The notes under the pieces were generated by a model that saw only the letters and a list, made by a program, of their open reading frames with translations, had not been told where the DNA came from and ran no database searches. Positions 1 to 64,000 of a DNA stretch of 64,000 nt are shown piece after piece. Position 1 is the stretch's first letter, and each line of letters begins with the position of its first letter. This DNA comes from an uncultured Pelagibacteraceae bacterium (GTDB lineage Bacteria; Pseudomonadota; Alphaproteobacteria; Pelagibacterales; Pelagibacteraceae). The stretch covers positions 33,707 through 97,706 of the forward strand of contig CACEKT010000001.1 in NCBI GenBank assembly GCA_902560225.1, written 5' to 3'. A program made the position numbers and the translations under genes.

Positions 1-163
1 TTCTTTTTTCAGAAAATTCTAAATCTCTAATTGCAACATCAACCTTTTTTCCAACAATAGCTTTTAAAATAGGATTAATTTTTCTAACACTAGATCTAAT
101 ATTATTATTTATAGATCTTACTGTTTTTTCTTTACTATTTTCAATTTTCTTTTTTTTACTCAT
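1..163 (-). CDS. rplV: 50S ribosomal protein L22, partial (N-terminal part; runs off window)
   Basis: Manual translation from CAT at 161-163: MSKKKKIENSKEKTVRSINNNIRSSVRKINPILKAIVGKKVDVAIRDLEFSEKR; position after rpsS in S10 operon. Confidence 0.85.
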   Translation of the reverse strand, partial: MSKKKKIENSKEKTVRSINNNIRSSVRKINPILKAIVGKKVDVAIRDLEFSEKR

Positions 164-166
164 AAA

Positions 167-463
167 TTATTTTTTTTCAGCTGTTGCTGGTTTTGCTTTT
201 TTATCTGCAGGTGTATGACCAAAAAAAGTTCTGGTTGGCGCAAATTCACCTAATTTATGTCCAACCATATCTTCAGATACTGTTATTGGAATAAATTTTT
301 TACCGTTATATATTTGAAAACTTACACCTACAAAATCTGGAATAATTGTTGATTTTCTTGACCATGTTTTGATAGGTATTTTTTTTGGGTCATCTTTATA
401 TTTATCAACTTTTTTTATTAAACTTTCTTCAACAAAAGGACCTTTCCATACTGCTCTAGCCAT
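167..463 (-). CDS. rpsS: 30S ribosomal protein S19
   Basis: ORF 98 aa, [19 protein letters not shown]10 operon order. Confidence 0.97.
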
Positions 464-1302
464 TATTTACTATCCTTCCTCTTGTTTCTTCTTTTAACTA
501 TAAACTTATCTGTTCTCTTATTATCTCTAGTTTTTAAACCTTTAGCAGACTGTCCTGTAGGTGATACCGGATGTCTTCCTCCAGCTGATTTACCTTCTCC
601 ACCTCCGTGTGGGTGGTCTACTGGGTTTTTAACAACACCTCTAGTATGAGGCCTTCTACCTAACCATCTCGATCTTCCTGCTTTACCAATTTTAGTATTT
701 TTTTGATCTGGATTACTTAGAATTCCAATTGTAGCTAAAGATCTTGAGTCAATTTTTCTTACCTCACCAGATGCTAATTTGATTAAACTGTAATTACCAT
801 CTAAACCACTAATTGTTACTGATGAACCAGCAGATCTAGCTATCTTACCACCTCCACCTGGTTGAATTTCAACATTGTGAATGTTTATACCTACAGGTAT
901 ATCTTGTAATGGCATACAATTTCCTACTTTAATTTCTTTCTTAGCACCATTTTCAATTTTATCACCAGCTTTAACTTTTTGAGGTGCTAAATAATAAGCA
1001 TGTGCACCATCATCAAATTTAACTAACATAATATAACAAGATCTATTTGGATCGTATTCAACTCTTTCAACGGTTGCTTCCATGTCAAACTTCTTTCTAT
1101 AAAAGTCGACATGTCTGTACATCTTTTTGTGTCCACCTGCTCTGTTTATAGATGTAATATGACCATTATTATTTCTACCTTTCATAGCATTTTTCGGAGA
1201 TACAAGAGATTTAAACGGTTTACCTTTCCATAGTCCAGTTCTATCAACTAAAATAGTTCCTCTAGTAGATTTAGTGTATGGTTTAAAAGTTTTTAGAGCC
1301 AT
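463..1302 (-). CDS. rplB: 50S ribosomal protein L2
   Basis: ORF 279 aa with [21 protein letters not shown] motif. Confidence 0.98.
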
Positions 1303-1305
1303 TTA

Positions 1306-1599
1306 TTAAATTCCAGTTGTAAGATCAATACTTTGACCTTTTTTTAAAGTTATAATTGCTTTTTTAAATCCTGAGATCTTTACTTTCTTTCCTCTTGTAA
1401 TTTTAGTTCTATTTTGCTTATTAATAATATTTATTTTAGTTACATTAACTTTAAATATTTTTTCAATATTTTTTTTTAAATTTTTTTTATTAGCGCCATC
1501 AGGAACTTTAAAAACAATCTTATTTAATTCAGATAAGTTTGTTGATTTCTCGGTAACCATAGGTGAAAGTATTTTATCGTATAGATGAAACTTATCCAT
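1306..1599 (-). CDS. rplW: 50S ribosomal protein L23
   Basis: ORF 97 aa, L23-like, operon position. Confidence 0.93.
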   Translation of the reverse strand: MDKFHLYDKILSPMVTEKSTNLSELNKIVFKVPDGANKKNLKKNIEKIFKVNVTKINIINKQNRTKITRGKKVKISGFKKAIITLKKGQSIDLTTGI

Positions 1600-2222
1600 T
1601 ATGAATATCTCTTTTCTAGTTCTTTTACTGAACTTTCAGTAAATACAACTTTTTTAAATTTGATAATATCGTAAGAGCTAAAATGGTTAACATCTGTAAC
1701 TTTAACGTTTGGAATATTTCTTGCTGATTTTTCAATTTTTTCTTTAGAATTTTTATCTAAAATAATTAATGAATTTGTTATTTCTAATTTTCTAATAATT
1801 GCATTCATTTCCTTTGTCTTCTTAATTTCAGAACTAAAGTCATTTAAGATTAGTAAATTTTTATCAATATTTTTTTCTGTTATAAGAGATGCAACGCTTA
1901 ATTTTTTCTCATTTTTATTTAACCTTCTTTTTTTATAGGCAAGCTCACCCTTGGGACCATGAGCAATACCACCACCAACAAAGATAGGTGCTTTTCTACT
2001 TGCGTGTCTGGCTCCACCTGTGCCTTTTTGAGCATAAATCTTTGATGTTGGACCTCTAACTTCATTTTGCTGTTTAGTCTTAGCGTGTCTTCCCTTGTAA
2101 TTAGCATTAGTCTTATACAAAACACTGCTCACAAGTTTGTTGTTAACTTTTGCTGAAAATATTTTATCTAACACTTCAATAGTGTCTTTTTTTCCATCAA
2201 TACTTAGTTTTTCTAATTTCAT
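1599..2222 (-). CDS. rplD: 50S ribosomal protein L4
   Basis: ORF 207 aa, KGTGGARHASRKAPIFVGGG motif. Confidence 0.97.
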   Translation of the reverse strand: MKLEKLSIDGKKDTIEVLDKIFSAKVNNKLVSSVLYKTNANYKGRHAKTKQQNEVRGPTSKIYAQKGTGGARHASRKAPIFVGGGIAHGPKGELAYKKRRLNKNEKKLSVASLITEKNIDKNLLILNDFSSEIKKTKEMNAIIRKLEITNSLIILDKNSKEKIEKSARNIPNVKVTDVNHFSSYDIIKFKKVVFTESSVKELEKRYS

Positions 2223-2932
2223 TATTTCTTCTTTTTATCTGGTGTTTTTTTAGCTTCTTCAGCCGCTGCAATTTTTTCTAATATCGTCATTTTATTAATA
2301 TTTTTTACAGATTGTTTTACAATTACTTCTGTATTTTTTGATCCAGGTATAGAACCTTTCAAGTATAAAAGTTCATTTTCTAAATCAGTTTTAATAATTT
2401 CAATGTTAAGCATAGTTCTTAGTCTGTCACCCATATGACCAGCCATTTTTTTTCCTTTAAAAACTTTACCTGGATCTTGGCTATGTCCAGTTGATCCATG
2501 AGCTCTATGAGATACTGATACACCATGACTGGCTCTTAAGCCCCCAAAGTTCCAACGCTTCATAGATCCAGCAAACCCTTTTCCAATAGTTCTAGATCTT
2601 GTATCTACAAATTTAGTATCTTTAAATATTTCAAGGCCAAATTCGTTACCTTCTTTGTAAGTTTCGGTGTCTTTAACTCTAAATTCTTTTAATTTTTTCT
2701 TGGCCTCTGTATTTTTTTTAGCAAAAAAACCTTTCATTGCTTTTGTTAGTTTAGAATTTTTTATTTTTCCATAACCTAGCTGGACAGCTTTATATCCTCT
2801 TGTTTGTTCATCAATTACTTGTATTACTCTGGCTTTTTCAACTTTTAAAACTGTAACAGGTACAAGCTGTCCTGTTTTATAAAACTCTCTAGTCATACCA
2901 ATTTTTTTTCCTATTAGAGCTATTTCAGTCAT
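2222..2932 (-). CDS. rplC: 50S ribosomal protein L3
   Basis: ORF 236 aa, [19 protein letters not shown] motif. Confidence 0.97.
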
Positions 2933-2934
2933 AG

Positions 2935-3243
2935 TTATATTTTAATCTCCACATCAACTCCTGAGGCTAAATCCAGTTTCATTAAAGCTTCTACTGTTTG
3001 TGGTGTTGGTTCAATAATATCAATTAATCTTTTATGCGTTCTAGTTTCAAACTGTTCTCTACTTTTCTTATCTATATGAGGTGATCTTAAAACGGTATAT
3101 CTCTCTATTCTTGTTGGTAGTGGAATAGGTCCCTTGATACTAGCACCTGTTCTTTTAACTGTATTCACAATTTCTTCTGTAGAAGCATCTAAAATTTTAT
3201 TGTCGTAAGCTCTAAGTTTAATTCTAATATTCTGTTTTTCCAT
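2935..3243 (-). CDS. rpsJ: 30S ribosomal protein S10
   Basis: ORF 102 aa, [16 protein letters not shown]...GPIPLPTR. Confidence 0.98.
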
Positions 3244-3245
3244 AA

Positions 3246-5324
3246 TTATCCTGCGATCTTTTTAGTTACTTCGTCTTGAACATTCTGTGGAACTTTTGAA
3301 TAATGGTCAAAGAACATTGAATATTGCGCTCTACCTTGCGACATAGATCTTAAATTATTAATGTATCCAAACATATTAGCTAAGGGAACCATTGCTGTAA
3401 TTACTGTTGCATTACCTCTTTGTTCTTGGGTATTTATTTGACCTCTTCGACTGTTTAAGTCTCCAATTACATCACCCATGTAATCCTCAGGTGTTACCAC
3501 TTCAACCCTCATAACGGGTTCTAATAATTTCAAACCACCTTTTGTGCAAGCCTCCTTAAAACAAGCTCTACTAGCCAGTTCAAAAGCTAATACACTAGAG
3601 TCAACGTCATGATGAAGTCCATCTAATATAGTTACTTTGTAATCGATCATTGGAAAGCCTGCTAAAATTCCACCATCCGAAACAGTTTCAATGCCTTTTT
3701 CTACACCAGGTATAAATTCTTTTGGGATTGCTCCACCTTTAATTTTACTTTCAACATCTCTACCTTTGCCAGGTTCTTGTGGCTCAACTAATAATTTTAC
3801 TTTAGCAAATTGACCTGCACCACCACTTTGTTTTTTATGTATGTATTCAACTTCTGAAGCAGATTCTATTGTTTCTCTATAAGCAACTTGTGGAGCACCA
3901 ACATTAGCTTCAACTTTAAATTCTCTTTTCATTCGATCAACAATTATATCTAGGTGTAATTCACCCATACCTTTAATAATTGTTTGTCCTGACTCTTCAT
4001 CAGAAGTTACTCTAAATGATGGGTCTTCTTTTGCTAATCTACCTAATGCTTCACCCATTTTTTCTTGATCGGCTTTTGTTTTAGGTTCAACAGCAATTTC
4101 AATTACAGGATCAGGGAATTCCATTGGTTCTAACAAAACAGGTTTGTCTTCATCACATAGTGTGTGTCCAGTAATAGTATATTTTAATCCTGCTAATGCC
4201 ACGATATCACCTGCGTTTGCTTCTTTAATGTCTTCTCTTGAATTGGCGTGCATTAAAAGCATTCTTCCTACTCTTTCCTCTTTTTCTTTAGATGAATTAT
4301 AAATGCCTGTACCAGTTTTAATTGTACCTGAATAAATTCTTATAAAAGTAAGTGAACCAACAAACGGATCGTTAGCAACTTTAAAAGCAAGTGCTGAAAA
4401 ACCTGCTCCATCCTCAAATTTCATTTCAATTTCTTCCTCTAAACCAGGCTTAGTGCCTTTTATAGAGCCAATATCTATTGGGCTTGGTAAATAGTTTATA
4501 ACTGCATCAAGTAAAGGCTGAACACCTTTGTTTTTAAATGCTGAACCAGTTAGTATTGGCACGAAACTAAAATTTAATGTTCCATTTCTAATACATTTAA
4601 TTAAATCTTCTTCTTTAATCTCATCACCATTTAAATAAGCTTCCATTAGTTTTTCGTCTTGTTCAACTGCTGTTTCAACTAATTCAGTTCTATATTTTTG
4701 TGATATTTCTTTTAAATCATCAGGAATATCTTTGTATTCCCATTCCGCACCTAGTGCTTCATTTTTCCAAACTTGAGCTTTCATTTTAACTAAATCAACT
4801 ACGCCAACTAATGATGCTTCAGCACCAATTGGAACCTGTACTACAAGAGGTTTAGCTCCTAAACGATCCTTAATCATGTCGACACATCTAAAAAAATCAG
4901 CTCCTGTTCTATCCAATTTGTTAACAAAACAAATTCTTGGAACTTTATATTTGTCAGCTTGTCTCCAAACTGTTTCGGATTGAGGCTCAACACCCGCGAC
5001 ACCATCAAAGACTGCAACAGCACCATCTAAAACTTTTAAAGATCTTTCTACTTCAATCGTAAAATCTACGTGACCAGGAGTATCAATTATATTAATCCTA
5101 TGATCATTCCAAAAACAAGTTGTAGCAGCGGAAGTGATTGTAATTCCTCTTTCTTGCTCTTGCTCCATCCAATCCATTGTTGCGGCTCCATCATGCACTT
5201 CACCAATTTTATGACTTTTACCTGTGTAATATAAAACTCTCTCTGTAGTAGTTGTCTTACCTGCATCTATATGGGCCATAATCCCAATATTTCTATATTT
5301 TTCTAACGTATGAGTTCTAGCCAT
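3246..5324 (-). CDS. fusA: Elongation factor G
   Basis: ORF 692 aa, [26 protein letters not shown]. Confidence 0.99.
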
Positions 5325-5330
5325 AATTTT

Positions 5331-5801
5331 TTACCATCTAAAATGTGCAAAAGCTTTGTTTGACTCTGCCATTTTGTGAACATCCTCTTTTTTCTTAACT
5401 GCTGCACCTTTCTTTTCATAAGCATCGAAAAGTTCGTTAAAAATTTTATCAGCCATATGTTTGTCTTTTCTTTTTCTTGCAGAATCTACTAACCATCTTA
5501 TTGCCAAAGCTTGAGCTCTTTTAGTTTTTACTTCAACAGGAACCTGATAGGTTGCACCACCAACTCTTCTAGATCTAACTTCTACAGTAGGTTTAATGTT
5601 ATTTATTGCTTCATTAAAAACATTAATTGGTTCATCTTTTGTTTTTGATTTAATTTTGTCTATTGCATCATAAACAATTTTAGATGCTACACCTTTTTTT
5701 CCATCATTCATGATATTATTAATTAGTTTGGGTATTACTGTTGAATTAAACTTTGGATCTGGAACAACATTTTTTTTAGGCTGAGTTTTTTTTCTAGACA
5801 T
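5331..5801 (-). CDS. rpsG: 30S ribosomal protein S7
   Basis: ORF 156 aa, S7 motifs, str operon. Confidence 0.98.
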   Translation of the reverse strand: MSRKKTQPKKNVVPDPKFNSTVIPKLINNIMNDGKKGVASKIVYDAIDKIKSKTKDEPINVFNEAINNIKPTVEVRSRRVGGATYQVPVEVKTKRAQALAIRWLVDSARKRKDKHMADKIFNELFDAYEKKGAAVKKKEDVHKMAESNKAFAHFRW

Positions 5802-6172
5802 TATTTTCCTTTTTTAGTTCCGTATAAAGATCTTCTTTTTTTTCTATTAGCTACACCTTGGGTGTCTAGATTGCCTCTTAAAATATGATAACGAACTCCT
5901 GGTAAGTCTTTAACTCTACCACCTCTAATTAAAACCACCGAGTGTTCTTGCAAATTATGCCCTTCACCTGGAATGTAAGCTGTTACCTCAAAACCATTAG
6001 ACAATCTAACTCTAGCAACTTTTCTTAACGCTGAATTAGGCTTCTTTGGAGTAGTTGTATAGACTTTTACACAAACACCTCTCTTTAATGGTTGCTTCTG
6101 TAGTGCGGGAACTTTATTCCTTGAAACTTGTTTAACTCTTTTTTTTCTTAACAACTGATTAATTGTTGGCAT
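5801..6172 (-). CDS. rpsL: 30S ribosomal protein S12
   Basis: ORF 123 aa, [12 protein letters not shown]...[18 protein letters not shown]. Confidence 0.99.
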
Positions 6173-6206
6173 AAATTTTTAGTTTTAATTAGTTTATTTT
6201 TAGATG

Positions 6207-6259
6207 AAAATAACTGGCAGGTTATTTTGTGGCAGCGTTTAGTACTATTAGCAGGTACT
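6207..6259 (-). promoter_or_regulatory. Putative structured 5' leader of rpsL
   Basis: Perfect 8-bp inverted repeat AAAATAAC/GTTATTTT (6207-6214/6221-6228) and 5-bp AGTAC/GTACT (6241-6245/6255-6259) between predicted promoter and rpsL ATG. Confidence 0.4.
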
Positions 6260-6282
6260 ACATTCCAACCAAAAATATCGCC

Positions 6283-6310
6283 AAAATACTTATTAATATG
6301 ACTTTGTCAA
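6283..6310 (-). promoter_or_regulatory. Putative sigma70 promoter for rpsL-rpsG-fusA
   Basis: Minus strand TTGACA (6305-6310), 16 bp spacer, TATTTT (6283-6288), in the rpoC-rpsL gap. Confidence 0.6.
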
Positions 6311-6339
6311 ACTAAAACTTCGAGTATTAGGTGATATTT

Positions 6340-9300
6340 TTACTGATTTACTTGAGTTTCTGATGACTCGGAAGTTTCAATTTTCTCTTGATCTTCTAAA
6401 AATTTATTATCATCTTCAAGTGCTTTTTTGTTCCACTGATTTTTGATATTTCCCGTTCCTGCAGGAACTAATCTACCAACAATAACGTTCTCTTTTAACC
6501 CATTAAGAGGGTCAACTTTTCCTTTAATAGCAGCATCTGTTAAAACTCTTGTCGTTTCTTGGAATGAAGCTGCTGATATAAATGACTCAGTTTGTAATGA
6601 AGCTTTTGTAATTCCCATTAATACTCTTTCACCAACAGCAGGTATTTTGCCTTCAGCAACAAGTTTCTCATTAGCTGTATCGAATTTAATTCTATCAATA
6701 ACTTCACCTGGAAGATAACTAGAATCACCTGAAACTTTAACTTCAACCTTTTTAAGCATTTGCCTTAAAATAGTTTCTATGTGCTTATCATTTATAATTA
6801 CACCTTGTAATCTATAAACTTCCTGAACCTGATTTACAAAATATTCTGTTAATTCTTTAATTCCCAGAATTCTTAAAATATCGTGCGGTAAAGGTTGACC
6901 ATCTAATAAGTATTCACCTTTTTGAATTTTTTCACCTTGGTTAAAGTTAATATGTTTGCCTTTTGGAATTAGATAATTTGAAGGCTCTGCTCCATCTTCC
7001 GGAACAATAGATATTCTTTGTTTTCCTCTCACCTCTTTTCCAAATACAACTTGCCCATCGTTTTCAGCAATAATTGCACTGTCTTTAGCTTTTCTTGCTT
7101 CAAATAACTCTGCTACTCTTGGTAGACCTCCGGTAATATCTTTTGTTTTTGTTGTCTCCTTTGGAAGTCTTGCAATAACATCTCCAGCATAAACTTTTTG
7201 ACCATCTTTAATAGAAAGAATTGAATCTGGAACTAGATAATATCTAGCCTCATTATCATCAGCTTTTTTAATTACATTTCCTTTTTCATCTCTTAGAGTA
7301 ATTCTTGGTTTTAGATCTGTACTTTTAGATTGAGCTCTCCAATCAATCACTGACTTAGATGAAATACCTGTAGCGTCATCTGTAGTTTCTTGTATAGATA
7401 CACCGTCTATTAAATCAACAAAACTTGCTGTACCACTTTTTTCAGCAATTACCGGTGTAGTATAAGGATCCCATTCACAAATTTTTGTATTTGCTTTAAC
7501 CTTATCTCCATTATTAAAAAATAATTTTGATCCATAAGCTACTTTATAAACAGCTATTTGAACTCCGTTATCATCTTCAATAGAAAGTTGAGTATTTCTA
7601 CCCATAACAATTAAATTTTTCTTAGAGTCTTCTAAAATATTTGAATTAATAATTTTAAGCGTTCCTTCACTTTTACTAACAATTTGAGAATCCTGTTTTA
7701 CAGATGCTGTACCACCAACGTGAAAGGTTCTCATCGTTAATTGTGTGCCTGGTTCTCCAATAGATTGAGCAGAAATCATACCAATTGCTTCACCTACATG
7801 TACCATTTTGCCTCTAGACAGATCTCTTCCATAAGAAGTTGCACAAACACCCTCTTTAGAACCGCAAGTCATTACAGAATAAACTTTTATTGCTTTAACT
7901 CCAGCTGCATCAATTTTATCACAACCAGCTTCATCGATCATTTCTTCTTTTTTGATTATAACTTCACCTGTCAAAGGGTGTTTAACTTCATCAAAAGTAA
8001 CTCTTCCTAATGCTCTTTCAGATAAACTAACTACTACATTTCCACCTTCTAATATTTCAGATAATTCGATGAAACCTGGTTTTTTACAATCGCAGGCTTT
8101 TTTTGTTATAGTTAAATCTTGAGCAACATCACATAATCTTCTTGTTAAATAACCTGAACTTGCTGTTTTAAGTGCTGTATCAGCAAGACCTTTTCTAGCA
8201 CCGTGAGTAGAGTTGAAATATTCTAATGCTGTTAAACCTTCTTTAAAGTTAGATATAATTGGGCTTTCAATAATTTCACCTGAAGGTTTTGCTATTAACC
8301 CCCTCATACCTGCCAATTGTTTCATCTGTGCAGCTGAACCTCTGGCGCCACTATCTGCCATCATATAAACGGAGTTAATTTTTAAACCTTCTGAAGTTTT
8401 TTCTGTTGCAGAGATACCTTTCATCATTTCACCAGCAACTTTATCAGTACATTTAGACCAAGCATCTACGACTTTGTTATATTTTTCACCTCTAGTAATT
8501 AAACCTTCAGCATATTGAGTTTCATAATCGGCAATTAATTTTTTTGTATCATCAATTAACTGAGTTTTATTTTCTGGTATTACAAGATCGTCTTTACCAA
8601 AAGAAATTCCAGCTTTGAAAGCATGTTTAAAACCTAAGTCTTTTAACTTATCACAAAATATAACTGTTGTTTTTTGACCACAAAATCTGAATACAATATC
8701 AATAATTTCTGAAACAACTTTTTTAGGTAATAATCTATCAACTAAAGAAAATTTAATATTACTATTTTTTGGAAGTAAATTAGCTAATAAAAATCTTCCA
8801 GCTGTTGAAGTATATTTTTCAAATTTTTTATTTCCATTTTCATCTACAGTCTCAAGTCTAGAAATAATTGTGCTGTGAACTTTTATTTGTTCTGATGATA
8901 AAGCAAATTCAATTGCATCTACATCTGTAAAATATCCTGCAGGTTTATCAGTTAATGGTTCTTGAGAAAGATAATATATTCCTAGGATCATATCCTGACT
9001 TGGTACGATAATCGGTTTACCGTTTGATGGAGATAAAATATTATTTGTAGATAGCATTAATATTCTAGCTTCTAACTGAGCCTCTAGACTCAATGGCACG
9101 TGAACAGCCATTTGGTCACCGTCAAAGTCAGCATTAAATGCTGCACAGGTTAATGGATGCAATTCAATTGCGTCACCTTCAATTAATTTTGGCTCAAATG
9201 CCTGAACACCTAGTCTGTGAAGTGTTGGGGCTCTATTTAATATTACTGGATGTTCTCTAACAATTAATTCTAGTGCATCCCAAACTGCATTTGTTTCTTT

Positions 9301-10518
9301 TTCAACTAATTTTTTTGCCTGCTTAATTGTTGAAGCTAGTCCCAATTTATTCAATCTTGCATAAAGAAATGGTTTAAATAATTCTAATGCCATTTTTTTA
9401 GGTAATCCACACTCATGAAGTTTTAAATCAGGTCCAACTACAATTACTGATCTACCTGAATAATCAACCCTTTTTCCTAATAAGTTTTGTCTAAATCTAC
9501 CTTGCTTACCTTTAAGCATTTCAGCTAATGATTTAAGAGGTCTTTTACCTGTTCCTGTAATTACTCTTCCTCTTCTGCCGTTGTCAAATAAAGCATCAAC
9601 TGACTCTTGAAGCATTCTTTTTTCATTACGAATAATTATATCTGGAGCCTTTAGGTCCATTAGTCTTTTTAATCGATTATTTCTATTAATTACCCTTCTA
9701 TAAAGATCATTTAAATCTGATGTAGCAAATCTTCCTCCATCTAAAGGTACAAGGGGTCTTAATTCTGGCGGAATAACTGGAACTACAGTTAATATCATCC
9801 ACTCTGGTTTTTGACCAGTTTCAATAAAAGATTCTAATAATTTTAATCTTTTAATAGCTCTTTCTTCGTTAACTTTTGATTTTGTTTCTTTAATAAAACC
9901 TACTAATTTTGTTTTCTCTAACTCTAAATCTAAGCTCTTTAGCATTTCTAAAACAGCTTCAGCACCTATGCCAGCAGTAAATGCTTCTTCACCAAATTCA
10001 TCTTGATATTTAGCAAGCTCTTCTTCGTTAAGTAATTGGTTTTTTTGTAAACCAGTTAAACCAGGTTCAATTACTATAAAGTTTTCAAAATAAAGTACTC
10101 TTTCAATTTCTTTAAGTTTCATATCTACAGCAAGTGCAATTCTGCTTGGTAAAGATTTTAAAAACCAAATGTGTGCAACAGGAGTTGCTAGATTAATATG
10201 TCCCATTCTTTCTCTTCGAACATTAGACTTTGTTACTTCAACACCACACTTTTCACAAATGATACCTCTAAATTTCATTCGTTTGTATTTTCCACACAAA
10301 CATTCATAATCTTTAATTGGTCCAAAAATTCTAGCACAGAACAAACCATCTTTTTCCGGTCTAAATGTTCGATAATTAATTGTCTCAGGTTTTTTAATCT
10401 CGCCATATGTCCAAGATTTAATTTTTTCAGGACTAGCAAGTGAGATTTTAATACTATTAAAATTTTGAGCTTCAGATATTTCGGTATTTTTAAATAAATC
10501 TGTTAATTCTTTTTTCAT
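6340..10518 (-). CDS. rpoC: DNA-directed RNA polymerase subunit beta'
   Basis: ORF 1392 aa with [16 protein letters not shown]. Confidence 0.99.
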
Positions 10519-10519
10519 A

Positions 10520-13500
10520 TTAATTTAGCTCCACATTTAATGCCAATGATTTAATTTCTTTAACTAATACGTTAAATGATTCAGGTATTCCTGATTCAAA
10601 GTTTTCTTCACCTTTAACAATAGTTTCGTAAACTTTAACTCTACCAGCAACATCGTCTGATTTTACGGTTAAAATTTCTTGTAAAGTATATGATGCTCCA
10701 TAGGCTTCTAATGCCCATACTTCCATTTCACCAAATCTTTGTCCACCAAGTTGAGCTTTGCCACCTAATGGTTGCTGAGTAACTAAACTATAAGGTCCGG
10801 TTGATCTTGCATGTATCTTATCCTCAACTAAGTGATGAAGTTTTAGCATATAAATAATTCCAACAGTTACTGGACGATCAAATTTTTCACCTGTGCGTCC
10901 ATCCCATAAGTATGTTTGACCTGAACCTGGTAAATCAGCTAACTCAAGCATTTCAGTTACATTTTTTTCTTTAGCACCATCAAATACGGGGGTCGATATT
11001 GCAATTCCATTTTGTAAATTTTCAGCTAAATCTTTAAATTCAGTTTTGCTTAGCTTGTCTACTTTTTCATTATAAATTTCTTCTCCATAAACAGATTTTA
11101 AAAACTTAGATATTTTTTCTGTTTTTTCGATTTTCTTATGATTTTCATTTACTAATTTTTTAACTTGTTCACCAAATTCTTTACAAGCCCAACCTAAGTG
11201 TGTTTCAAGAATTTGTCCCACGTTCATTCTACTCGGTACACCTAGTGGGTTTAATACTATGTCAACAGGTCTTCCATCTTCACGATATGGCATATCTTCA
11301 ACTGGAACAATCTTACTAACAACTCCCTTATTACCATGCCTTCCTGACATCTTATCACCTGGTCTCAATCTTCTTTTAATAGCAACAAAAACTTTAACCA
11401 TTTTCATCACACTTGGTAATAAATCATCACCACTTCTTATTTTTAGAACTTTGTCCTCAAATCTTTCAATAATATCTTGTTTGGCTTTATTGTATTGATC
11501 TTTTAATTTAGCAAGAGTTGCTTCACTGTTATCATCGCTAACTGTAATTTTAAATAAATCATTGATTGATAACTTTTCTATTGTTTCAAGATCTAATTTT
11601 GAACCTTCGGCTAAATCTTTAATTTTTTTAGTTAAAGAAGATCCTGTTAAAAACTGAGAAGCTCTTTGTTTAATACTTCTCTCTAAAATTTCCTCCTCAA
11701 CAATTTTATCTTGTTGAACTTGTTCAATTTCAGCTCTTTCAATTGTTATTGATCTTTCATCTTTTTCTATTCCATGTCTATTGAATACTCTTACATCAAC
11801 TACAGTACCACTACTGCCTCTGGACATTCTTAAAGATGTATCAGTTACATCAATTGCTTTTTCTCCAAAAATTGATCTTAATAGTTTCTCCTCTGGTCCT
11901 GATGCTGAATCGCCTTTTGGAGTTACCTTCCCAACAAGTATATCTCCAGCATTAACTTCTGCTCCAATATAGACAATACCAGATTCATCTAAATTTTTTA
12001 GAGCTTCCTCATTAACATTAGGAATGTCTCTTGTAATATCTTCCTCACCTAACTTTGTATCTCTTGCCATTATTTCATATTCAACAATATGAACAGAAGT
12101 AAACACATCGTCTGTAACACATCTTTCAGAAATTAAAATTGAGTCTTCAAAATTATAACCTTGCCAAGGCATAAACGCTACTGTAACATTTTTACCTAAA
12201 GCAAGCTCACCTAATTTTGTTGAAGGTCCATCTGCTATTATATCGCCCAATTTAACCTTATCACCAACTCTAACTAAAGGTTTTTGGTTAATACACGTAT
12301 TTTGATTTGATCTTTTAAATTTTTGAAGGTTATAAATATCAACTCCAGATTTGGAAAAATCAGTTTCTTCAGTTACTTTAATTACAATTCTTTTACCATC
12401 GATTTTATCTACAATTCCATCACGTTTAGCAACAATAGTAACACCCGAATCTAAAGCTACATCACTTTCAATTCCAGTTCCAACTAATGGTGACTCAGGT
12501 TTCAACAAAGGAACTGCTTGTCTCATCATGTTTGATCCCATGAGAGCTCTGTTAGCATCATCGTTTTCTAAGAAAGGTATCAATGATGCAGCAACTGAAA
12601 CAAGTTGTTTTGGAGATACATCAATATAATCAATTGTATCAGGTTTTGATAAAAGAAAGTTTAAATTTTGTCTACATGAAACAAGTTCTTCAATAATTTT
12701 TCCATTTTTGTCTAATTTTGTATTCGCTTGTGCAATTGTAAATTTCGTTTCTTCCATAGCTGATAAATACTCAACTTTTTCTTGAACAATTCCCTCTTTT
12801 ACTTTTTTATAAGGACTTTCAATAAAGCCATACTTGTTGATTTTTGCGTAAGTAGATAAACTATTAATCAATCCAATATTTGGTCCTTCAGGAGTTTCAA
12901 TTGGGCAAATTCTTCCATAATGAGTTGGGTGCACGTCACGAACTTCAAAGCCAGCTCTTTCTCTTGTTAGTCCTCCTGGTCCTAAAGCTGAAACTCTTCT
13001 TTTATGAGTAATTTCTGAAAGTGGGTTTGTTTGATCCATAAATTGAGAAAGTTGTGAACTTGCAAAAAAATCTTTTAGTGAAACTGTCAGTGGTTTTGCA
13101 TTTATTAAGTCTTGAGGCATTGCGGATTCAACATCTAGAGTTGTCATTTTCTCTTTGATGGCTCTTTCCATTCTATAAACTCCAATACGTGCTTGATTTT
13201 CAACTAACTCACCTACTGAACGAACTCTTCTATTTCCAAGATGATCAATATCATCTACATCGTCTTTACCATCTCTTAAATCAAGCATTTTATGAATAAT
13301 GGCAATGATATCGTCGTTTCTTAAAATTGTGATTTTATCTGAGCAATCTTGGTTTAATCTTGAGTTCATTTTAACTCTACCAACGTCTGATAAATCATAT
13401 CTATCTGAACTAAAAAACAAGTTGTTAAAAATTTGATTAGCTATTTCAATTGTAGGTGGCTCACCTGGTCTTAGCATCTTATAAATTTCTGTTATAGCTT

Positions 13501-14608
13501 CGTCTTTACTATTGTTTTTATCATTTAAGATTGTTGTAAGTAAATAAGGACCTTTATTAATTGAGTTCGTAACTGATATTTTTAAAGAATAGATTTTAGC
13601 ATCTAAGATTTGCTGTATTATTGTGTCATTTAATTCGGTACCTATTTTAAATACACCATCTTCTTGCTCATTTACCTTGATATCTCTATGTAAAAATTTT
13701 CCAAATAATGACTCTCGTGAAACTAAAATATCTTTAAGTCCATCATTTGCTAATTTTTTAGCATTAAGAAAATTAATTTTATCCCCTAATTTAATTACTA
13801 CATTTCCAGTTTTTGCGTCTATTACTTCTTCTGAAAAATTTTTTGCTTTATAATTTTCTGGATTAAATTTTGTTTTCCATTTTTCTGTTCTAGAATCGAA
13901 TGTATATTGTTCATGCTCATAAAACTCATCTACCACTTCTTCTTTTGTATATCCTAAAGCTAATAATAAAGTTGAAGAAAAGATTTTCTTTTTTCTATCA
14001 ATTTTAAAATATAAAAAATCCTTGACATCATATTCAAAATCTAACCAAGATCCTCTGTTTGGAATTACTCTACAGTTAAACAAAAGTTTTCCACTAGCGT
14101 GGGTTTTTCCTTTGTCGTGATCAAAAAATACACCTGGACTTCTATGCATTTGATTAACAACAACACGTTGAACACCATTAGTAATAAACGTACCACTATT
14201 TGTCATCATTGGTACTTCACCCATATATACTTCTTGTTCTTTTGCTGACAATATATCTTTAGTATTATTGTCTTGATCAATTTCATAAACGACTAATCTT
14301 AAAGTACATTTGAGAGCTGATGAATAAGTTAATCCTCTAGTTATACATTCTTCAACGTCAAACTTGGGTTTCTCTAATCTATAAGAAACATATTCTAAAG
14401 TGGCTTTATCGTTCAAATCCTCGATTGGAAATATTCCTTTAAAAACTCTATCAAAGCCCTTCGTTAATTCTGAAACATTAGCATTGTAATCTGTTAGCTC
14501 ATTATAGGAATTTTTTTGAACTTCTATTAGATTTGGAATAGACAAACTTTCTTTTAATTTTCCAAAACTTTTTCTAATATTTTTCTTTTCAGTAAAAGAT
14601 AATTGCAT
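10520..14608 (-). CDS. rpoB: DNA-directed RNA polymerase subunit beta
   Basis: ORF 1362 aa, RpoB motifs ([27 protein letters not shown]). Confidence 0.99.
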
Positions 14609-14664
14609 TTATATTTATTAATACTGATTAAAAAAAATCAGCATTTGAATTCTTTCTTATTGTT

Positions 14665-15030
14665 TTATTTAAGTTCTACTTTTGCGCCTGCAGCTTCTAA
14701 TTTAGCTTTAATCTCTTCAGCTTCTTTTTTTGGAACACCTGATTTTACTTCTTTCGGTGCACCCTCTACAAGATCTTTAGCTTCTTTTAAACCTAGTGAA
14801 GTTGCTGCTCTAACTTCTTTGATAACATTAATTTTTTTATCCCCTGCTGCGACTAGCATAATTGTAAAATCATCTTTATCTTCTGCTGGAGCTGCACCAC
14901 CTGCTGCTGCTGGAGCTGCTGCTGCCATTGGAGTTACACCCCATTTTTCTTCTAATTGTTTTGAAAGTTCAGCTGCCTCAGCAACAGTTAAACTTGAAAG
15001 GTCTTCAATAATTTTGTTTAGGTCAGGCAT
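14665..15030 (-). CDS. rplL: 50S ribosomal protein L7/L12
   Basis: ORF 121 aa, Ala-rich hinge and [17 protein letters not shown]. Confidence 0.98.
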
Positions 15031-15035
15031 ATTTA

Positions 15036-15557
15036 TTACTCTTTGGGTTGTGTTTCAGAATTTTCTGCGGTCAAACTACTCATTTTTTCTGAGTATGCAA
15101 GCAAAATACTTACTAATTTAGATGCTGGGGCATTCAAAATACCAACAATATTAGCTCTCGCTTCATCTAATGTTGGTAAACTTGCTACATTTTGGACACC
15201 GGCTTGATCTAAAACCTCATTATCCATAATTCCACCAATTAATTTTAGATTTTCGTTATCTTTAGCAAACTTTGAGAGAATCCTTGCTGACATAATAGCG
15301 TCTTCTCCAAATGCAACTGCTGTTGGACCAGTAAATAAATTTGATAGATCTTTACACTTTGTTTTTTCTAGAGCTAATTTTGTAATTCTATTTTTTGTTA
15401 TTTTAAAAACAATACCATGTTCTCTCATTTTAGCTCTCAGTTCATCAAGTTGGACCATTGTTAATCCCTGATAATGAGTAACCATAATTGCTTTGCTGTT
15501 TTCAAATTGTGAAGACATTTCTGCTATGTAATTTTTTTTTTGCTCTTTGTTCATCAT
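15036..15557 (-). CDS. rplJ: 50S ribosomal protein L10
   Basis: ORF 173 aa, L10-like, adjacent to rplL. Confidence 0.95.
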
Positions 15558-15559
15558 AA

Positions 15560-16249
15560 CTAAATCGACTTCCCTAATTTAACCTTGTAAGATACTCCCA
15601 TAGAAGAGGTTGCAAATGTATTTTTTATTAAATCACCTTTTAATGTATTATTAGATTTTTCTTTTTCTAGAGCATCTAATATTGCATGATAATTTTTTAA
15701 TAGCTGGTCATCATGAAATGACTTCTTTCCAATACTTACACCGATATTTCCATCTTTGTCATTTCTTATTTCTACTTGTCCAGATTTAGCATTTGTTACT
15801 GCCTCTTTAATATTCTCTGAAACTGAACCAAGTTTTGGGTTAGGCATTAATCCCTTTGGTCCCAACACTTTTCCTAATTTAGAAAGTTTAATCATCATAC
15901 CAGGTGTACAAATTAATTTTTCAAAATTAATTTCACCACCTTTTATTTTTTCTACAAATTCATCACTACCTACAATATCTGCTCCAGCATCTTTTGCATC
16001 TTGAGTTTTGTTCTCTTCACATACAACAGCAACTTTCACATTCTTACCTGTTCCTCCGGGTAAGTTAACTACTGTTCTAATGTTTACCTCACTTTTTTTT
16101 TGCTTGTTATTTATTTGAAAACTCAAATCTACTGACTCATCAAATTTAGTTGTACAATTTTTTTTGATGATTGGTAATAATTTTTCTATAATTTCTGGAC
16201 TCAAATCTTTTGTTTTTTCAGGTAATTTTTTATATCTCTTTGATGTCAT
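15560..16249 (-). CDS. rplA: 50S ribosomal protein L1
   Basis: ORF 229 aa, GKVLGPKGLMPNPKLG. Confidence 0.98.
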   Translation of the reverse strand: MTSKRYKKLPEKTKDLSPEIIEKLLPIIKKNCTTKFDESVDLSFQINNKQKKSEVNIRTVVNLPGGTGKNVKVAVVCEENKTQDAKDAGADIVGSDEFVEKIKGGEINFEKLICTPGMMIKLSKLGKVLGPKGLMPNPKLGSVSENIKEAVTNAKSGQVEIRNDKDGNIGVSIGKKSFHDDQLLKNYHAILDALEKEKSNNTLKGDLIKNTFATSSMGVSYKVKLGKSI

Positions 16250-16674
16250 TATTCTTTTACCTCAATACCCATTGATCTTGCTGATCCACCAATTATTTTA
16301 ATTGCTTCCTCTAAATCATGTGCATTTAAATCGTTCATTTTTTGTTTAGCTATCTCTTCAAGTTGTTTTTTTGAAATTGACGCAACAATATTTCTTCCAG
16401 GTTCTTTTGAGCCACCTTTTAATTTTACAGCTTCCTTAATAAAGAAAGAGGCTGGTGGTGATTTTATTTTAAAATCAAATTTTTTATCTTTATAAACTGT
16501 AATCTCAACTGGAACTGGTTTGCCAGCCATTGATTTTGTTTTATCGTTAAAAGCTTTACAGAATTCCATTATATTAACACCACGTTGACCTAATGCAGGT
16601 CCCACGGGAGGTGCTGGGTTTGCTTGACCACCTTTAATTTGTAATTTTATAAATCCACTTATTTCTTTTGCCAT
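16249..16674 (-). CDS. rplK: 50S ribosomal protein L11
   Basis: ORF 141 aa, [29 protein letters not shown]. Confidence 0.99.
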
Positions 16675-17204
16675 TAACTTACTTTCTCTACTTGATTATA
16701 TTCTAAATCAACTGGTGTTGGACGTCCAAATATAGAAACTGAGACCTTAAGTCTAGATTTTTCTTCATCAATATCTTCAACCATTCCACTAAATGAGGCA
16801 AAAGGACCATCAACAACTTGAACTTTTTCACCAACGCTGTACTCTATACCAGATTTTGGCTGAGCTACACCATCTTTTATTTGACCTAAAATCTTTTCTA
16901 TTTCCTTATCTGATACTGGAACTGGAATTCCTTTTGAGCCAAGAAAACCGCTTACTCTTTTTATGTTTTTAATCATGTGATATATACTGTTATCCATCTC
17001 ACTTTTTATCAATACATAACCAGGAAAATATTTTTTTTTTCTTTGTACTCTTTTACCTCTCTTGACTTCAGTTACATCATGAGTTGGTACTATGATTTCT
17101 TCAAATTTTTCACCAATTTTTGCCTTATCTGCTTCTTCTTTAATTAAGCCAGCTACCTTATTTTCAAAACTTGAATGAGATTGAACTATGTACCAATTTT
17201 TCAT
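16674..17204 (-). CDS. nusG: Transcription antitermination factor NusG
   Basis: [18 protein letters not shown] start at residue 46 of the listed 221-aa ORF; the longer N-terminus overlaps secE out of frame. Confidence 0.95.
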
Positions 17205-17395
17205 TAGATGCTCACTTTTAGTAGTAGTTCTAAAAGAAACTTTAAGAATTGATCCAAAAGAAGAAAAAATAATGACATTACAACCGCCATAGCAAAAACC
17301 ATTAAAGCTCCTTGTAATGTTTCCTTCCATGTTGGCCAAGTAACTTTAAAGGCCTCCTGTTTTACTTCTTGAATAAATTTTATCGGGTTTTTCAT
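17204..17395 (-). CDS. secE: Preprotein translocase subunit SecE
   Basis: ORF 63 aa, FIQEVKQEAFKVTWPTWKET, directly before nusG. Confidence 0.95.
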   Translation of the reverse strand: MKNPIKFIQEVKQEAFKVTWPTWKETLQGALMVFAMAVVMSLFFLLLDQFLKFLLELLLKVSI

Positions 17396-17412
17396 AATAT
17401 TTAAGCTCTAAT

Positions 17413-17488
17413 TGGCAGGAGCGGAGGGACTCGAACCCTCAGCCTCCGGTTTTGGAGACCGGCGCTCTACCAATTGAGCTACACTCCT
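17413..17488 (-). tRNA. tRNA-Trp (anticodon CCA)
   Basis: Cloverleaf; anticodon loop CTCCAAA; acceptor AGGAGTG/CGCTCCT; encoded CCA. Confidence 0.97.
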
Positions 17489-17498
17489 ATTTATAGAG

Positions 17499-18689
17499 TT
17501 ACTCTATAATTTTTGTTACTACTCCAGCTCCAACAGTTCTTCCACCTTCACGAATAGCAAAATTTAACTTTTCAGCCATAGCGATTGGTGTAATTAATTT
17601 CACAGTGAATTTAGCATCATCACCTGGCATCACCATTTCAGTACCTGCCGGTAATTCTACTTCACCAGTTACATCTGTTGTTCTAAAATAAAACTGAGGT
17701 CTGTATTTAGTAAAGAAAGGAGTATGTCTTCCGCCTTCATCTTTTTTAAGTACATACGCTTGAGCTTCAAATTTAGTATGAGGAGTAATTGAACCAGGCT
17801 TACAAAGAACTTGACCTCTTTCAATATCGGTTCTCTCAATACCTCTCAATAAAATTCCTACGTTATCTCCAGCTTCTCCTGAATCTAAAAGTTTTCTGAA
17901 CATTTCTACTCCAGTACAAACTGATTTTTTAGTCTCTCTAATTCCAACTATTTCAACTTCTTCACCAGTTTTAATCATTCCAGATTCAACTCTTCCAGTT
18001 GCAACTGTTCCTCTTCCTGAAATTGAGAAAACATCCTCAACTGGCATTAAGAAAGGTTTGTCAATTTCTCTAGCAGGCTGTGGTATATGCTCATCAACAG
18101 CTTTCATTAATTCTAAAATTGTATTTTTTCCAATTTCATCGTCTCTTCCTTCAACAGCAGCTAAGGCAGATCCTTTAACTATTGGTGTTTTATCACCTGG
18201 ATATTTATAAGAAGTTAAAAGTTCTCTAATTTCTTCTTCAACAAGTTCAATCATTTCTTTATCATCAACTTGGTCTACTTTGTTTAAGTAAACAACAATT
18301 GCAGGAATTCCAACTTGTCTTCCAAGAAGAATATGTTCTCTAGTTTGAGGCATTGGACCATCAGCTGCATTTACAACTAAAATAGCTCCATCCATTTGTG
18401 CAGCACCAGTGATCATATTTTTTACATAGTCCGCGTGACCAGGACAATCAACATGAGCATAATGTCGTTTTTCAGTTTCATATTCAACGTGAGCAGTTGA
18501 AATTGTAATTCCTCTCTCTTTTTCTTCAGGAGCTTTATCAATTTGATCATAAGCAACTGCTGTTGCTCCACCTGCTGCTGCTAATACATTTGTTATAGCT
18601 GCAGTAAGAGTTGTTTTACCATGGTCAACATGACCGATAGTACCAATATTACAATGGGGTTTATTTCTTACAAATTTTTCTTTTGACAT
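17499..18689 (-). CDS. tuf: Elongation factor Tu
   Basis: ORF 396 aa, [22 protein letters not shown]. Confidence 0.99.
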
Positions 18690-18733
18690 TAATTTTTACC
18701 TCAGTTTTTGTTTTCATTAATAATTTTTTTTCT

Positions 18734-18807
18734 TGGAGCGGGTAAAGGGAATCGAACCCTTACATCCAGCTTGGAAGGCTAGCGTTCTACCATTGAACTA
18801 CACCCGC
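18734..18807 (-). tRNA. tRNA-Gly (anticodon TCC)
   Basis: Cloverleaf; acceptor GCGGGTG/TACCCGC; encoded CCA. Confidence 0.96.
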
Positions 18808-18853
18808 ACAACCCCAAGAATAACACTCCAGCGTTAATTAAAATTTTATTGAA

Positions 18854-18939
18854 TGGTGGAGGGGGAAAGATTCGAACTTTCGAAGACCGAAGTCAACGGG
18901 TTTACAGCCCGCCCCATTTGACCGCTCTGGAACCCCTCC
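18854..18939 (-). tRNA. tRNA-Tyr (anticodon GTA)
   Basis: Class II tRNA with long variable arm; GTA anticodon; encoded CCA. Confidence 0.96.
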
Positions 18940-19069
18940 TTATTGGGGAAGTGTCCCCTGTTCAATAAAGCTTCAAACAACATGCGTTTTATATATTTTA
19001 TTTGTGCAATTGCAACACGAGATTTAATAAGAAAATAACAAAAAAAACGTGTAAAACACAATAAAAATT

Positions 19070-19813
19070 ATGAATAAATCACCTTTTTTTATAGTTGGAC
19101 AACACGCCGTTATAGAAGCTTTAAGAAACCCTAATAGAAAGGTTTTAAGAGTTTTTTTAACAGAGGAGTCTAAAAAAAATATACATAGAAAAAACCCTAA
19201 AAAAAATATTTTAGAAGACGTTAAGGTCTATTTTAAATCTAAAAAAGAGCTAGATAAATATACAAGTAAAGATCAATTAATGCACTCTGGATATGTTGCA
19301 GAAATTGAACATCTTGAACAACCAGACTTAAAAAAATTTATTAAAGAAAAAAAAAATTGTACTTTTATTTGTTTGGACGAGGTTACAGATCCAAGAAATA
19401 TAGGTTCATTAATTAGAAGTGCAGCATCATTTAATATAGATGGTTTAATTATCAAAGAAAGACATTTTCCAAAAGAGAGTAAATTAATGTATAAATCTGC
19501 TAGTGGATGTTTAGAGCATTTAAATATTTTTCAAGTATCAAATATAAATTCAACACTTAAAAATCTAAGGGAAAAAAACTTTTGGGTTTATGGGTTTGAT
19601 TCAAAAGGAGAAAAAGATTTTACAGATATAAAATGGGAAGGTAAAAATGTACTTCTCTTTGGTTCAGAGGGTTTTGGTATGAGGGAGCATACTGGAAAAT
19701 ATGCAGATTTTTTTGTTAAAATTGATATTAACAAAAATATAGAAAGTCTTAATATATCAAATAGTGTAGCAATAGCACTTCATCACTTAAGTTATTTAAA
19801 AAAAAAGAGTTGA
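19070..19813 (+). CDS. rlmB: 23S rRNA (guanosine-2'-O-)-methyltransferase, TrmH/SpoU family
   Basis: ORF 247 aa with CLDEVTDPRNIGSLIRSAASF and LLFGSEGFGMR. Confidence 0.9.
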   Translation: MNKSPFFIVGQHAVIEALRNPNRKVLRVFLTEESKKNIHRKNPKKNILEDVKVYFKSKKELDKYTSKDQLMHSGYVAEIEHLEQPDLKKFIKEKKNCTFICLDEVTDPRNIGSLIRSAASFNIDGLIIKERHFPKESKLMYKSASGCLEHLNIFQVSNINSTLKNLREKNFWVYGFDSKGEKDFTDIKWEGKNVLLFGSEGFGMREHTGKYADFFVKIDINKNIESLNISNSVAIALHHLSYLKKKS

Positions 19814-19846
19814 TTATTTTATAAATAATTAATATTTATTGCGCAT

Positions 19847-19922
19847 GCCCTTGTAGCTCAGTTGGTAGAGCAATTGATTTGTAATCAATAGGTCCGCGGT
19901 TCGAATCCGTGCGGGGGCACCA
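19847..19922 (+). tRNA. tRNA-Thr (anticodon TGT)
   Basis: GCCCTTG...TTTGTAA loop...GGTTCGAATCC...CACCA; full cloverleaf, encoded CCA. Confidence 0.96.
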
Positions 19923-20013
19923 TCACTCAATAAAATCAACACTTATTATTTTTACAAAATTAAAGTTTAACTAAATTCTGATTTTGAGTGCATCGAGATT
20001 GTGTCGTAATTAA

Positions 20014-20595
20014 TTATAATTTTTTATCATTTAGCTTAGTCATAGCTTTTCCAGGGGAAAAAGTATAATCATTGTCATCCATTAATTTTCCATTTCCATC
20101 ATAAAGTTTCCAATTAAATTTTACTTTATCTTTCTGCTTCTTTCCTAATTTTAAAATAGTCAATTCTATTTTTCTTGGCTTACCACCAGAAGCACCTTTA
20201 AATGATCTGGTCTCACCTTTTTTCCAAACTCCTAAAGGAAATTTACATCCATTTTTTATTACTCTTCCTCCACGTCTACTATCCCAAACTCTACCAATAC
20301 ACTGTCCATCATTAGTGACTGAAAATAACTGTGTTTTTAATCCGCTTTGACCTTTTCTTGTTCTTTTATAAACTTTTATTGTTTCTCCAGTTTGAGGATT
20401 TTTCCAATCCTCAGGTCCAACTATTTTTTTTCTTTTCTTTTCACCAAATATCAAATTAGCATTTGTAAATTTAATTTCTGTATCTTCTCTTATTTCACCG
20501 CCAGTGAAGAGCTCTAAAGGAATAAATCTCTCATCAGCTGATACTGGAATAATCCACAAAAAACCAAGAACCACGATCCCTAAAAGTTTTTTCAT
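20014..20595 (-). CDS. Hypothetical secreted protein (signal peptide)
   Basis: ORF 193 aa, N-term MKKLLGIVVLGFLWIIPVSADE; no family recognised. Confidence 0.75.
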   Translation of the reverse strand: MKKLLGIVVLGFLWIIPVSADERFIPLELFTGGEIREDTEIKFTNANLIFGEKKRKKIVGPEDWKNPQTGETIKVYKRTRKGQSGLKTQLFSVTNDGQCIGRVWDSRRGGRVIKNGCKFPLGVWKKGETRSFKGASGGKPRKIELTILKLGKKQKDKVKFNWKLYDGNGKLMDDNDYTFSPGKAMTKLNDKKL

Positions 20596-21377
20596 TGTTT
20601 AAATTTTGCCTCTACATCTCCAAATTCTGATGAAGAAACTTTAATTAATATATTATTATTTATAGGAACTGGAAAACCGTACGCCCCAGTTAAAATTAAA
20701 TCATCTTTTTTTAAAATAACATTTATCTTGGCTTGTTCTTTAGCTAACCATTCAACTTCAGACAACATATCCAATGGCCATTTTTTATCTGTCCACGTAT
20801 CTATTATTTTATTATCATAAATTAGTTTTAGATCTGTTATTTTTTGATCTTTTGAAAATTCATTTTTTGGTCCCAAAATAACGCCAGCGTGTAATGCATT
20901 ATTTGCTAATAGTTCTGCGCCATAAGGTTCTTCTCCGTTAAAAACTAAATTATGAATTTCTATTAAAGGATAAATTGAATCGATTGAGTTGAGTATATAA
21001 TCGAAAGAAACAAGTTTTGGATCTATGTCACGATTCAACTTAACACCAAACTCTGCTTCCATAGCAGGATTAGAATAATCTTTTTTATTTAGCTCCACCC
21101 CACTTTTGTATAATTCACTTTTCCAAAGTGTTCCCCAAGCAGGCTGAGTGAAACCCATTTTTTTTTGGGTATCTTTAGAAACACAACCAATCTTATAGCC
21201 CATAACTTCTTCACCTCTATCAATTCTTAATTTTGAGATTTTTGACTGGATAAGTAGCGCATCATTATTGCTTATTTTTATTTTTGTTTTAAAAATTGAG
21301 CTTGGATTATTGCTATCATAATCATTTAAAATAGTATTTGCGTATTCATTTAATTCCTTTTGATTTAATTTAATCAT
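20592..21377 (-). CDS. 2-keto-4-pentenoate hydratase-like (fumarylacetoacetase-superfamily)
   Basis: ORF 261 aa, GYKIGCVS...QPAWGTLW...MEAEFGVKL...LHAGVILGP. Confidence 0.8.
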   Translation of the reverse strand: MIKLNQKELNEYANTILNDYDSNNPSSIFKTKIKISNNDALLIQSKISKLRIDRGEEVMGYKIGCVSKDTQKKMGFTQPAWGTLWKSELYKSGVELNKKDYSNPAMEAEFGVKLNRDIDPKLVSFDYILNSIDSIYPLIEIHNLVFNGEEPYGAELLANNALHAGVILGPKNEFSKDQKITDLKLIYDNKIIDTWTDKKWPLDMLSEVEWLAKEQAKINVILKKDDLILTGAYGFPVPINNNILIKVSSSEFGDVEAKFKQ

Positions 21378-21472
21378 CGATAAACTTTTATCACTGTGCC
21401 TATAGTGTGTACAGAATTGAAATAACTTTCAATTAACGTTGATAGTATTTATCTTTTTGAATTTAGACTCTC

Positions 21473-21519
21473 GATTTGCAATCAATGGGTCCGCGGTTCG
21501 AATCTGTGCGGGGGCACCA
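21473..21519 (+). pseudogene. tRNA-Thr 3'-part remnant (candidate att-like repeat)
   Basis: GATTTGCAATCAATGGGTCCGCGGTTCGAATCTGTGCGGGGGCACCATC (21473-21521) matches 46/49 of 19876-19924; no 5' half. Confidence 0.9.
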
Positions 21520-21533
21520 TCTTTAAATAGAAA

Positions 21534-22262
21534 TTAAATTATTTGAATCGCACATGCGGTTCCTTCATCAGCAAAAGCTAAATATCTATACTCATTTTCA
21601 TTAAATACTTCTGTTAAAGCCTTATATTCACCGACATCCCATCCAGGATAATTATAAAGTTCATCAAATACTATTATACAATTTTTTTTTAGATATGGCT
21701 TTATTTTTTCAAGTACGAATTTGGATGAGGCATATGTATCAAGGTCCATATGTAAAAAATTAATTTCTGGTTTTTTTTCTATTAGAAAATTTTCAACTGT
21801 ATCTTGAACCCAACCTTTAATAAGAGTTACATTTTTGTTAGTCTTTGGCATTACACTTTTTCTATCAAAGCTTCCTTTTTGCAAATTTAATGTACCATGC
21901 CAGTCTTCTTTTAAACCCTCAAAAGAATCAAAACCATAAATTTCTTTGACATAATTTGAAAAAAAATTAATTGACTCGCCATGGTGCACACCGAATTCAA
22001 GAGAGTATTTTTTACAATCTTTGTCATTTACTAATGCTTCTTTAATTGCATAAGCCCTAAGTAGTCTAGTGGTACTAATAAATATTGAGCTTTTAAAATA
22101 TTTTTTAAAGTGTTCATATGATCGTAAAAGCTGTTCTTCTTTGAACATCGAATATGGGGTTATTTTTTCAACAGATTTTCTTGGTAATGGAATTAAATTA
22201 TGTCTAATACTTATCAAATATTGTTTAAATATATTTAAGATTTTTTTTATTTTGTTTTTCAT
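21534..22262 (-). CDS. Class I SAM-dependent methyltransferase (TylF/macrocin O-methyltransferase-like)
   Basis: ORF 242 aa, EFGVHHGESINFF...IYGFDSFEGL...LHMDLDTYASS. Confidence 0.75.
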   Translation of the reverse strand: MKNKIKKILNIFKQYLISIRHNLIPLPRKSVEKITPYSMFKEEQLLRSYEHFKKYFKSSIFISTTRLLRAYAIKEALVNDKDCKKYSLEFGVHHGESINFFSNYVKEIYGFDSFEGLKEDWHGTLNLQKGSFDRKSVMPKTNKNVTLIKGWVQDTVENFLIEKKPEINFLHMDLDTYASSKFVLEKIKPYLKKNCIIVFDELYNYPGWDVGEYKALTEVFNENEYRYLAFADEGTACAIQII

Positions 22263-22268
22263 TTTATT

Positions 22269-22829
22269 TTATACTGATTGACCTTTAATTAGCTTTTTAA
22301 GACGGGGTATCATAATTTTTGGTGATTGCATAGATGGATAAATTTTTTGGACTTCTATATAACTACTAATGGCTTTCTCATAATTCTTTAATTCAATCTG
22401 AACTAAACCTTGTCCGGATAAAGCTCCAAAGTGTCTTTTTTCTAGCTTAAGCACTTCATCGATATCTTTTTGTGACTGTTCATATCTGCCCAATAAATAA
22501 AGTACTGTTGCTCTTTTATTCCATGCTTCAGACCAATTAGGATCAGTTAAAATAATTTGCGAAAATATTTCATAAGCTTTATTTAATTCTTTACCGCTCA
22601 TCAAAAAAGAACCTTGAGCTAATAATTTTGTTAAATTTAATCCTTTATCATTATTAGATGGATGAGTTGACCAAATTTTCCATATTTTATTTTCTATTTT
22701 TACAGCGCTAGAGGCCTCACTATTTTTAAGCTGTTTAAAAAGACTGTTTAACTTGTTCTCTCTTTCATTAGCATTAACATTACTTAAAAATAATAAAAGA
22801 ATAGCGATAGTTCCTAAAAGTTTTTTCAT
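22269..22829 (-). CDS. TPR-repeat periplasmic/secreted protein
   Basis: ORF 186 aa, signal peptide MKKLLGTIAILLLFLSNVNA and TPR-like repeats. Confidence 0.75.
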   Translation of the reverse strand: MKKLLGTIAILLLFLSNVNANERENKLNSLFKQLKNSEASSAVKIENKIWKIWSTHPSNNDKGLNLTKLLAQGSFLMSGKELNKAYEIFSQIILTDPNWSEAWNKRATVLYLLGRYEQSQKDIDEVLKLEKRHFGALSGQGLVQIELKNYEKAISSYIEVQKIYPSMQSPKIMIPRLKKLIKGQSV

Positions 22830-22832
22830 TAA

Positions 22833-23519
22833 TTAAGTTTTTTTAACACCTGTTGGATGAGCAACCCCATCAATAATCAGCTTAGGTTCAATACTTACAT
22901 CTACAAGTTTGGGACGTGCATCAAGATAAGATTTAACAGTTTGAATAGACATAATATCTTGAAGAAATTTTTCTAATCTAGGGAACTTATTTAATAATGT
23001 CAGGTCAAGTAGCTTTGATAGATCTAAGTGATGAAATACTGTAAAATCACACGCATGTGGTGTGTCATCTATAAAAAATTTTGCATCATTATCTTTTAAT
23101 GCTCTGTCAAGATCTTCAAATCTAGAAGTTAAAAAAGGTATCATATCCTCACGTTTTTTTTTAAAACGATCCCCTACTGCAAAATTTATTGTTGGATTAA
23201 GAGGTAAAAATAATTCTTGAGCACTTAGCATAACTGCATTCGCTTTAGCATTTAATATTGGGTCAGTAATGTTAGTCCCCGTAATATTTTCAATAAATGT
23301 TAGTATTGAAATACTCTGACAAATTTCATGTTTTTTATCTACTACCAACATAGGTAATTGTCTAAATGGAACTAATGGTTTAGCTTCAGACCAGTCCTTG
23401 TCATAATAATCCCATGACATTATGTAATCATAATCCAATTCTGTATAATGCATTAAAAGTCTTGGGGCTTCTGCTAAAGCTCTCATTTTAAAGTAAATTA
23501 ATTCTAATTTATGTTTCAT
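22833..23519 (-). CDS. Glutathione S-transferase family protein
   Basis: ORF 228 aa, LIYFKMRALAEAPRLLMHYTELDY...RQLPMLVVDKKHEICQSISILTFI. Confidence 0.85.
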   Translation of the reverse strand: MKHKLELIYFKMRALAEAPRLLMHYTELDYDYIMSWDYYDKDWSEAKPLVPFRQLPMLVVDKKHEICQSISILTFIENITGTNITDPILNAKANAVMLSAQELFLPLNPTINFAVGDRFKKKREDMIPFLTSRFEDLDRALKDNDAKFFIDDTPHACDFTVFHHLDLSKLLDLTLLNKFPRLEKFLQDIMSIQTVKSYLDARPKLVDVSIEPKLIIDGVAHPTGVKKT

Positions 23520-23523
23520 GTAA

Positions 23524-24294
23524 TTAACTTGTTTCTTTTCTTAATTGCTCAATTTTAATTTTCTTTTGCAAACTTCTATTTTTATCATAGAGGAGATTAA
23601 ATTTAATTTTATTGTTTGTTTTAACTATAATTGTTTTAGCATTTCTTACTTCAAGATTGTCTGCAACTGCACTAATTGGTCTTTTTATTGGATTAAGATT
23701 AGTTATTGTAATTTTTGATTTATCATTAACTATTTTGCCTTTCCATCTACGTGGTCGAAAAGGACTAATTGGAGCAATTGATAGTTTTTTTGAGTTTAAA
23801 CTTAAAATAGGTCCATGAACTGAAAGATTATATGCAGTACTTCCTGCAGGTGTTGATACTAATACACCATCTGACACTAGTTTCTTTATAATTTTTTTAG
23901 TACCATGCTTGATAGATATAGATGCCGCCTGTCTGCTTTGTCTTAATACTGACACTTCATTTATGGCTAATGATTTTTTTGTTTGATTATTTTTATTTTT
24001 AACAATCATTTCTAAAGGTGAAATAGAAATCATGTTAGCTTTAGATAAATTTTTGATTATATTTTTTGATGAAAATTTATTCATCAAAAACCCATAATTT
24101 CCAGAATTAATTCCATAAAATTGTTTTTTAGAATTTTTATTCTTTTTTAAAGTTTCAAGCATGAAGCCATCACCACCAATAACAATAGTAAGATTATTCT
24201 TTTTAAACTTATAATTATTAATTTTTTTAATTAATAAATTTTTAATTTTTAAAGATTTTTTATTTTTATCTGAAATTATATGAAACTTGTTCAT
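23524..24294 (-). CDS. nadK: NAD kinase
   Basis: ORF 256 aa, VIGGDGFMLETLKK, GINSGNYGFLMN, STPAGSTAYNLSVHGPI. Confidence 0.92.
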   Translation of the reverse strand: MNKFHIISDKNKKSLKIKNLLIKKINNYKFKKNNLTIVIGGDGFMLETLKKNKNSKKQFYGINSGNYGFLMNKFSSKNIIKNLSKANMISISPLEMIVKNKNNQTKKSLAINEVSVLRQSRQAASISIKHGTKKIIKKLVSDGVLVSTPAGSTAYNLSVHGPILSLNSKKLSIAPISPFRPRRWKGKIVNDKSKITITNLNPIKRPISAVADNLEVRNAKTIIVKTNNKIKFNLLYDKNRSLQKKIKIEQLRKETS

Positions 24295-24298
24295 TTAG

Positions 24299-24384
24299 TG
24301 GTGCCCTCGGCCAGACTCGAACTGGCACTCCGCAAGCGGCAAGGATTTTAAGTCCTTTGTGTCTACCAATTTCACCACGAGGGC
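24299..24384 (-). tRNA. tRNA-Leu (anticodon TAA)
   Basis: Class II tRNA, GCCCTCG acceptor, anticodon TAA, long variable arm, encoded CCA. Confidence 0.95.
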
Positions 24385-24462
24385 ATTAATGAATTTCATG
24401 AGTGTTTATGCTAATATTTATAATTGAACAAGATGAATAAGTAAAATTTTTTAATTTTATCT
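24345..24462. repeat. Outer direct repeat, left copy (tRNA-Leu 5' half + upstream flank)
   Basis: About 114/118 identical to 26999-27116. Confidence 0.95.
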
Positions 24463-24488
24463 CTGTGGCTACTAGTTTGCTACTAGTT
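24454..24488. repeat. Inner direct repeat, left copy
   Basis: ATTTTATCTCTGTGGCTACTAGTTTGCTACTAGTT; 33/35 identical to 26841-26875. Confidence 0.93.
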
Positions 24489-24555
24489 ATCCTATAAAGT
24501 CCTGGATTGACTAAAAATATCTTGAATTTTTAAAGTTTTATTTGGGAGTATCTTT

Positions 24556-25998
24556 TTAATCTACTATTAAAGTATCTTTAGAACCACCACCTTGAGAGCT
24601 ATTAACAATTGTACTTCCTTTTCTCAGAGCAACTCTTGTTAAGCCGCCTGTAGTAACATAACTATTTTTACCACTTAAAATAAATGGTCTTAAATCTAAA
24701 TGACGTGGTTCAATATCACTATTTGTTATTGTTGGAGCAGTTGAAAGAACCTCTAAGGGTTGAGCAATAAATTCTCTAGGATTATGTTTTATTTTGTCTA
24801 TAGTTTCGTTCTTCTCTTTTTGAGATGCTTTTGGTCCAATTAGTATTCCGTATCCTCCTGATGCATTTGCTGGTTTAACTACTAGTTTTGAAATATTATC
24901 AATTACATATTTTCTGTGCGTATCATCATGACACAAAAAAGTTTCCACTTGATTTAATATTGGTTGTTCACCTAAATAATAGGTAATCATTTTATTTACG
25001 TAAGAATAAACAACTTTATCATCAGCAATACCAGTGCCAACAGCATTAACTATTCCAACATTTTTTTTTAGCCAACACTTAAAAAGACCTGGCACCCCAA
25101 TAACAGACTCTTTAAAGAATGCTTTGGGATCTAAAAAATTATCATCCAGTCGTCTATATATACAATCAACTTTTAAAGGACCTTTTACAGTTTTCATGTA
25201 CACATTATCATTTTCTACAAAAAGATCTTTGCCTTCTACTAATGCTATACCCATTTGCTCAGCCAAAAACTCATGTTCAAAATAAGCTGAATTGTAAACA
25301 CCGGGTGTAAGCAAAACCATGTGTGGATTAGAAGTTTTTTTTGGAATACACTCTGTCATACAGTTGTAAAGTTTATTTGTGTATTGATGAATTGAAGCAA
25401 CTTTATATCTAGTAAAAAGCTCTGGAAAGACATCTCGCATTACCATTCTATTTTCTAACATATAAGAAACACCTGACGGTACACGTAAATTGTCTTCTAA
25501 AACTAAATAATCACCATTCTTGTTTCTAATAAGATCTATACCTGAAATATTTGCCCAAGCTTTATATTTGGGAGAAAATCCTTCACACTCTTTAACGTAG
25601 TATGGAGATTTAAAAATTATCTCTTTCGGTATTATATTGTCTTTAAAAATTCTTTTTTGATTATACGTATCGTCTATAAATAAATTTAATGCTTTTGCTC
25701 TCTGTTTCAAACCTCTTGAAACTTTATTCCATTGAGATTTTGGTATTATTCTGGGAATTATGTCTAGTGGCCACTTCTTCTGTTCAGCTCTATTATTTGC
25801 AGCATAAACTCTAAAATTTATACCTCTAGCACTTATAGTGCTCTGACAGTTTTTTTCTATTTCTTGCAGTTTCTTTTTTCCGTGTCTCTCTAAAATATTA
25901 GAAATTATTGAGGCATGCTTTCTAAGCTTATTATCCTTAGTTAGATAACCATCATATGCATCACCTGAATTGTAATTTTTCCAAAATTTAGAAACCAT
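24556..25998 (-). CDS. Circularly permuted ATP-grasp protein (COG2308-type)
   Basis: ORF 480 aa, ENRMVMRDVFPELF, CIYRRLDDNFLDP, VVKPANASGGYGILIGP, RHLDLRPFIL, SSQGGGSKDTLIVD. Confidence 0.88.
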   Translation of the reverse strand: MVSKFWKNYNSGDAYDGYLTKDNKLRKHASIISNILERHGKKKLQEIEKNCQSTISARGINFRVYAANNRAEQKKWPLDIIPRIIPKSQWNKVSRGLKQRAKALNLFIDDTYNQKRIFKDNIIPKEIIFKSPYYVKECEGFSPKYKAWANISGIDLIRNKNGDYLVLEDNLRVPSGVSYMLENRMVMRDVFPELFTRYKVASIHQYTNKLYNCMTECIPKKTSNPHMVLLTPGVYNSAYFEHEFLAEQMGIALVEGKDLFVENDNVYMKTVKGPLKVDCIYRRLDDNFLDPKAFFKESVIGVPGLFKCWLKKNVGIVNAVGTGIADDKVVYSYVNKMITYYLGEQPILNQVETFLCHDDTHRKYVIDNISKLVVKPANASGGYGILIGPKASQKEKNETIDKIKHNPREFIAQPLEVLSTAPTITNSDIEPRHLDLRPFILSGKNSYVTTGGLTRVALRKGSTIVNSSQGGGSKDTLIVD

Positions 25999-26105
25999 TA
26001 TGTTATTTTTTAATAGTTTAAGGAAATAATCAAATGCATAATAGATATATCTGATATGATAATAATTAATTATAAAATAATGATTTTATTAAATAGTAGT
26101 AAATA

Positions 26106-26831
26106 ATGACATATTGTGTTGGCATTAAAGCTAAGGACGGAATAATTATTGCATCAGATTCAAGAACTAATGCAGGTCTTGACAATGTTAATATATATTC
26201 AAAAATGTATACCTATGATGTTGGCGATAGAACTGTAATTATCGTTACATCTGGTAACCTTGGAACATCTCAAGCTGTATTTAAATCTATTGATACAGAT
26301 TTAAAAAACACAACTGGTGTAATGAATTTAAATACTTGTAAAGATTTTGATCAAATTGCCTCCTACATAGGATCACTAAATATTAAACACTCGTCACCAA
26401 AAGGAATTAATACGGATACAGTATTATTAGGATCTACATTTATTCTTGGAGGTCAAATAAAAGGTCAACCTATGGAATTATATTTAATATATTCACAAGG
26501 AAATTACATAAAACCTGCTGACAGTAAGCCTTATCTAGTAATTGGCGAAGTTAAATATGGAAAACCAATTTTAGATAGAGTTATAAAACCAGATGTTTCT
26601 ATCGGTGATGCATCAAGATGTGCATTAATATCAATGGACTCAACTTTAAAAAGTGATCTAACAGTAGGCCCTCCAATAGATTTTACAGTTTTAAGAAAAG
26701 ATGAATATAAAATTGCATCTCAAAAATGTCTTAATCTTAATGATGAAGAATATTCTAAAGTTTGTAATCAATGGTCAGATGGAATATTTAAAATATTTGA
26801 CTCTTTTCCAAGATTTGATTGGGAAAAATAA
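26106..26831 (+). CDS. Anbu-type proteasome-like peptidase (COG3484)
   Basis: ORF 241 aa, MTYCVGIKAKDGIIIASDSRTNAGLDN (Thr2 putative nucleophile), GEVKYGKPILDR, C-term FDSFPRFDWEK. Confidence 0.9.
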   Translation: MTYCVGIKAKDGIIIASDSRTNAGLDNVNIYSKMYTYDVGDRTVIIVTSGNLGTSQAVFKSIDTDLKNTTGVMNLNTCKDFDQIASYIGSLNIKHSSPKGINTDTVLLGSTFILGGQIKGQPMELYLIYSQGNYIKPADSKPYLVIGEVKYGKPILDRVIKPDVSIGDASRCALISMDSTLKSDLTVGPPIDFTVLRKDEYKIASQKCLNLNDEEYSKVCNQWSDGIFKIFDSFPRFDWEK

Positions 26832-26840
26832 AATTTATTT

Positions 26841-26875
26841 ATTTTATCTCTCTGGCTACTAGTTGGCTACTAGTT
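26841..26875. repeat. Inner direct repeat, right copy
   Basis: ATTTTATCTCTCTGGCTACTAGTTGGCTACTAGTT. Confidence 0.93.
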
Positions 26876-26952
26876 TAGCAAAATTTATTATTCATATTTT
26901 CCAATAAAAATAATCTATCAATTTCTAAAGTTATGGGATTATAAGGGAGTTA

Positions 26953-26977
26953 GACTATTAGGGACTATTAGAGACTA
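26953..26977. repeat. Short tandem repeat GACTATTAGG/GACTATTAGA/GACTA
   Basis: 2.5 copies of a 10-bp unit, read directly. Confidence 0.85.
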
Positions 26978-26998
26978 AAGAAATACCCAACTCAAACT

Positions 26999-27116
26999 AT
27001 TTTAAGTCCTTTGTGTCTACCAATTTCACCACGAGGGCATTAATGAATTTCATGAGTGTTTATGCTAATATTTATAATTGAACAAGTCTAATAAGTAAAA
27101 TTTTTTTATTTTATCT
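26999..27116. repeat. Outer direct repeat, right copy (truncated tRNA-Leu 5' half + flank)
   Basis: TTTTAAGTCCTTTGTGTCTACCAATTTCACCACGAGGGCATTAATGAATTTCATGAG... duplicates 24345-24462. Confidence 0.95.
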
Positions 27117-27188
27117 TCCCATGCTCTTGTCTTGCTATTGATAACATAAAATAAGTAAAATTCATTACTAGAATTATCTGTTTTAAAT

Positions 27189-29213
27189 TTATTTTAATTT
27201 AAATGCTACCAATGCATTTCCTGTATCAACTAGATTGGAATAATTATCTTTTAAAACTCTACCTCCTGTTGAATGTACAATTATATATTGATCATCATTT
27301 GCAATATATGTTGTTGGTGGGGCTGAACCTATAAATGGAAGTTCCTTACTAAAAAGGATTTCTCCATTATTTGAGTCAAAAATATAAATTTTTTTATCTA
27401 GTGTTCCTGTAGCTATAATTATATTTCCACTTGTTGCAGTTGCTCCACCTATATTTTCAGTTCCGGTTATTGGTATTCCTTTTTTGGTTAATTCATGATA
27501 TTCACCAAAAGGTACTTGCCAGATTATTTTTCCATTATTTAAATTTAAAGCAGTTAGAGTTCCCCAAGGTGGTTTGATTGCCGGATATCCATATTTATCT
27601 TTAGCAAATTTGAATTTACTTTTATATTTAGGAATTAATTGACTTATATCTTTGTTTATTTTTATTAATTCACTTTCTACAAGTATATTGTTGCTTGTAA
27701 TATACATAATACCTTTTTTAGAGTCTACACTACCTCCCGGCCATTCTGCACCTCCATGAAAATTATATTGAAGACCTTTTTTATTAATATGATGAGGTTC
27801 GTAAAAACCAAACTTATAACTTGAATATTTTTTTGTTAATCTTAATGCTTCGTCTTTGTCATAAGACCAAATATCATCAAGTTTAAAAACATTTCTTCCA
27901 AATGGTTCTGGTAAAATAAAATCCGCTTGATAAGAACTTGTTCTTTCTCCAGGAATAGTAGAGGTTGGAACTTTTCTTTTTATATAATCATATATTGGTT
28001 CTCCAGTAACTCTATCTAATATTAATGTATTTGCTCTTTTGGTAGGTACAACAACAACATCTAACATCTCAGAGTCTTTCTTAATTTGAGTTAGCATTGG
28101 AGGAGATGGAATATCGTGATTCCAAATATCGTGTGATGTTTCTTGAAAATGCCATAGGATTTTTTTTTGTTCAATTGAGAGTGCTATCACACTGCTAGAA
28201 AATAAATTATCTCCTGGTCTTAAAGAACCATCGAAATAACTATGTGGGTTACCTGTTACAGTATATACAATTCCTCTATCTAAATCTGCGGATATCCCTC
28301 CCCATGGATTTGCTCCAGAGTTATTATATGGTTTACCTCCTACTCTATGGTTAAATTTCTTGTAATATTTTAACTTCCATTCAACTTTACCAGTATACAA
28401 GTTATAAACTTCAAATGCTCTATCCCATGTTGCTAAAATAATTTTATCTTTATAGACAACAGGAGGTAATACATTTAAACCTGTTCTAACTTTACCTTTG
28501 CTGCCAAAAGATGATATCAGTTGTCCATTTTTTGGGTCCAATGCAATTAATCTTTCTCTGTTAGAAAATAACAACCGTGGATCTTGATTATCACTTTTAT
28601 CTCCTGCCCAATAAGTTAAACCTCGTCTAGCAACAGAATTACCAAAATTTTTAGATTTCCAGATTAGATTTCCAGTAACTCCATCTATAGCAGCAATAAA
28701 CCCACCAGAGATTGGTGTATAAATAATACCATTCACTACTATTGGATTTGCTTGAATATCCCCTTCAAAACCCTCAGATCTAAATATCCAGGCTACATCT
28801 AATTTAGATACATTATTACTGTTTATTAAATCCAGATTTGAAAATCGAGTTGCATTATCATTTCCATGACTTTTGTACCAATTGTTTGTTATTTCTGGAA
28901 CTTCATTTTTACTTGTAGTGAAATTTTTATTACTTTTAATATTTATTTTATTTGGTAATGCATTTCTCTTAGCGCTATCTTCTATTGTCCAGTGATTTCT
29001 GTGAGAATTTAGAAATTTAACAAAAGTATTTTCTATCGTTTTATCTATTTTTGTATGTATTTTTTTCAGTAAATTACTGTTTAAATTTTTAAAAGAATAA
29101 GTGATACTACTTTGATTTACATAACTCGTATCAATTTTTTTATAATCTTTCCAAATCCAAAAAGTTAGAAAAAAAAAAGTAAGTATAAAAAATATAGATA
29201 ATTTTTTTTTCAT
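27189..29213 (-). CDS. PQQ-dependent dehydrogenase (glucose/quinate dehydrogenase-like quinoprotein), N-terminally anchored or exported
   Basis: ORF 674 aa, N-term hydrophobic segment, WRSEGFEGDIQANPIVVNGIIYTP, NPWGGISADLDRGIVYTVTGNP, repeated beta-propeller blades. Confidence 0.85.
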   Translation of the reverse strand: MKKKLSIFFILTFFFLTFWIWKDYKKIDTSYVNQSSITYSFKNLNSNLLKKIHTKIDKTIENTFVKFLNSHRNHWTIEDSAKRNALPNKINIKSNKNFTTSKNEVPEITNNWYKSHGNDNATRFSNLDLINSNNVSKLDVAWIFRSEGFEGDIQANPIVVNGIIYTPISGGFIAAIDGVTGNLIWKSKNFGNSVARRGLTYWAGDKSDNQDPRLLFSNRERLIALDPKNGQLISSFGSKGKVRTGLNVLPPVVYKDKIILATWDRAFEVYNLYTGKVEWKLKYYKKFNHRVGGKPYNNSGANPWGGISADLDRGIVYTVTGNPHSYFDGSLRPGDNLFSSSVIALSIEQKKILWHFQETSHDIWNHDIPSPPMLTQIKKDSEMLDVVVVPTKRANTLILDRVTGEPIYDYIKRKVPTSTIPGERTSSYQADFILPEPFGRNVFKLDDIWSYDKDEALRLTKKYSSYKFGFYEPHHINKKGLQYNFHGGAEWPGGSVDSKKGIMYITSNNILVESELIKINKDISQLIPKYKSKFKFAKDKYGYPAIKPPWGTLTALNLNNGKIIWQVPFGEYHELTKKGIPITGTENIGGATATSGNIIIATGTLDKKIYIFDSNNGEILFSKELPFIGSAPPTTYIANDDQYIIVHSTGGRVLKDNYSNLVDTGNALVAFKLK

Positions 29214-29375
29214 AGATGAGATCTATACTAATATTTATTTTCTAAAACGTTTTATTTTAATTGTTATAATATACTAAAATAAAACTATTAAGCTATTGAG
29301 TTAAGATGTCTCTTTTGTTAGTTATTCTATTTTTTTTGTAATCCTTTATTCTGCTCATATCATAAAGAAAATTTT

Positions 29376-29537
29376 CTAATTTAACATATAAATTATTGTC
29401 ATAATTATAATTACTACTATAGCCCATAAAGATAGATTTTTTAGAAACTGTTTCAATTTAGAGTTTGATTGTAAAAAAGCGGGGAGTACTAAAATAAGAA
29501 CTCCCACCATATAAATCACAGGTAAAATTTTATCCAT
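29376..29537 (-). CDS. Small membrane protein (53 aa), translationally overlapping upstream gene
   Basis: Manual translation MDKILPVIYMVGVLILVLPAFLQSNSKLKQFLKNLSLWAIVVIIIMTIIYMLN*; two hydrophobic helices; 8-nt ATGGATAA overlap with the 29530-30543 stop. Confidence 0.65.
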   Translation of the reverse strand: MDKILPVIYMVGVLILVLPAFLQSNSKLKQFLKNLSLWAIVVIIIMTIIYMLN

Positions 29538-30543
29538 TATTTTTTGAATTATATTGAGGGTGTTTAGATAATGGACGATTTTTATGCTTTACAACAATTG
29601 AACCATCTACAACTTTTATATCATAACCCCAGTTATCCCATCCTTTCATAGATAAAGACTCGTCAAGCTCATCTTCAAGGGTTCTTGGATAAACATAACA
29701 TCCTTCTTTATCTCCATATTGTGTTCGTGCTTTATCCATTTTTTTTTTAACTTCCATATGTAGATCTAAAGGAACTTTTAAGTCGCGACCTAGTAAGTAA
29801 CTTAAATTCATATCTTTACATGCAAGATCCATTGTAAATCCAGCTTCATATTTTTGATTAAATATATGAGGAACAACTGTTTCCCAAGCAAAAGAGTTGC
29901 CTGCAGAAACTCTTATTGCATCAAAAAAATTTTCTAAATCTAGTCCTGCTTTTTTTGCAACCATCATACATTCAGATGCTGCAACCATATTAGTAAATGC
30001 AAGCATATTAGATACAACTTTTGTAATAGCACCAGCACCTATATCTCCACATAAAACAACTACCTCACCTATTGCATCTTGCAAAACTTTTTTCCAAATT
30101 TTAAAAGTTTCTTTATCACCTCCTGCTAAGCAAACCATATTATTATTTTGCAAAGCATGTACTCCTCCTGTAAGCGTAGCCTCTAACATTAAAACCCCAT
30201 ATGTTTTAGCTTTATTTGCTAATTTTTGAGTTTGTTTAAAATTAGTTGTTGATGTGTCTATCCATACTGTACCAACTGAAGCATTTTGTAATAATCCATT
30301 TTCACCATCAACAGCCTCAAGAATATGTTCGGGCTTAGGTAAACATGTTATCACTGCATTACATTGTTTTGTAAGATTTTTAATAGAACTTGCTTTAACA
30401 ACTTTTTGAGGAATACTATTTAGTTTTTTTGTATCAATATCAAATGCAACTAATTTATAATTATTAGATTTATATAGGTTATATAAAATTGGAGTACCTG
30501 CATTTCCTAAGCCAATAACTCCTATGGTTAAAGCTTCTTTCAT
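29530..30543 (-). CDS. 3-hydroxyisobutyrate dehydrogenase-family NAD-binding oxidoreductase
   Basis: ORF 337 aa, IGVIGLGNAGTPILYNL, AGAITKVVSNMLAFTNMVAASE. Confidence 0.85.
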   Translation of the reverse strand: MKEALTIGVIGLGNAGTPILYNLYKSNNYKLVAFDIDTKKLNSIPQKVVKASSIKNLTKQCNAVITCLPKPEHILEAVDGENGLLQNASVGTVWIDTSTTNFKQTQKLANKAKTYGVLMLEATLTGGVHALQNNNMVCLAGGDKETFKIWKKVLQDAIGEVVVLCGDIGAGAITKVVSNMLAFTNMVAASECMMVAKKAGLDLENFFDAIRVSAGNSFAWETVVPHIFNQKYEAGFTMDLACKDMNLSYLLGRDLKVPLDLHMEVKKKMDKARTQYGDKEGCYVYPRTLEDELDESLSMKGWDNWGYDIKVVDGSIVVKHKNRPLSKHPQYNSKNNG

Positions 30544-30621
30544 AGATTATTTCCTTTTTAAGTTTTAATAATAAAACTTACCTATCTATTGGAGATGCAT
30601 CTACAAAAAATTATGTAATTT

Positions 30622-31626
30622 TTAAAACTCTTTATTTTTCCAGGTATCAGGAGTAAATTTGTTATTAATTTCTAAATCGTAATTATACTCAAATTTTTTA
30701 GGACCTTTTATTTTGATATAATTAATTACTTTGTCTATAGCATCACTTAAATTCACAGATGTTTTATAATTTAAATATTTTCTTGCTTTATTAGATGAGC
30801 AGATAGCATGTTTTACTTCATTTGGTCTATCCTTAACATATTGGGCAGGTTCATTGTATTGTAATTTATTACAAAGCATTTTATAAAGCTCGTTAATAGA
30901 AATACTTTCTTCATCAGGGCCTATATTAAATGTTTCAGATAAAATTTCTTTGTTCGTTATAAGTTGATTTAAACAATAAAGACAATCATCTATATCTGAA
31001 AAATTTCTTGTTTGTTCTCCATCGCCATAAATAATGGGTTTTCTTTTCTGTAAAATTAAATTCGTCATTATAGAAACTACATTTCTATAAGGGTCATCAT
31101 ATTTTTGTTTAGGACCTATAATATTGTGTGGTACAGCAATATTGTATTCTATATTATGTGTTTTTGCTAAAATTTTAAGTGTGTTTTCCGCTGCTAATTT
31201 TGAAACACCATAAGGATCAACAGGATTAACCTTTTGCTCTTCAAAAAATGGTGGCTTCACATCTCCATATCTTGCCATTGAGGAGCAAAATACAATTCGT
31301 TTTACATTGTTTTGTATTGCAGCAGTAAAAACTGATACTGAACCTATATAATTACTTTTGCATATTAGGTATGGAGAGAAGGAAGATAAACCTTCATGAG
31401 GATAAGCCGCAGTATGTACAACAATATCTACATCTTTGATTATTTTTGTCATTTCTTCAAGGTTTTCACAATTTGCCTTAAAAAAATTTACTTTATTTTT
31501 ATCGATATTATCTAAAGTGCCTCCTATTAAATTATCACATCCAGAAACTTTAAAATTTTTTTTAAGATAGTACTCAGCTAAATTTGCACCTAAAAATCCT
31601 GCAATACCTGTTATAAATATTTTCAT
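30622..31626 (-). CDS. NAD-dependent epimerase/dehydratase (extended SDR)
   Basis: ORF 334 aa, MKIFITGIAGFLGANLAEYY, PYGVSKLAAEN. Confidence 0.9.
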   Translation of the reverse strand: MKIFITGIAGFLGANLAEYYLKKNFKVSGCDNLIGGTLDNIDKNKVNFFKANCENLEEMTKIIKDVDIVVHTAAYPHEGLSSFSPYLICKSNYIGSVSVFTAAIQNNVKRIVFCSSMARYGDVKPPFFEEQKVNPVDPYGVSKLAAENTLKILAKTHNIEYNIAVPHNIIGPKQKYDDPYRNVVSIMTNLILQKRKPIIYGDGEQTRNFSDIDDCLYCLNQLITNKEILSETFNIGPDEESISINELYKMLCNKLQYNEPAQYVKDRPNEVKHAICSSNKARKYLNYKTSVNLSDAIDKVINYIKIKGPKKFEYNYDLEINNKFTPDTWKNKEF

Positions 31627-31681
31627 TATTAATATTTTTTAATTTAATTTAAAAAAATTTAAAAATTCCTTAATAAAAATT

Positions 31682-32578
31682 TTAATCAAAATCAAACCAT
31701 TCTTTATATTTTTCTTTATTATTTTGTATATATTTTGGTAATTTTTCTAGCTCAAATGTTTTAAGCTTGAATTCATTTCCGTATTTATCCATCTTTGTAT
31801 CTGCTAAATGATCATGATCAATTTTTTTATTTTTAATTAATTCTTTTATTTTTTCTACATTTTTTCCTGATACTCTATATTCATCGTGATGTTCGGCATC
31901 TAACTCTTTTAGATGGATATCTTCTGGAGTTTGAAGTCTTGTAAAATGCCAACCACCGTTTTTTATTATTTTTAAACTTATTTGTTTATCAAATTTAAAA
32001 ATAGTATCTAATCTATAAAAAGGATACTTTTTTGGTTTTATTTGTCTAAGTTTTTCAAAAGATTCAAGATATTTTTTTTTACATCCTTTTGTACCAAACC
32101 AATTAACTCTATCTAAATATAAATTAAGCTTATAATAAAAAAGTTTTTGTTCGAATAAGACATATTTTTTATCAAAAGCTTTAAAATCAAAACTATCTAA
32201 ATCAGGAAATTCATCGTTATCACTGTACAAAATGAAATCATTTTCATCAGCAATATCAAGACCTTTAAAAAGTTTATTTCTTTGATGAGCTATTCTATTA
32301 ATAGCATTATGCCTATAATTTTCTGGTAATTCTTTTCTATCATTATAATTTTTATCGAATATTAATCCTTCAGGCTCGTCATCTGAAATAATATAAATAA
32401 TTTTATCTTTAAAATTAGAAAATTTATTTATATCAAAATTTAATTTTTTTTTTCTGCCGCTATGTGAAAATGTGGACTCACAAATAACAAATTTGTCAAC
32501 ATATTTAGATAAAATATTTAATCTTAAATCTAAAATTAAATCTTCATCATGATACAATGTGCAATCAAAAATTTTCAT
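31682..32578 (-). CDS. Glycosyltransferase family 17-like protein
   Basis: ORF 298 aa, MKIFDCTLYHDEDLILDLRLNILSKYVDKFVICESTFSHSG, ILYSDNDEFPDL. Confidence 0.8.
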   Translation of the reverse strand: MKIFDCTLYHDEDLILDLRLNILSKYVDKFVICESTFSHSGRKKKLNFDINKFSNFKDKIIYIISDDEPEGLIFDKNYNDRKELPENYRHNAINRIAHQRNKLFKGLDIADENDFILYSDNDEFPDLDSFDFKAFDKKYVLFEQKLFYYKLNLYLDRVNWFGTKGCKKKYLESFEKLRQIKPKKYPFYRLDTIFKFDKQISLKIIKNGGWHFTRLQTPEDIHLKELDAEHHDEYRVSGKNVEKIKELIKNKKIDHDHLADTKMDKYGNEFKLKTFELEKLPKYIQNNKEKYKEWFDFD

Positions 32579-32607
32579 GTAAAGTTATTATATTCAATTA
32601 ATAAAGT

Positions 32608-33051
32608 TTACCAATCAATTTTATAATTTAATTTGTAACTTGGAATTCTCTTTTTTAAATAATTTAAATCTAAACCACAATCTTTATAACCCTGAATAAT
32701 AGTATGCAAATAAGTTGAATTTGGTTTTTTTTTAAAATAAACTTTTTGAATATATATCAATACTTCCTTTCCATTTATTTTAAAATATTCTTTTTGATAA
32801 TAATTATAATCCACACCCTCATAGCCATCTAATTCTTTTTCATCATTTTTTGATATGCTCCAAACTGCTCCTGGCACATTAAAGTTTTTATTTTTAATAA
32901 CATTGGCATGTCCATATATGGATTTATCAGTTTTATGACTGAAACAAAGATTAAAACCTTTTAAAGTAAATTTTTTTATAAAAGACGAACCTTTACATCT
33001 TTGTGCCATTTGTTTATGATTTAAATTACTGCCGTAAGCAAAATATAACAT
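32608..33051 (-). CDS. Gamma-glutamylcyclotransferase family protein
   Basis: ORF 147 aa, MLYFAYGSNLNHKQMAQRCKGS, LDGYEGVDYNYYQKE. Confidence 0.85.
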   Translation of the reverse strand: MLYFAYGSNLNHKQMAQRCKGSSFIKKFTLKGFNLCFSHKTDKSIYGHANVIKNKNFNVPGAVWSISKNDEKELDGYEGVDYNYYQKEYFKINGKEVLIYIQKVYFKKKPNSTYLHTIIQGYKDCGLDLNYLKKRIPSYKLNYKIDW

Positions 33052-33803
33052 TAACGTTTTTCAGCTATTTGAATATTTTTTTCTTTTACAAGTTTCATTA
33101 TTTCTAAATTACAATTATCTATCTTATTTTGGTCTGTGCTTCTCATAACTATTGAAACTCCTAACTTGCCCGCTTGAAAAAAAGGATAACTGCCTATTTC
33201 TACTTCTTTATTTTTATCTTGAATACTTGTTAGTGATTTTGCTATTTCACTTTCAACTGTTCTTAAATTAATTGTAAGACTTAAGATTGGTTCTCCACCA
33301 ACAATCTTATTTGTTATACCACCTAACATTGATTTTAATATTGATGGAACACCTGGCAAACAAAATACATTTTCAATGCTAAATCCTGGTGCTCCACTTG
33401 TAGGATTTAAAATTAATCCAGCATTCTCAGGCATCCAAATCATTTTTTGTCTACCTTTATTAAATTCTCCAGGTTTGTAATATTTCTCAAGAATTTTAAA
33501 AGCTTCTTTATGAATTTCGTATTTTAATCCAAACGCTTTTGATATTGCTTCAGCAGTTATATCATCGTGAGTAGGACCTATTCCACCTGTAGTAAAAACA
33601 TAATCGTAAGTTGATCTAAGAAAATTTACAGTATCTACAATTGTTTTTTCAATATCTGGTATAACCCTAACCTCTACTACCTTAACACCAATAGAATTAA
33701 GCCATGTTGCTAATGTTGATGTATTAGTATCTTGGGTTCTACCTGATAAAATTTCATTACCAATTATTAGAATTCCAGCATTAACTTTTGCTTTTTTAGC
33801 CAT
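33051..33803 (-). CDS. CinA-like molybdopterin-binding domain protein
   Basis: ORF 250 aa, AGILIIGNEILSGRTQDTN, TTGGIGPTHDDITAEA. Confidence 0.88.
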   Translation of the reverse strand: MAKKAKVNAGILIIGNEILSGRTQDTNTSTLATWLNSIGVKVVEVRVIPDIEKTIVDTVNFLRSTYDYVFTTGGIGPTHDDITAEAISKAFGLKYEIHKEAFKILEKYYKPGEFNKGRQKMIWMPENAGLILNPTSGAPGFSIENVFCLPGVPSILKSMLGGITNKIVGGEPILSLTINLRTVESEIAKSLTSIQDKNKEVEIGSYPFFQAGKLGVSIVMRSTDQNKIDNCNLEIMKLVKEKNIQIAEKR

Positions 33804-33823
33804 ATGAAATATATAATTTAGTG

Positions 33824-34522
33824 ATGGAATTTACCAATTCTTTAATAAAAGGCAAACTAATCAAGAGATACAAAAGGTTCTTTACTGACGTACAATTAAG
33901 TAAAGAAATCGTTACAGCTCATTGTCCAAATACTGGTTCAATGAAAGGGCTACTAGATGAAGGAAATGAAGTCTATTTATTGCCAAATAATGATCCAAAA
34001 AGAAAACTTAAATATGGACTTGAAATTATAAAATCTAGAAAAAATTTAGTAGGTGTTAATACTAATATGGCAAACAGGATAGTTGAACATGGACTTAAAA
34101 ATAATTTAATAAAAGAGCTTAGTAATAAAAATACCATTAAGCCTGAAGTTTTTTACAATAAAGAGACAAGATTTGATTTTTTATTAGAGAAAAAGGAACA
34201 AAAAACTTTTGTTGAGGTTAAAAATGTTACATTATTTAGAGAAAAAGAGACCGCAGAATTTCCAGATGCTCCAACAGCAAGAGGTATTAAGCATTTATTG
34301 ACCCTTATTGATGCCATAAAAAAAGGATATAAAACTTATTTAATATTTTTGGTTCAAATCCAAAACATGGAATATTTTAAAATAGCTAAAGATATTGATG
34401 AAGAATATTATAAAAATTATTTAAAAGCTAAAAAAGCTGGAGTAAATTTTTTAGCGTATAGATGTGCTATAAGTTCTGAGAAAATTTTTATAGATAAAAA
34501 ACTTAAAATTATTAATGACTGA
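33824..34522 (+). CDS. sfsA: DNA-binding/sugar fermentation stimulation protein SfsA
   Basis: ORF, HCPNTGSMKGLLDEGNEVYLL, FVEVKNVTL, FPDAPTARGIKHL. Confidence 0.93.
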   Translation: MEFTNSLIKGKLIKRYKRFFTDVQLSKEIVTAHCPNTGSMKGLLDEGNEVYLLPNNDPKRKLKYGLEIIKSRKNLVGVNTNMANRIVEHGLKNNLIKELSNKNTIKPEVFYNKETRFDFLLEKKEQKTFVEVKNVTLFREKETAEFPDAPTARGIKHLLTLIDAIKKGYKTYLIFLVQIQNMEYFKIAKDIDEEYYKNYLKAKKAGVNFLAYRCAISSEKIFIDKKLKIIND

Positions 34523-35285
34523 ATATAAAGAAAAATTTGAAAAAATGAGAGCTGCTGGAAAACTTGCAGCAAGAGCATTGGATATGTTAACAGAAAATAT
34601 TAAAGAAGGTGTCTCTACAAATTATATCGATAAATTAGGATATGAATTTATAAGAGACAATGGTGGTCACTCTGCTCCACTTTATTATAGAGGATTTACA
34701 AAATCTCTATGCACATCTTTAAATCATGTTATCTGTCATGGAATACCGTCTGACAGAATACTACAAGATGGCGAAGCATTAAATGTTGACGTAACCGCAA
34801 TAGTTGATGGTCACTACGGTGATACAAGTAGAATGTTTTGTATAGGTCAAACTCCTGTTAAACTTAACAATCTAATTGATGCAACACATGAGTCAATGAT
34901 GAGAGCAATTAGGATTTTAAAACCTGGAATTAAATTAGGTGATATTGGCTATGAAATTCAATCATATATTGAAGATAAAGGTTTTTCAGTTGTAAGAGAT
35001 TTTTGTGGCCATGGTATAAGTACTACGTTTCATGAACCTCCAAATATTTTACATTATGGAAGTAAAAATTCAGGCATGGATTTAAGACCTGGTATGACTT
35101 TTACTATTGAACCTATGATTAATGCAGGTAAATATGACGTTAAAATGTTAAATGATGGATGGACTGCAGTTACAAAGGATAAATCTTTATCAGCACAATT
35201 TGAACATACATTAGGAATAACTGAAAATGGTTATGAAATCTTTACAGAATCTGCTAAAGGTTATGTAAAGCCTCCATACTTATAA
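34515..35285 (+). CDS. map: Type I methionine aminopeptidase
   Basis: ORF 256 aa, HVICHGIPSDRILQDGEALNVDVTAIVDGHYGDTSRMF. Confidence 0.96.
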   Translation: MTEYKEKFEKMRAAGKLAARALDMLTENIKEGVSTNYIDKLGYEFIRDNGGHSAPLYYRGFTKSLCTSLNHVICHGIPSDRILQDGEALNVDVTAIVDGHYGDTSRMFCIGQTPVKLNNLIDATHESMMRAIRILKPGIKLGDIGYEIQSYIEDKGFSVVRDFCGHGISTTFHEPPNILHYGSKNSGMDLRPGMTFTIEPMINAGKYDVKMLNDGWTAVTKDKSLSAQFEHTLGITENGYEIFTESAKGYVKPPYL

Positions 35286-35288
35286 TTA

Positions 35289-36581
35289 ATGATAAAAAGA
35301 TACTCGCGAAAAGAATTGACTGACATTTGGTCAGAAGAAAATAAATATAAAATTTGGTTAGATGTAGAAGTAGCTGCTGCTCAAGCTATGGAAAAACTTG
35401 GTCAAATACCAAAGGGTGTTTCTTCAGTAGTTCGAAAAAAAGCAAAAATAAATGTAAAAAGAATTCATCAAATTGAAGGTCAGGTTAAACATGATGTTAT
35501 TGCATTTCTAACTTCTATTACTGAAAAAGCCGGTATTAAAGCTAGATATCTTCATCAAGGAATGACTTCATCAGATGTTTTGGATACTAGTTTTAACATT
35601 CAATTGGTTCAGTCTGGAAAAATTATTCTTAAAGATTTAAACGAAATTCTTAAAGTACTTAAAAAACAAGCAAAAAAATATAAATTTACTCCTTGTATGG
35701 GTCGAAGCCATGGGATACATGCTGAGCCAATAACTTTTGGTCTTAAATTGGCATCTTTTTATGAAGAATTTAAAAGAAACAGAAAAAGACTTATAAATGC
35801 AATAGATGAAGTATCTACATGTGCTATATCAGGAGCTGTAGGGACATTTGCTAATATAAATCCTAATGTAGAGAAACATGTTGCAAAAAAAATTGGTTTA
35901 AAAGTTGAACCTATCTCAACTCAAGTAATTCCAAGGGACCGTCATGCTTTTTATTTTTCTGTACTAGGAATTATAGCAGGTTCAATTGAGAGAGTAGCAA
36001 CAGAAATTAGACATTTGCAAAGAACAGAGGTTTACGAATTACAAGAATATTTTTCAAAAAAACAAAAAGGATCTTCAGCAATGCCCCATAAAAAAAATCC
36101 AATATTGAGTGAAAATTTAACTGGTCTTGCAAGAATGGTTAGAAGTATGGTAAATCCAGCTTTAGAAAATATTGCTCTATGGCATGAAAGAGATATTTCG
36201 CATTCAAGTGTTGAAAGAAATATTGGCCCTGATGCCAACATAACATTAGATTTTGCTTTAGTGAGACTAACTAACATTTTAGAAAATATGATTATTTATC
36301 CAAAAAAAATGTTGCAGAATTTAAATATTACTAAAGGACTAATTTTCTCTCAAGAAGTAATGCTTGAGCTGACTAAATCTGGATTATCTAGAGAGCAATC
36401 TTATAAGATGGTTCAAAATTATTCTAAAAAATGTTTTGCTGAAAATTTAAATTTATATGATGTTATCAGTTCTGATAAGTTAATTATGAGAAAAATTTCT
36501 TTAAAAAAACTAAAGTCTATATTTAGTTACTCAAAACATTTAAAAAATGTAAATTTCATTTTTAGAAGAGTATTTAAGTAA
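35289..36581 (+). CDS. purB: Adenylosuccinate lyase
   Basis: ORF 430 aa, GSSAMPHKKNPILSEN. Confidence 0.96.
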   Translation: MIKRYSRKELTDIWSEENKYKIWLDVEVAAAQAMEKLGQIPKGVSSVVRKKAKINVKRIHQIEGQVKHDVIAFLTSITEKAGIKARYLHQGMTSSDVLDTSFNIQLVQSGKIILKDLNEILKVLKKQAKKYKFTPCMGRSHGIHAEPITFGLKLASFYEEFKRNRKRLINAIDEVSTCAISGAVGTFANINPNVEKHVAKKIGLKVEPISTQVIPRDRHAFYFSVLGIIAGSIERVATEIRHLQRTEVYELQEYFSKKQKGSSAMPHKKNPILSENLTGLARMVRSMVNPALENIALWHERDISHSSVERNIGPDANITLDFALVRLTNILENMIIYPKKMLQNLNITKGLIFSQEVMLELTKSGLSREQSYKMVQNYSKKCFAENLNLYDVISSDKLIMRKISLKKLKSIFSYSKHLKNVNFIFRRVFK

Positions 36582-37366
36582 TGAAAAAAGGTAAAAAATT
36601 ATACGAAGGCAAAGCTAAAATTATTTATGCAACAAACGATAAAAATTTGGTTATCCAATATTTTAAAGATGATGCAACTGCTTTTAATAATCAAAAAAAA
36701 TCTACTATTGAAGGTAAAGGTGTTTTAAACAATAGAATATCAGAACACATTCTCTCGAATTTAGGCGAAATTGGAATTAAAAATCATTTAGTGAAAAGAA
36801 TTAATATGAGAGAACAACTAATCAAGTTTGTAGATATTATACCAATAGAATTTATTGTTAGAAATATTGCTACAGGATCATTAACTAAAAGATTAGGGAT
36901 TGAAGACGGAACTGTTCTTGAGCGACCTTTAATAGAATATTGTCTTAAAGATGATAAACTTGGTGACCCTATAATTAGTCGTGAACATATTGTAACTTTT
37001 AATTGGCTTAATGTTATGCAGCTTGATTGGATTGATGAAAATTTATCAAGATTAAATGATTTTCTTCTAGGAATGTTTAGAGGTGTTGGAATTAAATTAG
37101 TAGATTTTAAAGTTGAATTTGGTTTTACGATTGAAAGTGGAAAAACTGAAATTGTATTAGCTGATGAGATAAGCCCTGATACATGTAGATTATGGGATAC
37201 AGTTACAGATAAAAAACTTGATAAGGATAGATTTAGAAAAGACCTGGGGGATCTTATTCCAGCATATACAGATGTGGCTAGGAGACTTGGTATACTTCAC
37301 GAACAATCTAATGTTTCAGCAGTAAATATTACAAAACTTTCATCAGTTAAGAGAAAGCGTAAATGA
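36581..37366 (+). CDS. purC: Phosphoribosylaminoimidazole-succinocarboxamide synthase
   Basis: ORF 261 aa, KKLYEGKAKIIYAT, ADEISPDTCRLWD. Confidence 0.97.
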   Translation: MKKGKKLYEGKAKIIYATNDKNLVIQYFKDDATAFNNQKKSTIEGKGVLNNRISEHILSNLGEIGIKNHLVKRINMREQLIKFVDIIPIEFIVRNIATGSLTKRLGIEDGTVLERPLIEYCLKDDKLGDPIISREHIVTFNWLNVMQLDWIDENLSRLNDFLLGMFRGVGIKLVDFKVEFGFTIESGKTEIVLADEISPDTCRLWDTVTDKKLDKDRFRKDLGDLIPAYTDVARRLGILHEQSNVSAVNITKLSSVKRKRK

Positions 37367-37605
37367 AGATTTCTGTAATCATTACACTCAAAAAAGATGT
37401 GCTAGATCCTCAAGGAAAAATTATTCAACAAACTTTAGATGGAATGGGTTTTAATGATATAGATGAGGTAAGACAAGGAAAGTATTTTGAAATTTACACT
37501 AAAGATAAAGATCCTATAAAGGCCAAAGATAAAGTTGAAGAAATGTGTAAAAAACTTTTAGCTAATCTTGTTATTGAAAATTATAAAATTATTGATGCAC
37601 AATAA
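37363..37605 (+). CDS. purS: Phosphoribosylformylglycinamidine synthase subunit PurS
   Basis: ORF 80 aa, DPQGKIIQQTLDGMGFNDIDEVRQGKYFEI. Confidence 0.95.
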   Translation: MKISVIITLKKDVLDPQGKIIQQTLDGMGFNDIDEVRQGKYFEIYTKDKDPIKAKDKVEEMCKKLLANLVIENYKIIDAQ

Positions 37606-37608
37606 TTA

Positions 37609-38292
37609 ATGAAATCATCTGTCATTACATTTCCTGGGTCAAACTGTGATAGAGACATGGATGTTGCTCTAAGAAAGTTTGGCTTTAAAAATAAAATGGT
37701 TTGGCACAATGACGGTGAACTTCCTAAAAGTGATTTAGTAGTTTTGCCTGGAGGTTTTTCATACGGAGATTATCTAAGATGTGGAAGTATGGCCTCTAAA
37801 TCGAAAATAATGAAATCAGTTATTAACTTTGCAAATTCAGGAGGAATGGTAATGGGAATTTGTAACGGCTTTCAAATATTAGTTGAAACTGGGTTAGTTC
37901 CAGGAGTTCTATTAAGAAATAAATACTTAGAATTTATTTGTAAAAATGTGTTTGTAAAAATTAATAGTAAAAAAAATACTTATTTTAAGAATATTAATAA
38001 TGAGATCTTAGAGTTTCATATTGCACATAATGAAGGAAATTATTTTTGTACGAAAGATCAATTTAATGAAATTGAAGACAACAATCAAATAGCAGCTTAT
38101 TACTGTAATAAAGATGGTAAAGTAGAAGAACAATTTAATCCCAATGGTTCTATAAAAAATATAGCAGGAATATTTAATAAAGAAAAAAATATTTTAGGAA
38201 TGATGCCTCATCCAGAAAGAATGATCGACCCCTCTCTTTCAGGAGAAGACGGGTCAGTTTTTTTCAAAAATTTAATTAATAATCTCAAATGA
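37609..38292 (+). CDS. purQ: Phosphoribosylformylglycinamidine synthase subunit PurQ
   Basis: ORF 227 aa, [27 protein letters not shown]. Confidence 0.97.
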
Positions 38293-40481
38293 TTGTAAAC
38301 GAACAGGTAGCTATAGATCATGGTTTGAAAAAGGAGGAATTTAAAAACATTTGTGAGCTACTTAAAAGAACCCCAAATATTACCGAGCTTGGAATTTTTT
38401 CTGCAATGTGGAATGAACATTGTTCATATAAATCATCAAGACTTCATTTAAAAAAACTTCCCACCAAAGGAAAACAAGTTATTCAAGGACCAGGTGAAAA
38501 TGCAGGAGTTATTGATATAGGAGACAATGATGCAATAGTTTTTAAAATTGAAAGTCATAATCATCCATCATTTATAGAGCCATACCAAGGCGCTGCAACT
38601 GGTGTTGGTGGGATAATGAGAGATGTATTTACAATGGGTGCGAGACCTATTGCAAATTTAAACTCAATCCATTTCGGATCACCACAACATAAAAAGACTA
38701 AAAATTTATTGAGAGGCGTGGTTCACGGCATTGGTGGATATGGTAACTGCATGGGTGTTCCAACCATAGCTGGTCAAACAAATTTTGATAGTTCTTATAA
38801 TGGTAATATTTTGGTAAATGCAATGACTTTGGGTTTGGTTAAAAAAGATAAAATTTTTTATTCAAAAGCCGCAGGAATAAATAAACCTGTTATTTATGTT
38901 GGATCTAAAACTGGACGTGACGGAATTCATGGTGCAAGTATGGCATCAGCTAGTTTTGATGAAAAAATTGAGGAAAAAAAACCAACCGTTCAAGTTGGAG
39001 ATCCTTTTACAGAGAAATTACTTTTAGAAGCTTGTCTTGAATTAATGGCAGGAGATTCAATTATAGCTATTCAAGATATGGGAGCTGCTGGACTAACATC
39101 ATCTAGTATTGAAATGGCCTCAAAAGGAAATCTTGGTATTGAGATTAATTTAAATAAAGTTCCATGTAGAGAAACAAAAATGACCCCTTATGAGATTATG
39201 CTTTCCGAAAGCCAAGAAAGAATGCTGATTGTTCTAGAGAATGGAAAAGAAAATCAAGCTAAAAAGATATTTGATAAATGGAATTTAGATTTTGCAGTTA
39301 TTGGTAAAACTACTAAATCTAAAAGAATTGAACTTTATTTTAATAATGAAAAGGTTTCAGATATTCCTGTTAACACATTGGTTGAAAATTCACCAATGTA
39401 TGACCGTAAGTGGAAAAAATCAAAGCTACCAAAAAAAAATATTATTAAAAAAGAAAATCTTAATAGTTTAAAAATAATTAACGTATTAAAAAAAATTTTA
39501 TCAGATCCAAATGTATGTAGCAAAGAATGGATCTGGCAACAATATGATCATACTGTTATGGGAGACACTATTCAAAAACCAGGAGGAGATTCTGGTGTGG
39601 TAAGAGTTCATGGAACTAATAAAGCTATTGCTGCTTCGGTAGACTCATCAGCAGTTTATTGTTGGGCACATCCTTTAACTGGTGGAAAACAAGTTGTGTG
39701 TGAAAGTTTTAGAAATTTAATTTCTGTAGGAGCAAAACCAATAGCAATTACAAATTGTTTAAATTTTGGGAGTCCTGAAAATGAAGATAATATGGGTGAA
39801 TTTGTAGAATGTGTTCAGGGTATTGGTGAAGCTAGTAAATACTTAAACTTTCCAGTCGTTTCTGGAAATGTATCTTTTTATAATCAAACTAAAGAAGAAG
39901 GTATCAAGCCCACCCCATCAATTGGTGGTGTTGGATTAATAAAAGATTACCAAAAAATGATAACAATGGATTTTAAAGATGTAGATAATATTGTTTTAGT
40001 TGTAGGTAAAACAGAAGGACATATTGATCAAAGTTTATTTGCAAGAATTATTTTAAATGAAAAAAATGGACCACCCCCTGAAGTAAATCTTTTTAACGAA
40101 AAAAATATTGGTGAAACTTTATTAAAACTTATTGAAAATGATTTTATCAAAAGCGCTCACGACGTATCTTTAGGTGGAATTATTACAGCAGTTGCTAAAA
40201 TGTCTATTAAAGGAAACAAAGGTATTAATTTAATAAAGCCAAAATTTCTAATCAACGAAATTGAATACTATTTTGCTGAGGATCAAGGAAGATATATTAT
40301 TGAGGTTAGTAAGGAAAATCTAAAAAAAGTTTCTGATATACTTAATAAAAATGCGGTTCATTTTGATCAGCTTGGAACAATAAATGAAAATGAACTATAT
40401 ATTAATGATAAGACAAAAGTTTCAATTGACGAATTAAAAACTTCGCATACAAATTGGTTAACGAATTATATGAATAAATAA
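38289..40481 (+). CDS. purL: Phosphoribosylformylglycinamidine synthase subunit PurL
   Basis: ORF 730 aa, [29 protein letters not shown]. Confidence 0.98.
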
Positions 40482-40711
40482 TGGCAATGGACTTAAAAGA
40501 AATTGAGAGTTTAATTAAAGAAGCTTTAGCTGACGCTAAGGTAGAAATCCAAGATTTAGCTGGTGATGGAAATCACTATTCTGCAACAGTAACCTCAGCT
40601 GAATTTTCAGGAAAAAGTAAAATTGAACAACACAAAATGGTATACAATTCTTTAAAAGGTAAAATGGGTAACGAGTTGCATGCTTTAGCAATTAAAACAA
40701 AGGAACAATAA
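40481..40711 (+). CDS. BolA family protein
   Basis: ORF 76 aa, GDGNHYSATVTSAEFSGKSKIEQHKMVY. Confidence 0.93.
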   Translation: MAMDLKEIESLIKEALADAKVEIQDLAGDGNHYSATVTSAEFSGKSKIEQHKMVYNSLKGKMGNELHALAIKTKEQ

Positions 40712-41043
40712 TGGATGATCAAACAAAAAGTTTAATTCAAAATCACATAGACAATAACGAAGTATGCTTGTTTATGAAAGGAACACCTGACGCTCCTCAG
40801 TGTGGTTTTTCAATGGCTGTTACAAATATCCTAAAAATCCTCGAGGTAAATTTTAAAGGCGTTAATGTTTTAGAAGATCAAAAACTTAGAGAAGGAATAA
40901 AAGTTTTTAGTGATTGGCCAACTATTCCACAGTTATATATAAAAAAGGAATTTGTTGGTGGATGTGATATAATAAAAGAAATGTACGAGAATGGTGAAAT
41001 TAAAAAGATTTTTGATGATAATCAAATAACTTATAAGAAATAA
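40711..41043 (+). CDS. grxD: Monothiol glutaredoxin (Grx4 family)
   Basis: ORF 110 aa, CLFMKGTPDAPQCGFS, DWPTIPQLYIKKEFVGGCDI. Confidence 0.95.
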   Translation: MDDQTKSLIQNHIDNNEVCLFMKGTPDAPQCGFSMAVTNILKILEVNFKGVNVLEDQKLREGIKVFSDWPTIPQLYIKKEFVGGCDIIKEMYENGEIKKIFDDNQITYKK

Positions 41044-41045
41044 TA

Positions 41046-41666
41046 CTATCTTATAATATTTCTGAAAAGCTTAGAAAAAAATTTTCTAAATAAAGTTAGC
41101 CTTGACAATTTTTGATAATTCTCAATACCTTTATCAACCATTTTAAATTCAATCGAATTTTCCCAATGCAACTCTAAAACTAAACTTTGTCTAAAATATT
41201 TTAAAAATCTTTTCGATGTAGATACTGTTAACACTGGCTCTAAAAATTGAATTTTCTTTGAAACAAGCAGTTTATTTTCAACGTCATTAAATTCCATATG
41301 CCACAAATGATCATTTTTATTTTCAAAAACTAAATTATCTTCAAGTATCGTTGGTAATTCAATATACCCTCCTAGCGAAACTCTTTCTAATTCTTTAATA
41401 AATAACTTTATATCTTTAACATGCTCTAAGACATGAGAAGCTATAACAAAATCAAACTCATTATCTTTGAATGGTAAAATATTATCATCTAACTTTACAA
41501 ATTTTCTATTTTTATAAAAGGAGGAAAAATCCTGTACATCACAAATAACTGTAGCGTCTTCATGAGCAGTATATCCACAACCAATATCTAAAATTTTCCA
41601 GTTTGGATTTTTTTTAATAAGATTATCTATATAGGTTTTTGAAGATCTTTTAATCAGGATTTTTAT
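41046..41666 (-). CDS. Class I SAM-dependent methyltransferase lacking a canonical start codon
   Basis: Open frame continues upstream of the listed 86-aa ORF: (I)[48 protein letters not shown]...[10 protein letters not shown]...; no ATG/GTG/TTG between the in-frame stop upstream and the LWHMEF region. Confidence 0.75.
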
Positions 41667-42280
41667 CTTGAATAATACTCAATTACTAAATTAGGTTCCA
41701 TTATAATTGGGTAAGGAACTTCTTCAAATTTTGGAACTCTAACAAATTTTAATTTTTTATTTTTTTCATCCATTTGAATATATTCTGGGGTCTCTCTTTC
41801 TTTATTAGCTAAAGCTATATCTATAATAGCTAGTTGTTTAGATTTGTCTCTAATCTCGATCGAGTCTTCTTCTCTAACTACGTAACTTGCAATATTAACT
41901 TTTTTTCCGTTCACTTTAACATGACCATGATTAATTAACTGTCTAGCTGAAAAAATTGTAGTTGCAAATTTTGCCCTATAAATAACTGCATCCAACCTTC
42001 TTTCAAGCAAACCGATTAAATTTTCACTAGTATCACCTTTAAGCATTGATGCCCTTTTATAAATATTTCTAAATTGTCTTTCGTTAATGTTTCCATAATA
42101 TGCTTTTAACTTTTGCTTTGCCTGTAACTGAATTCCATAATCTGAGGGTTTTGATGTTCTTGTTTGACCATGTTGTCCTGGTCCGTATGCTCTAGTATTG
42201 AAAGGACTTTTAGGTCTTCCCCATAGGTTAACCTTTAATCTTCTATCAACTTTATGTTTAGAGTTTAATCTTTTTGTCAT
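41663..42280 (-). CDS. rpsD: 30S ribosomal protein S4
   Basis: ORF 205 aa, S4 domain [37 protein letters not shown]. Confidence 0.98.
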
Positions 42281-42292
42281 TTAATAGAGGGT

Positions 42293-42320
42293 TTTATAGA
42301 CTTACTCTTCATTTTGTCAA
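42293..42320 (-). promoter_or_regulatory. Putative sigma70 promoter for rpsD
   Basis: Minus strand TTGACA (42315-42320), 16 bp spacer, TATAAA (42293-42298). Confidence 0.65.
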
Positions 42321-43034
42321 TCAACGTTTTTTACCTAAACTAGCAAATACACTTGATAAAATACGAGTTTCTTTGTCAGATAATTCCATACCGTTGAAAA
42401 TATTTCTTAAGTTTTCAAGCATTATTGGTTTCTTTTCTTTTGATTTAAAAAAATTAATTTCTTCAAGATTTCTAATACATAGATTTGTCATAGAAATAAT
42501 TTCCTTTTTAGAGGCTAATTTAACTTTTTTTGATTTTTTATAATTAAATGTTTTAGATTTAATTATGCTTGCTACATACTGAGCAACAATTATTAAACTA
42601 TGAGAAAGGTTTAAAGACTTGAAATCAGGATTTGTTGGTATTTGTAATGTATAATTTGCATAACAAACCTCACTATTGGACAATCCTGATGCTTCAGATC
42701 CAAAGAGAAATGCAACATTTTGGTTAAAATCTATCTTTTTTAAATCTACTAATTTAATATGCTTAATATTTTTATTTCTAAATCTTGATGAAGTTGCAAT
42801 TACACAATCTATACTTTTTAATGCGGGTTCTAAATTATCAAATAACTTACTTTTATTTATAATATTTTTTGCACCCACTGATGTTGCTAAGATTTTATCA
42901 TTTGGAAAAATAGGTTTTGGATTAATAATAGTTAACTTTTGAAAATTAAAATTTTTTATTCCTCTAGCGCAAGCTCCTATATTTTCTGATAATTGAGGCT
43001 TATGCAAAATAAAAGTAATATTTTTAGGTGACAT
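42321..43034 (-). CDS. RNA methyltransferase, TrmJ-like (SPOUT)
   Basis: ORF 237 aa, ITFILHKPQLSENIGACARGIKNF, FLFGSEASGLSNSE. Confidence 0.88.
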   Translation of the reverse strand: MSPKNITFILHKPQLSENIGACARGIKNFNFQKLTIINPKPIFPNDKILATSVGAKNIINKSKLFDNLEPALKSIDCVIATSSRFRNKNIKHIKLVDLKKIDFNQNVAFLFGSEASGLSNSEVCYANYTLQIPTNPDFKSLNLSHSLIIVAQYVASIIKSKTFNYKKSKKVKLASKKEIISMTNLCIRNLEEINFFKSKEKKPIMLENLRNIFNGMELSDKETRILSSVFASLGKKR

Positions 43035-43053
43035 TATTATTATTTAATTAAAC

Positions 43054-44655
43054 TTATAAACTAGCTGGGGCCTTATCTTTAAATAACTTATAATCTAAAC
43101 TATCAATTAAAGCCTTAAATGAGGCATCAATTATATTTGGTGATACTCCTATAGTGAACCAATTGAATCCTTTTGAATCTGTGCTTTCGATTGAAACTCT
43201 AGTTACTGCCTCTGTTCCTGTGTTTAAAATTCTAACTTTATAATCGACTAATTTTAAGTCTTTTAAATATTCAGAATATTTTGCAAGTTTATTTACATTT
43301 TTTCTAATTGCATTATCCAAAGCGTTTACAGGTCCATTACCTTGACCTTCACATAATATTTTCTCACCATCAACTTCTAGATGAGCTTTTGCATGAGAGA
43401 TAATTTCACCTAAATTATCTTTCTTAACAGACACATCATACTCATTAATTAAAATGTATCTTGGAATTTCACCCATCAATCTTCTGGCTAACAATTCAAA
43501 GGAAGCATCAGCTCCATCATAACTGTAACCAATAAACTCTCTATCTTTAACTTCTTCTAAAAGTTTTTTAATTTTTGGATCATTTTTTTCAACCTGAATA
43601 CCAATAGATTTTAATCTAGACATTATATTTGATTGACCAGCCTGGTCAGATACAACAATGTTTCTCGAATTTCCAACTTTATCAGGGTCAATGTGTTCAT
43701 AAGTTTTAGGGTTCTTTTGAACAGCTGAAACATGCATACCACCTTTATGTGAAAATGCAGATGCACCAACATAAGGTAAATGTTTATTAGGTTTTCTATT
43801 TAATAATTCATCTAATAATCGAGAGCATTGAGTTAAATTTTGTAAATTCTCATGTTTGATATTGATTTCGAATTTTTCACTAAAATCTTTTTTTAATAAC
43901 AAAGTTGGAATTAAAGACATTAAATTAGCATTTCCACATCTCTCTCCTAATCCATTTACAGTTCCTTGAATTTGTCTTACACCTGCTTGAACAGCAGCTA
44001 AACTATTTGCCACCGCATTTTCAGTATCATTATGCGCATGAATTCCTAAATTCTCTCCTGGGATATGTTTTGCTATCTCTGAAACAATTTTTGATACTTC
44101 GTGCGGAAGAGTTCCACCGTTAGTATCACATAATACAATCCATCTAGCACCTTGATCATAAGCTGCTTTTAAACATGAAAGTGTATATTCTGGATTAGCT
44201 TTATAGCCATCAAAACAATGTTCCGCATCAAACATAAATTCTTTACCTGAACTAACTATATGCTTTGCACTTTCTCTGATGTTTTCTAAATTTTGTTCAT
44301 TGGTAATACCAAGTGCTACATCAACTTGAAAATCCCAAGATTTACCAAATAAACATACAGAAGAACTTTTTGAATTAATTAATGATGCCAACATAGGATC
44401 ATTTTCAGCACTATGCTCTGATTTTTTAGTCATGCCAAAAGCTGTAAGCTTAGCATTTTTAAAACCATGATCTTTATTAAAAAATTCAGTATCAGTTGGA
44501 TTAGCCCCTGGCCAACCCCCTTCAATATAATCAACCCCTAAGGCATCTAATGAAGCTGATATTTTTTCCTTATCATCTATTGAAAAATCAACACCCTGGG
44601 TTTGTGCACCGTCTCTTAAAGTTGTATCAAATATATAAAGCTTTTCTTTGCTCAT
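43054..44655 (-). CDS. cimA: (R)-citramalate synthase
   Basis: ORF 533 aa, LYIFDTTLRDGAQTQGVDFS, VDYIEGGWPGANPTDTEFF. Confidence 0.92.
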   Translation of the reverse strand: MSKEKLYIFDTTLRDGAQTQGVDFSIDDKEKISASLDALGVDYIEGGWPGANPTDTEFFNKDHGFKNAKLTAFGMTKKSEHSAENDPMLASLINSKSSSVCLFGKSWDFQVDVALGITNEQNLENIRESAKHIVSSGKEFMFDAEHCFDGYKANPEYTLSCLKAAYDQGARWIVLCDTNGGTLPHEVSKIVSEIAKHIPGENLGIHAHNDTENAVANSLAAVQAGVRQIQGTVNGLGERCGNANLMSLIPTLLLKKDFSEKFEINIKHENLQNLTQCSRLLDELLNRKPNKHLPYVGASAFSHKGGMHVSAVQKNPKTYEHIDPDKVGNSRNIVVSDQAGQSNIMSRLKSIGIQVEKNDPKIKKLLEEVKDREFIGYSYDGADASFELLARRLMGEIPRYILINEYDVSVKKDNLGEIISHAKAHLEVDGEKILCEGQGNGPVNALDNAIRKNVNKLAKYSEYLKDLKLVDYKVRILNTGTEAVTRVSIESTDSKGFNWFTIGVSPNIIDASFKALIDSLDYKLFKDKAPASL

Positions 44656-46001
44656 TTAAATTTCCAAATTGTTTTACCATTTTTATCTTCTATTAAAACT
44701 CCTTTATCTAAAAGATAATTTCTAATATTGTCAGCCTCTTTATAATCCTTGTTATCTCTAGCATTGTTTCTAAGCTTTATCTTATTTTCTATTTCTTCTT
44801 CAGAAATATCTACTTTTACTTTTTTATGATTTAGCCACTCCTCTTTTGTTTCTTGAAGTAAACCAATAAAATTACATGCAGAATTAAATATTTTTTTATC
44901 TTTTTCGTCACCTTTATTGGCTTTATCATAAAGCTTATGTAAATTCGCAATATAACCAGGTGTATTTATATCATCATACAAAGGTTGAATAATTTCATCA
45001 TCTAAATCTTCTTGTGAGGGTAGATAGAGATTATACCATTTGTTAATTGTATTTTGACAATCATCTAAAAGCTTATCATTCCAATCTAAAGGTTGTTTGT
45101 AATGAGCGCTTATTAAAGCTAGTCTTAAAACTTGGCCACTAATCTTATTTCTAAAATCTTTTATCTTTAAAATATTTCCCTGAGATTTTGCCATTTTTTC
45201 GTTAGACATTGTAATAAAGGCGTTGTGCAACCAATAATTTGCGAATACATCAGTATTATTTGCACATCTAGATTGTGCAATTTCATTTTCATGATGTGGA
45301 AAAATTAAATCTATTCCTCCTCCATGAATATCAAATTCATTACCTAAAAATTTCTTAGACATAGCAGAACACTCTAAATGCCAACCTGGTCTTCCCTTTC
45401 CCCAAGGAGAGTCCCATGATGGTTCATTTTCTAATGATGGTTTCCATAAAACAAAATCTTCAGAATTTTTTTTATTATCACTAACTTCAATTCTTGAACC
45501 AGCAATTAAATCTTCAAGTTTTTTATTTGAAAGTTTGCCATAGTCATAAAATTTTTTAACCTCAAAATAAACATGCTTATTATTTTCATAAGCAAAACCT
45601 TTTTTAATTAATTCTGAAACCATTTTTATCATTAAATCAATATGTTCAGTTGCTTTTGGTTGTTGTGAGGGATCTTCACAATTCAAATAGTTACAATCTT
45701 TATTAAAACTTTTAATAACAGTCTCAGTCAAATCAGAGATAGATATATTTCTTTCTTTAGATGATTTAATTATCTTATCATCTACATCAGTAATATTTCT
45801 TACATAAGTTACATTTGAAAATCTTTTTTTAAGAATTTTAAAAAGAATGTCAAAAATTACAATTGGTCTAGCATTTCCAATATGTGGATCATCATAAACA
45901 GTTGGGCCACATACATACATACCAACATTATTTTCATCTATTGGAACAAATTTTTCTTTTTTGTTACTCAAATTATTTGTTAAAAAAATATCTTTATTCA
46001 T
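44652..46001 (-). CDS. cysS: Cysteinyl-tRNA synthetase
   Basis: ORF 449 aa, MYVCGPTVYDDPHIGNARP, GRPGWHLECSAMS, KMAKSQGN. Confidence 0.98.
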   Translation of the reverse strand: MNKDIFLTNNLSNKKEKFVPIDENNVGMYVCGPTVYDDPHIGNARPIVIFDILFKILKKRFSNVTYVRNITDVDDKIIKSSKERNISISDLTETVIKSFNKDCNYLNCEDPSQQPKATEHIDLMIKMVSELIKKGFAYENNKHVYFEVKKFYDYGKLSNKKLEDLIAGSRIEVSDNKKNSEDFVLWKPSLENEPSWDSPWGKGRPGWHLECSAMSKKFLGNEFDIHGGGIDLIFPHHENEIAQSRCANNTDVFANYWLHNAFITMSNEKMAKSQGNILKIKDFRNKISGQVLRLALISAHYKQPLDWNDKLLDDCQNTINKWYNLYLPSQEDLDDEIIQPLYDDINTPGYIANLHKLYDKANKGDEKDKKIFNSACNFIGLLQETKEEWLNHKKVKVDISEEEIENKIKLRNNARDNKDYKEADNIRNYLLDKGVLIEDKNGKTIWKFK

Positions 46002-46046
46002 TATTTTAGAAATATACTTAAATAATAGATTTGTGAATCTATTTGA

Positions 46047-46784
46047 TTAATTAGGAATTTTGCATACAGGAATAGGCTCCATTTTATGCAAATTTTGTTT
46101 TCTTATTAGCTCGTATTTATCTCTATTAGGTGAATTAGGATTTTTCATTGCCTCTTCAAGCTCTTGGTATTTTAAACCAAGTTGACCCTCATCAGTTCTC
46201 CCATCGTCCCACAACCCATCAGTTGGAGCCGCATCTATTATCTCCTGTAAAATTCCTAATTCTTTTCCAAGCTCCCAAATTTCAGTTTTATTACAATCCG
46301 CTATAGGAGAAATATCAACTCCTCCATCTCCATACTTTGTATAAAAACCTACGCCAAAATCTTCTACTTTATTTCCTGTACCTACAACAATTCCCTTATT
46401 TGCTGCAGCCACCTGATAAAGAGTTGTCATTCTTAATCTAGCTCGTGAATTTGCCATACCATGTTCGTTATCAAATTTAGATAAACTAGCATTAAACGCT
46501 AAAAATAATTCATCTAAGTTAACAGTATGTGCTTCTACGTTTGTAAAATTTTTAACTAACCATTCTTGATGTTTTAAACTTAAATCATGCTGATAAGATT
46601 TTTGTTTAATTGGCATAGATAAAACAATAGTTTTTAAACCAGTCATTGCACTCAATGTGCTTGATACAGATGAGTCAATTCCTCCAGAAATTCCTAAAAC
46701 AAGTGACTCTGCCTTGCTAGGCATATTATTTACATAATCTTTTATCCAGTTAGATATATATTTTACTTTTTCTGAAGAGTTCAT
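46047..46784 (-). CDS. nadE: NAD synthetase
   Basis: ORF 245 aa, LVLGISGGIDSSVSSTLS, GTGNKVEDFGVGFYTKYGDGGVDISP. Confidence 0.96.
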   Translation of the reverse strand: MNSSEKVKYISNWIKDYVNNMPSKAESLVLGISGGIDSSVSSTLSAMTGLKTIVLSMPIKQKSYQHDLSLKHQEWLVKNFTNVEAHTVNLDELFLAFNASLSKFDNEHGMANSRARLRMTTLYQVAAANKGIVVGTGNKVEDFGVGFYTKYGDGGVDISPIADCNKTEIWELGKELGILQEIIDAAPTDGLWDDGRTDEGQLGLKYQELEEAMKNPNSPNRDKYELIRKQNLHKMEPIPVCKIPN

Positions 46785-46822
46785 GATTTTAAGATATTAG
46801 ATATTTAAATTTTTACAATGTC

Positions 46823-48208
46823 TTAAGATGCCGCTCTGTCTGCATTTTTAGAATATGAGCTATTCTTTTTAATCTCATCTGAAATTAAGAAAGCTAATTC
46901 TAATGCTTGATTTGCGTTAAGTCTAGGATCGCAGTGTGTATGATATCTTGAAGATAAATCTTTTTCAGATATTTTTTGAGCTCCACCTATGCACTCAGTT
47001 ACATTTTGACCTGTAAGCTCAATATGAAGACCTCCAGCATAGCTACCTTCACTTTGATGGCAAGCAAATACATTTTTAACTTCTTTTAAAACACTATTGA
47101 ATGGTCTTGTCTTAAATCCTGTTGCAGCTTGAATTGTATTTCCATGGCATGGGTCACACGACCAGATTACATTTAATCCTTCTTTTTTAATTGCTCTAAT
47201 AAGTTTTGGTAAATATTTTGAAACATTATCTGCACCAAATCTGGAAATTAAAGTAATTTTACCTTTTTCATTATTAGGATTAATTTTATGACAAAGATTA
47301 ATTAAATCATCAGCTTTTAAAGTTGGTCCACATTTTATCCCAATTGGATTTTCTATTCCTCTACAAAATTCAACGTGTCCTCCATCTAATTGTCTAGTTC
47401 TATCTCCTATCCATACAAAATGAGCTGAAGTATCGTGATTTTCTCCAGTTGTAGAGTCTACTCTAGTCATTTGTTCCTCAAATGGAAGTAATAGAGCCTC
47501 ATGGGAAGTCCAAAAATTAACTGTTTTTAATCTTCTGTTAAAGTCTGAATTAATTCCACAAGCATCCATAAATGCTAATGCATCAGCTATCCTATCCTCT
47601 AAATCTTTAAACCTTTTTAATTCAGGAGAATTTTTAATAAATCCCAAATTCCAAGTATGAACATTTTTTAAATCTGCAAAACCACCATGACAAAAAGCTC
47701 TAATCAAATTTAAAGTTGCTGCAGATTGTGAATAAGCCTTAAATAGTCTTTTTGGATCTGGAATCCTTGCTTTTTCTGTAAATTCCATTCCATTTATGTT
47801 GTCTCCTAAATAACTTGGAAGCTCAACGCCATTTTTTGTTTCAACAGGTGAACTTCTTGGTTTTGAAAATTGTCCAGCTATTCTTCCAAGTTTAACTACT
47901 GGTAAGGATGCTGAATAAGTTAGAACTAATGACATTTGAAGCATTAATTTAAAGGTATCTCTTATATTGTCAGGATTGAATTCTGCAAAACTTTCAGCAC
48001 AATCACCTCCTTGTAATAAGAAAGCTTTTCCATCTACAACTTCAGCAAGTTGAGATTTTAAATGACGAGTTTCTCCAGCAAAAACTAAAGGTGGAAACTT
48101 ACGTATCTTATCCAAAACTGTATCCAATTCTTTTTTATTTGGATACTCAGGAATGTGCTTAACCGGATATTTTCTCCAACTATTTTTTTTCCAATTTTTC
48201 ATATTCAA
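46823..48208 (-). CDS. 3-deoxy-7-phosphoheptulonate synthase, class II
   Basis: ORF 461 aa, QGGDCAESFAEF, GRIAGQFSKPRSSP, DPCHGNTI. Confidence 0.95.
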   Translation of the reverse strand: MNMKNWKKNSWRKYPVKHIPEYPNKKELDTVLDKIRKFPPLVFAGETRHLKSQLAEVVDGKAFLLQGGDCAESFAEFNPDNIRDTFKLMLQMSLVLTYSASLPVVKLGRIAGQFSKPRSSPVETKNGVELPSYLGDNINGMEFTEKARIPDPKRLFKAYSQSAATLNLIRAFCHGGFADLKNVHTWNLGFIKNSPELKRFKDLEDRIADALAFMDACGINSDFNRRLKTVNFWTSHEALLLPFEEQMTRVDSTTGENHDTSAHFVWIGDRTRQLDGGHVEFCRGIENPIGIKCGPTLKADDLINLCHKINPNNEKGKITLISRFGADNVSKYLPKLIRAIKKEGLNVIWSCDPCHGNTIQAATGFKTRPFNSVLKEVKNVFACHQSEGSYAGGLHIELTGQNVTECIGGAQKISEKDLSSRYHTHCDPRLNANQALELAFLISDEIKKNSSYSKNADRAAS

Positions 48209-48237
48209 CTGAGGATTGTTTTAGCAGAGTTTTAACT

Positions 48238-50058
48238 TTATTCAACAGTAACAGATTTAGCCAAGTTTCTTGGCTTATCGATGTCATATCCTTTTTTAAG
48301 AGCAGAATAATACGCAAGTTTTTGAAGTGGTATTGTTAACAGGAATGGAAGCAAGTCATTATTTGTATTTTCAACTTCAATTGTCTCCCAAATATTCTCT
48401 GAAACAACCTCATCTTTGCTTTTGTTGGTTATTAATAAAACTTTCGCACCTCTTGCAATAACTTCCTGCATATTTGAAATTGTCTTTTTATAATAGTTAT
48501 CTCTTGGAGCCAAAACCACAACAGGCATACCTTCTTCTATAAGGGCTAACGGACCATGTTTCATTTCACCTGCAGGATATCCTTCTGCATGAATATAAGA
48601 TAGTTCTTTTAATTTTAATGCACCCTCTAAAGCTATTGGATAAGAAAATCCTCTTCCTAAAAACATTGAACCTTTTGCTTCATTAAACGTTGAAGATATT
48701 GCCTGAATATCATTGTCATGAAGCAATGTTTTTTCAATTAAACTTGGTAGAGCTTTTAAATCTTTTATTTTTTCATGATATTGATTTTTATCAATTTCAT
48801 TTCTTAATGAACTTAATTTTAAAGCTAATATATATAATACTAATATTTGCCCTAAGAAAGCTTTTGTAGAAGCAACACCAATCTCAGGACCACAATGTAT
48901 TGGCAGTATAAAGTTCGAATCTCTTGCAATTGAGCTTTCAATTACATTAATAACAGCACAAGTTTTCATTTTATTCTTATTACATAAATCAAGTGCTGCA
49001 TAAGTATCAGCTGTTTCTCCTGATTGTGAAACAAAAATATAAAGCGTATCTTCTTTAAATCTATTTTTTCTGTATCTAAACTCTGAAGCGATATCTATAT
49101 TTACATCTAAATTAGTTAATTCTTCAAACCAATATTTTGCCATCAGACAAGAATGGTATGCAGTTCCGCATCCAATTAATGTTATTGATTTAATCTCGTC
49201 TATTTTCCATGGAAAATTAAAAATATTTATATCTTTGTTTAGATTATCTACGTATTCTTTAATTCCAGTTTTAATTGTTGTTGGCTGTTCTTCAATTTCT
49301 TTTGCCATGAAATGTTTAAAATCCCCTTTATCATAGTTTGCATCGTCTGATGACAGTTCTAATATTTTTTTATTTACTTTTTTTCCTTCATAATTAAAGA
49401 AAAGAACTTGATCTTTTTTTACTATACAAAATTCACCATCATCAAGATAAGTAACTTTATTTGTCATTGATTTTAATGCGTATGAGTCTGACCCCAAATA
49501 ATTTTCATTAGGGCCATAACCAACGGCTAAAGGTGAGCCCCTTCTTGCTCCTACAATTAAATCAGGAATATCTTTAAATACAATACCTAAAGCAAAACTA
49601 CCATGAAGTTGTTGGAGCGTTTTTGTAATTGCTTCCTCTAATTCTGCAGTTTTTAAATTTTCAGTAATCAAATGAACAATTACTTCTGTATCTGTTTGCG
49701 ATTTAAAATTATGACCTTTGCTAATTAAAAACTTTTTTAATATTGTTGAATTTTCTATTATTCCATTATGTACAACAGAAACATTGTGGGAAGAATGTGG
49801 ATGAGCATTAATACTATTTGGAACACCATGAGTTGCCCATCTAACATGACCAATGCCAATATTTCCTTTTAATTTTTTTAAATCAAAGTTTTGTTCCAAA
49901 ATGTCTACTCTTCCTTCAGATTTTACCTCATTAATAACTCCATTAGACAATGTGGCTAAACCAGCGGAGTCATAGCCTCTATATTCTAATTTTTTTAAAG
50001 AATTAATTATTGTTGCTGAAACAGATTTGTTGCTAGATATTCCGATTATTCCACACAT
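48238..50058 (-). CDS. glmS: Glucosamine-fructose-6-phosphate aminotransferase
   Basis: ORF 606 aa, MCGIIGISSNKS, LEYRGYDSAG, C-term DKPRNLAKSVTVE. Confidence 0.98.
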   Translation of the reverse strand: MCGIIGISSNKSVSATIINSLKKLEYRGYDSAGLATLSNGVINEVKSEGRVDILEQNFDLKKLKGNIGIGHVRWATHGVPNSINAHPHSSHNVSVVHNGIIENSTILKKFLISKGHNFKSQTDTEVIVHLITENLKTAELEEAITKTLQQLHGSFALGIVFKDIPDLIVGARRGSPLAVGYGPNENYLGSDSYALKSMTNKVTYLDDGEFCIVKKDQVLFFNYEGKKVNKKILELSSDDANYDKGDFKHFMAKEIEEQPTTIKTGIKEYVDNLNKDINIFNFPWKIDEIKSITLIGCGTAYHSCLMAKYWFEELTNLDVNIDIASEFRYRKNRFKEDTLYIFVSQSGETADTYAALDLCNKNKMKTCAVINVIESSIARDSNFILPIHCGPEIGVASTKAFLGQILVLYILALKLSSLRNEIDKNQYHEKIKDLKALPSLIEKTLLHDNDIQAISSTFNEAKGSMFLGRGFSYPIALEGALKLKELSYIHAEGYPAGEMKHGPLALIEEGMPVVVLAPRDNYYKKTISNMQEVIARGAKVLLITNKSKDEVVSENIWETIEVENTNNDLLPFLLTIPLQKLAYYSALKKGYDIDKPRNLAKSVTVE

Positions 50059-50061
50059 AAA

Positions 50062-50670
50062 TTATTTTTTTTTTTTATAATTTTTAATTTCTAATTGTTC
50101 AGATCTTGTTAACGCTAAAGATTTTTGTTTAACATTTTTTGTTATAACTGATCCTGCTCCAACGACACTTTCTTTATCAATGATAATAGGAGCAACTAAA
50201 GAAGAATTAGATCCAATAAATACCTTGTCTTTAATTTTTGTTTTACTTTTCTTAACTCCATCATAATTACATGTAATTGTGCCAGCACCAATATTTACTG
50301 ATTTTCCAAGATCAGTATCACCAATGTAAGAAAGATGATTTATTTTAGATTTTTTTCCAACAATACTTTTTTTAATCTCAACAAAGTTTCCAATCCTAGA
50401 TCCTTCTTTTAAAATTGTTTGAGGTCTTATTCTTGCGTAAGGACCAACTTCAACTTTATTCTCAATTTTACAAGACTCCAAATGGGAAAATGATTTAATT
50501 ATTACATTATTACCAATTTTAACCTTTGATCCAATAACAACATAAGGTTCTATAGTTACGTTCTTTCCAATCACAGTATCTTTTGAAAAAAAAATAGTTT
50601 CAGGACCCATCATCTTTACACCTGATTTTATAAATTTCTCTCTAAGTTTTTTTTGATTTAAAACTTTCAT
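50062..50670 (-). CDS. GlmU C-terminal-like left-handed beta-helix acyltransferase (no uridylyltransferase domain)
   Basis: ORF 202 aa begins at the linker/LbH region: GVKMMGPETIFFSKDTVIGKNVTIEPYVVIG...RPQTILKEGSRIGNFVEIKKS...GAGTITCNYDGVKKSKT. Confidence 0.88.
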   Translation of the reverse strand: MKVLNQKKLREKFIKSGVKMMGPETIFFSKDTVIGKNVTIEPYVVIGSKVKIGNNVIIKSFSHLESCKIENKVEVGPYARIRPQTILKEGSRIGNFVEIKKSIVGKKSKINHLSYIGDTDLGKSVNIGAGTITCNYDGVKKSKTKIKDKVFIGSNSSLVAPIIIDKESVVGAGSVITKNVKQKSLALTRSEQLEIKNYKKKK

Positions 50671-50739
50671 TTAGAATTGATTTACATTAAGAATATGTCT
50701 TGATTAATTCACAATTTATTTCTTTAAAATACTTTTAAA

Positions 50740-51405
50740 ATGAAACAAAAATTTACAGTTTTATTTGATTTAGATGGTACTTTAGTGGATACTGCTCCAG
50801 ACTTGATACGTGCCCATAATCATGTAATGAAAAAATTTGGTTACCCAACTAAAACCTTGGGAGAACTAAAAAATGCTGTAGGTAAAGGTGCAAAAGCTAT
50901 GATGGCAAAAGCTAATGGCCAGTGGAAATGGTTTGATGAAAAAATTCAAAATGAAATGACTAATGAATTTCTATCTTATTATGGAAAAAATATTTTACAC
51001 GAAAGTAAATTAATTAATGGCGTAAAGGAATTTTTAGATTGGTGTAAAAATGAAAATATTTCAATGGCAGTATGTACTAATAAAACTGAACACTTATCGG
51101 TTGATCTTTTAAAAAAAATTGGGATTTATGATTATTTTGAATATGTTGCAGGATATAATACTTTTGAATATTGCAAACCAGACCCTCGACATTTAACAAC
51201 GACAATAGAAATTTTAGATGGTGATAAAAATAAATCGATTATGATCGGTGACAGCGAGACAGATGCTAATGCTGCTAAGGCTGCTGAAATTCCAATAATT
51301 TTACTAAAATATGGATATACAGAAAAAAGATCTGAAGAAATTTATCATAATCACATAATAAAAGACTTTGTAGGTATTGAGAAAATAATATCTGAATATC
51401 TTTAA
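50740..51405 (+). CDS. gph: Phosphoglycolate phosphatase-like HAD hydrolase
   Basis: ORF 221 aa, VLFDLDGTLVDTAPDL, MIGDSETDANAAKAA. Confidence 0.88.
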   Translation: MKQKFTVLFDLDGTLVDTAPDLIRAHNHVMKKFGYPTKTLGELKNAVGKGAKAMMAKANGQWKWFDEKIQNEMTNEFLSYYGKNILHESKLINGVKEFLDWCKNENISMAVCTNKTEHLSVDLLKKIGIYDYFEYVAGYNTFEYCKPDPRHLTTTIEILDGDKNKSIMIGDSETDANAAKAAEIPIILLKYGYTEKRSEEIYHNHIIKDFVGIEKIISEYL

Positions 51406-51458
51406 TATTGATTAATTTATTTTAACTATTAAAACAAAATTACAAATTAGGAGTTATT

Positions 51459-52961
51459 TTGTTATTACATACAGTTAAAGTATATCCGTCAAAAATTAAT
51501 CTTCCAAAGAAGAAACAGCTTGCCTGGAAAATAGCTAAGATAGCTAGTGATAATGTTAAATTAAATAAAGATGCAATTGAAATGGTTATCAATAGAATAA
51601 TTGATAATGCGTCAGTTGCTATTGCATCCTTAAACAGAAAACCAGTTATTTCTTCAAGAGAAATGGCTTTAAAACATTCGAGAAAAAATGGAGCAACTCT
51701 ATTTGGAGTAAATTCAAAATTAAAATTTGATTGTGAATGGGCCGCTTGGTCAAACGGAACAGCTGTTAGAGAACTAGATTTTCATGATACTTTTTTAGCT
51801 GCAGATTATAGTCATCCAGGTGACAATATCCCTCCTCTATTAAGTGTAGCACAACAAAATAAAAAAAGTGGCTTAGATTTATTAAGAGGAATAATTACTG
51901 CTTATGAAGTTCAAGTTAATTTAGTTAAAGGTATCTGTTTACATAAGCATAAAGTAGATCATATAGCTCATTTAGGACCAAGCGTAGCTGCTGGTTTAGG
52001 CACAATGTTAAATTTAAATACAGAAACAATTTACCAAGCAGTTCAACAAGCGCTACACACAACAGTATCTACCCGACAATCTAGAAAAGGTGAAATTTCA
52101 AGTTGGAAAGCATACGCTCCAGCTCATGCGGGTAAACTTGCAATTGAGGCAGTTGATAGAGTTATGAGAGGAGAAGGTGCACCAAGTCCAATTTATGAAG
52201 GTGAGGACAGTGTTATTGCAAGAATCTTGGATGGTAAAAAAGCTAACTATAAAGTTCCGTTACCAAAAAAGGGTGAAACTAAAAAAGCTATACTTGAAAC
52301 ATATACAAAAGAGTACTCTGCTGAATATCAATCTCAAGCTTTAATAGATTTAGCTAAAAAATTAAAAAGCAAGATATCAAATTTAAAAACTATTAAAAAA
52401 ATAGATATTTTTACTAGTCACCATACTCATTATGTTATTGGAACTGGAGCTAATGATCCTCAAAAAATGGATCCTAACGCTAGTAGAGAAACTTTAGATC
52501 ATTCTATAATGTACATATTTGCGGTTGCTTTAGAGGATGGAGATTGGCATCATGTGAAATCCTATACAAAAGCAAGAGCCAAAAGAAAAAGTACTATTAA
52601 AATTTGGAGATCAATTAGAACTTTCGAAGATAAAAAATGGACTAAAAAATATCACGATCCAAATCCAATGAAAAAATCATTTGGAGCAAAAGTTGTTGTA
52701 ACATTAAATAATGGCATTAAAATAATTGAACAGCTTGATCGTGCAGATGCACACCCATATGGAGCAAGACCGTTTAAAAGAAAAAATTATATTAAAAAAT
52801 TTTTTACCTTGACTAAAGATATTTTGGATAAAAAAGAAAGTAATCGATTTTTAAAAATTGTTCAAAATTTAAAAAACTTAAAAAAAGGTGAATTAAATAA
52901 ATTAAATATTGAAGTTAAAAAAAGTAAATTAAAAAGAAATTTAAAAAAAGGAATTTTTTAA
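51459..52961 (+). CDS. prpD: 2-methylcitrate dehydratase
   Basis: ORF 500 aa, MmgE/PrpD family motifs, syntenic with prpB and prpC. Confidence 0.93.
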
Positions 52962-53857
52962 TGCACTTTGTAGAAAAAGAGCCAAGTCAAAAAAGAATAG
53001 ATTTTAATAATAAGTTAAAGTCTAATAAAATACTAAGAATTCCTGGAGCGTATAATCCGTTAACTGCAAAATTAATTGAAGAAATTGGATATGATGCAGT
53101 TTATGTTTCTGGAGGTGTTATGGCGAATGATCTTGGTTTTCCTGATATTGGCTTAACAACATTGCAAGATGTAAGTACAAGATCTTATTTAATTGCTAGA
53201 ACAACAAACCTTCCAACAATAGTAGACATCGATACAGGATTTAAATCTTGTAAAGAAACAATAGAAACCTTTGAAGAATTTGGAATTACTGGTGTTCACT
53301 TAGAGGATCAAATTGAAAGAAAAAGATGTGGTCATCTAGAGAATAAGGAACTGATTTCAACTGATGAAATGGTTAAAAAAATTAAAGAAAGTGTTTCAGC
53401 TAAAAAAGACAAAAATTTTAAAATTATAGCGAGATCAGATGCCAAAAGTGTTGAAGGAATAGATAAAATGATTGAGAGATGCAAAGCATATATTGATGCA
53501 GGTGCTGAAATTATTTTTCCTGAAGCACTGGAAGACGAAAAAGATTTTGAAAAAGTTAGAAAGGAATTATCTTGTTATCTCCTAGCTAACATGACTGAAT
53601 TCGGTAAATCTAAATTATTTAATTACAAAGAATTAGAAAATTTTGGATATAATATTGTTATTTATCCTGTAACCACACAAAGATTAGCTATGAAAAATGT
53701 AGAAGATGGCTTGAGGGACATTTATGCAAATGGACATCAAAATAATATAATAGATAAAATGCAAACAAGAAAAAGATTATATGAATTAGTTGATTACGAA
53801 AAATATAATTCATTGGATGAAAAGATTTATAATTTTAGTACAGAAGGGCATGAATAA
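52961..53857 (+). CDS. prpB: Methylisocitrate lyase
   Basis: ORF 298 aa, IPGAYNPLTAKLIEEIGYDAVYVSGGVMA, HLEDQIERKRCGH. Confidence 0.95.
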   Translation: MHFVEKEPSQKRIDFNNKLKSNKILRIPGAYNPLTAKLIEEIGYDAVYVSGGVMANDLGFPDIGLTTLQDVSTRSYLIARTTNLPTIVDIDTGFKSCKETIETFEEFGITGVHLEDQIERKRCGHLENKELISTDEMVKKIKESVSAKKDKNFKIIARSDAKSVEGIDKMIERCKAYIDAGAEIIFPEALEDEKDFEKVRKELSCYLLANMTEFGKSKLFNYKELENFGYNIVIYPVTTQRLAMKNVEDGLRDIYANGHQNNIIDKMQTRKRLYELVDYEKYNSLDEKIYNFSTEGHE

Positions 53858-54981
53858 TGAGTGATGATGTTAAAAAAGGTTTACTTGGAATAGTTGTTGA
53901 CGAAACAGAAGTTTCAAAAGTTATGCCTGAAATTAATTCTCTTACCTATAGAGGTTATGCAGCTCAAGATTTATGTGCAAAATGTAAATTTGAGGAAGTG
54001 GCTTACTTAATTTTAAATGGAGAACTTCCTAATAAAAAACAATTAAAACAATTTGAAAACCAAGAAAGAAAAGAAAGAAAACTCTCTAAAACTATACTTG
54101 AAGATATTAAAAAATTTCCAAAAAAAGCTCATCCTATGGATGTTGCAAGAACAGCCGTAAGTATAATGGGACTTGAGGATAAAGAAACTAAAGATAACTC
54201 TCCTAAAGCAAATATGCGTAAGGTAATGAGAATTTTTGCTAAAACACCTGTTGCTTTAGCTGCTTTTTATAGATCAAGAAAAGGAAAAAAAATTATACCA
54301 CCAAAAAATAATCTTTCATTTTCAGAGAACTTTTTTCATATGTGCTTTGGTAAAGTGCCTAACAAAGATATTGTAAAAGCGTTTGATGTTTCTTTAATTC
54401 TTTATGCTGAACATAGTTTTAATGTTTCAACTTTTACAGCAAGAACTATTACAAGCAGTTTGTCAGATATTCATGGTGCAATCACCGGTGCTATTGCAAG
54501 TCTTAAAGGACCTTTGCATGGAGGTGCTAATGAAGAAGTAATGCATATGATGAATAAGATCAAAAAACCAGAAAATGCACTTAAGTGGATTAATAATGCA
54601 TTAGATAACAAAGATGTTGTCATGGGATTTGGTCATAGAGTTTACAAAAGTGGAGACTCTAGAGTTCCTACTATGAGAGAATACTTTGGAAAAGTTGCAA
54701 AAATTAAAAAAGATAAAAAGTTTGAAAAAATTTATAATATTGTTGAAAAGGTAATGATCGAAAGAAAAGATATTCATCCTAATGTGGACTACCCTACTGG
54801 ACCCACTTATCATTTGATGGGTTTTGATACTGATTTTTTTACACCAATATTTGTAATTTCAAGAATAACAGGCTGGTCAGCTCATATAATTGAACAACAT
54901 GCAGCAAATAAACTGATTAGACCTCTAGCTAGTTACAAAGGTAACAAGCATCGAAAAGTTATACAATTAAATCAGAGATAA
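53857..54981 (+). CDS. prpC: 2-methylcitrate synthase
   Basis: ORF 374 aa, citrate synthase family, GPLHGGANEEVMHMM, GFGHRVYKSGDSR. Confidence 0.95.
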   Translation: MSDDVKKGLLGIVVDETEVSKVMPEINSLTYRGYAAQDLCAKCKFEEVAYLILNGELPNKKQLKQFENQERKERKLSKTILEDIKKFPKKAHPMDVARTAVSIMGLEDKETKDNSPKANMRKVMRIFAKTPVALAAFYRSRKGKKIIPPKNNLSFSENFFHMCFGKVPNKDIVKAFDVSLILYAEHSFNVSTFTARTITSSLSDIHGAITGAIASLKGPLHGGANEEVMHMMNKIKKPENALKWINNALDNKDVVMGFGHRVYKSGDSRVPTMREYFGKVAKIKKDKKFEKIYNIVEKVMIERKDIHPNVDYPTGPTYHLMGFDTDFFTPIFVISRITGWSAHIIEQHAANKLIRPLASYKGNKHRKVIQLNQR

Positions 54982-54987
54982 TTAAAT

Positions 54988-55617
54988 TTAGTTTTTTTCT
55001 ATTTTTGCAAATCTTTCATTGCAAATAATTTTACATTTAAATTTATATTTATTTGTAAATTCGTCGATTGCTTGTTTGACACCAGGTGCATATGTTAAGT
55101 CATAATCATCACACAAGACTGTACCACTATTATCAATTACCTCTTTGCAACAATCTAAATCATTTTGAACAGTACTGTATTCATGTCCTCCATCTAAAAA
55201 AACATAATCTATTTTTGACATATCAATTTTTTTTAATATTTTATTTGAGTTACCTTTTATTAAATGAACATTATCTTTAAATTTACTAAGAAGATTTTGC
55301 ACTGCACTTAAACTATAAGGATCTTCTCTTTTAATATATCTATACCAAATAGTTTTTAATGGACTTGAAAACTTCGTATTAGGTATTATTTCATCTTTAT
55401 TTTCATTATTTTTCTCAAATAAATCTAAACCTATAAATTTAAAATCATTTTTATGAATTTGGTAGAGCAATTCACAAACGTTTCTTGAAGTAACACCATG
55501 AAACACACCAACTTCGAGAAATACTTTAGGTCTTTTTTTTTTTATCTCTTCAAGAAAAAACTCACCTACCCCTTTTTGTTTAAGACTTGTTTTTCTAAAG
55601 TATTTTTTATATTTCAT
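54988..55617 (-). CDS. Class I SAM-dependent methyltransferase
   Basis: ORF 209 aa, FLEVGVFHGVTSRNVCELL, YVFLDGGHEYSTVQNDL. Confidence 0.8.
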   Translation of the reverse strand: MKYKKYFRKTSLKQKGVGEFFLEEIKKKRPKVFLEVGVFHGVTSRNVCELLYQIHKNDFKFIGLDLFEKNNENKDEIIPNTKFSSPLKTIWYRYIKREDPYSLSAVQNLLSKFKDNVHLIKGNSNKILKKIDMSKIDYVFLDGGHEYSTVQNDLDCCKEVIDNSGTVLCDDYDLTYAPGVKQAIDEFTNKYKFKCKIICNERFAKIEKN

Positions 55618-55661
55618 AAGACTATTTATGAAGTTTTTTTAAATTAAATAAATAATAGCTC

Positions 55662-55910
55662 TTATTTAAGCATTTCTTTTTTTAAAAGAGAAATACCATT
55701 TTCTAATTTATGTTTATAAGACTCTTCAAAACTTTCTAATTGCCAACCTTCAAGTCTTTTCCTAATTTCTATGAGATTTTTTGTCTTCCATTCATCGGTT
55801 GTATCTTGAGTTTTCCAAATTTTTTTCTCTTCATTATTCCGTCCACATCCGTAACAAAACCCTGTTAATGGATCGGTTTTACAAATACTTATACATGGTG
55901 AAACTATCAT
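55662..55910 (-). CDS. DUF1289-family Cys-rich small protein
   Basis: ORF 82 aa, SPCISICKTDPLTGFCYGCGRN. Confidence 0.85.
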   Translation of the reverse strand: MIVSPCISICKTDPLTGFCYGCGRNNEEKKIWKTQDTTDEWKTKNLIEIRKRLEGWQLESFEESYKHKLENGISLLKKEMLK

Positions 55911-55962
55911 CCTGCTATATTAAATATCTTATATTTAACTATCCAGTTGTCTATTGCAAATA

Positions 55963-56994
55963 TTAACTAAAAGCTTCTGCCCAAGTTCCTTGTGTAGATG
56001 CTTTAGAGTATTCTGTTGCACGTCCTTCAAAGAAATTCATATGTTCTACAGCATTTAGCATTGTGTCTAACCATCCTAGAGGATTTTTATCAACATCATA
56101 AATCGGTTCTAATCCTAGCTGAACCAATCTCCGATTTCCAATAAATCTAATATAATCTTTCACTTCTTTAGCGGTAAGACCTTCCATAGGACCCATTTCA
56201 AAAGCTAAATCGATAAAAGCATCTTCATGCTCTATAATAGTTCTACAAGCTTCATAAAGTTCTTTTTTTAATTTTGGAGTCCAGATTTCTGGATTTTCAT
56301 TAATGAATTCTTTAAAAATTCTTATCATAGAATTACAATGAAGAGTTTCATCTCTAACAGACCAAGTAACAATTTGACCCATACCTTTCATCTTATTGTG
56401 TCTTGGAAAATTTAAAAGAATAGCAAAACTCGCAAACAATTGTAAACCTTCTGTAAATGCACTAAAGACTGCAACTGTTTTAGCAATATCTTCTTTTGAA
56501 TTCACATTAAAGTTTTGCATGTAATCATACTTATCTTTCATTTCTTTATATTTCATGAAAGCAGAATATTCAGACTCTGGCATGCCTATAGTATCTAAAA
56601 GATGAGAGTAAGCTGCTACATGAACTGTTTCCATTGCAGCAAAAGCTGTCATCATCATTAATACTTCTGTTGGTTTGAATACAGTTGTGTAATGTCTTAA
56701 ATAGCAATTGTTAACCTCAACGTCTGCTTGAGTAAAAAATCTAAATATTTGGGTAAGTAAGTTTTTTTCAGGTTGAGATAAATTTTTTTGCCAATCTCTA
56801 ACGTCATCTCCAAGAGGAACTTCTTCTGGTAACCAATGAATTCTTTGTTGAGTTAACCAAGCATCATAACACCATGGATATCTGAAAGGTTTATAAACTG
56901 GATTTTCAACTAACAGTCCCATTTTTTTTGGTTGAATAATTTCTTTTTTTTCAGGTTGTATAATTTCTGAATTTATTTTTTCAGCTACTGACAT
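55963..56994 (-). CDS. nrdB: Ribonucleotide reductase class I beta subunit
   Basis: ORF 346 aa in track; start more likely MSVAEK with GAGGAG upstream; ETVHVAAYSHL radical-Tyr region. Confidence 0.93.
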   Translation of the reverse strand: MSVAEKINSEIIQPEKKEIIQPKKMGLLVENPVYKPFRYPWCYDAWLTQQRIHWLPEEVPLGDDVRDWQKNLSQPEKNLLTQIFRFFTQADVEVNNCYLRHYTTVFKPTEVLMMMTAFAAMETVHVAAYSHLLDTIGMPESEYSAFMKYKEMKDKYDYMQNFNVNSKEDIAKTVAVFSAFTEGLQLFASFAILLNFPRHNKMKGMGQIVTWSVRDETLHCNSMIRIFKEFINENPEIWTPKLKKELYEACRTIIEHEDAFIDLAFEMGPMEGLTAKEVKDYIRFIGNRRLVQLGLEPIYDVDKNPLGWLDTMLNAVEHMNFFEGRATEYSKASTQGTWAEAFS

Positions 56995-58922
56995 GATAAA
57001 CACTCCTCATATTCTGTTTCTTCAGTTTTGGTTGATTTATTTTTATAAACATTAGCCATAATATCTGTTGATTTTGCATCATTGATATTTTCAGCTCTTT
57101 GAATTGATTTTGATCTACAGTAATAAAGACTCTTTAAGCCTTTCTTCCAAGCATCAAAATGAATTTTATGTAATTCCTTTTTATGAACATCAGCAGGTAA
57201 AAATAAATTTACAGATTGCGCTTGAGATATAAAAGGAGTTCTATCTCCACTTAATTCTATAATCCAACTCTGATTTAATTCAAATGCAGTTTTAAAAACA
57301 TCTTTTTCTAATTCTGTTAAAAAATCTAAGTGAGATATTGAACCTTGATTAGTTGTAATGCTAGACCAGATTTCATCATCATTTTTGCCGTGACTTTCCA
57401 ATATCTCTTCTAAATAACGATTCCTAACATTAAATGAACCAGATAAAGTTTTATGAGTATAACTATTAGCGGCAATTGGTTCTACTCCTGGGGATGCGCC
57501 ACCACAAATTATAGAAATTGAAGCTGTGGGAGCAATTGCAGTTTTATTAGAAAATCTCTCTTTGTAACCATACTCTGCAGCATCAGGACAAGCACCTCTT
57601 TCTTCTGCTAAATTTTTAGACGCTTGATTTACTTTTTCATTAATTTGTTTAAATATTTTTTTGTTCCAAGACTTAGCCATTACTGACTCAAGTGGAATTC
57701 TATTTTTTTGTAAAAAAGAATGAAATCCCATCACTCCTAATCCAACACTTCTTTCTCTTTCAGCAGAGTATTTTGCATCCTTAAATTGATCTGGCGCTTT
57801 ATTAATAAAATCTGATAAAACATTGTCCAAAAATCTCATCACATCGTTAATCATATCTGGATCATCTTTCCATTCATCATACTTTTCTAAATTTAATGAA
57901 GATAAACAACATACAGCTGTTCTATCTCTTCCATCTTTGTCTATACCGGTAGGTAAAGTTATTTCGCTACATAAATTAGAAGTCTTAACTGTAAGATTTG
58001 CTAATTTATGATGTTGAGGGATTTGTCTATTAACAGTATCAATATAAATAATGTAAGGTTCACCTGTTTCAATTCTTGCGGTTAATAATCTTATCCATAA
58101 ATTTCTTGCAGAAATAGTTTGTTGAACTGTTCCATCAGCTGGACTTTTTAAAGCCCATTGTTCGTCTGTTTCTACAGCTCTCATAAATGCATCTGAAACT
58201 AAAACACCATGATGTAAATTTAGCGCTTTTCTGTTAGGGTCACCACCTGTTGGTCTTCTCATTTCAATAAATTCTTCAATTTCAGGATGATCAATTGGAA
58301 GGTAACATGCTGCAGAGCCTCTTCTTAAAGAGCCTTGGCTAATTGCCATTGTTAAAGAGTCCATAACTTTAATAAAAGGAATTATTCCAGAAGTTTTTCC
58401 AACTTTTCCTATTTTTTCACCAATTGATCTTAAATTTCCCCAGTAACTTCCTATACCACCACCTTTTGCGGCCAACCAAACATTTTCACTCCAAAGATCA
58501 AGTATACCTCCTAGACTATCAGAAGCTTCATTTAGAAAACATGAAATTGGTAAACCTCTTTTTGTTCCACCATTTGATAATACTGGAGTTGCTGGCATGA
58601 ACCAAAGATTACTAATATAATTATAAATTCTCTGAGCATGCAAGTTATCATCTGAATATGAGCTTGCAACGCGTGCAAATAAATCTTGAAAAGATTCGTT
58701 ATGACCAAGATATCTATCTTTTAAAGTTGCTTTACCAAAATCAGTTAAATTTGAATCTTTAGAACGATCAATCTTAATTATGATTCCTTTTTCGTTCTGA
58801 AAGAGCTCAGTATCGTTATTTAAAGAAAAAAGGTCAGGTCTATTAGATTTTTGGATCTCGCTAGTATTTGGGCTATATTCAGAGACAGCTTTCTTTAGTG
58901 CTTGTGATAGTATTTTGTTCAT
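56985..58922 (-). CDS. nrdA: Ribonucleotide reductase class I alpha subunit
   Basis: ORF 645 aa, ATPVLSNGGTKRGLPISCFLNEASDSL, C-terminal CLSC. Confidence 0.95.
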   Translation of the reverse strand: MNKILSQALKKAVSEYSPNTSEIQKSNRPDLFSLNNDTELFQNEKGIIIKIDRSKDSNLTDFGKATLKDRYLGHNESFQDLFARVASSYSDDNLHAQRIYNYISNLWFMPATPVLSNGGTKRGLPISCFLNEASDSLGGILDLWSENVWLAAKGGGIGSYWGNLRSIGEKIGKVGKTSGIIPFIKVMDSLTMAISQGSLRRGSAACYLPIDHPEIEEFIEMRRPTGGDPNRKALNLHHGVLVSDAFMRAVETDEQWALKSPADGTVQQTISARNLWIRLLTARIETGEPYIIYIDTVNRQIPQHHKLANLTVKTSNLCSEITLPTGIDKDGRDRTAVCCLSSLNLEKYDEWKDDPDMINDVMRFLDNVLSDFINKAPDQFKDAKYSAERERSVGLGVMGFHSFLQKNRIPLESVMAKSWNKKIFKQINEKVNQASKNLAEERGACPDAAEYGYKERFSNKTAIAPTASISIICGGASPGVEPIAANSYTHKTLSGSFNVRNRYLEEILESHGKNDDEIWSSITTNQGSISHLDFLTELEKDVFKTAFELNQSWIIELSGDRTPFISQAQSVNLFLPADVHKKELHKIHFDAWKKGLKSLYYCRSKSIQRAENINDAKSTDIMANVYKNKSTKTEETEYEECLSCQ

Positions 58923-58955
58923 AATTTTGTATTATAATTTCTTGTTTTGGCGAAA

Positions 58956-58992
58956 ACAACTATATGTTGTATGCGCTTAGTATAAATATACT
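58956..58992. promoter_or_regulatory. Two inverted repeats upstream of nrdAB (possible NrdR-type operators)
   Basis: ACAACTATATGTTGT (58956-58970) and AGTATAAATATACT (58979-58992). Confidence 0.4.
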
Positions 58993-59079
58993 ATATAAAC
59001 AATAAATCAACAGAACATTTATAGAACATAATAAAAAATTATCAATAAAAAAATTGAAAAAATAGTAAGTAATTAACAG

Positions 59080-60534
59080 ATGAGTGAAAATATTAAAATA
59101 GATCCCTATGGTTTTAGAGAATATGACGCCCGCTGGCTATACGAAAAAAACATAAACCTCCTAGGTATGACGAATCTTGGTAAAGGACTGGGAACACAAA
59201 TAAAAAAACATACTCAAAAAAATAATCCAAGAATTGTAGTTGGACATGATTACAGATCTTATAGTGAAGAAATAAAAACTGCATTAAAAAAAGGATTAGT
59301 TTCAACTGGATGTTATGTAGAAGATATTGGTTTATCTTTGTCTCCTATGGTTTATTTTGCTCAATTTAATTTAGATGCTGATGCTGTTGCGATGGTAACA
59401 GCCAGTCATAATGAAAATGGCTGGACTGGTGTAAAAATGGGAATCAAAAAAGGTTTAACTCATGCTCCAGAAGAAATGAAAGAATTAAAAGATATTACTT
59501 TAAATGAGGAGTTTTTAATAGGTCAAGGAAATGAAAAAGAAATAAAAAACTTTCAGCAAATTTATAAAGAGGATCTAATAAATAAAAATAAAATTAAAAA
59601 AAAAATTAAAACTGTTGTTGCGTGCGGAAATGGTACGGCTGGAATATTTGCACCTGATATTTTGAGAGGAATTGGTTGCGAAGTAATAGAACTTGATTGT
59701 AATTTAGACTGGACTTTTCCAAAATATAATCCAAATCCTGAGGATTTGGAAATGCTTCATGAAATTGCTAAATCAGTTAAAGACAATAATGCTGATATTG
59801 GTTTTGGTTTTGATGGTGATGGAGATAGAGTTGGCGTTATAGACAATAAGGGAAATGAAATATTTTCAGATAAAATAGGACTTTTAATAGCTAGAAATTT
59901 ATCTTCCAAACATAAAAATTCTAAATTCGTAGTAGATGTAAAATCTACAGGTTTATATTCAAAAGATAAGATATTATTAGAAAATAACTGTAATACGATT
60001 TATTGGAAAACAGGTCACTCGCATATTAAAAGAAAAGTAAATACTGAAAAAGCATTAGCAGGTTTTGAAAAAAGTGGCCATTTCTTTTTTAATAAACCTT
60101 TGGGTTTTGGATATGATGACGGTATCAATTCTGCAATCCAAATATGTCACTTGCTAGATAATCAAAATAAAAAGATGAATGAAATTATCAACGAATTACC
60201 TAGCACATTTCAAACACCAACTATGGCACCTTTCTGTAAAGATGAAGAAAAATATTTAGTTGTTGAAGAGCTAGTTAAACAAATTGATACTTTAAAAAAT
60301 AATAAAACAGAGATAGATGGTCAAGTAATTAAAAATATTTTAACTGTTAATGGAGTTAGGTTTTCATTTGAAGATGGTTCTTGGGGGCTTATCAGAGCCT
60401 CTTCAAATAAACCGTCTTTAGTTATTGTTACTGAAAGTCCAACATCAGATGAAAGAAAGAAAAAAATCTTTGATTTTATAGATGAATTATTACAAAAAAC
60501 CGGGAAAATTGGTGAATATGACCAGAAAATTTAA
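59080..60534 (+). CDS. Phosphomannomutase/phosphoglucomutase
   Basis: ORF 484 aa, VTASHNENGWTGVKMG, FGFDGDGDRVGVID. Confidence 0.93.
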   Translation: MSENIKIDPYGFREYDARWLYEKNINLLGMTNLGKGLGTQIKKHTQKNNPRIVVGHDYRSYSEEIKTALKKGLVSTGCYVEDIGLSLSPMVYFAQFNLDADAVAMVTASHNENGWTGVKMGIKKGLTHAPEEMKELKDITLNEEFLIGQGNEKEIKNFQQIYKEDLINKNKIKKKIKTVVACGNGTAGIFAPDILRGIGCEVIELDCNLDWTFPKYNPNPEDLEMLHEIAKSVKDNNADIGFGFDGDGDRVGVIDNKGNEIFSDKIGLLIARNLSSKHKNSKFVVDVKSTGLYSKDKILLENNCNTIYWKTGHSHIKRKVNTEKALAGFEKSGHFFFNKPLGFGYDDGINSAIQICHLLDNQNKKMNEIINELPSTFQTPTMAPFCKDEEKYLVVEELVKQIDTLKNNKTEIDGQVIKNILTVNGVRFSFEDGSWGLIRASSNKPSLVIVTESPTSDERKKKIFDFIDELLQKTGKIGEYDQKI

Positions 60535-61607
60535 TTTTTTAAATTATCATCATCCGGTTTAGTTTCTAAGTTATCACTATTCTGATTATTTTCTTGTTTA
60601 GGAATTTTATCTGCGTAAAATTTTCTAAATAACTCATCTTCTTTTTGTCGTTGTTCCTCATCAAATTTTTTTTCCCATTCTTTCATTCGTCTCTTTTCCT
60701 CTTCAAATCTTTGATTTTCAGCCATTTTAGCTAGTCGAATTCTTTCATTCTCTTCTTCAATTCTTTTTTGTCTTTCCTCTTCTACCTTTAACTCTCTATC
60801 TCTTTGTCGCCTTTCATTTTCTTTTTTTGTTCTTTCACGTTCAGCTTCTTTAAGTTTTTTTTCTTTTATTCTTAATTCTTCCTCTTTAGCTCTTTGTTCA
60901 GACTCTTCATTTAAAATTTGTCTTTGAATTTCTTGCTGTCTTTCAGTTTCTAAATCTCTTAATCTTTGCTCCATTTCTTTAAGTTTTTCTTGCTCATACT
61001 TTAATTTTCTAGCTGCCTCTCTTAATCTTTGTTCTTCCTCAAGCCTATTTTTTCTTTCAATTTCTTTTATTCTCAGCTTTTCTTGTCTTTCTTTTTCTTT
61101 TTCTTCTCTTCTTTTTTGAGCTTCAATTTCTTTATTTTTCAATTGTTCTTCTTTGATTTTAAAACTTTCTTCTCTTACTCTTTGTCTCTCTAGAATTTTT
61201 TGCTTTAAATCTTCTTGTCTAAGCCTTCTGGCTTCATCTCTAAGTTTTCTAGTTTCTTCATCTTTAATTTTTTTCTGCTCAATCTTAATTCTTTGATCTT
61301 CTATTTTTTGTCTTTTTTCGTCGTTCTTTTTTTCTTGCTTTTCATTTTCAATGATTAATTTTTTCTGATTAAGAATTTTCTTTTTTTCTTCTTTTAATTC
61401 ATTTTGTTTTGCTTTTTTGGCTAATTTTTTTTCTAAAATTAATTCTCTTTTCTTTTCTTTTTCTAGTTGTTTTTGTAAAATTAAATCTTTTTTAAGTTTA
61501 TTTTTTTTAAAATTATTTAAAAATTTGAAAAGTTTATTTTTTGTTTTATCGATTGGATCAAATAAGATTTTTTTAATTTTTTTATCGCTGTCTTTTATTG
61601 AAACCAT
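60531..61607 (-). CDS. Long highly charged coiled-coil/single-helix protein
   Basis: ORF ~358 aa, almost uninterrupted K/E/R/Q-rich heptad-like sequence; start likely MVSIKDSDKK. Confidence 0.8.
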   Translation of the reverse strand: MVSIKDSDKKIKKILFDPIDKTKNKLFKFLNNFKKNKLKKDLILQKQLEKEKKRELILEKKLAKKAKQNELKEEKKKILNQKKLIIENEKQEKKNDEKRQKIEDQRIKIEQKKIKDEETRKLRDEARRLRQEDLKQKILERQRVREESFKIKEEQLKNKEIEAQKRREEKEKERQEKLRIKEIERKNRLEEEQRLREAARKLKYEQEKLKEMEQRLRDLETERQQEIQRQILNEESEQRAKEEELRIKEKKLKEAERERTKKENERRQRDRELKVEEERQKRIEEENERIRLAKMAENQRFEEEKRRMKEWEKKFDEEQRQKEDELFRKFYADKIPKQENNQNSDNLETKPDDDNLKN

Positions 61608-61759
61608 TTTCAAAAGTATCAATTAGTATTAAAACACTAAATATAATGTGTGGCTAAATTGAGTTTTTTTTTAAGATTAAATACAACTTAAGATTGTTGA
61701 TTCTTAAATTAGTTAATAAAATCCTCTTTCAACTATTAAGTGTTAATAAAATTTACAAG

Positions 61760-61814
61760 AATCACCTATTGTAAAGTGTGAGGTGATGGAGGGAGACTGA
61801 AGTCACCTCTTTTT
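61760..61814 (+). ncRNA. Candidate attenuator/small RNA: mutually exclusive hairpins ending in a T5 tract
   Basis: ATCACCT (61761-61767) pairs with AGGTGAT (61781-61787); overlapping GAGGTGA (61780-61786) pairs with TCACCTC (61803-61809), followed by TTTTT. Confidence 0.5.
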
Positions 61815-61896
61815 ATTTAAATGCTCTATACTAATCTTTCTAATAATCTTAATTAAAGCTAATTTTGAGTTAGGTTTTACTCTTTACAACCCAAAT

Positions 61897-61916
61897 AGAT
61901 AACGGCATTGTTATCT
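61897..61916 (+). promoter_or_regulatory. Hairpin immediately upstream of the DUF2061 gene start codon
   Basis: AGATAAC-GGCATT-GTTATCT perfect 7-bp inverted repeat, 2 nt before ATG (61919). Confidence 0.5.
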
Positions 61917-61918
61917 TC

Positions 61919-62119
61919 ATGTCGGATAAACAAATTAGATCTATAGCTAAAACCTTTTCCTGGAGATTCTTTATTTTTGTCTATTGGGTAATTTTTGGAT
62001 ATATCTACACAGGTACTTTTACAGGTGCTGGGATTTTAGGTGTTGGCTCAATTATTCCACTTTTTTTTTATTATTTTCACGAAAGAATTTGGAATAAAAT
62101 TAAATGGGGAGTGAATTAA
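61919..62119 (+). CDS. DUF2061 membrane protein
   Basis: ORF 66 aa, RSIAKTFSWRFFIFVYWVIFGYIYTG...FFYYFHERIWNKIKWG. Confidence 0.85.
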   Translation: MSDKQIRSIAKTFSWRFFIFVYWVIFGYIYTGTFTGAGILGVGSIIPLFFYYFHERIWNKIKWGVN

Positions 62120-62126
62120 GGAATTT

Positions 62127-62963
62127 TTAACTTATTGATAGATACTCCATAAATGATCGTATCGAAACTATAATTAAAAATGTACCAAATATTTTACTCA
62201 ATAATCTTTTATTTATTTTATAAACAGCTTTTGCTCCTAGTCTTGCCATAATCATAGTGACTGGCACAAAAACAATAAAACCTAATAAATTAATATACCC
62301 AACACTGAATGGTGTATTGATGTTATTTATTATTTTTCCACCTAAAATCATTGTAGTAGTTCCGCTTACAGAAATTAAAAATCCTATTGCTGCTGCAGTC
62401 CCAATTGATTTTCTAATATCATAACCAAATGTTCTCATAAAAGGCACCATTAAAGATCCACCACCAATACCAAGTGGCACTGAAATAAAACCAATAATAA
62501 TTCCTGAAATATTTTTAACTATCTCTGTTATTTTTTTTGGATTCTCTACTAACTTTTCTCTTAAGAAAATAAAGAAAAGTCCTACAATAAAAGAAAAAAT
62601 TGAAAAAAATAATACTAGCGCTGGAGTTTTTAAATTTACTGCTAGAAAACTTCCTAAAAAAACACCTATTAGAATAAAAATTCCAAATGATTTAACCATT
62701 TTAAAATCAACCGCATCATATTCCATGTGAGTTTTCGTAGAAATTATTGATGTTGGAATAATTATCGCTAAAGATGTACCTACTGAAAGATGCATCCTAG
62801 TTACAATATCAAAATCTAAGACTGTAAATGCATAATACAGCGCAGGAACCATAATAATGCCACCCCCAACACCCAATAATCCAGCCATAAATCCAGCTAC
62901 TGCAGCAGCAACTCCCAGTACTGCCAATAGGTTAATTATTTCATTTGAGTTAAGAATATCCAT
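62127..62963 (-). CDS. TauE/SafE family sulfite exporter-like permease
   Basis: ORF 278 aa, MAGLLGVGGGIIMVPALYY, IGGGSLMVPFMRTFGYDIRKSIGTAAAIGF. Confidence 0.9.
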   Translation of the reverse strand: MDILNSNEIINLLAVLGVAAAVAGFMAGLLGVGGGIIMVPALYYAFTVLDFDIVTRMHLSVGTSLAIIIPTSIISTKTHMEYDAVDFKMVKSFGIFILIGVFLGSFLAVNLKTPALVLFFSIFSFIVGLFFIFLREKLVENPKKITEIVKNISGIIIGFISVPLGIGGGSLMVPFMRTFGYDIRKSIGTAAAIGFLISVSGTTTMILGGKIINNINTPFSVGYINLLGFIVFVPVTMIMARLGAKAVYKINKRLLSKIFGTFLIIVSIRSFMEYLSIS

Positions 62964-63950
62964 TAAGAGCTAACTTGATTAGCTTTTTCATTATTTTGAA
63001 CAATAGTCATTATATGTTTGGCTTTTTGAAAATCAGAGTCTCTTGCCATCATATTATCACTTAAATATCTTTTCCAATCTTTAGAGCCAATTTGGCCATG
63101 ATATAATCCAACTGTATGCCTCATAATATGATTAACTTTAGTTCCTAATTTAACTTCTTTATCTAGATATTCTAAAAGTTTTTCTGCAACTTGTTCTCTT
63201 GTTGGACAATTTTTTGTTTTAAATATATTTTTTTCTATTTCAACTAACGAATATGGATTTTGATAAATTGATCTTCCAATCATAACACCATCGCAATGAT
63301 CCAGATGATTATTTATTTCCTCTATTTTAGTGATCCCTCCATTAATAATAATTTCTAATCTGGGATTTTCCTTTTTAATTTTATAAACCATGTCATAATT
63401 TAATTTTGGAATATTTAAATTTTGTTTTGGTGATAAACCTGTAAGCATTGCTTTTCTAGCATGTAATATAAAAGTGTTTGTACCCGCATTATGCATTTTA
63501 TGGATAAATTGATTAAGATAATCAAAATCTTCTATGTCATCAAAACCAATTCTTGTTTTAGCTGTCACAGGTAATTTGCATGAATTAACCATTGAGTTTA
63601 TACATTCTGCAACTAAATCTGGTTCTTTCATTAAGCATGCCCCAAATTTATTTTTTTTGAACTTTTTTACTAGGACAACCTAGATTTATATTAATTTCAT
63701 CGTAATCCATATCCTCTGCTATCTTTGCAACTTCTGCTAATTCTTCTTTATTAGATCCACCGACTTGTAAAGCTAAAGGTTTTTCTTCAGGACTGTATGA
63801 TAAAATTTTTTTTCTATCTCCATGAATTGCAGATTTTGTTGCAACCATCTCTGTATAAAGCAAAACATTTTTGCTCATTAACCTTAAAAAAAAACGATCG
63901 TGTCTATCAGTACAATCCATCATTGGAGCAACTGACACCTTCCTATTCAT
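62963..63950 (-). CDS. dusA: tRNA-dihydrouridine synthase (DusA-like), apparent +1 frameshift at an A8 tract (63651-63658)
   Basis: ORFs 63648-63950 (...ININLGCPSKKVQKK*) and 62963-63631 (MKEPDLVAECINS...) join in frame as GCPSKKVQKNKFGACLMKEPDLVAE if one A is removed. Confidence 0.88.
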
Positions 63951-63974
63951 GATTTAACTTTATATGATTTTATT

Positions 63975-64000
63975 ATGAGTTTGAAGAGTCTGAATCTTCT
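63975..64000 (+). CDS. Possible start of a plus-strand gene, truncated by window end
   Basis: ATG AGT TTG AAG AGT CTG AAT CTT; divergent from dusA; only 8 codons visible. Confidence 0.25.

Follow-up and report, generated by a model that had tools for sequence, protein, structure and literature searches.

CIMEs are elements that have lost their integration and transfer genes but have kept attL and attR (Pavlovic 2004; Bellanger 2011; following the definition in the available part of PMC5704250). They derive from ICEs and IMEs, are moved by conjugation, and stack in tandem with related elements at a single site. Phage satellites (PICI, PICMI, VEIME, tycheposon) integrate at tRNA 3′ ends, whereas integron cassettes and CALINs are small cargo units whose recombinase lies elsewhere, which form arrays at one site, carry attC, and insert at attI. 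In Dehalococcoides, successive ssrA-specific islands follow a tRNA-like gene, a copy of whose 3′ end delimits every island, and an integration module is present in only 16 of the 31 (available portion of PMC3146451). Satellites, MITEs, and CALINs figure in a review of mobilizable elements, in whose available text no mention of tRNA cassettes of the kind described here was found (PMC11389934). Likewise, the accessible part of the open-access literature yielded no earlier description of SAR11 islands at tRNA genes.

The present study characterised a tRNA-Thr gene and its downstream region within a window of 64,000 nucleotides, the whole stretch of DNA analysed, from an uncultured Pelagibacteraceae bacterium. 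In the highly streamlined genomes of SAR11, few mobile elements are known, and the route by which they gain genes is therefore an open question. The tRNA-Thr site offers a concrete route, delivering one to three genes per event, with the minimal cassette bearing no integrase cost. Positions 30–76 of tRNA-Thr plus TC reappear 1.6 kb downstream of the gene (Table 1), with E-values of 8.9e-16 against the whole genome and 4e-14 locally, and the 5′ half is missing from this copy. The attL/attR geometry that an earlier note had described for this duplication was thus reproduced, together with its gene calls for a secreted hypothetical protein and a hydratase-like gene, both of which were correct. 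In line with that note, no integrase was found in the interval 19923–21472; neither an integrase nor any other tyrosine recombinase was found in the genome as assembled (67% complete). The copy differs from tRNA-Thr at T36C, which changes the anticodon from TGT to TGC, A44G, and C61T. All three are transitions, as would fit a displaced, no longer functional copy that has drifted; the derivation from another tRNA allele that had been proposed for TGC is unnecessary, as drift of the displaced host 3′ half, the alternative offered alongside it, suffices. The attL would be composite, its 5′ half of host origin and its 3′ half (~19876–19922) brought in by the element.

Table 1. Features of the tRNA-Thr site in the window.
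Feature	Position	Strand	Remark
rlmB-like rRNA methyltransferase, conserved upstream flank	19070..19813	+	lies 777 bp before tRNA-Thr in the majority of the 96 genus genomes
tRNA-Thr(TGT), attL	19847..19922	+	copies begin at tRNA positions 22-31
conserved left end, including 11-bp direct-repeat pair AGTGCATCGAG / ATTGTGTCGTA at 19987-20008	19923..20008	+	
secreted protein, 193 aa, cassette-typical leader MKKLLGIVVLGF (leader DNA ~20561-20595)	20014..20595	-	
MhpD/HpcG-fold 2-keto-acid hydratase or decarboxylase-like protein, 261 aa	20592..21377	-	fold comparison
right arm, 11-bp direct-repeat pair ACTGTGCCTAT / AGTGTGTACAG, -80 from tRNA position 30	21393..21414	+	
remainder of conserved right end (..TTAACGTTGATAGTATTTATCTTTTTGAATTTAGACTCTC)	21415..21472	+	
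attR, putatively displaced host 3′ half of tRNA-Thr, 46/49	21473..21521	+	
older inserted block (SAM methyltransferase, TPR protein, GST-like protein) between attR and nadK	21534..23519	-	
nadK, conserved downstream flank	23524..24294	-	3-16 bp from tRNA-Thr at empty sites

Among the described systems, the window element resembles a CIME apart from its likely origin: attL and attR are kept (tRNA-Thr, its 46/49 copy, and conserved ends), integrase and transfer genes are absent, and only two cargo genes are carried. Tandem structures are also seen among related cassettes, which differ from CIMEs in being ~1.6 kb long, in holding 1–3 genes, and in retaining both arm-repeat arrays. In contrast to the conjugative ancestry of CIMEs, the cassettes' integrase-bearing relatives are phage-satellite-like, as judged from contig L217, and no conjugation genes were noticed in those found at the core, where the G263 element is too short to tell. 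The cassettes share tRNA 3′-end integration with phage satellites; the PICI-like genes for integrase, replication, and packaging are absent from the window cassette but present in L217, as an integrase, a helicase/primase-type ATPase, and a terminase small subunit. Of the tycheposon criteria, the window cassette has the tRNA site without the tyrosine recombinase. Integron cassettes are similar in cargo size, arrays, and remote recombinase, but the repeated site is here the tRNA-Thr 3′ end plus arm repeats rather than attC. The Dehalococcoides islands, alike in their serial arrangement, differ in using a serine recombinase, in their 20-bp copies, and in their larger size (available portion of PMC3146451).

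The site was compared among the genus-mates listed by the searches and in 14 genomes of a second family, genus counts referring to 96 sites with a full tRNA-Thr. The gene order rlmB, tRNA-Thr, nadK is conserved across these 96 genus-mates. The site is empty in 24, with nadK 3–16 bp behind tRNA-Thr; 28 have a downstream 3′ copy of the tRNA (at least two copies in five of them), 32 hold an insert up to nadK with no recognisable 3′ copy, and 12 are broken off by a contig end. The 3′ copies start at about tRNA-Thr positions 22–31, in the anticodon stem, and their recurrence behind this one tRNA exceeds chance. The first cassette measures 0.7–2.4 kb at 22 of the 28 sites, none of these containing an integrase, and 5.8–9.9 kb at the other 6. 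Cassettes carry one to three genes, and their cargo nearly always differs between sites, comprising secreted proteins, prepilins, glycosyltransferases, an HNH nuclease, and restriction-modification genes (named from sequence reading rather than family search, except where stated). Alternative cargo, which the earlier note had suggested looking for across SAR11 relatives, is therefore common, as are empty sites; the same content throughout deep relatives is not what was found. The block between attR and nadK in the window is missing from empty sites, and its GST gene stands alone between tRNA-Thr and nadK in G327 and G347.

Cassette ends are conserved independently of what they enclose. Unrelated cargo is enclosed by recurring left ends (TCACTCAATAAAATCAAC...) and right ends (TTAACGTTGATAGTATTTATC... 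or TTCGTTGGAAACAAATATC...), the left end of the cassette in the window (TCACTCAATAAAATCAACACTTATTATTTTT) being among those shared in this way, and a pattern of right end plus core was detected in 27 of 300 genus genomes, with zero matches for the reversed control pattern. The ends carry 11-bp direct repeats of the pattern A-N-TGTG-N5 whose distance from the core is fixed. Of 34 right ends, 19 contain strict arrays, every one at −80 or −79 from tRNA position 30; of the 28 left ends at sites with a 3′ copy, 15 do, at +53 to +67 (+54/+64 in relatives). Such arrays are absent from all 24 empty sites and 275 cassette-interior windows and appear in 4 of 1240 shuffled ends. By eye, the 11-bp pair is visible in 27 of the 34 right ends, the seven without it being larger elements, G055, and one far copy. 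In a motif-free test of unit lengths 9–13, 11 was the only length prominent at a shared position in the two ends (z 11.3 right, 13.4 left). One arm variant, sought in 201 genomes, gave nine matches, all nine 54–64 bp behind a tRNA-Thr core. Left and right variants agree within an element (13 pairs, permutation p ~5e-5, an optimistic value as the elements are related). The right pair of the window cassette is clear, whereas the left pair, read by eye, has one degenerate unit and misses the strict pattern. The two pairs belong to different variants, which may mean that the copy is a recombinant or has lost its mobility.

From their position and their placement beside integrase genes, the repeats are judged to be of arm type; they could be excisionase sites instead. 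A lambda-type integrase substrate has a core flanked by arm-type repeats to which the integrase N-domain binds; here the repeats are in fixed phase, and an integrase with a predicted arm-binding N-domain may bind them. Core and 11-bp repeats together provide a marker for finding cassettes in SAR11 genomes or metagenomes. Ends bearing these repeats are common to dozens of cassettes with unrelated cargo, and the window interval is one of this family rather than a single fossil.

Neither cargo protein of the window matched Pfam or PHROGs, the hydratase being named by fold comparison (AlphaFold pLDDT 91.5; Foldseek E ~1e-20 to HpcG/MhpD). A homologue of the secreted protein with 94% amino acid identity occurs at the same site in G323, without the hydratase. 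Copies of the hydratase with 96–98% protein identity lie in five other genomes (SAGs AG-422-C20, AG-461-L09, AG-390-D18, AG-453-A22, and AG-422-D23), only behind tRNA-Thr, and the flanking genes of these genomes are ~72–89% identical to those of the window. Remoter versions (~43–78%) occur at other places in SAR11, in SAR116, and in a few further genomes, apart from one (78%) near nadK. At the DNA level, the hydratase of G024, G331, and G352 is 96–98% identical to that of the window, against 79–83% for nadK and 75–85% for rlmB; two of the three also share the right end (96–99%), and the similarity ends where the tRNA core ends. These identities indicate that the hydratase module has moved recently between species. 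Its secreted partner differs among all four genomes, with the switch falling within the signal-peptide codons (ATGAAAAAACTTTTAGGGATCGTGGTTCT). The leader DNA has ten matches in 31 genomes, six of them within the tRNA-Thr site; at further leader-bearing loci, G004 C2 and G078 C28, no tRNA was seen nearby. Swaps at the leader DNA and at the right-end border suggest that homologous exchange does occur here.

Integrases accompany the same core in a few relatives. The IMG/VR contig L217 (8.9 kb) has the tRNA-Thr core without the 5′ half and encodes an integrase of 328 aa, the terminase small subunit, and an AAA_25 ATPase. Repeats of this type lie on either side of its core, at −90 and +92, the right ones about one helical turn from the −80 of the cassettes, and the modelled integrase shows a beta3-alpha N-domain, with full-length lambda integrase as best fold match. 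L217 is thus, by its gene content and repeats, a satellite-like element with a putative tRNA-Thr attP laid out as in the cassettes. In G263, an integrase 73% identical to that of L217, cut by the contig end, adjoins a tRNA-Thr 3′ copy and nadK, with repeats between integrase and copy. The relative in G268, next to a tRNA-Asn-like 3′ copy, and others at tRNA-Met also have 11-bp repeats separating core and integrase. The G432 element, 2.1 kb long and bounded by tRNA-Thr and a 3′ copy, contains an integrase stub of 78 aa together with genes resembling those for peroxiredoxin and methyltransferase, and looks like an intermediate in integrase loss; the part of nadK present in G432 is 92% identical to that of the window.

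A search of temperate phages for the 49-bp core, as the earlier note had proposed, found no integrating phage with the core among annotated phage genomes, only a weaker, phage-borne tRNA-Thr-like sequence, although IMG/VR did supply the integrase-bearing satellite. The L217 integrase has no close relatives in IMG/VR besides itself, and neither the right-end motif nor the cassette left end gave a match when IMG/VR was scanned; as no left end was found there, transfer in particles is unsupported. A looser core scan returned 33 viral contigs, the majority being phages that have a complete tRNA-Thr gene. Four partial ones among them (L340 and L342–L344, two with integrases) have a core like the tRNA-Thr of the sister family, lack a clear 11-bp arm pair, and were set aside. 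The 7.7-kb element of G055, with an integrase of 451–464 aa at the site, is not the parent of the cassettes because its ends differ, and the G184 integrase was dropped, lying 7 kb beyond an empty site.

We consider it likely that the window interval is a mobile, non-autonomous, satellite-derived cassette, inserted in the anticodon region of tRNA-Thr, whose movement probably depends on satellite or phage integrases acting in trans. The circular form of this small integrative cassette would hold a complete attP (tRNA-Thr from anticodon region to 3′ end, with 11-bp arms on both sides), two cargo genes, and no integrase. Conservative site-specific recombination would insert it, leaving the host 5′ half in the rebuilt tRNA-Thr and shifting the former 3′ half of the host gene rightwards as the 49-bp copy. 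Many tRNA integrases cross over in the anticodon stem-loop and, as the copies begin in the anticodon stem, the crossover is placed there. The cassettes have landing sequences and no integrase, and therefore probably borrow the enzyme from real parasites: a lambda-type arm-binding tyrosine integrase would act in trans, or in cis after tandem accretion, its donor being a phage satellite or phage with the same core, such as the L217 or G263 element, by which the site also yields a candidate helper enzyme. Excision and transfer would presumably continue today. Satellites probably lost their integrase, through a stage like that of G432, before the cassettes spread and swapped modules. A wider reading is possible, though we hold it only tentatively, namely that SAR11 practises an integron-like gene exchange with no integron of its own, in which integrase-free cassettes having a full tRNA-derived attP pass from species to species by way of borrowed satellite integrases, and secreted proteins are additionally shuffled at signal-peptide DNA.

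The earlier note had regarded the interval, with no integrase visible, as a decayed element or cargo remnant; the conserved arm-repeat ends and the recently moved hydratase module show that this description falls short. A decayed genomic island or prophage, immobile since it lost its integrase and transfer genes, would account for the truncated integrase of G432 and the three transitions in attR; it is nevertheless unlikely, given end sequences conserved despite unrelated cargo, the narrow size range of 22 of the 28 first cassettes, the tandem stacking, and a near-identical hydratase that is bounded at the tRNA core across divergent hosts.

The module swaps at leader DNA and right-end border would also be expected of an island built up additively by homologous recombination across short shared stretches (tRNA core, signal-peptide DNA, hydratase), with the tRNA copies serving as homology rather than integrase sites. 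As a full account this is improbable, as it leaves unexplained the fixed repeat distances, the match between left and right repeats, the repeats beside integrase genes, and the precise empty sites; homologous recombination could still spread cassettes between resident sites after insertion. It is very improbable that a host enzyme moves the cassettes in the manner of an integron integrase, although a conserved tyrosine recombinase of 310–325 aa is present in nearly all genus genomes and is the sole PF00589 match in most, including the single-contig cassette holders G313, G326, and G361. Its N-terminus shows no obvious beta3-alpha arm-binding domain by eye, it lies roughly 80–100 kb from tRNA-Thr wherever both share a contig, as an Xer-like housekeeping gene would, and the 11-bp repeats occur beside arm-binding integrases.

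Several further observations were made. The host recombinase (e.g., G012:C1:616685-617233) is divergent, occurring once in nearly every genus genome, usually with no second Xer-like match, while the majority of sister-family genomes carry two. In G268, G326, G338, and G432, the cassette cargo includes prepilin-like genes (MKxKGFTLIELLVVVA) in arrays of as many as about eight. Larger elements (5.8–9.9 kb) with other ends (TATCAACGTTAATGAAAGG...) occupy the same site in G016, G070, G171, G209, and G325, some with restriction-modification-like genes and none with a recognised integrase. In G019, G171, G217, G331, and G345, the 5′ half of tRNA-Thr (1 to 41–47) lies 2.6–10 kb upstream of the full gene, a mirror image of the usual geometry, and the G019 interval has type III R-M-like genes. 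The tRNA-Leu(TAA) adjoining nadK in the window has a 5′-half copy (1–42) upstream in G171 (L356 7907–7948, 9495–9580). In the sister family, inserts of 0.4–0.5 kb with tRNA-Thr 3′ copies occur at the same gene in G028, G030, G032, and G037.
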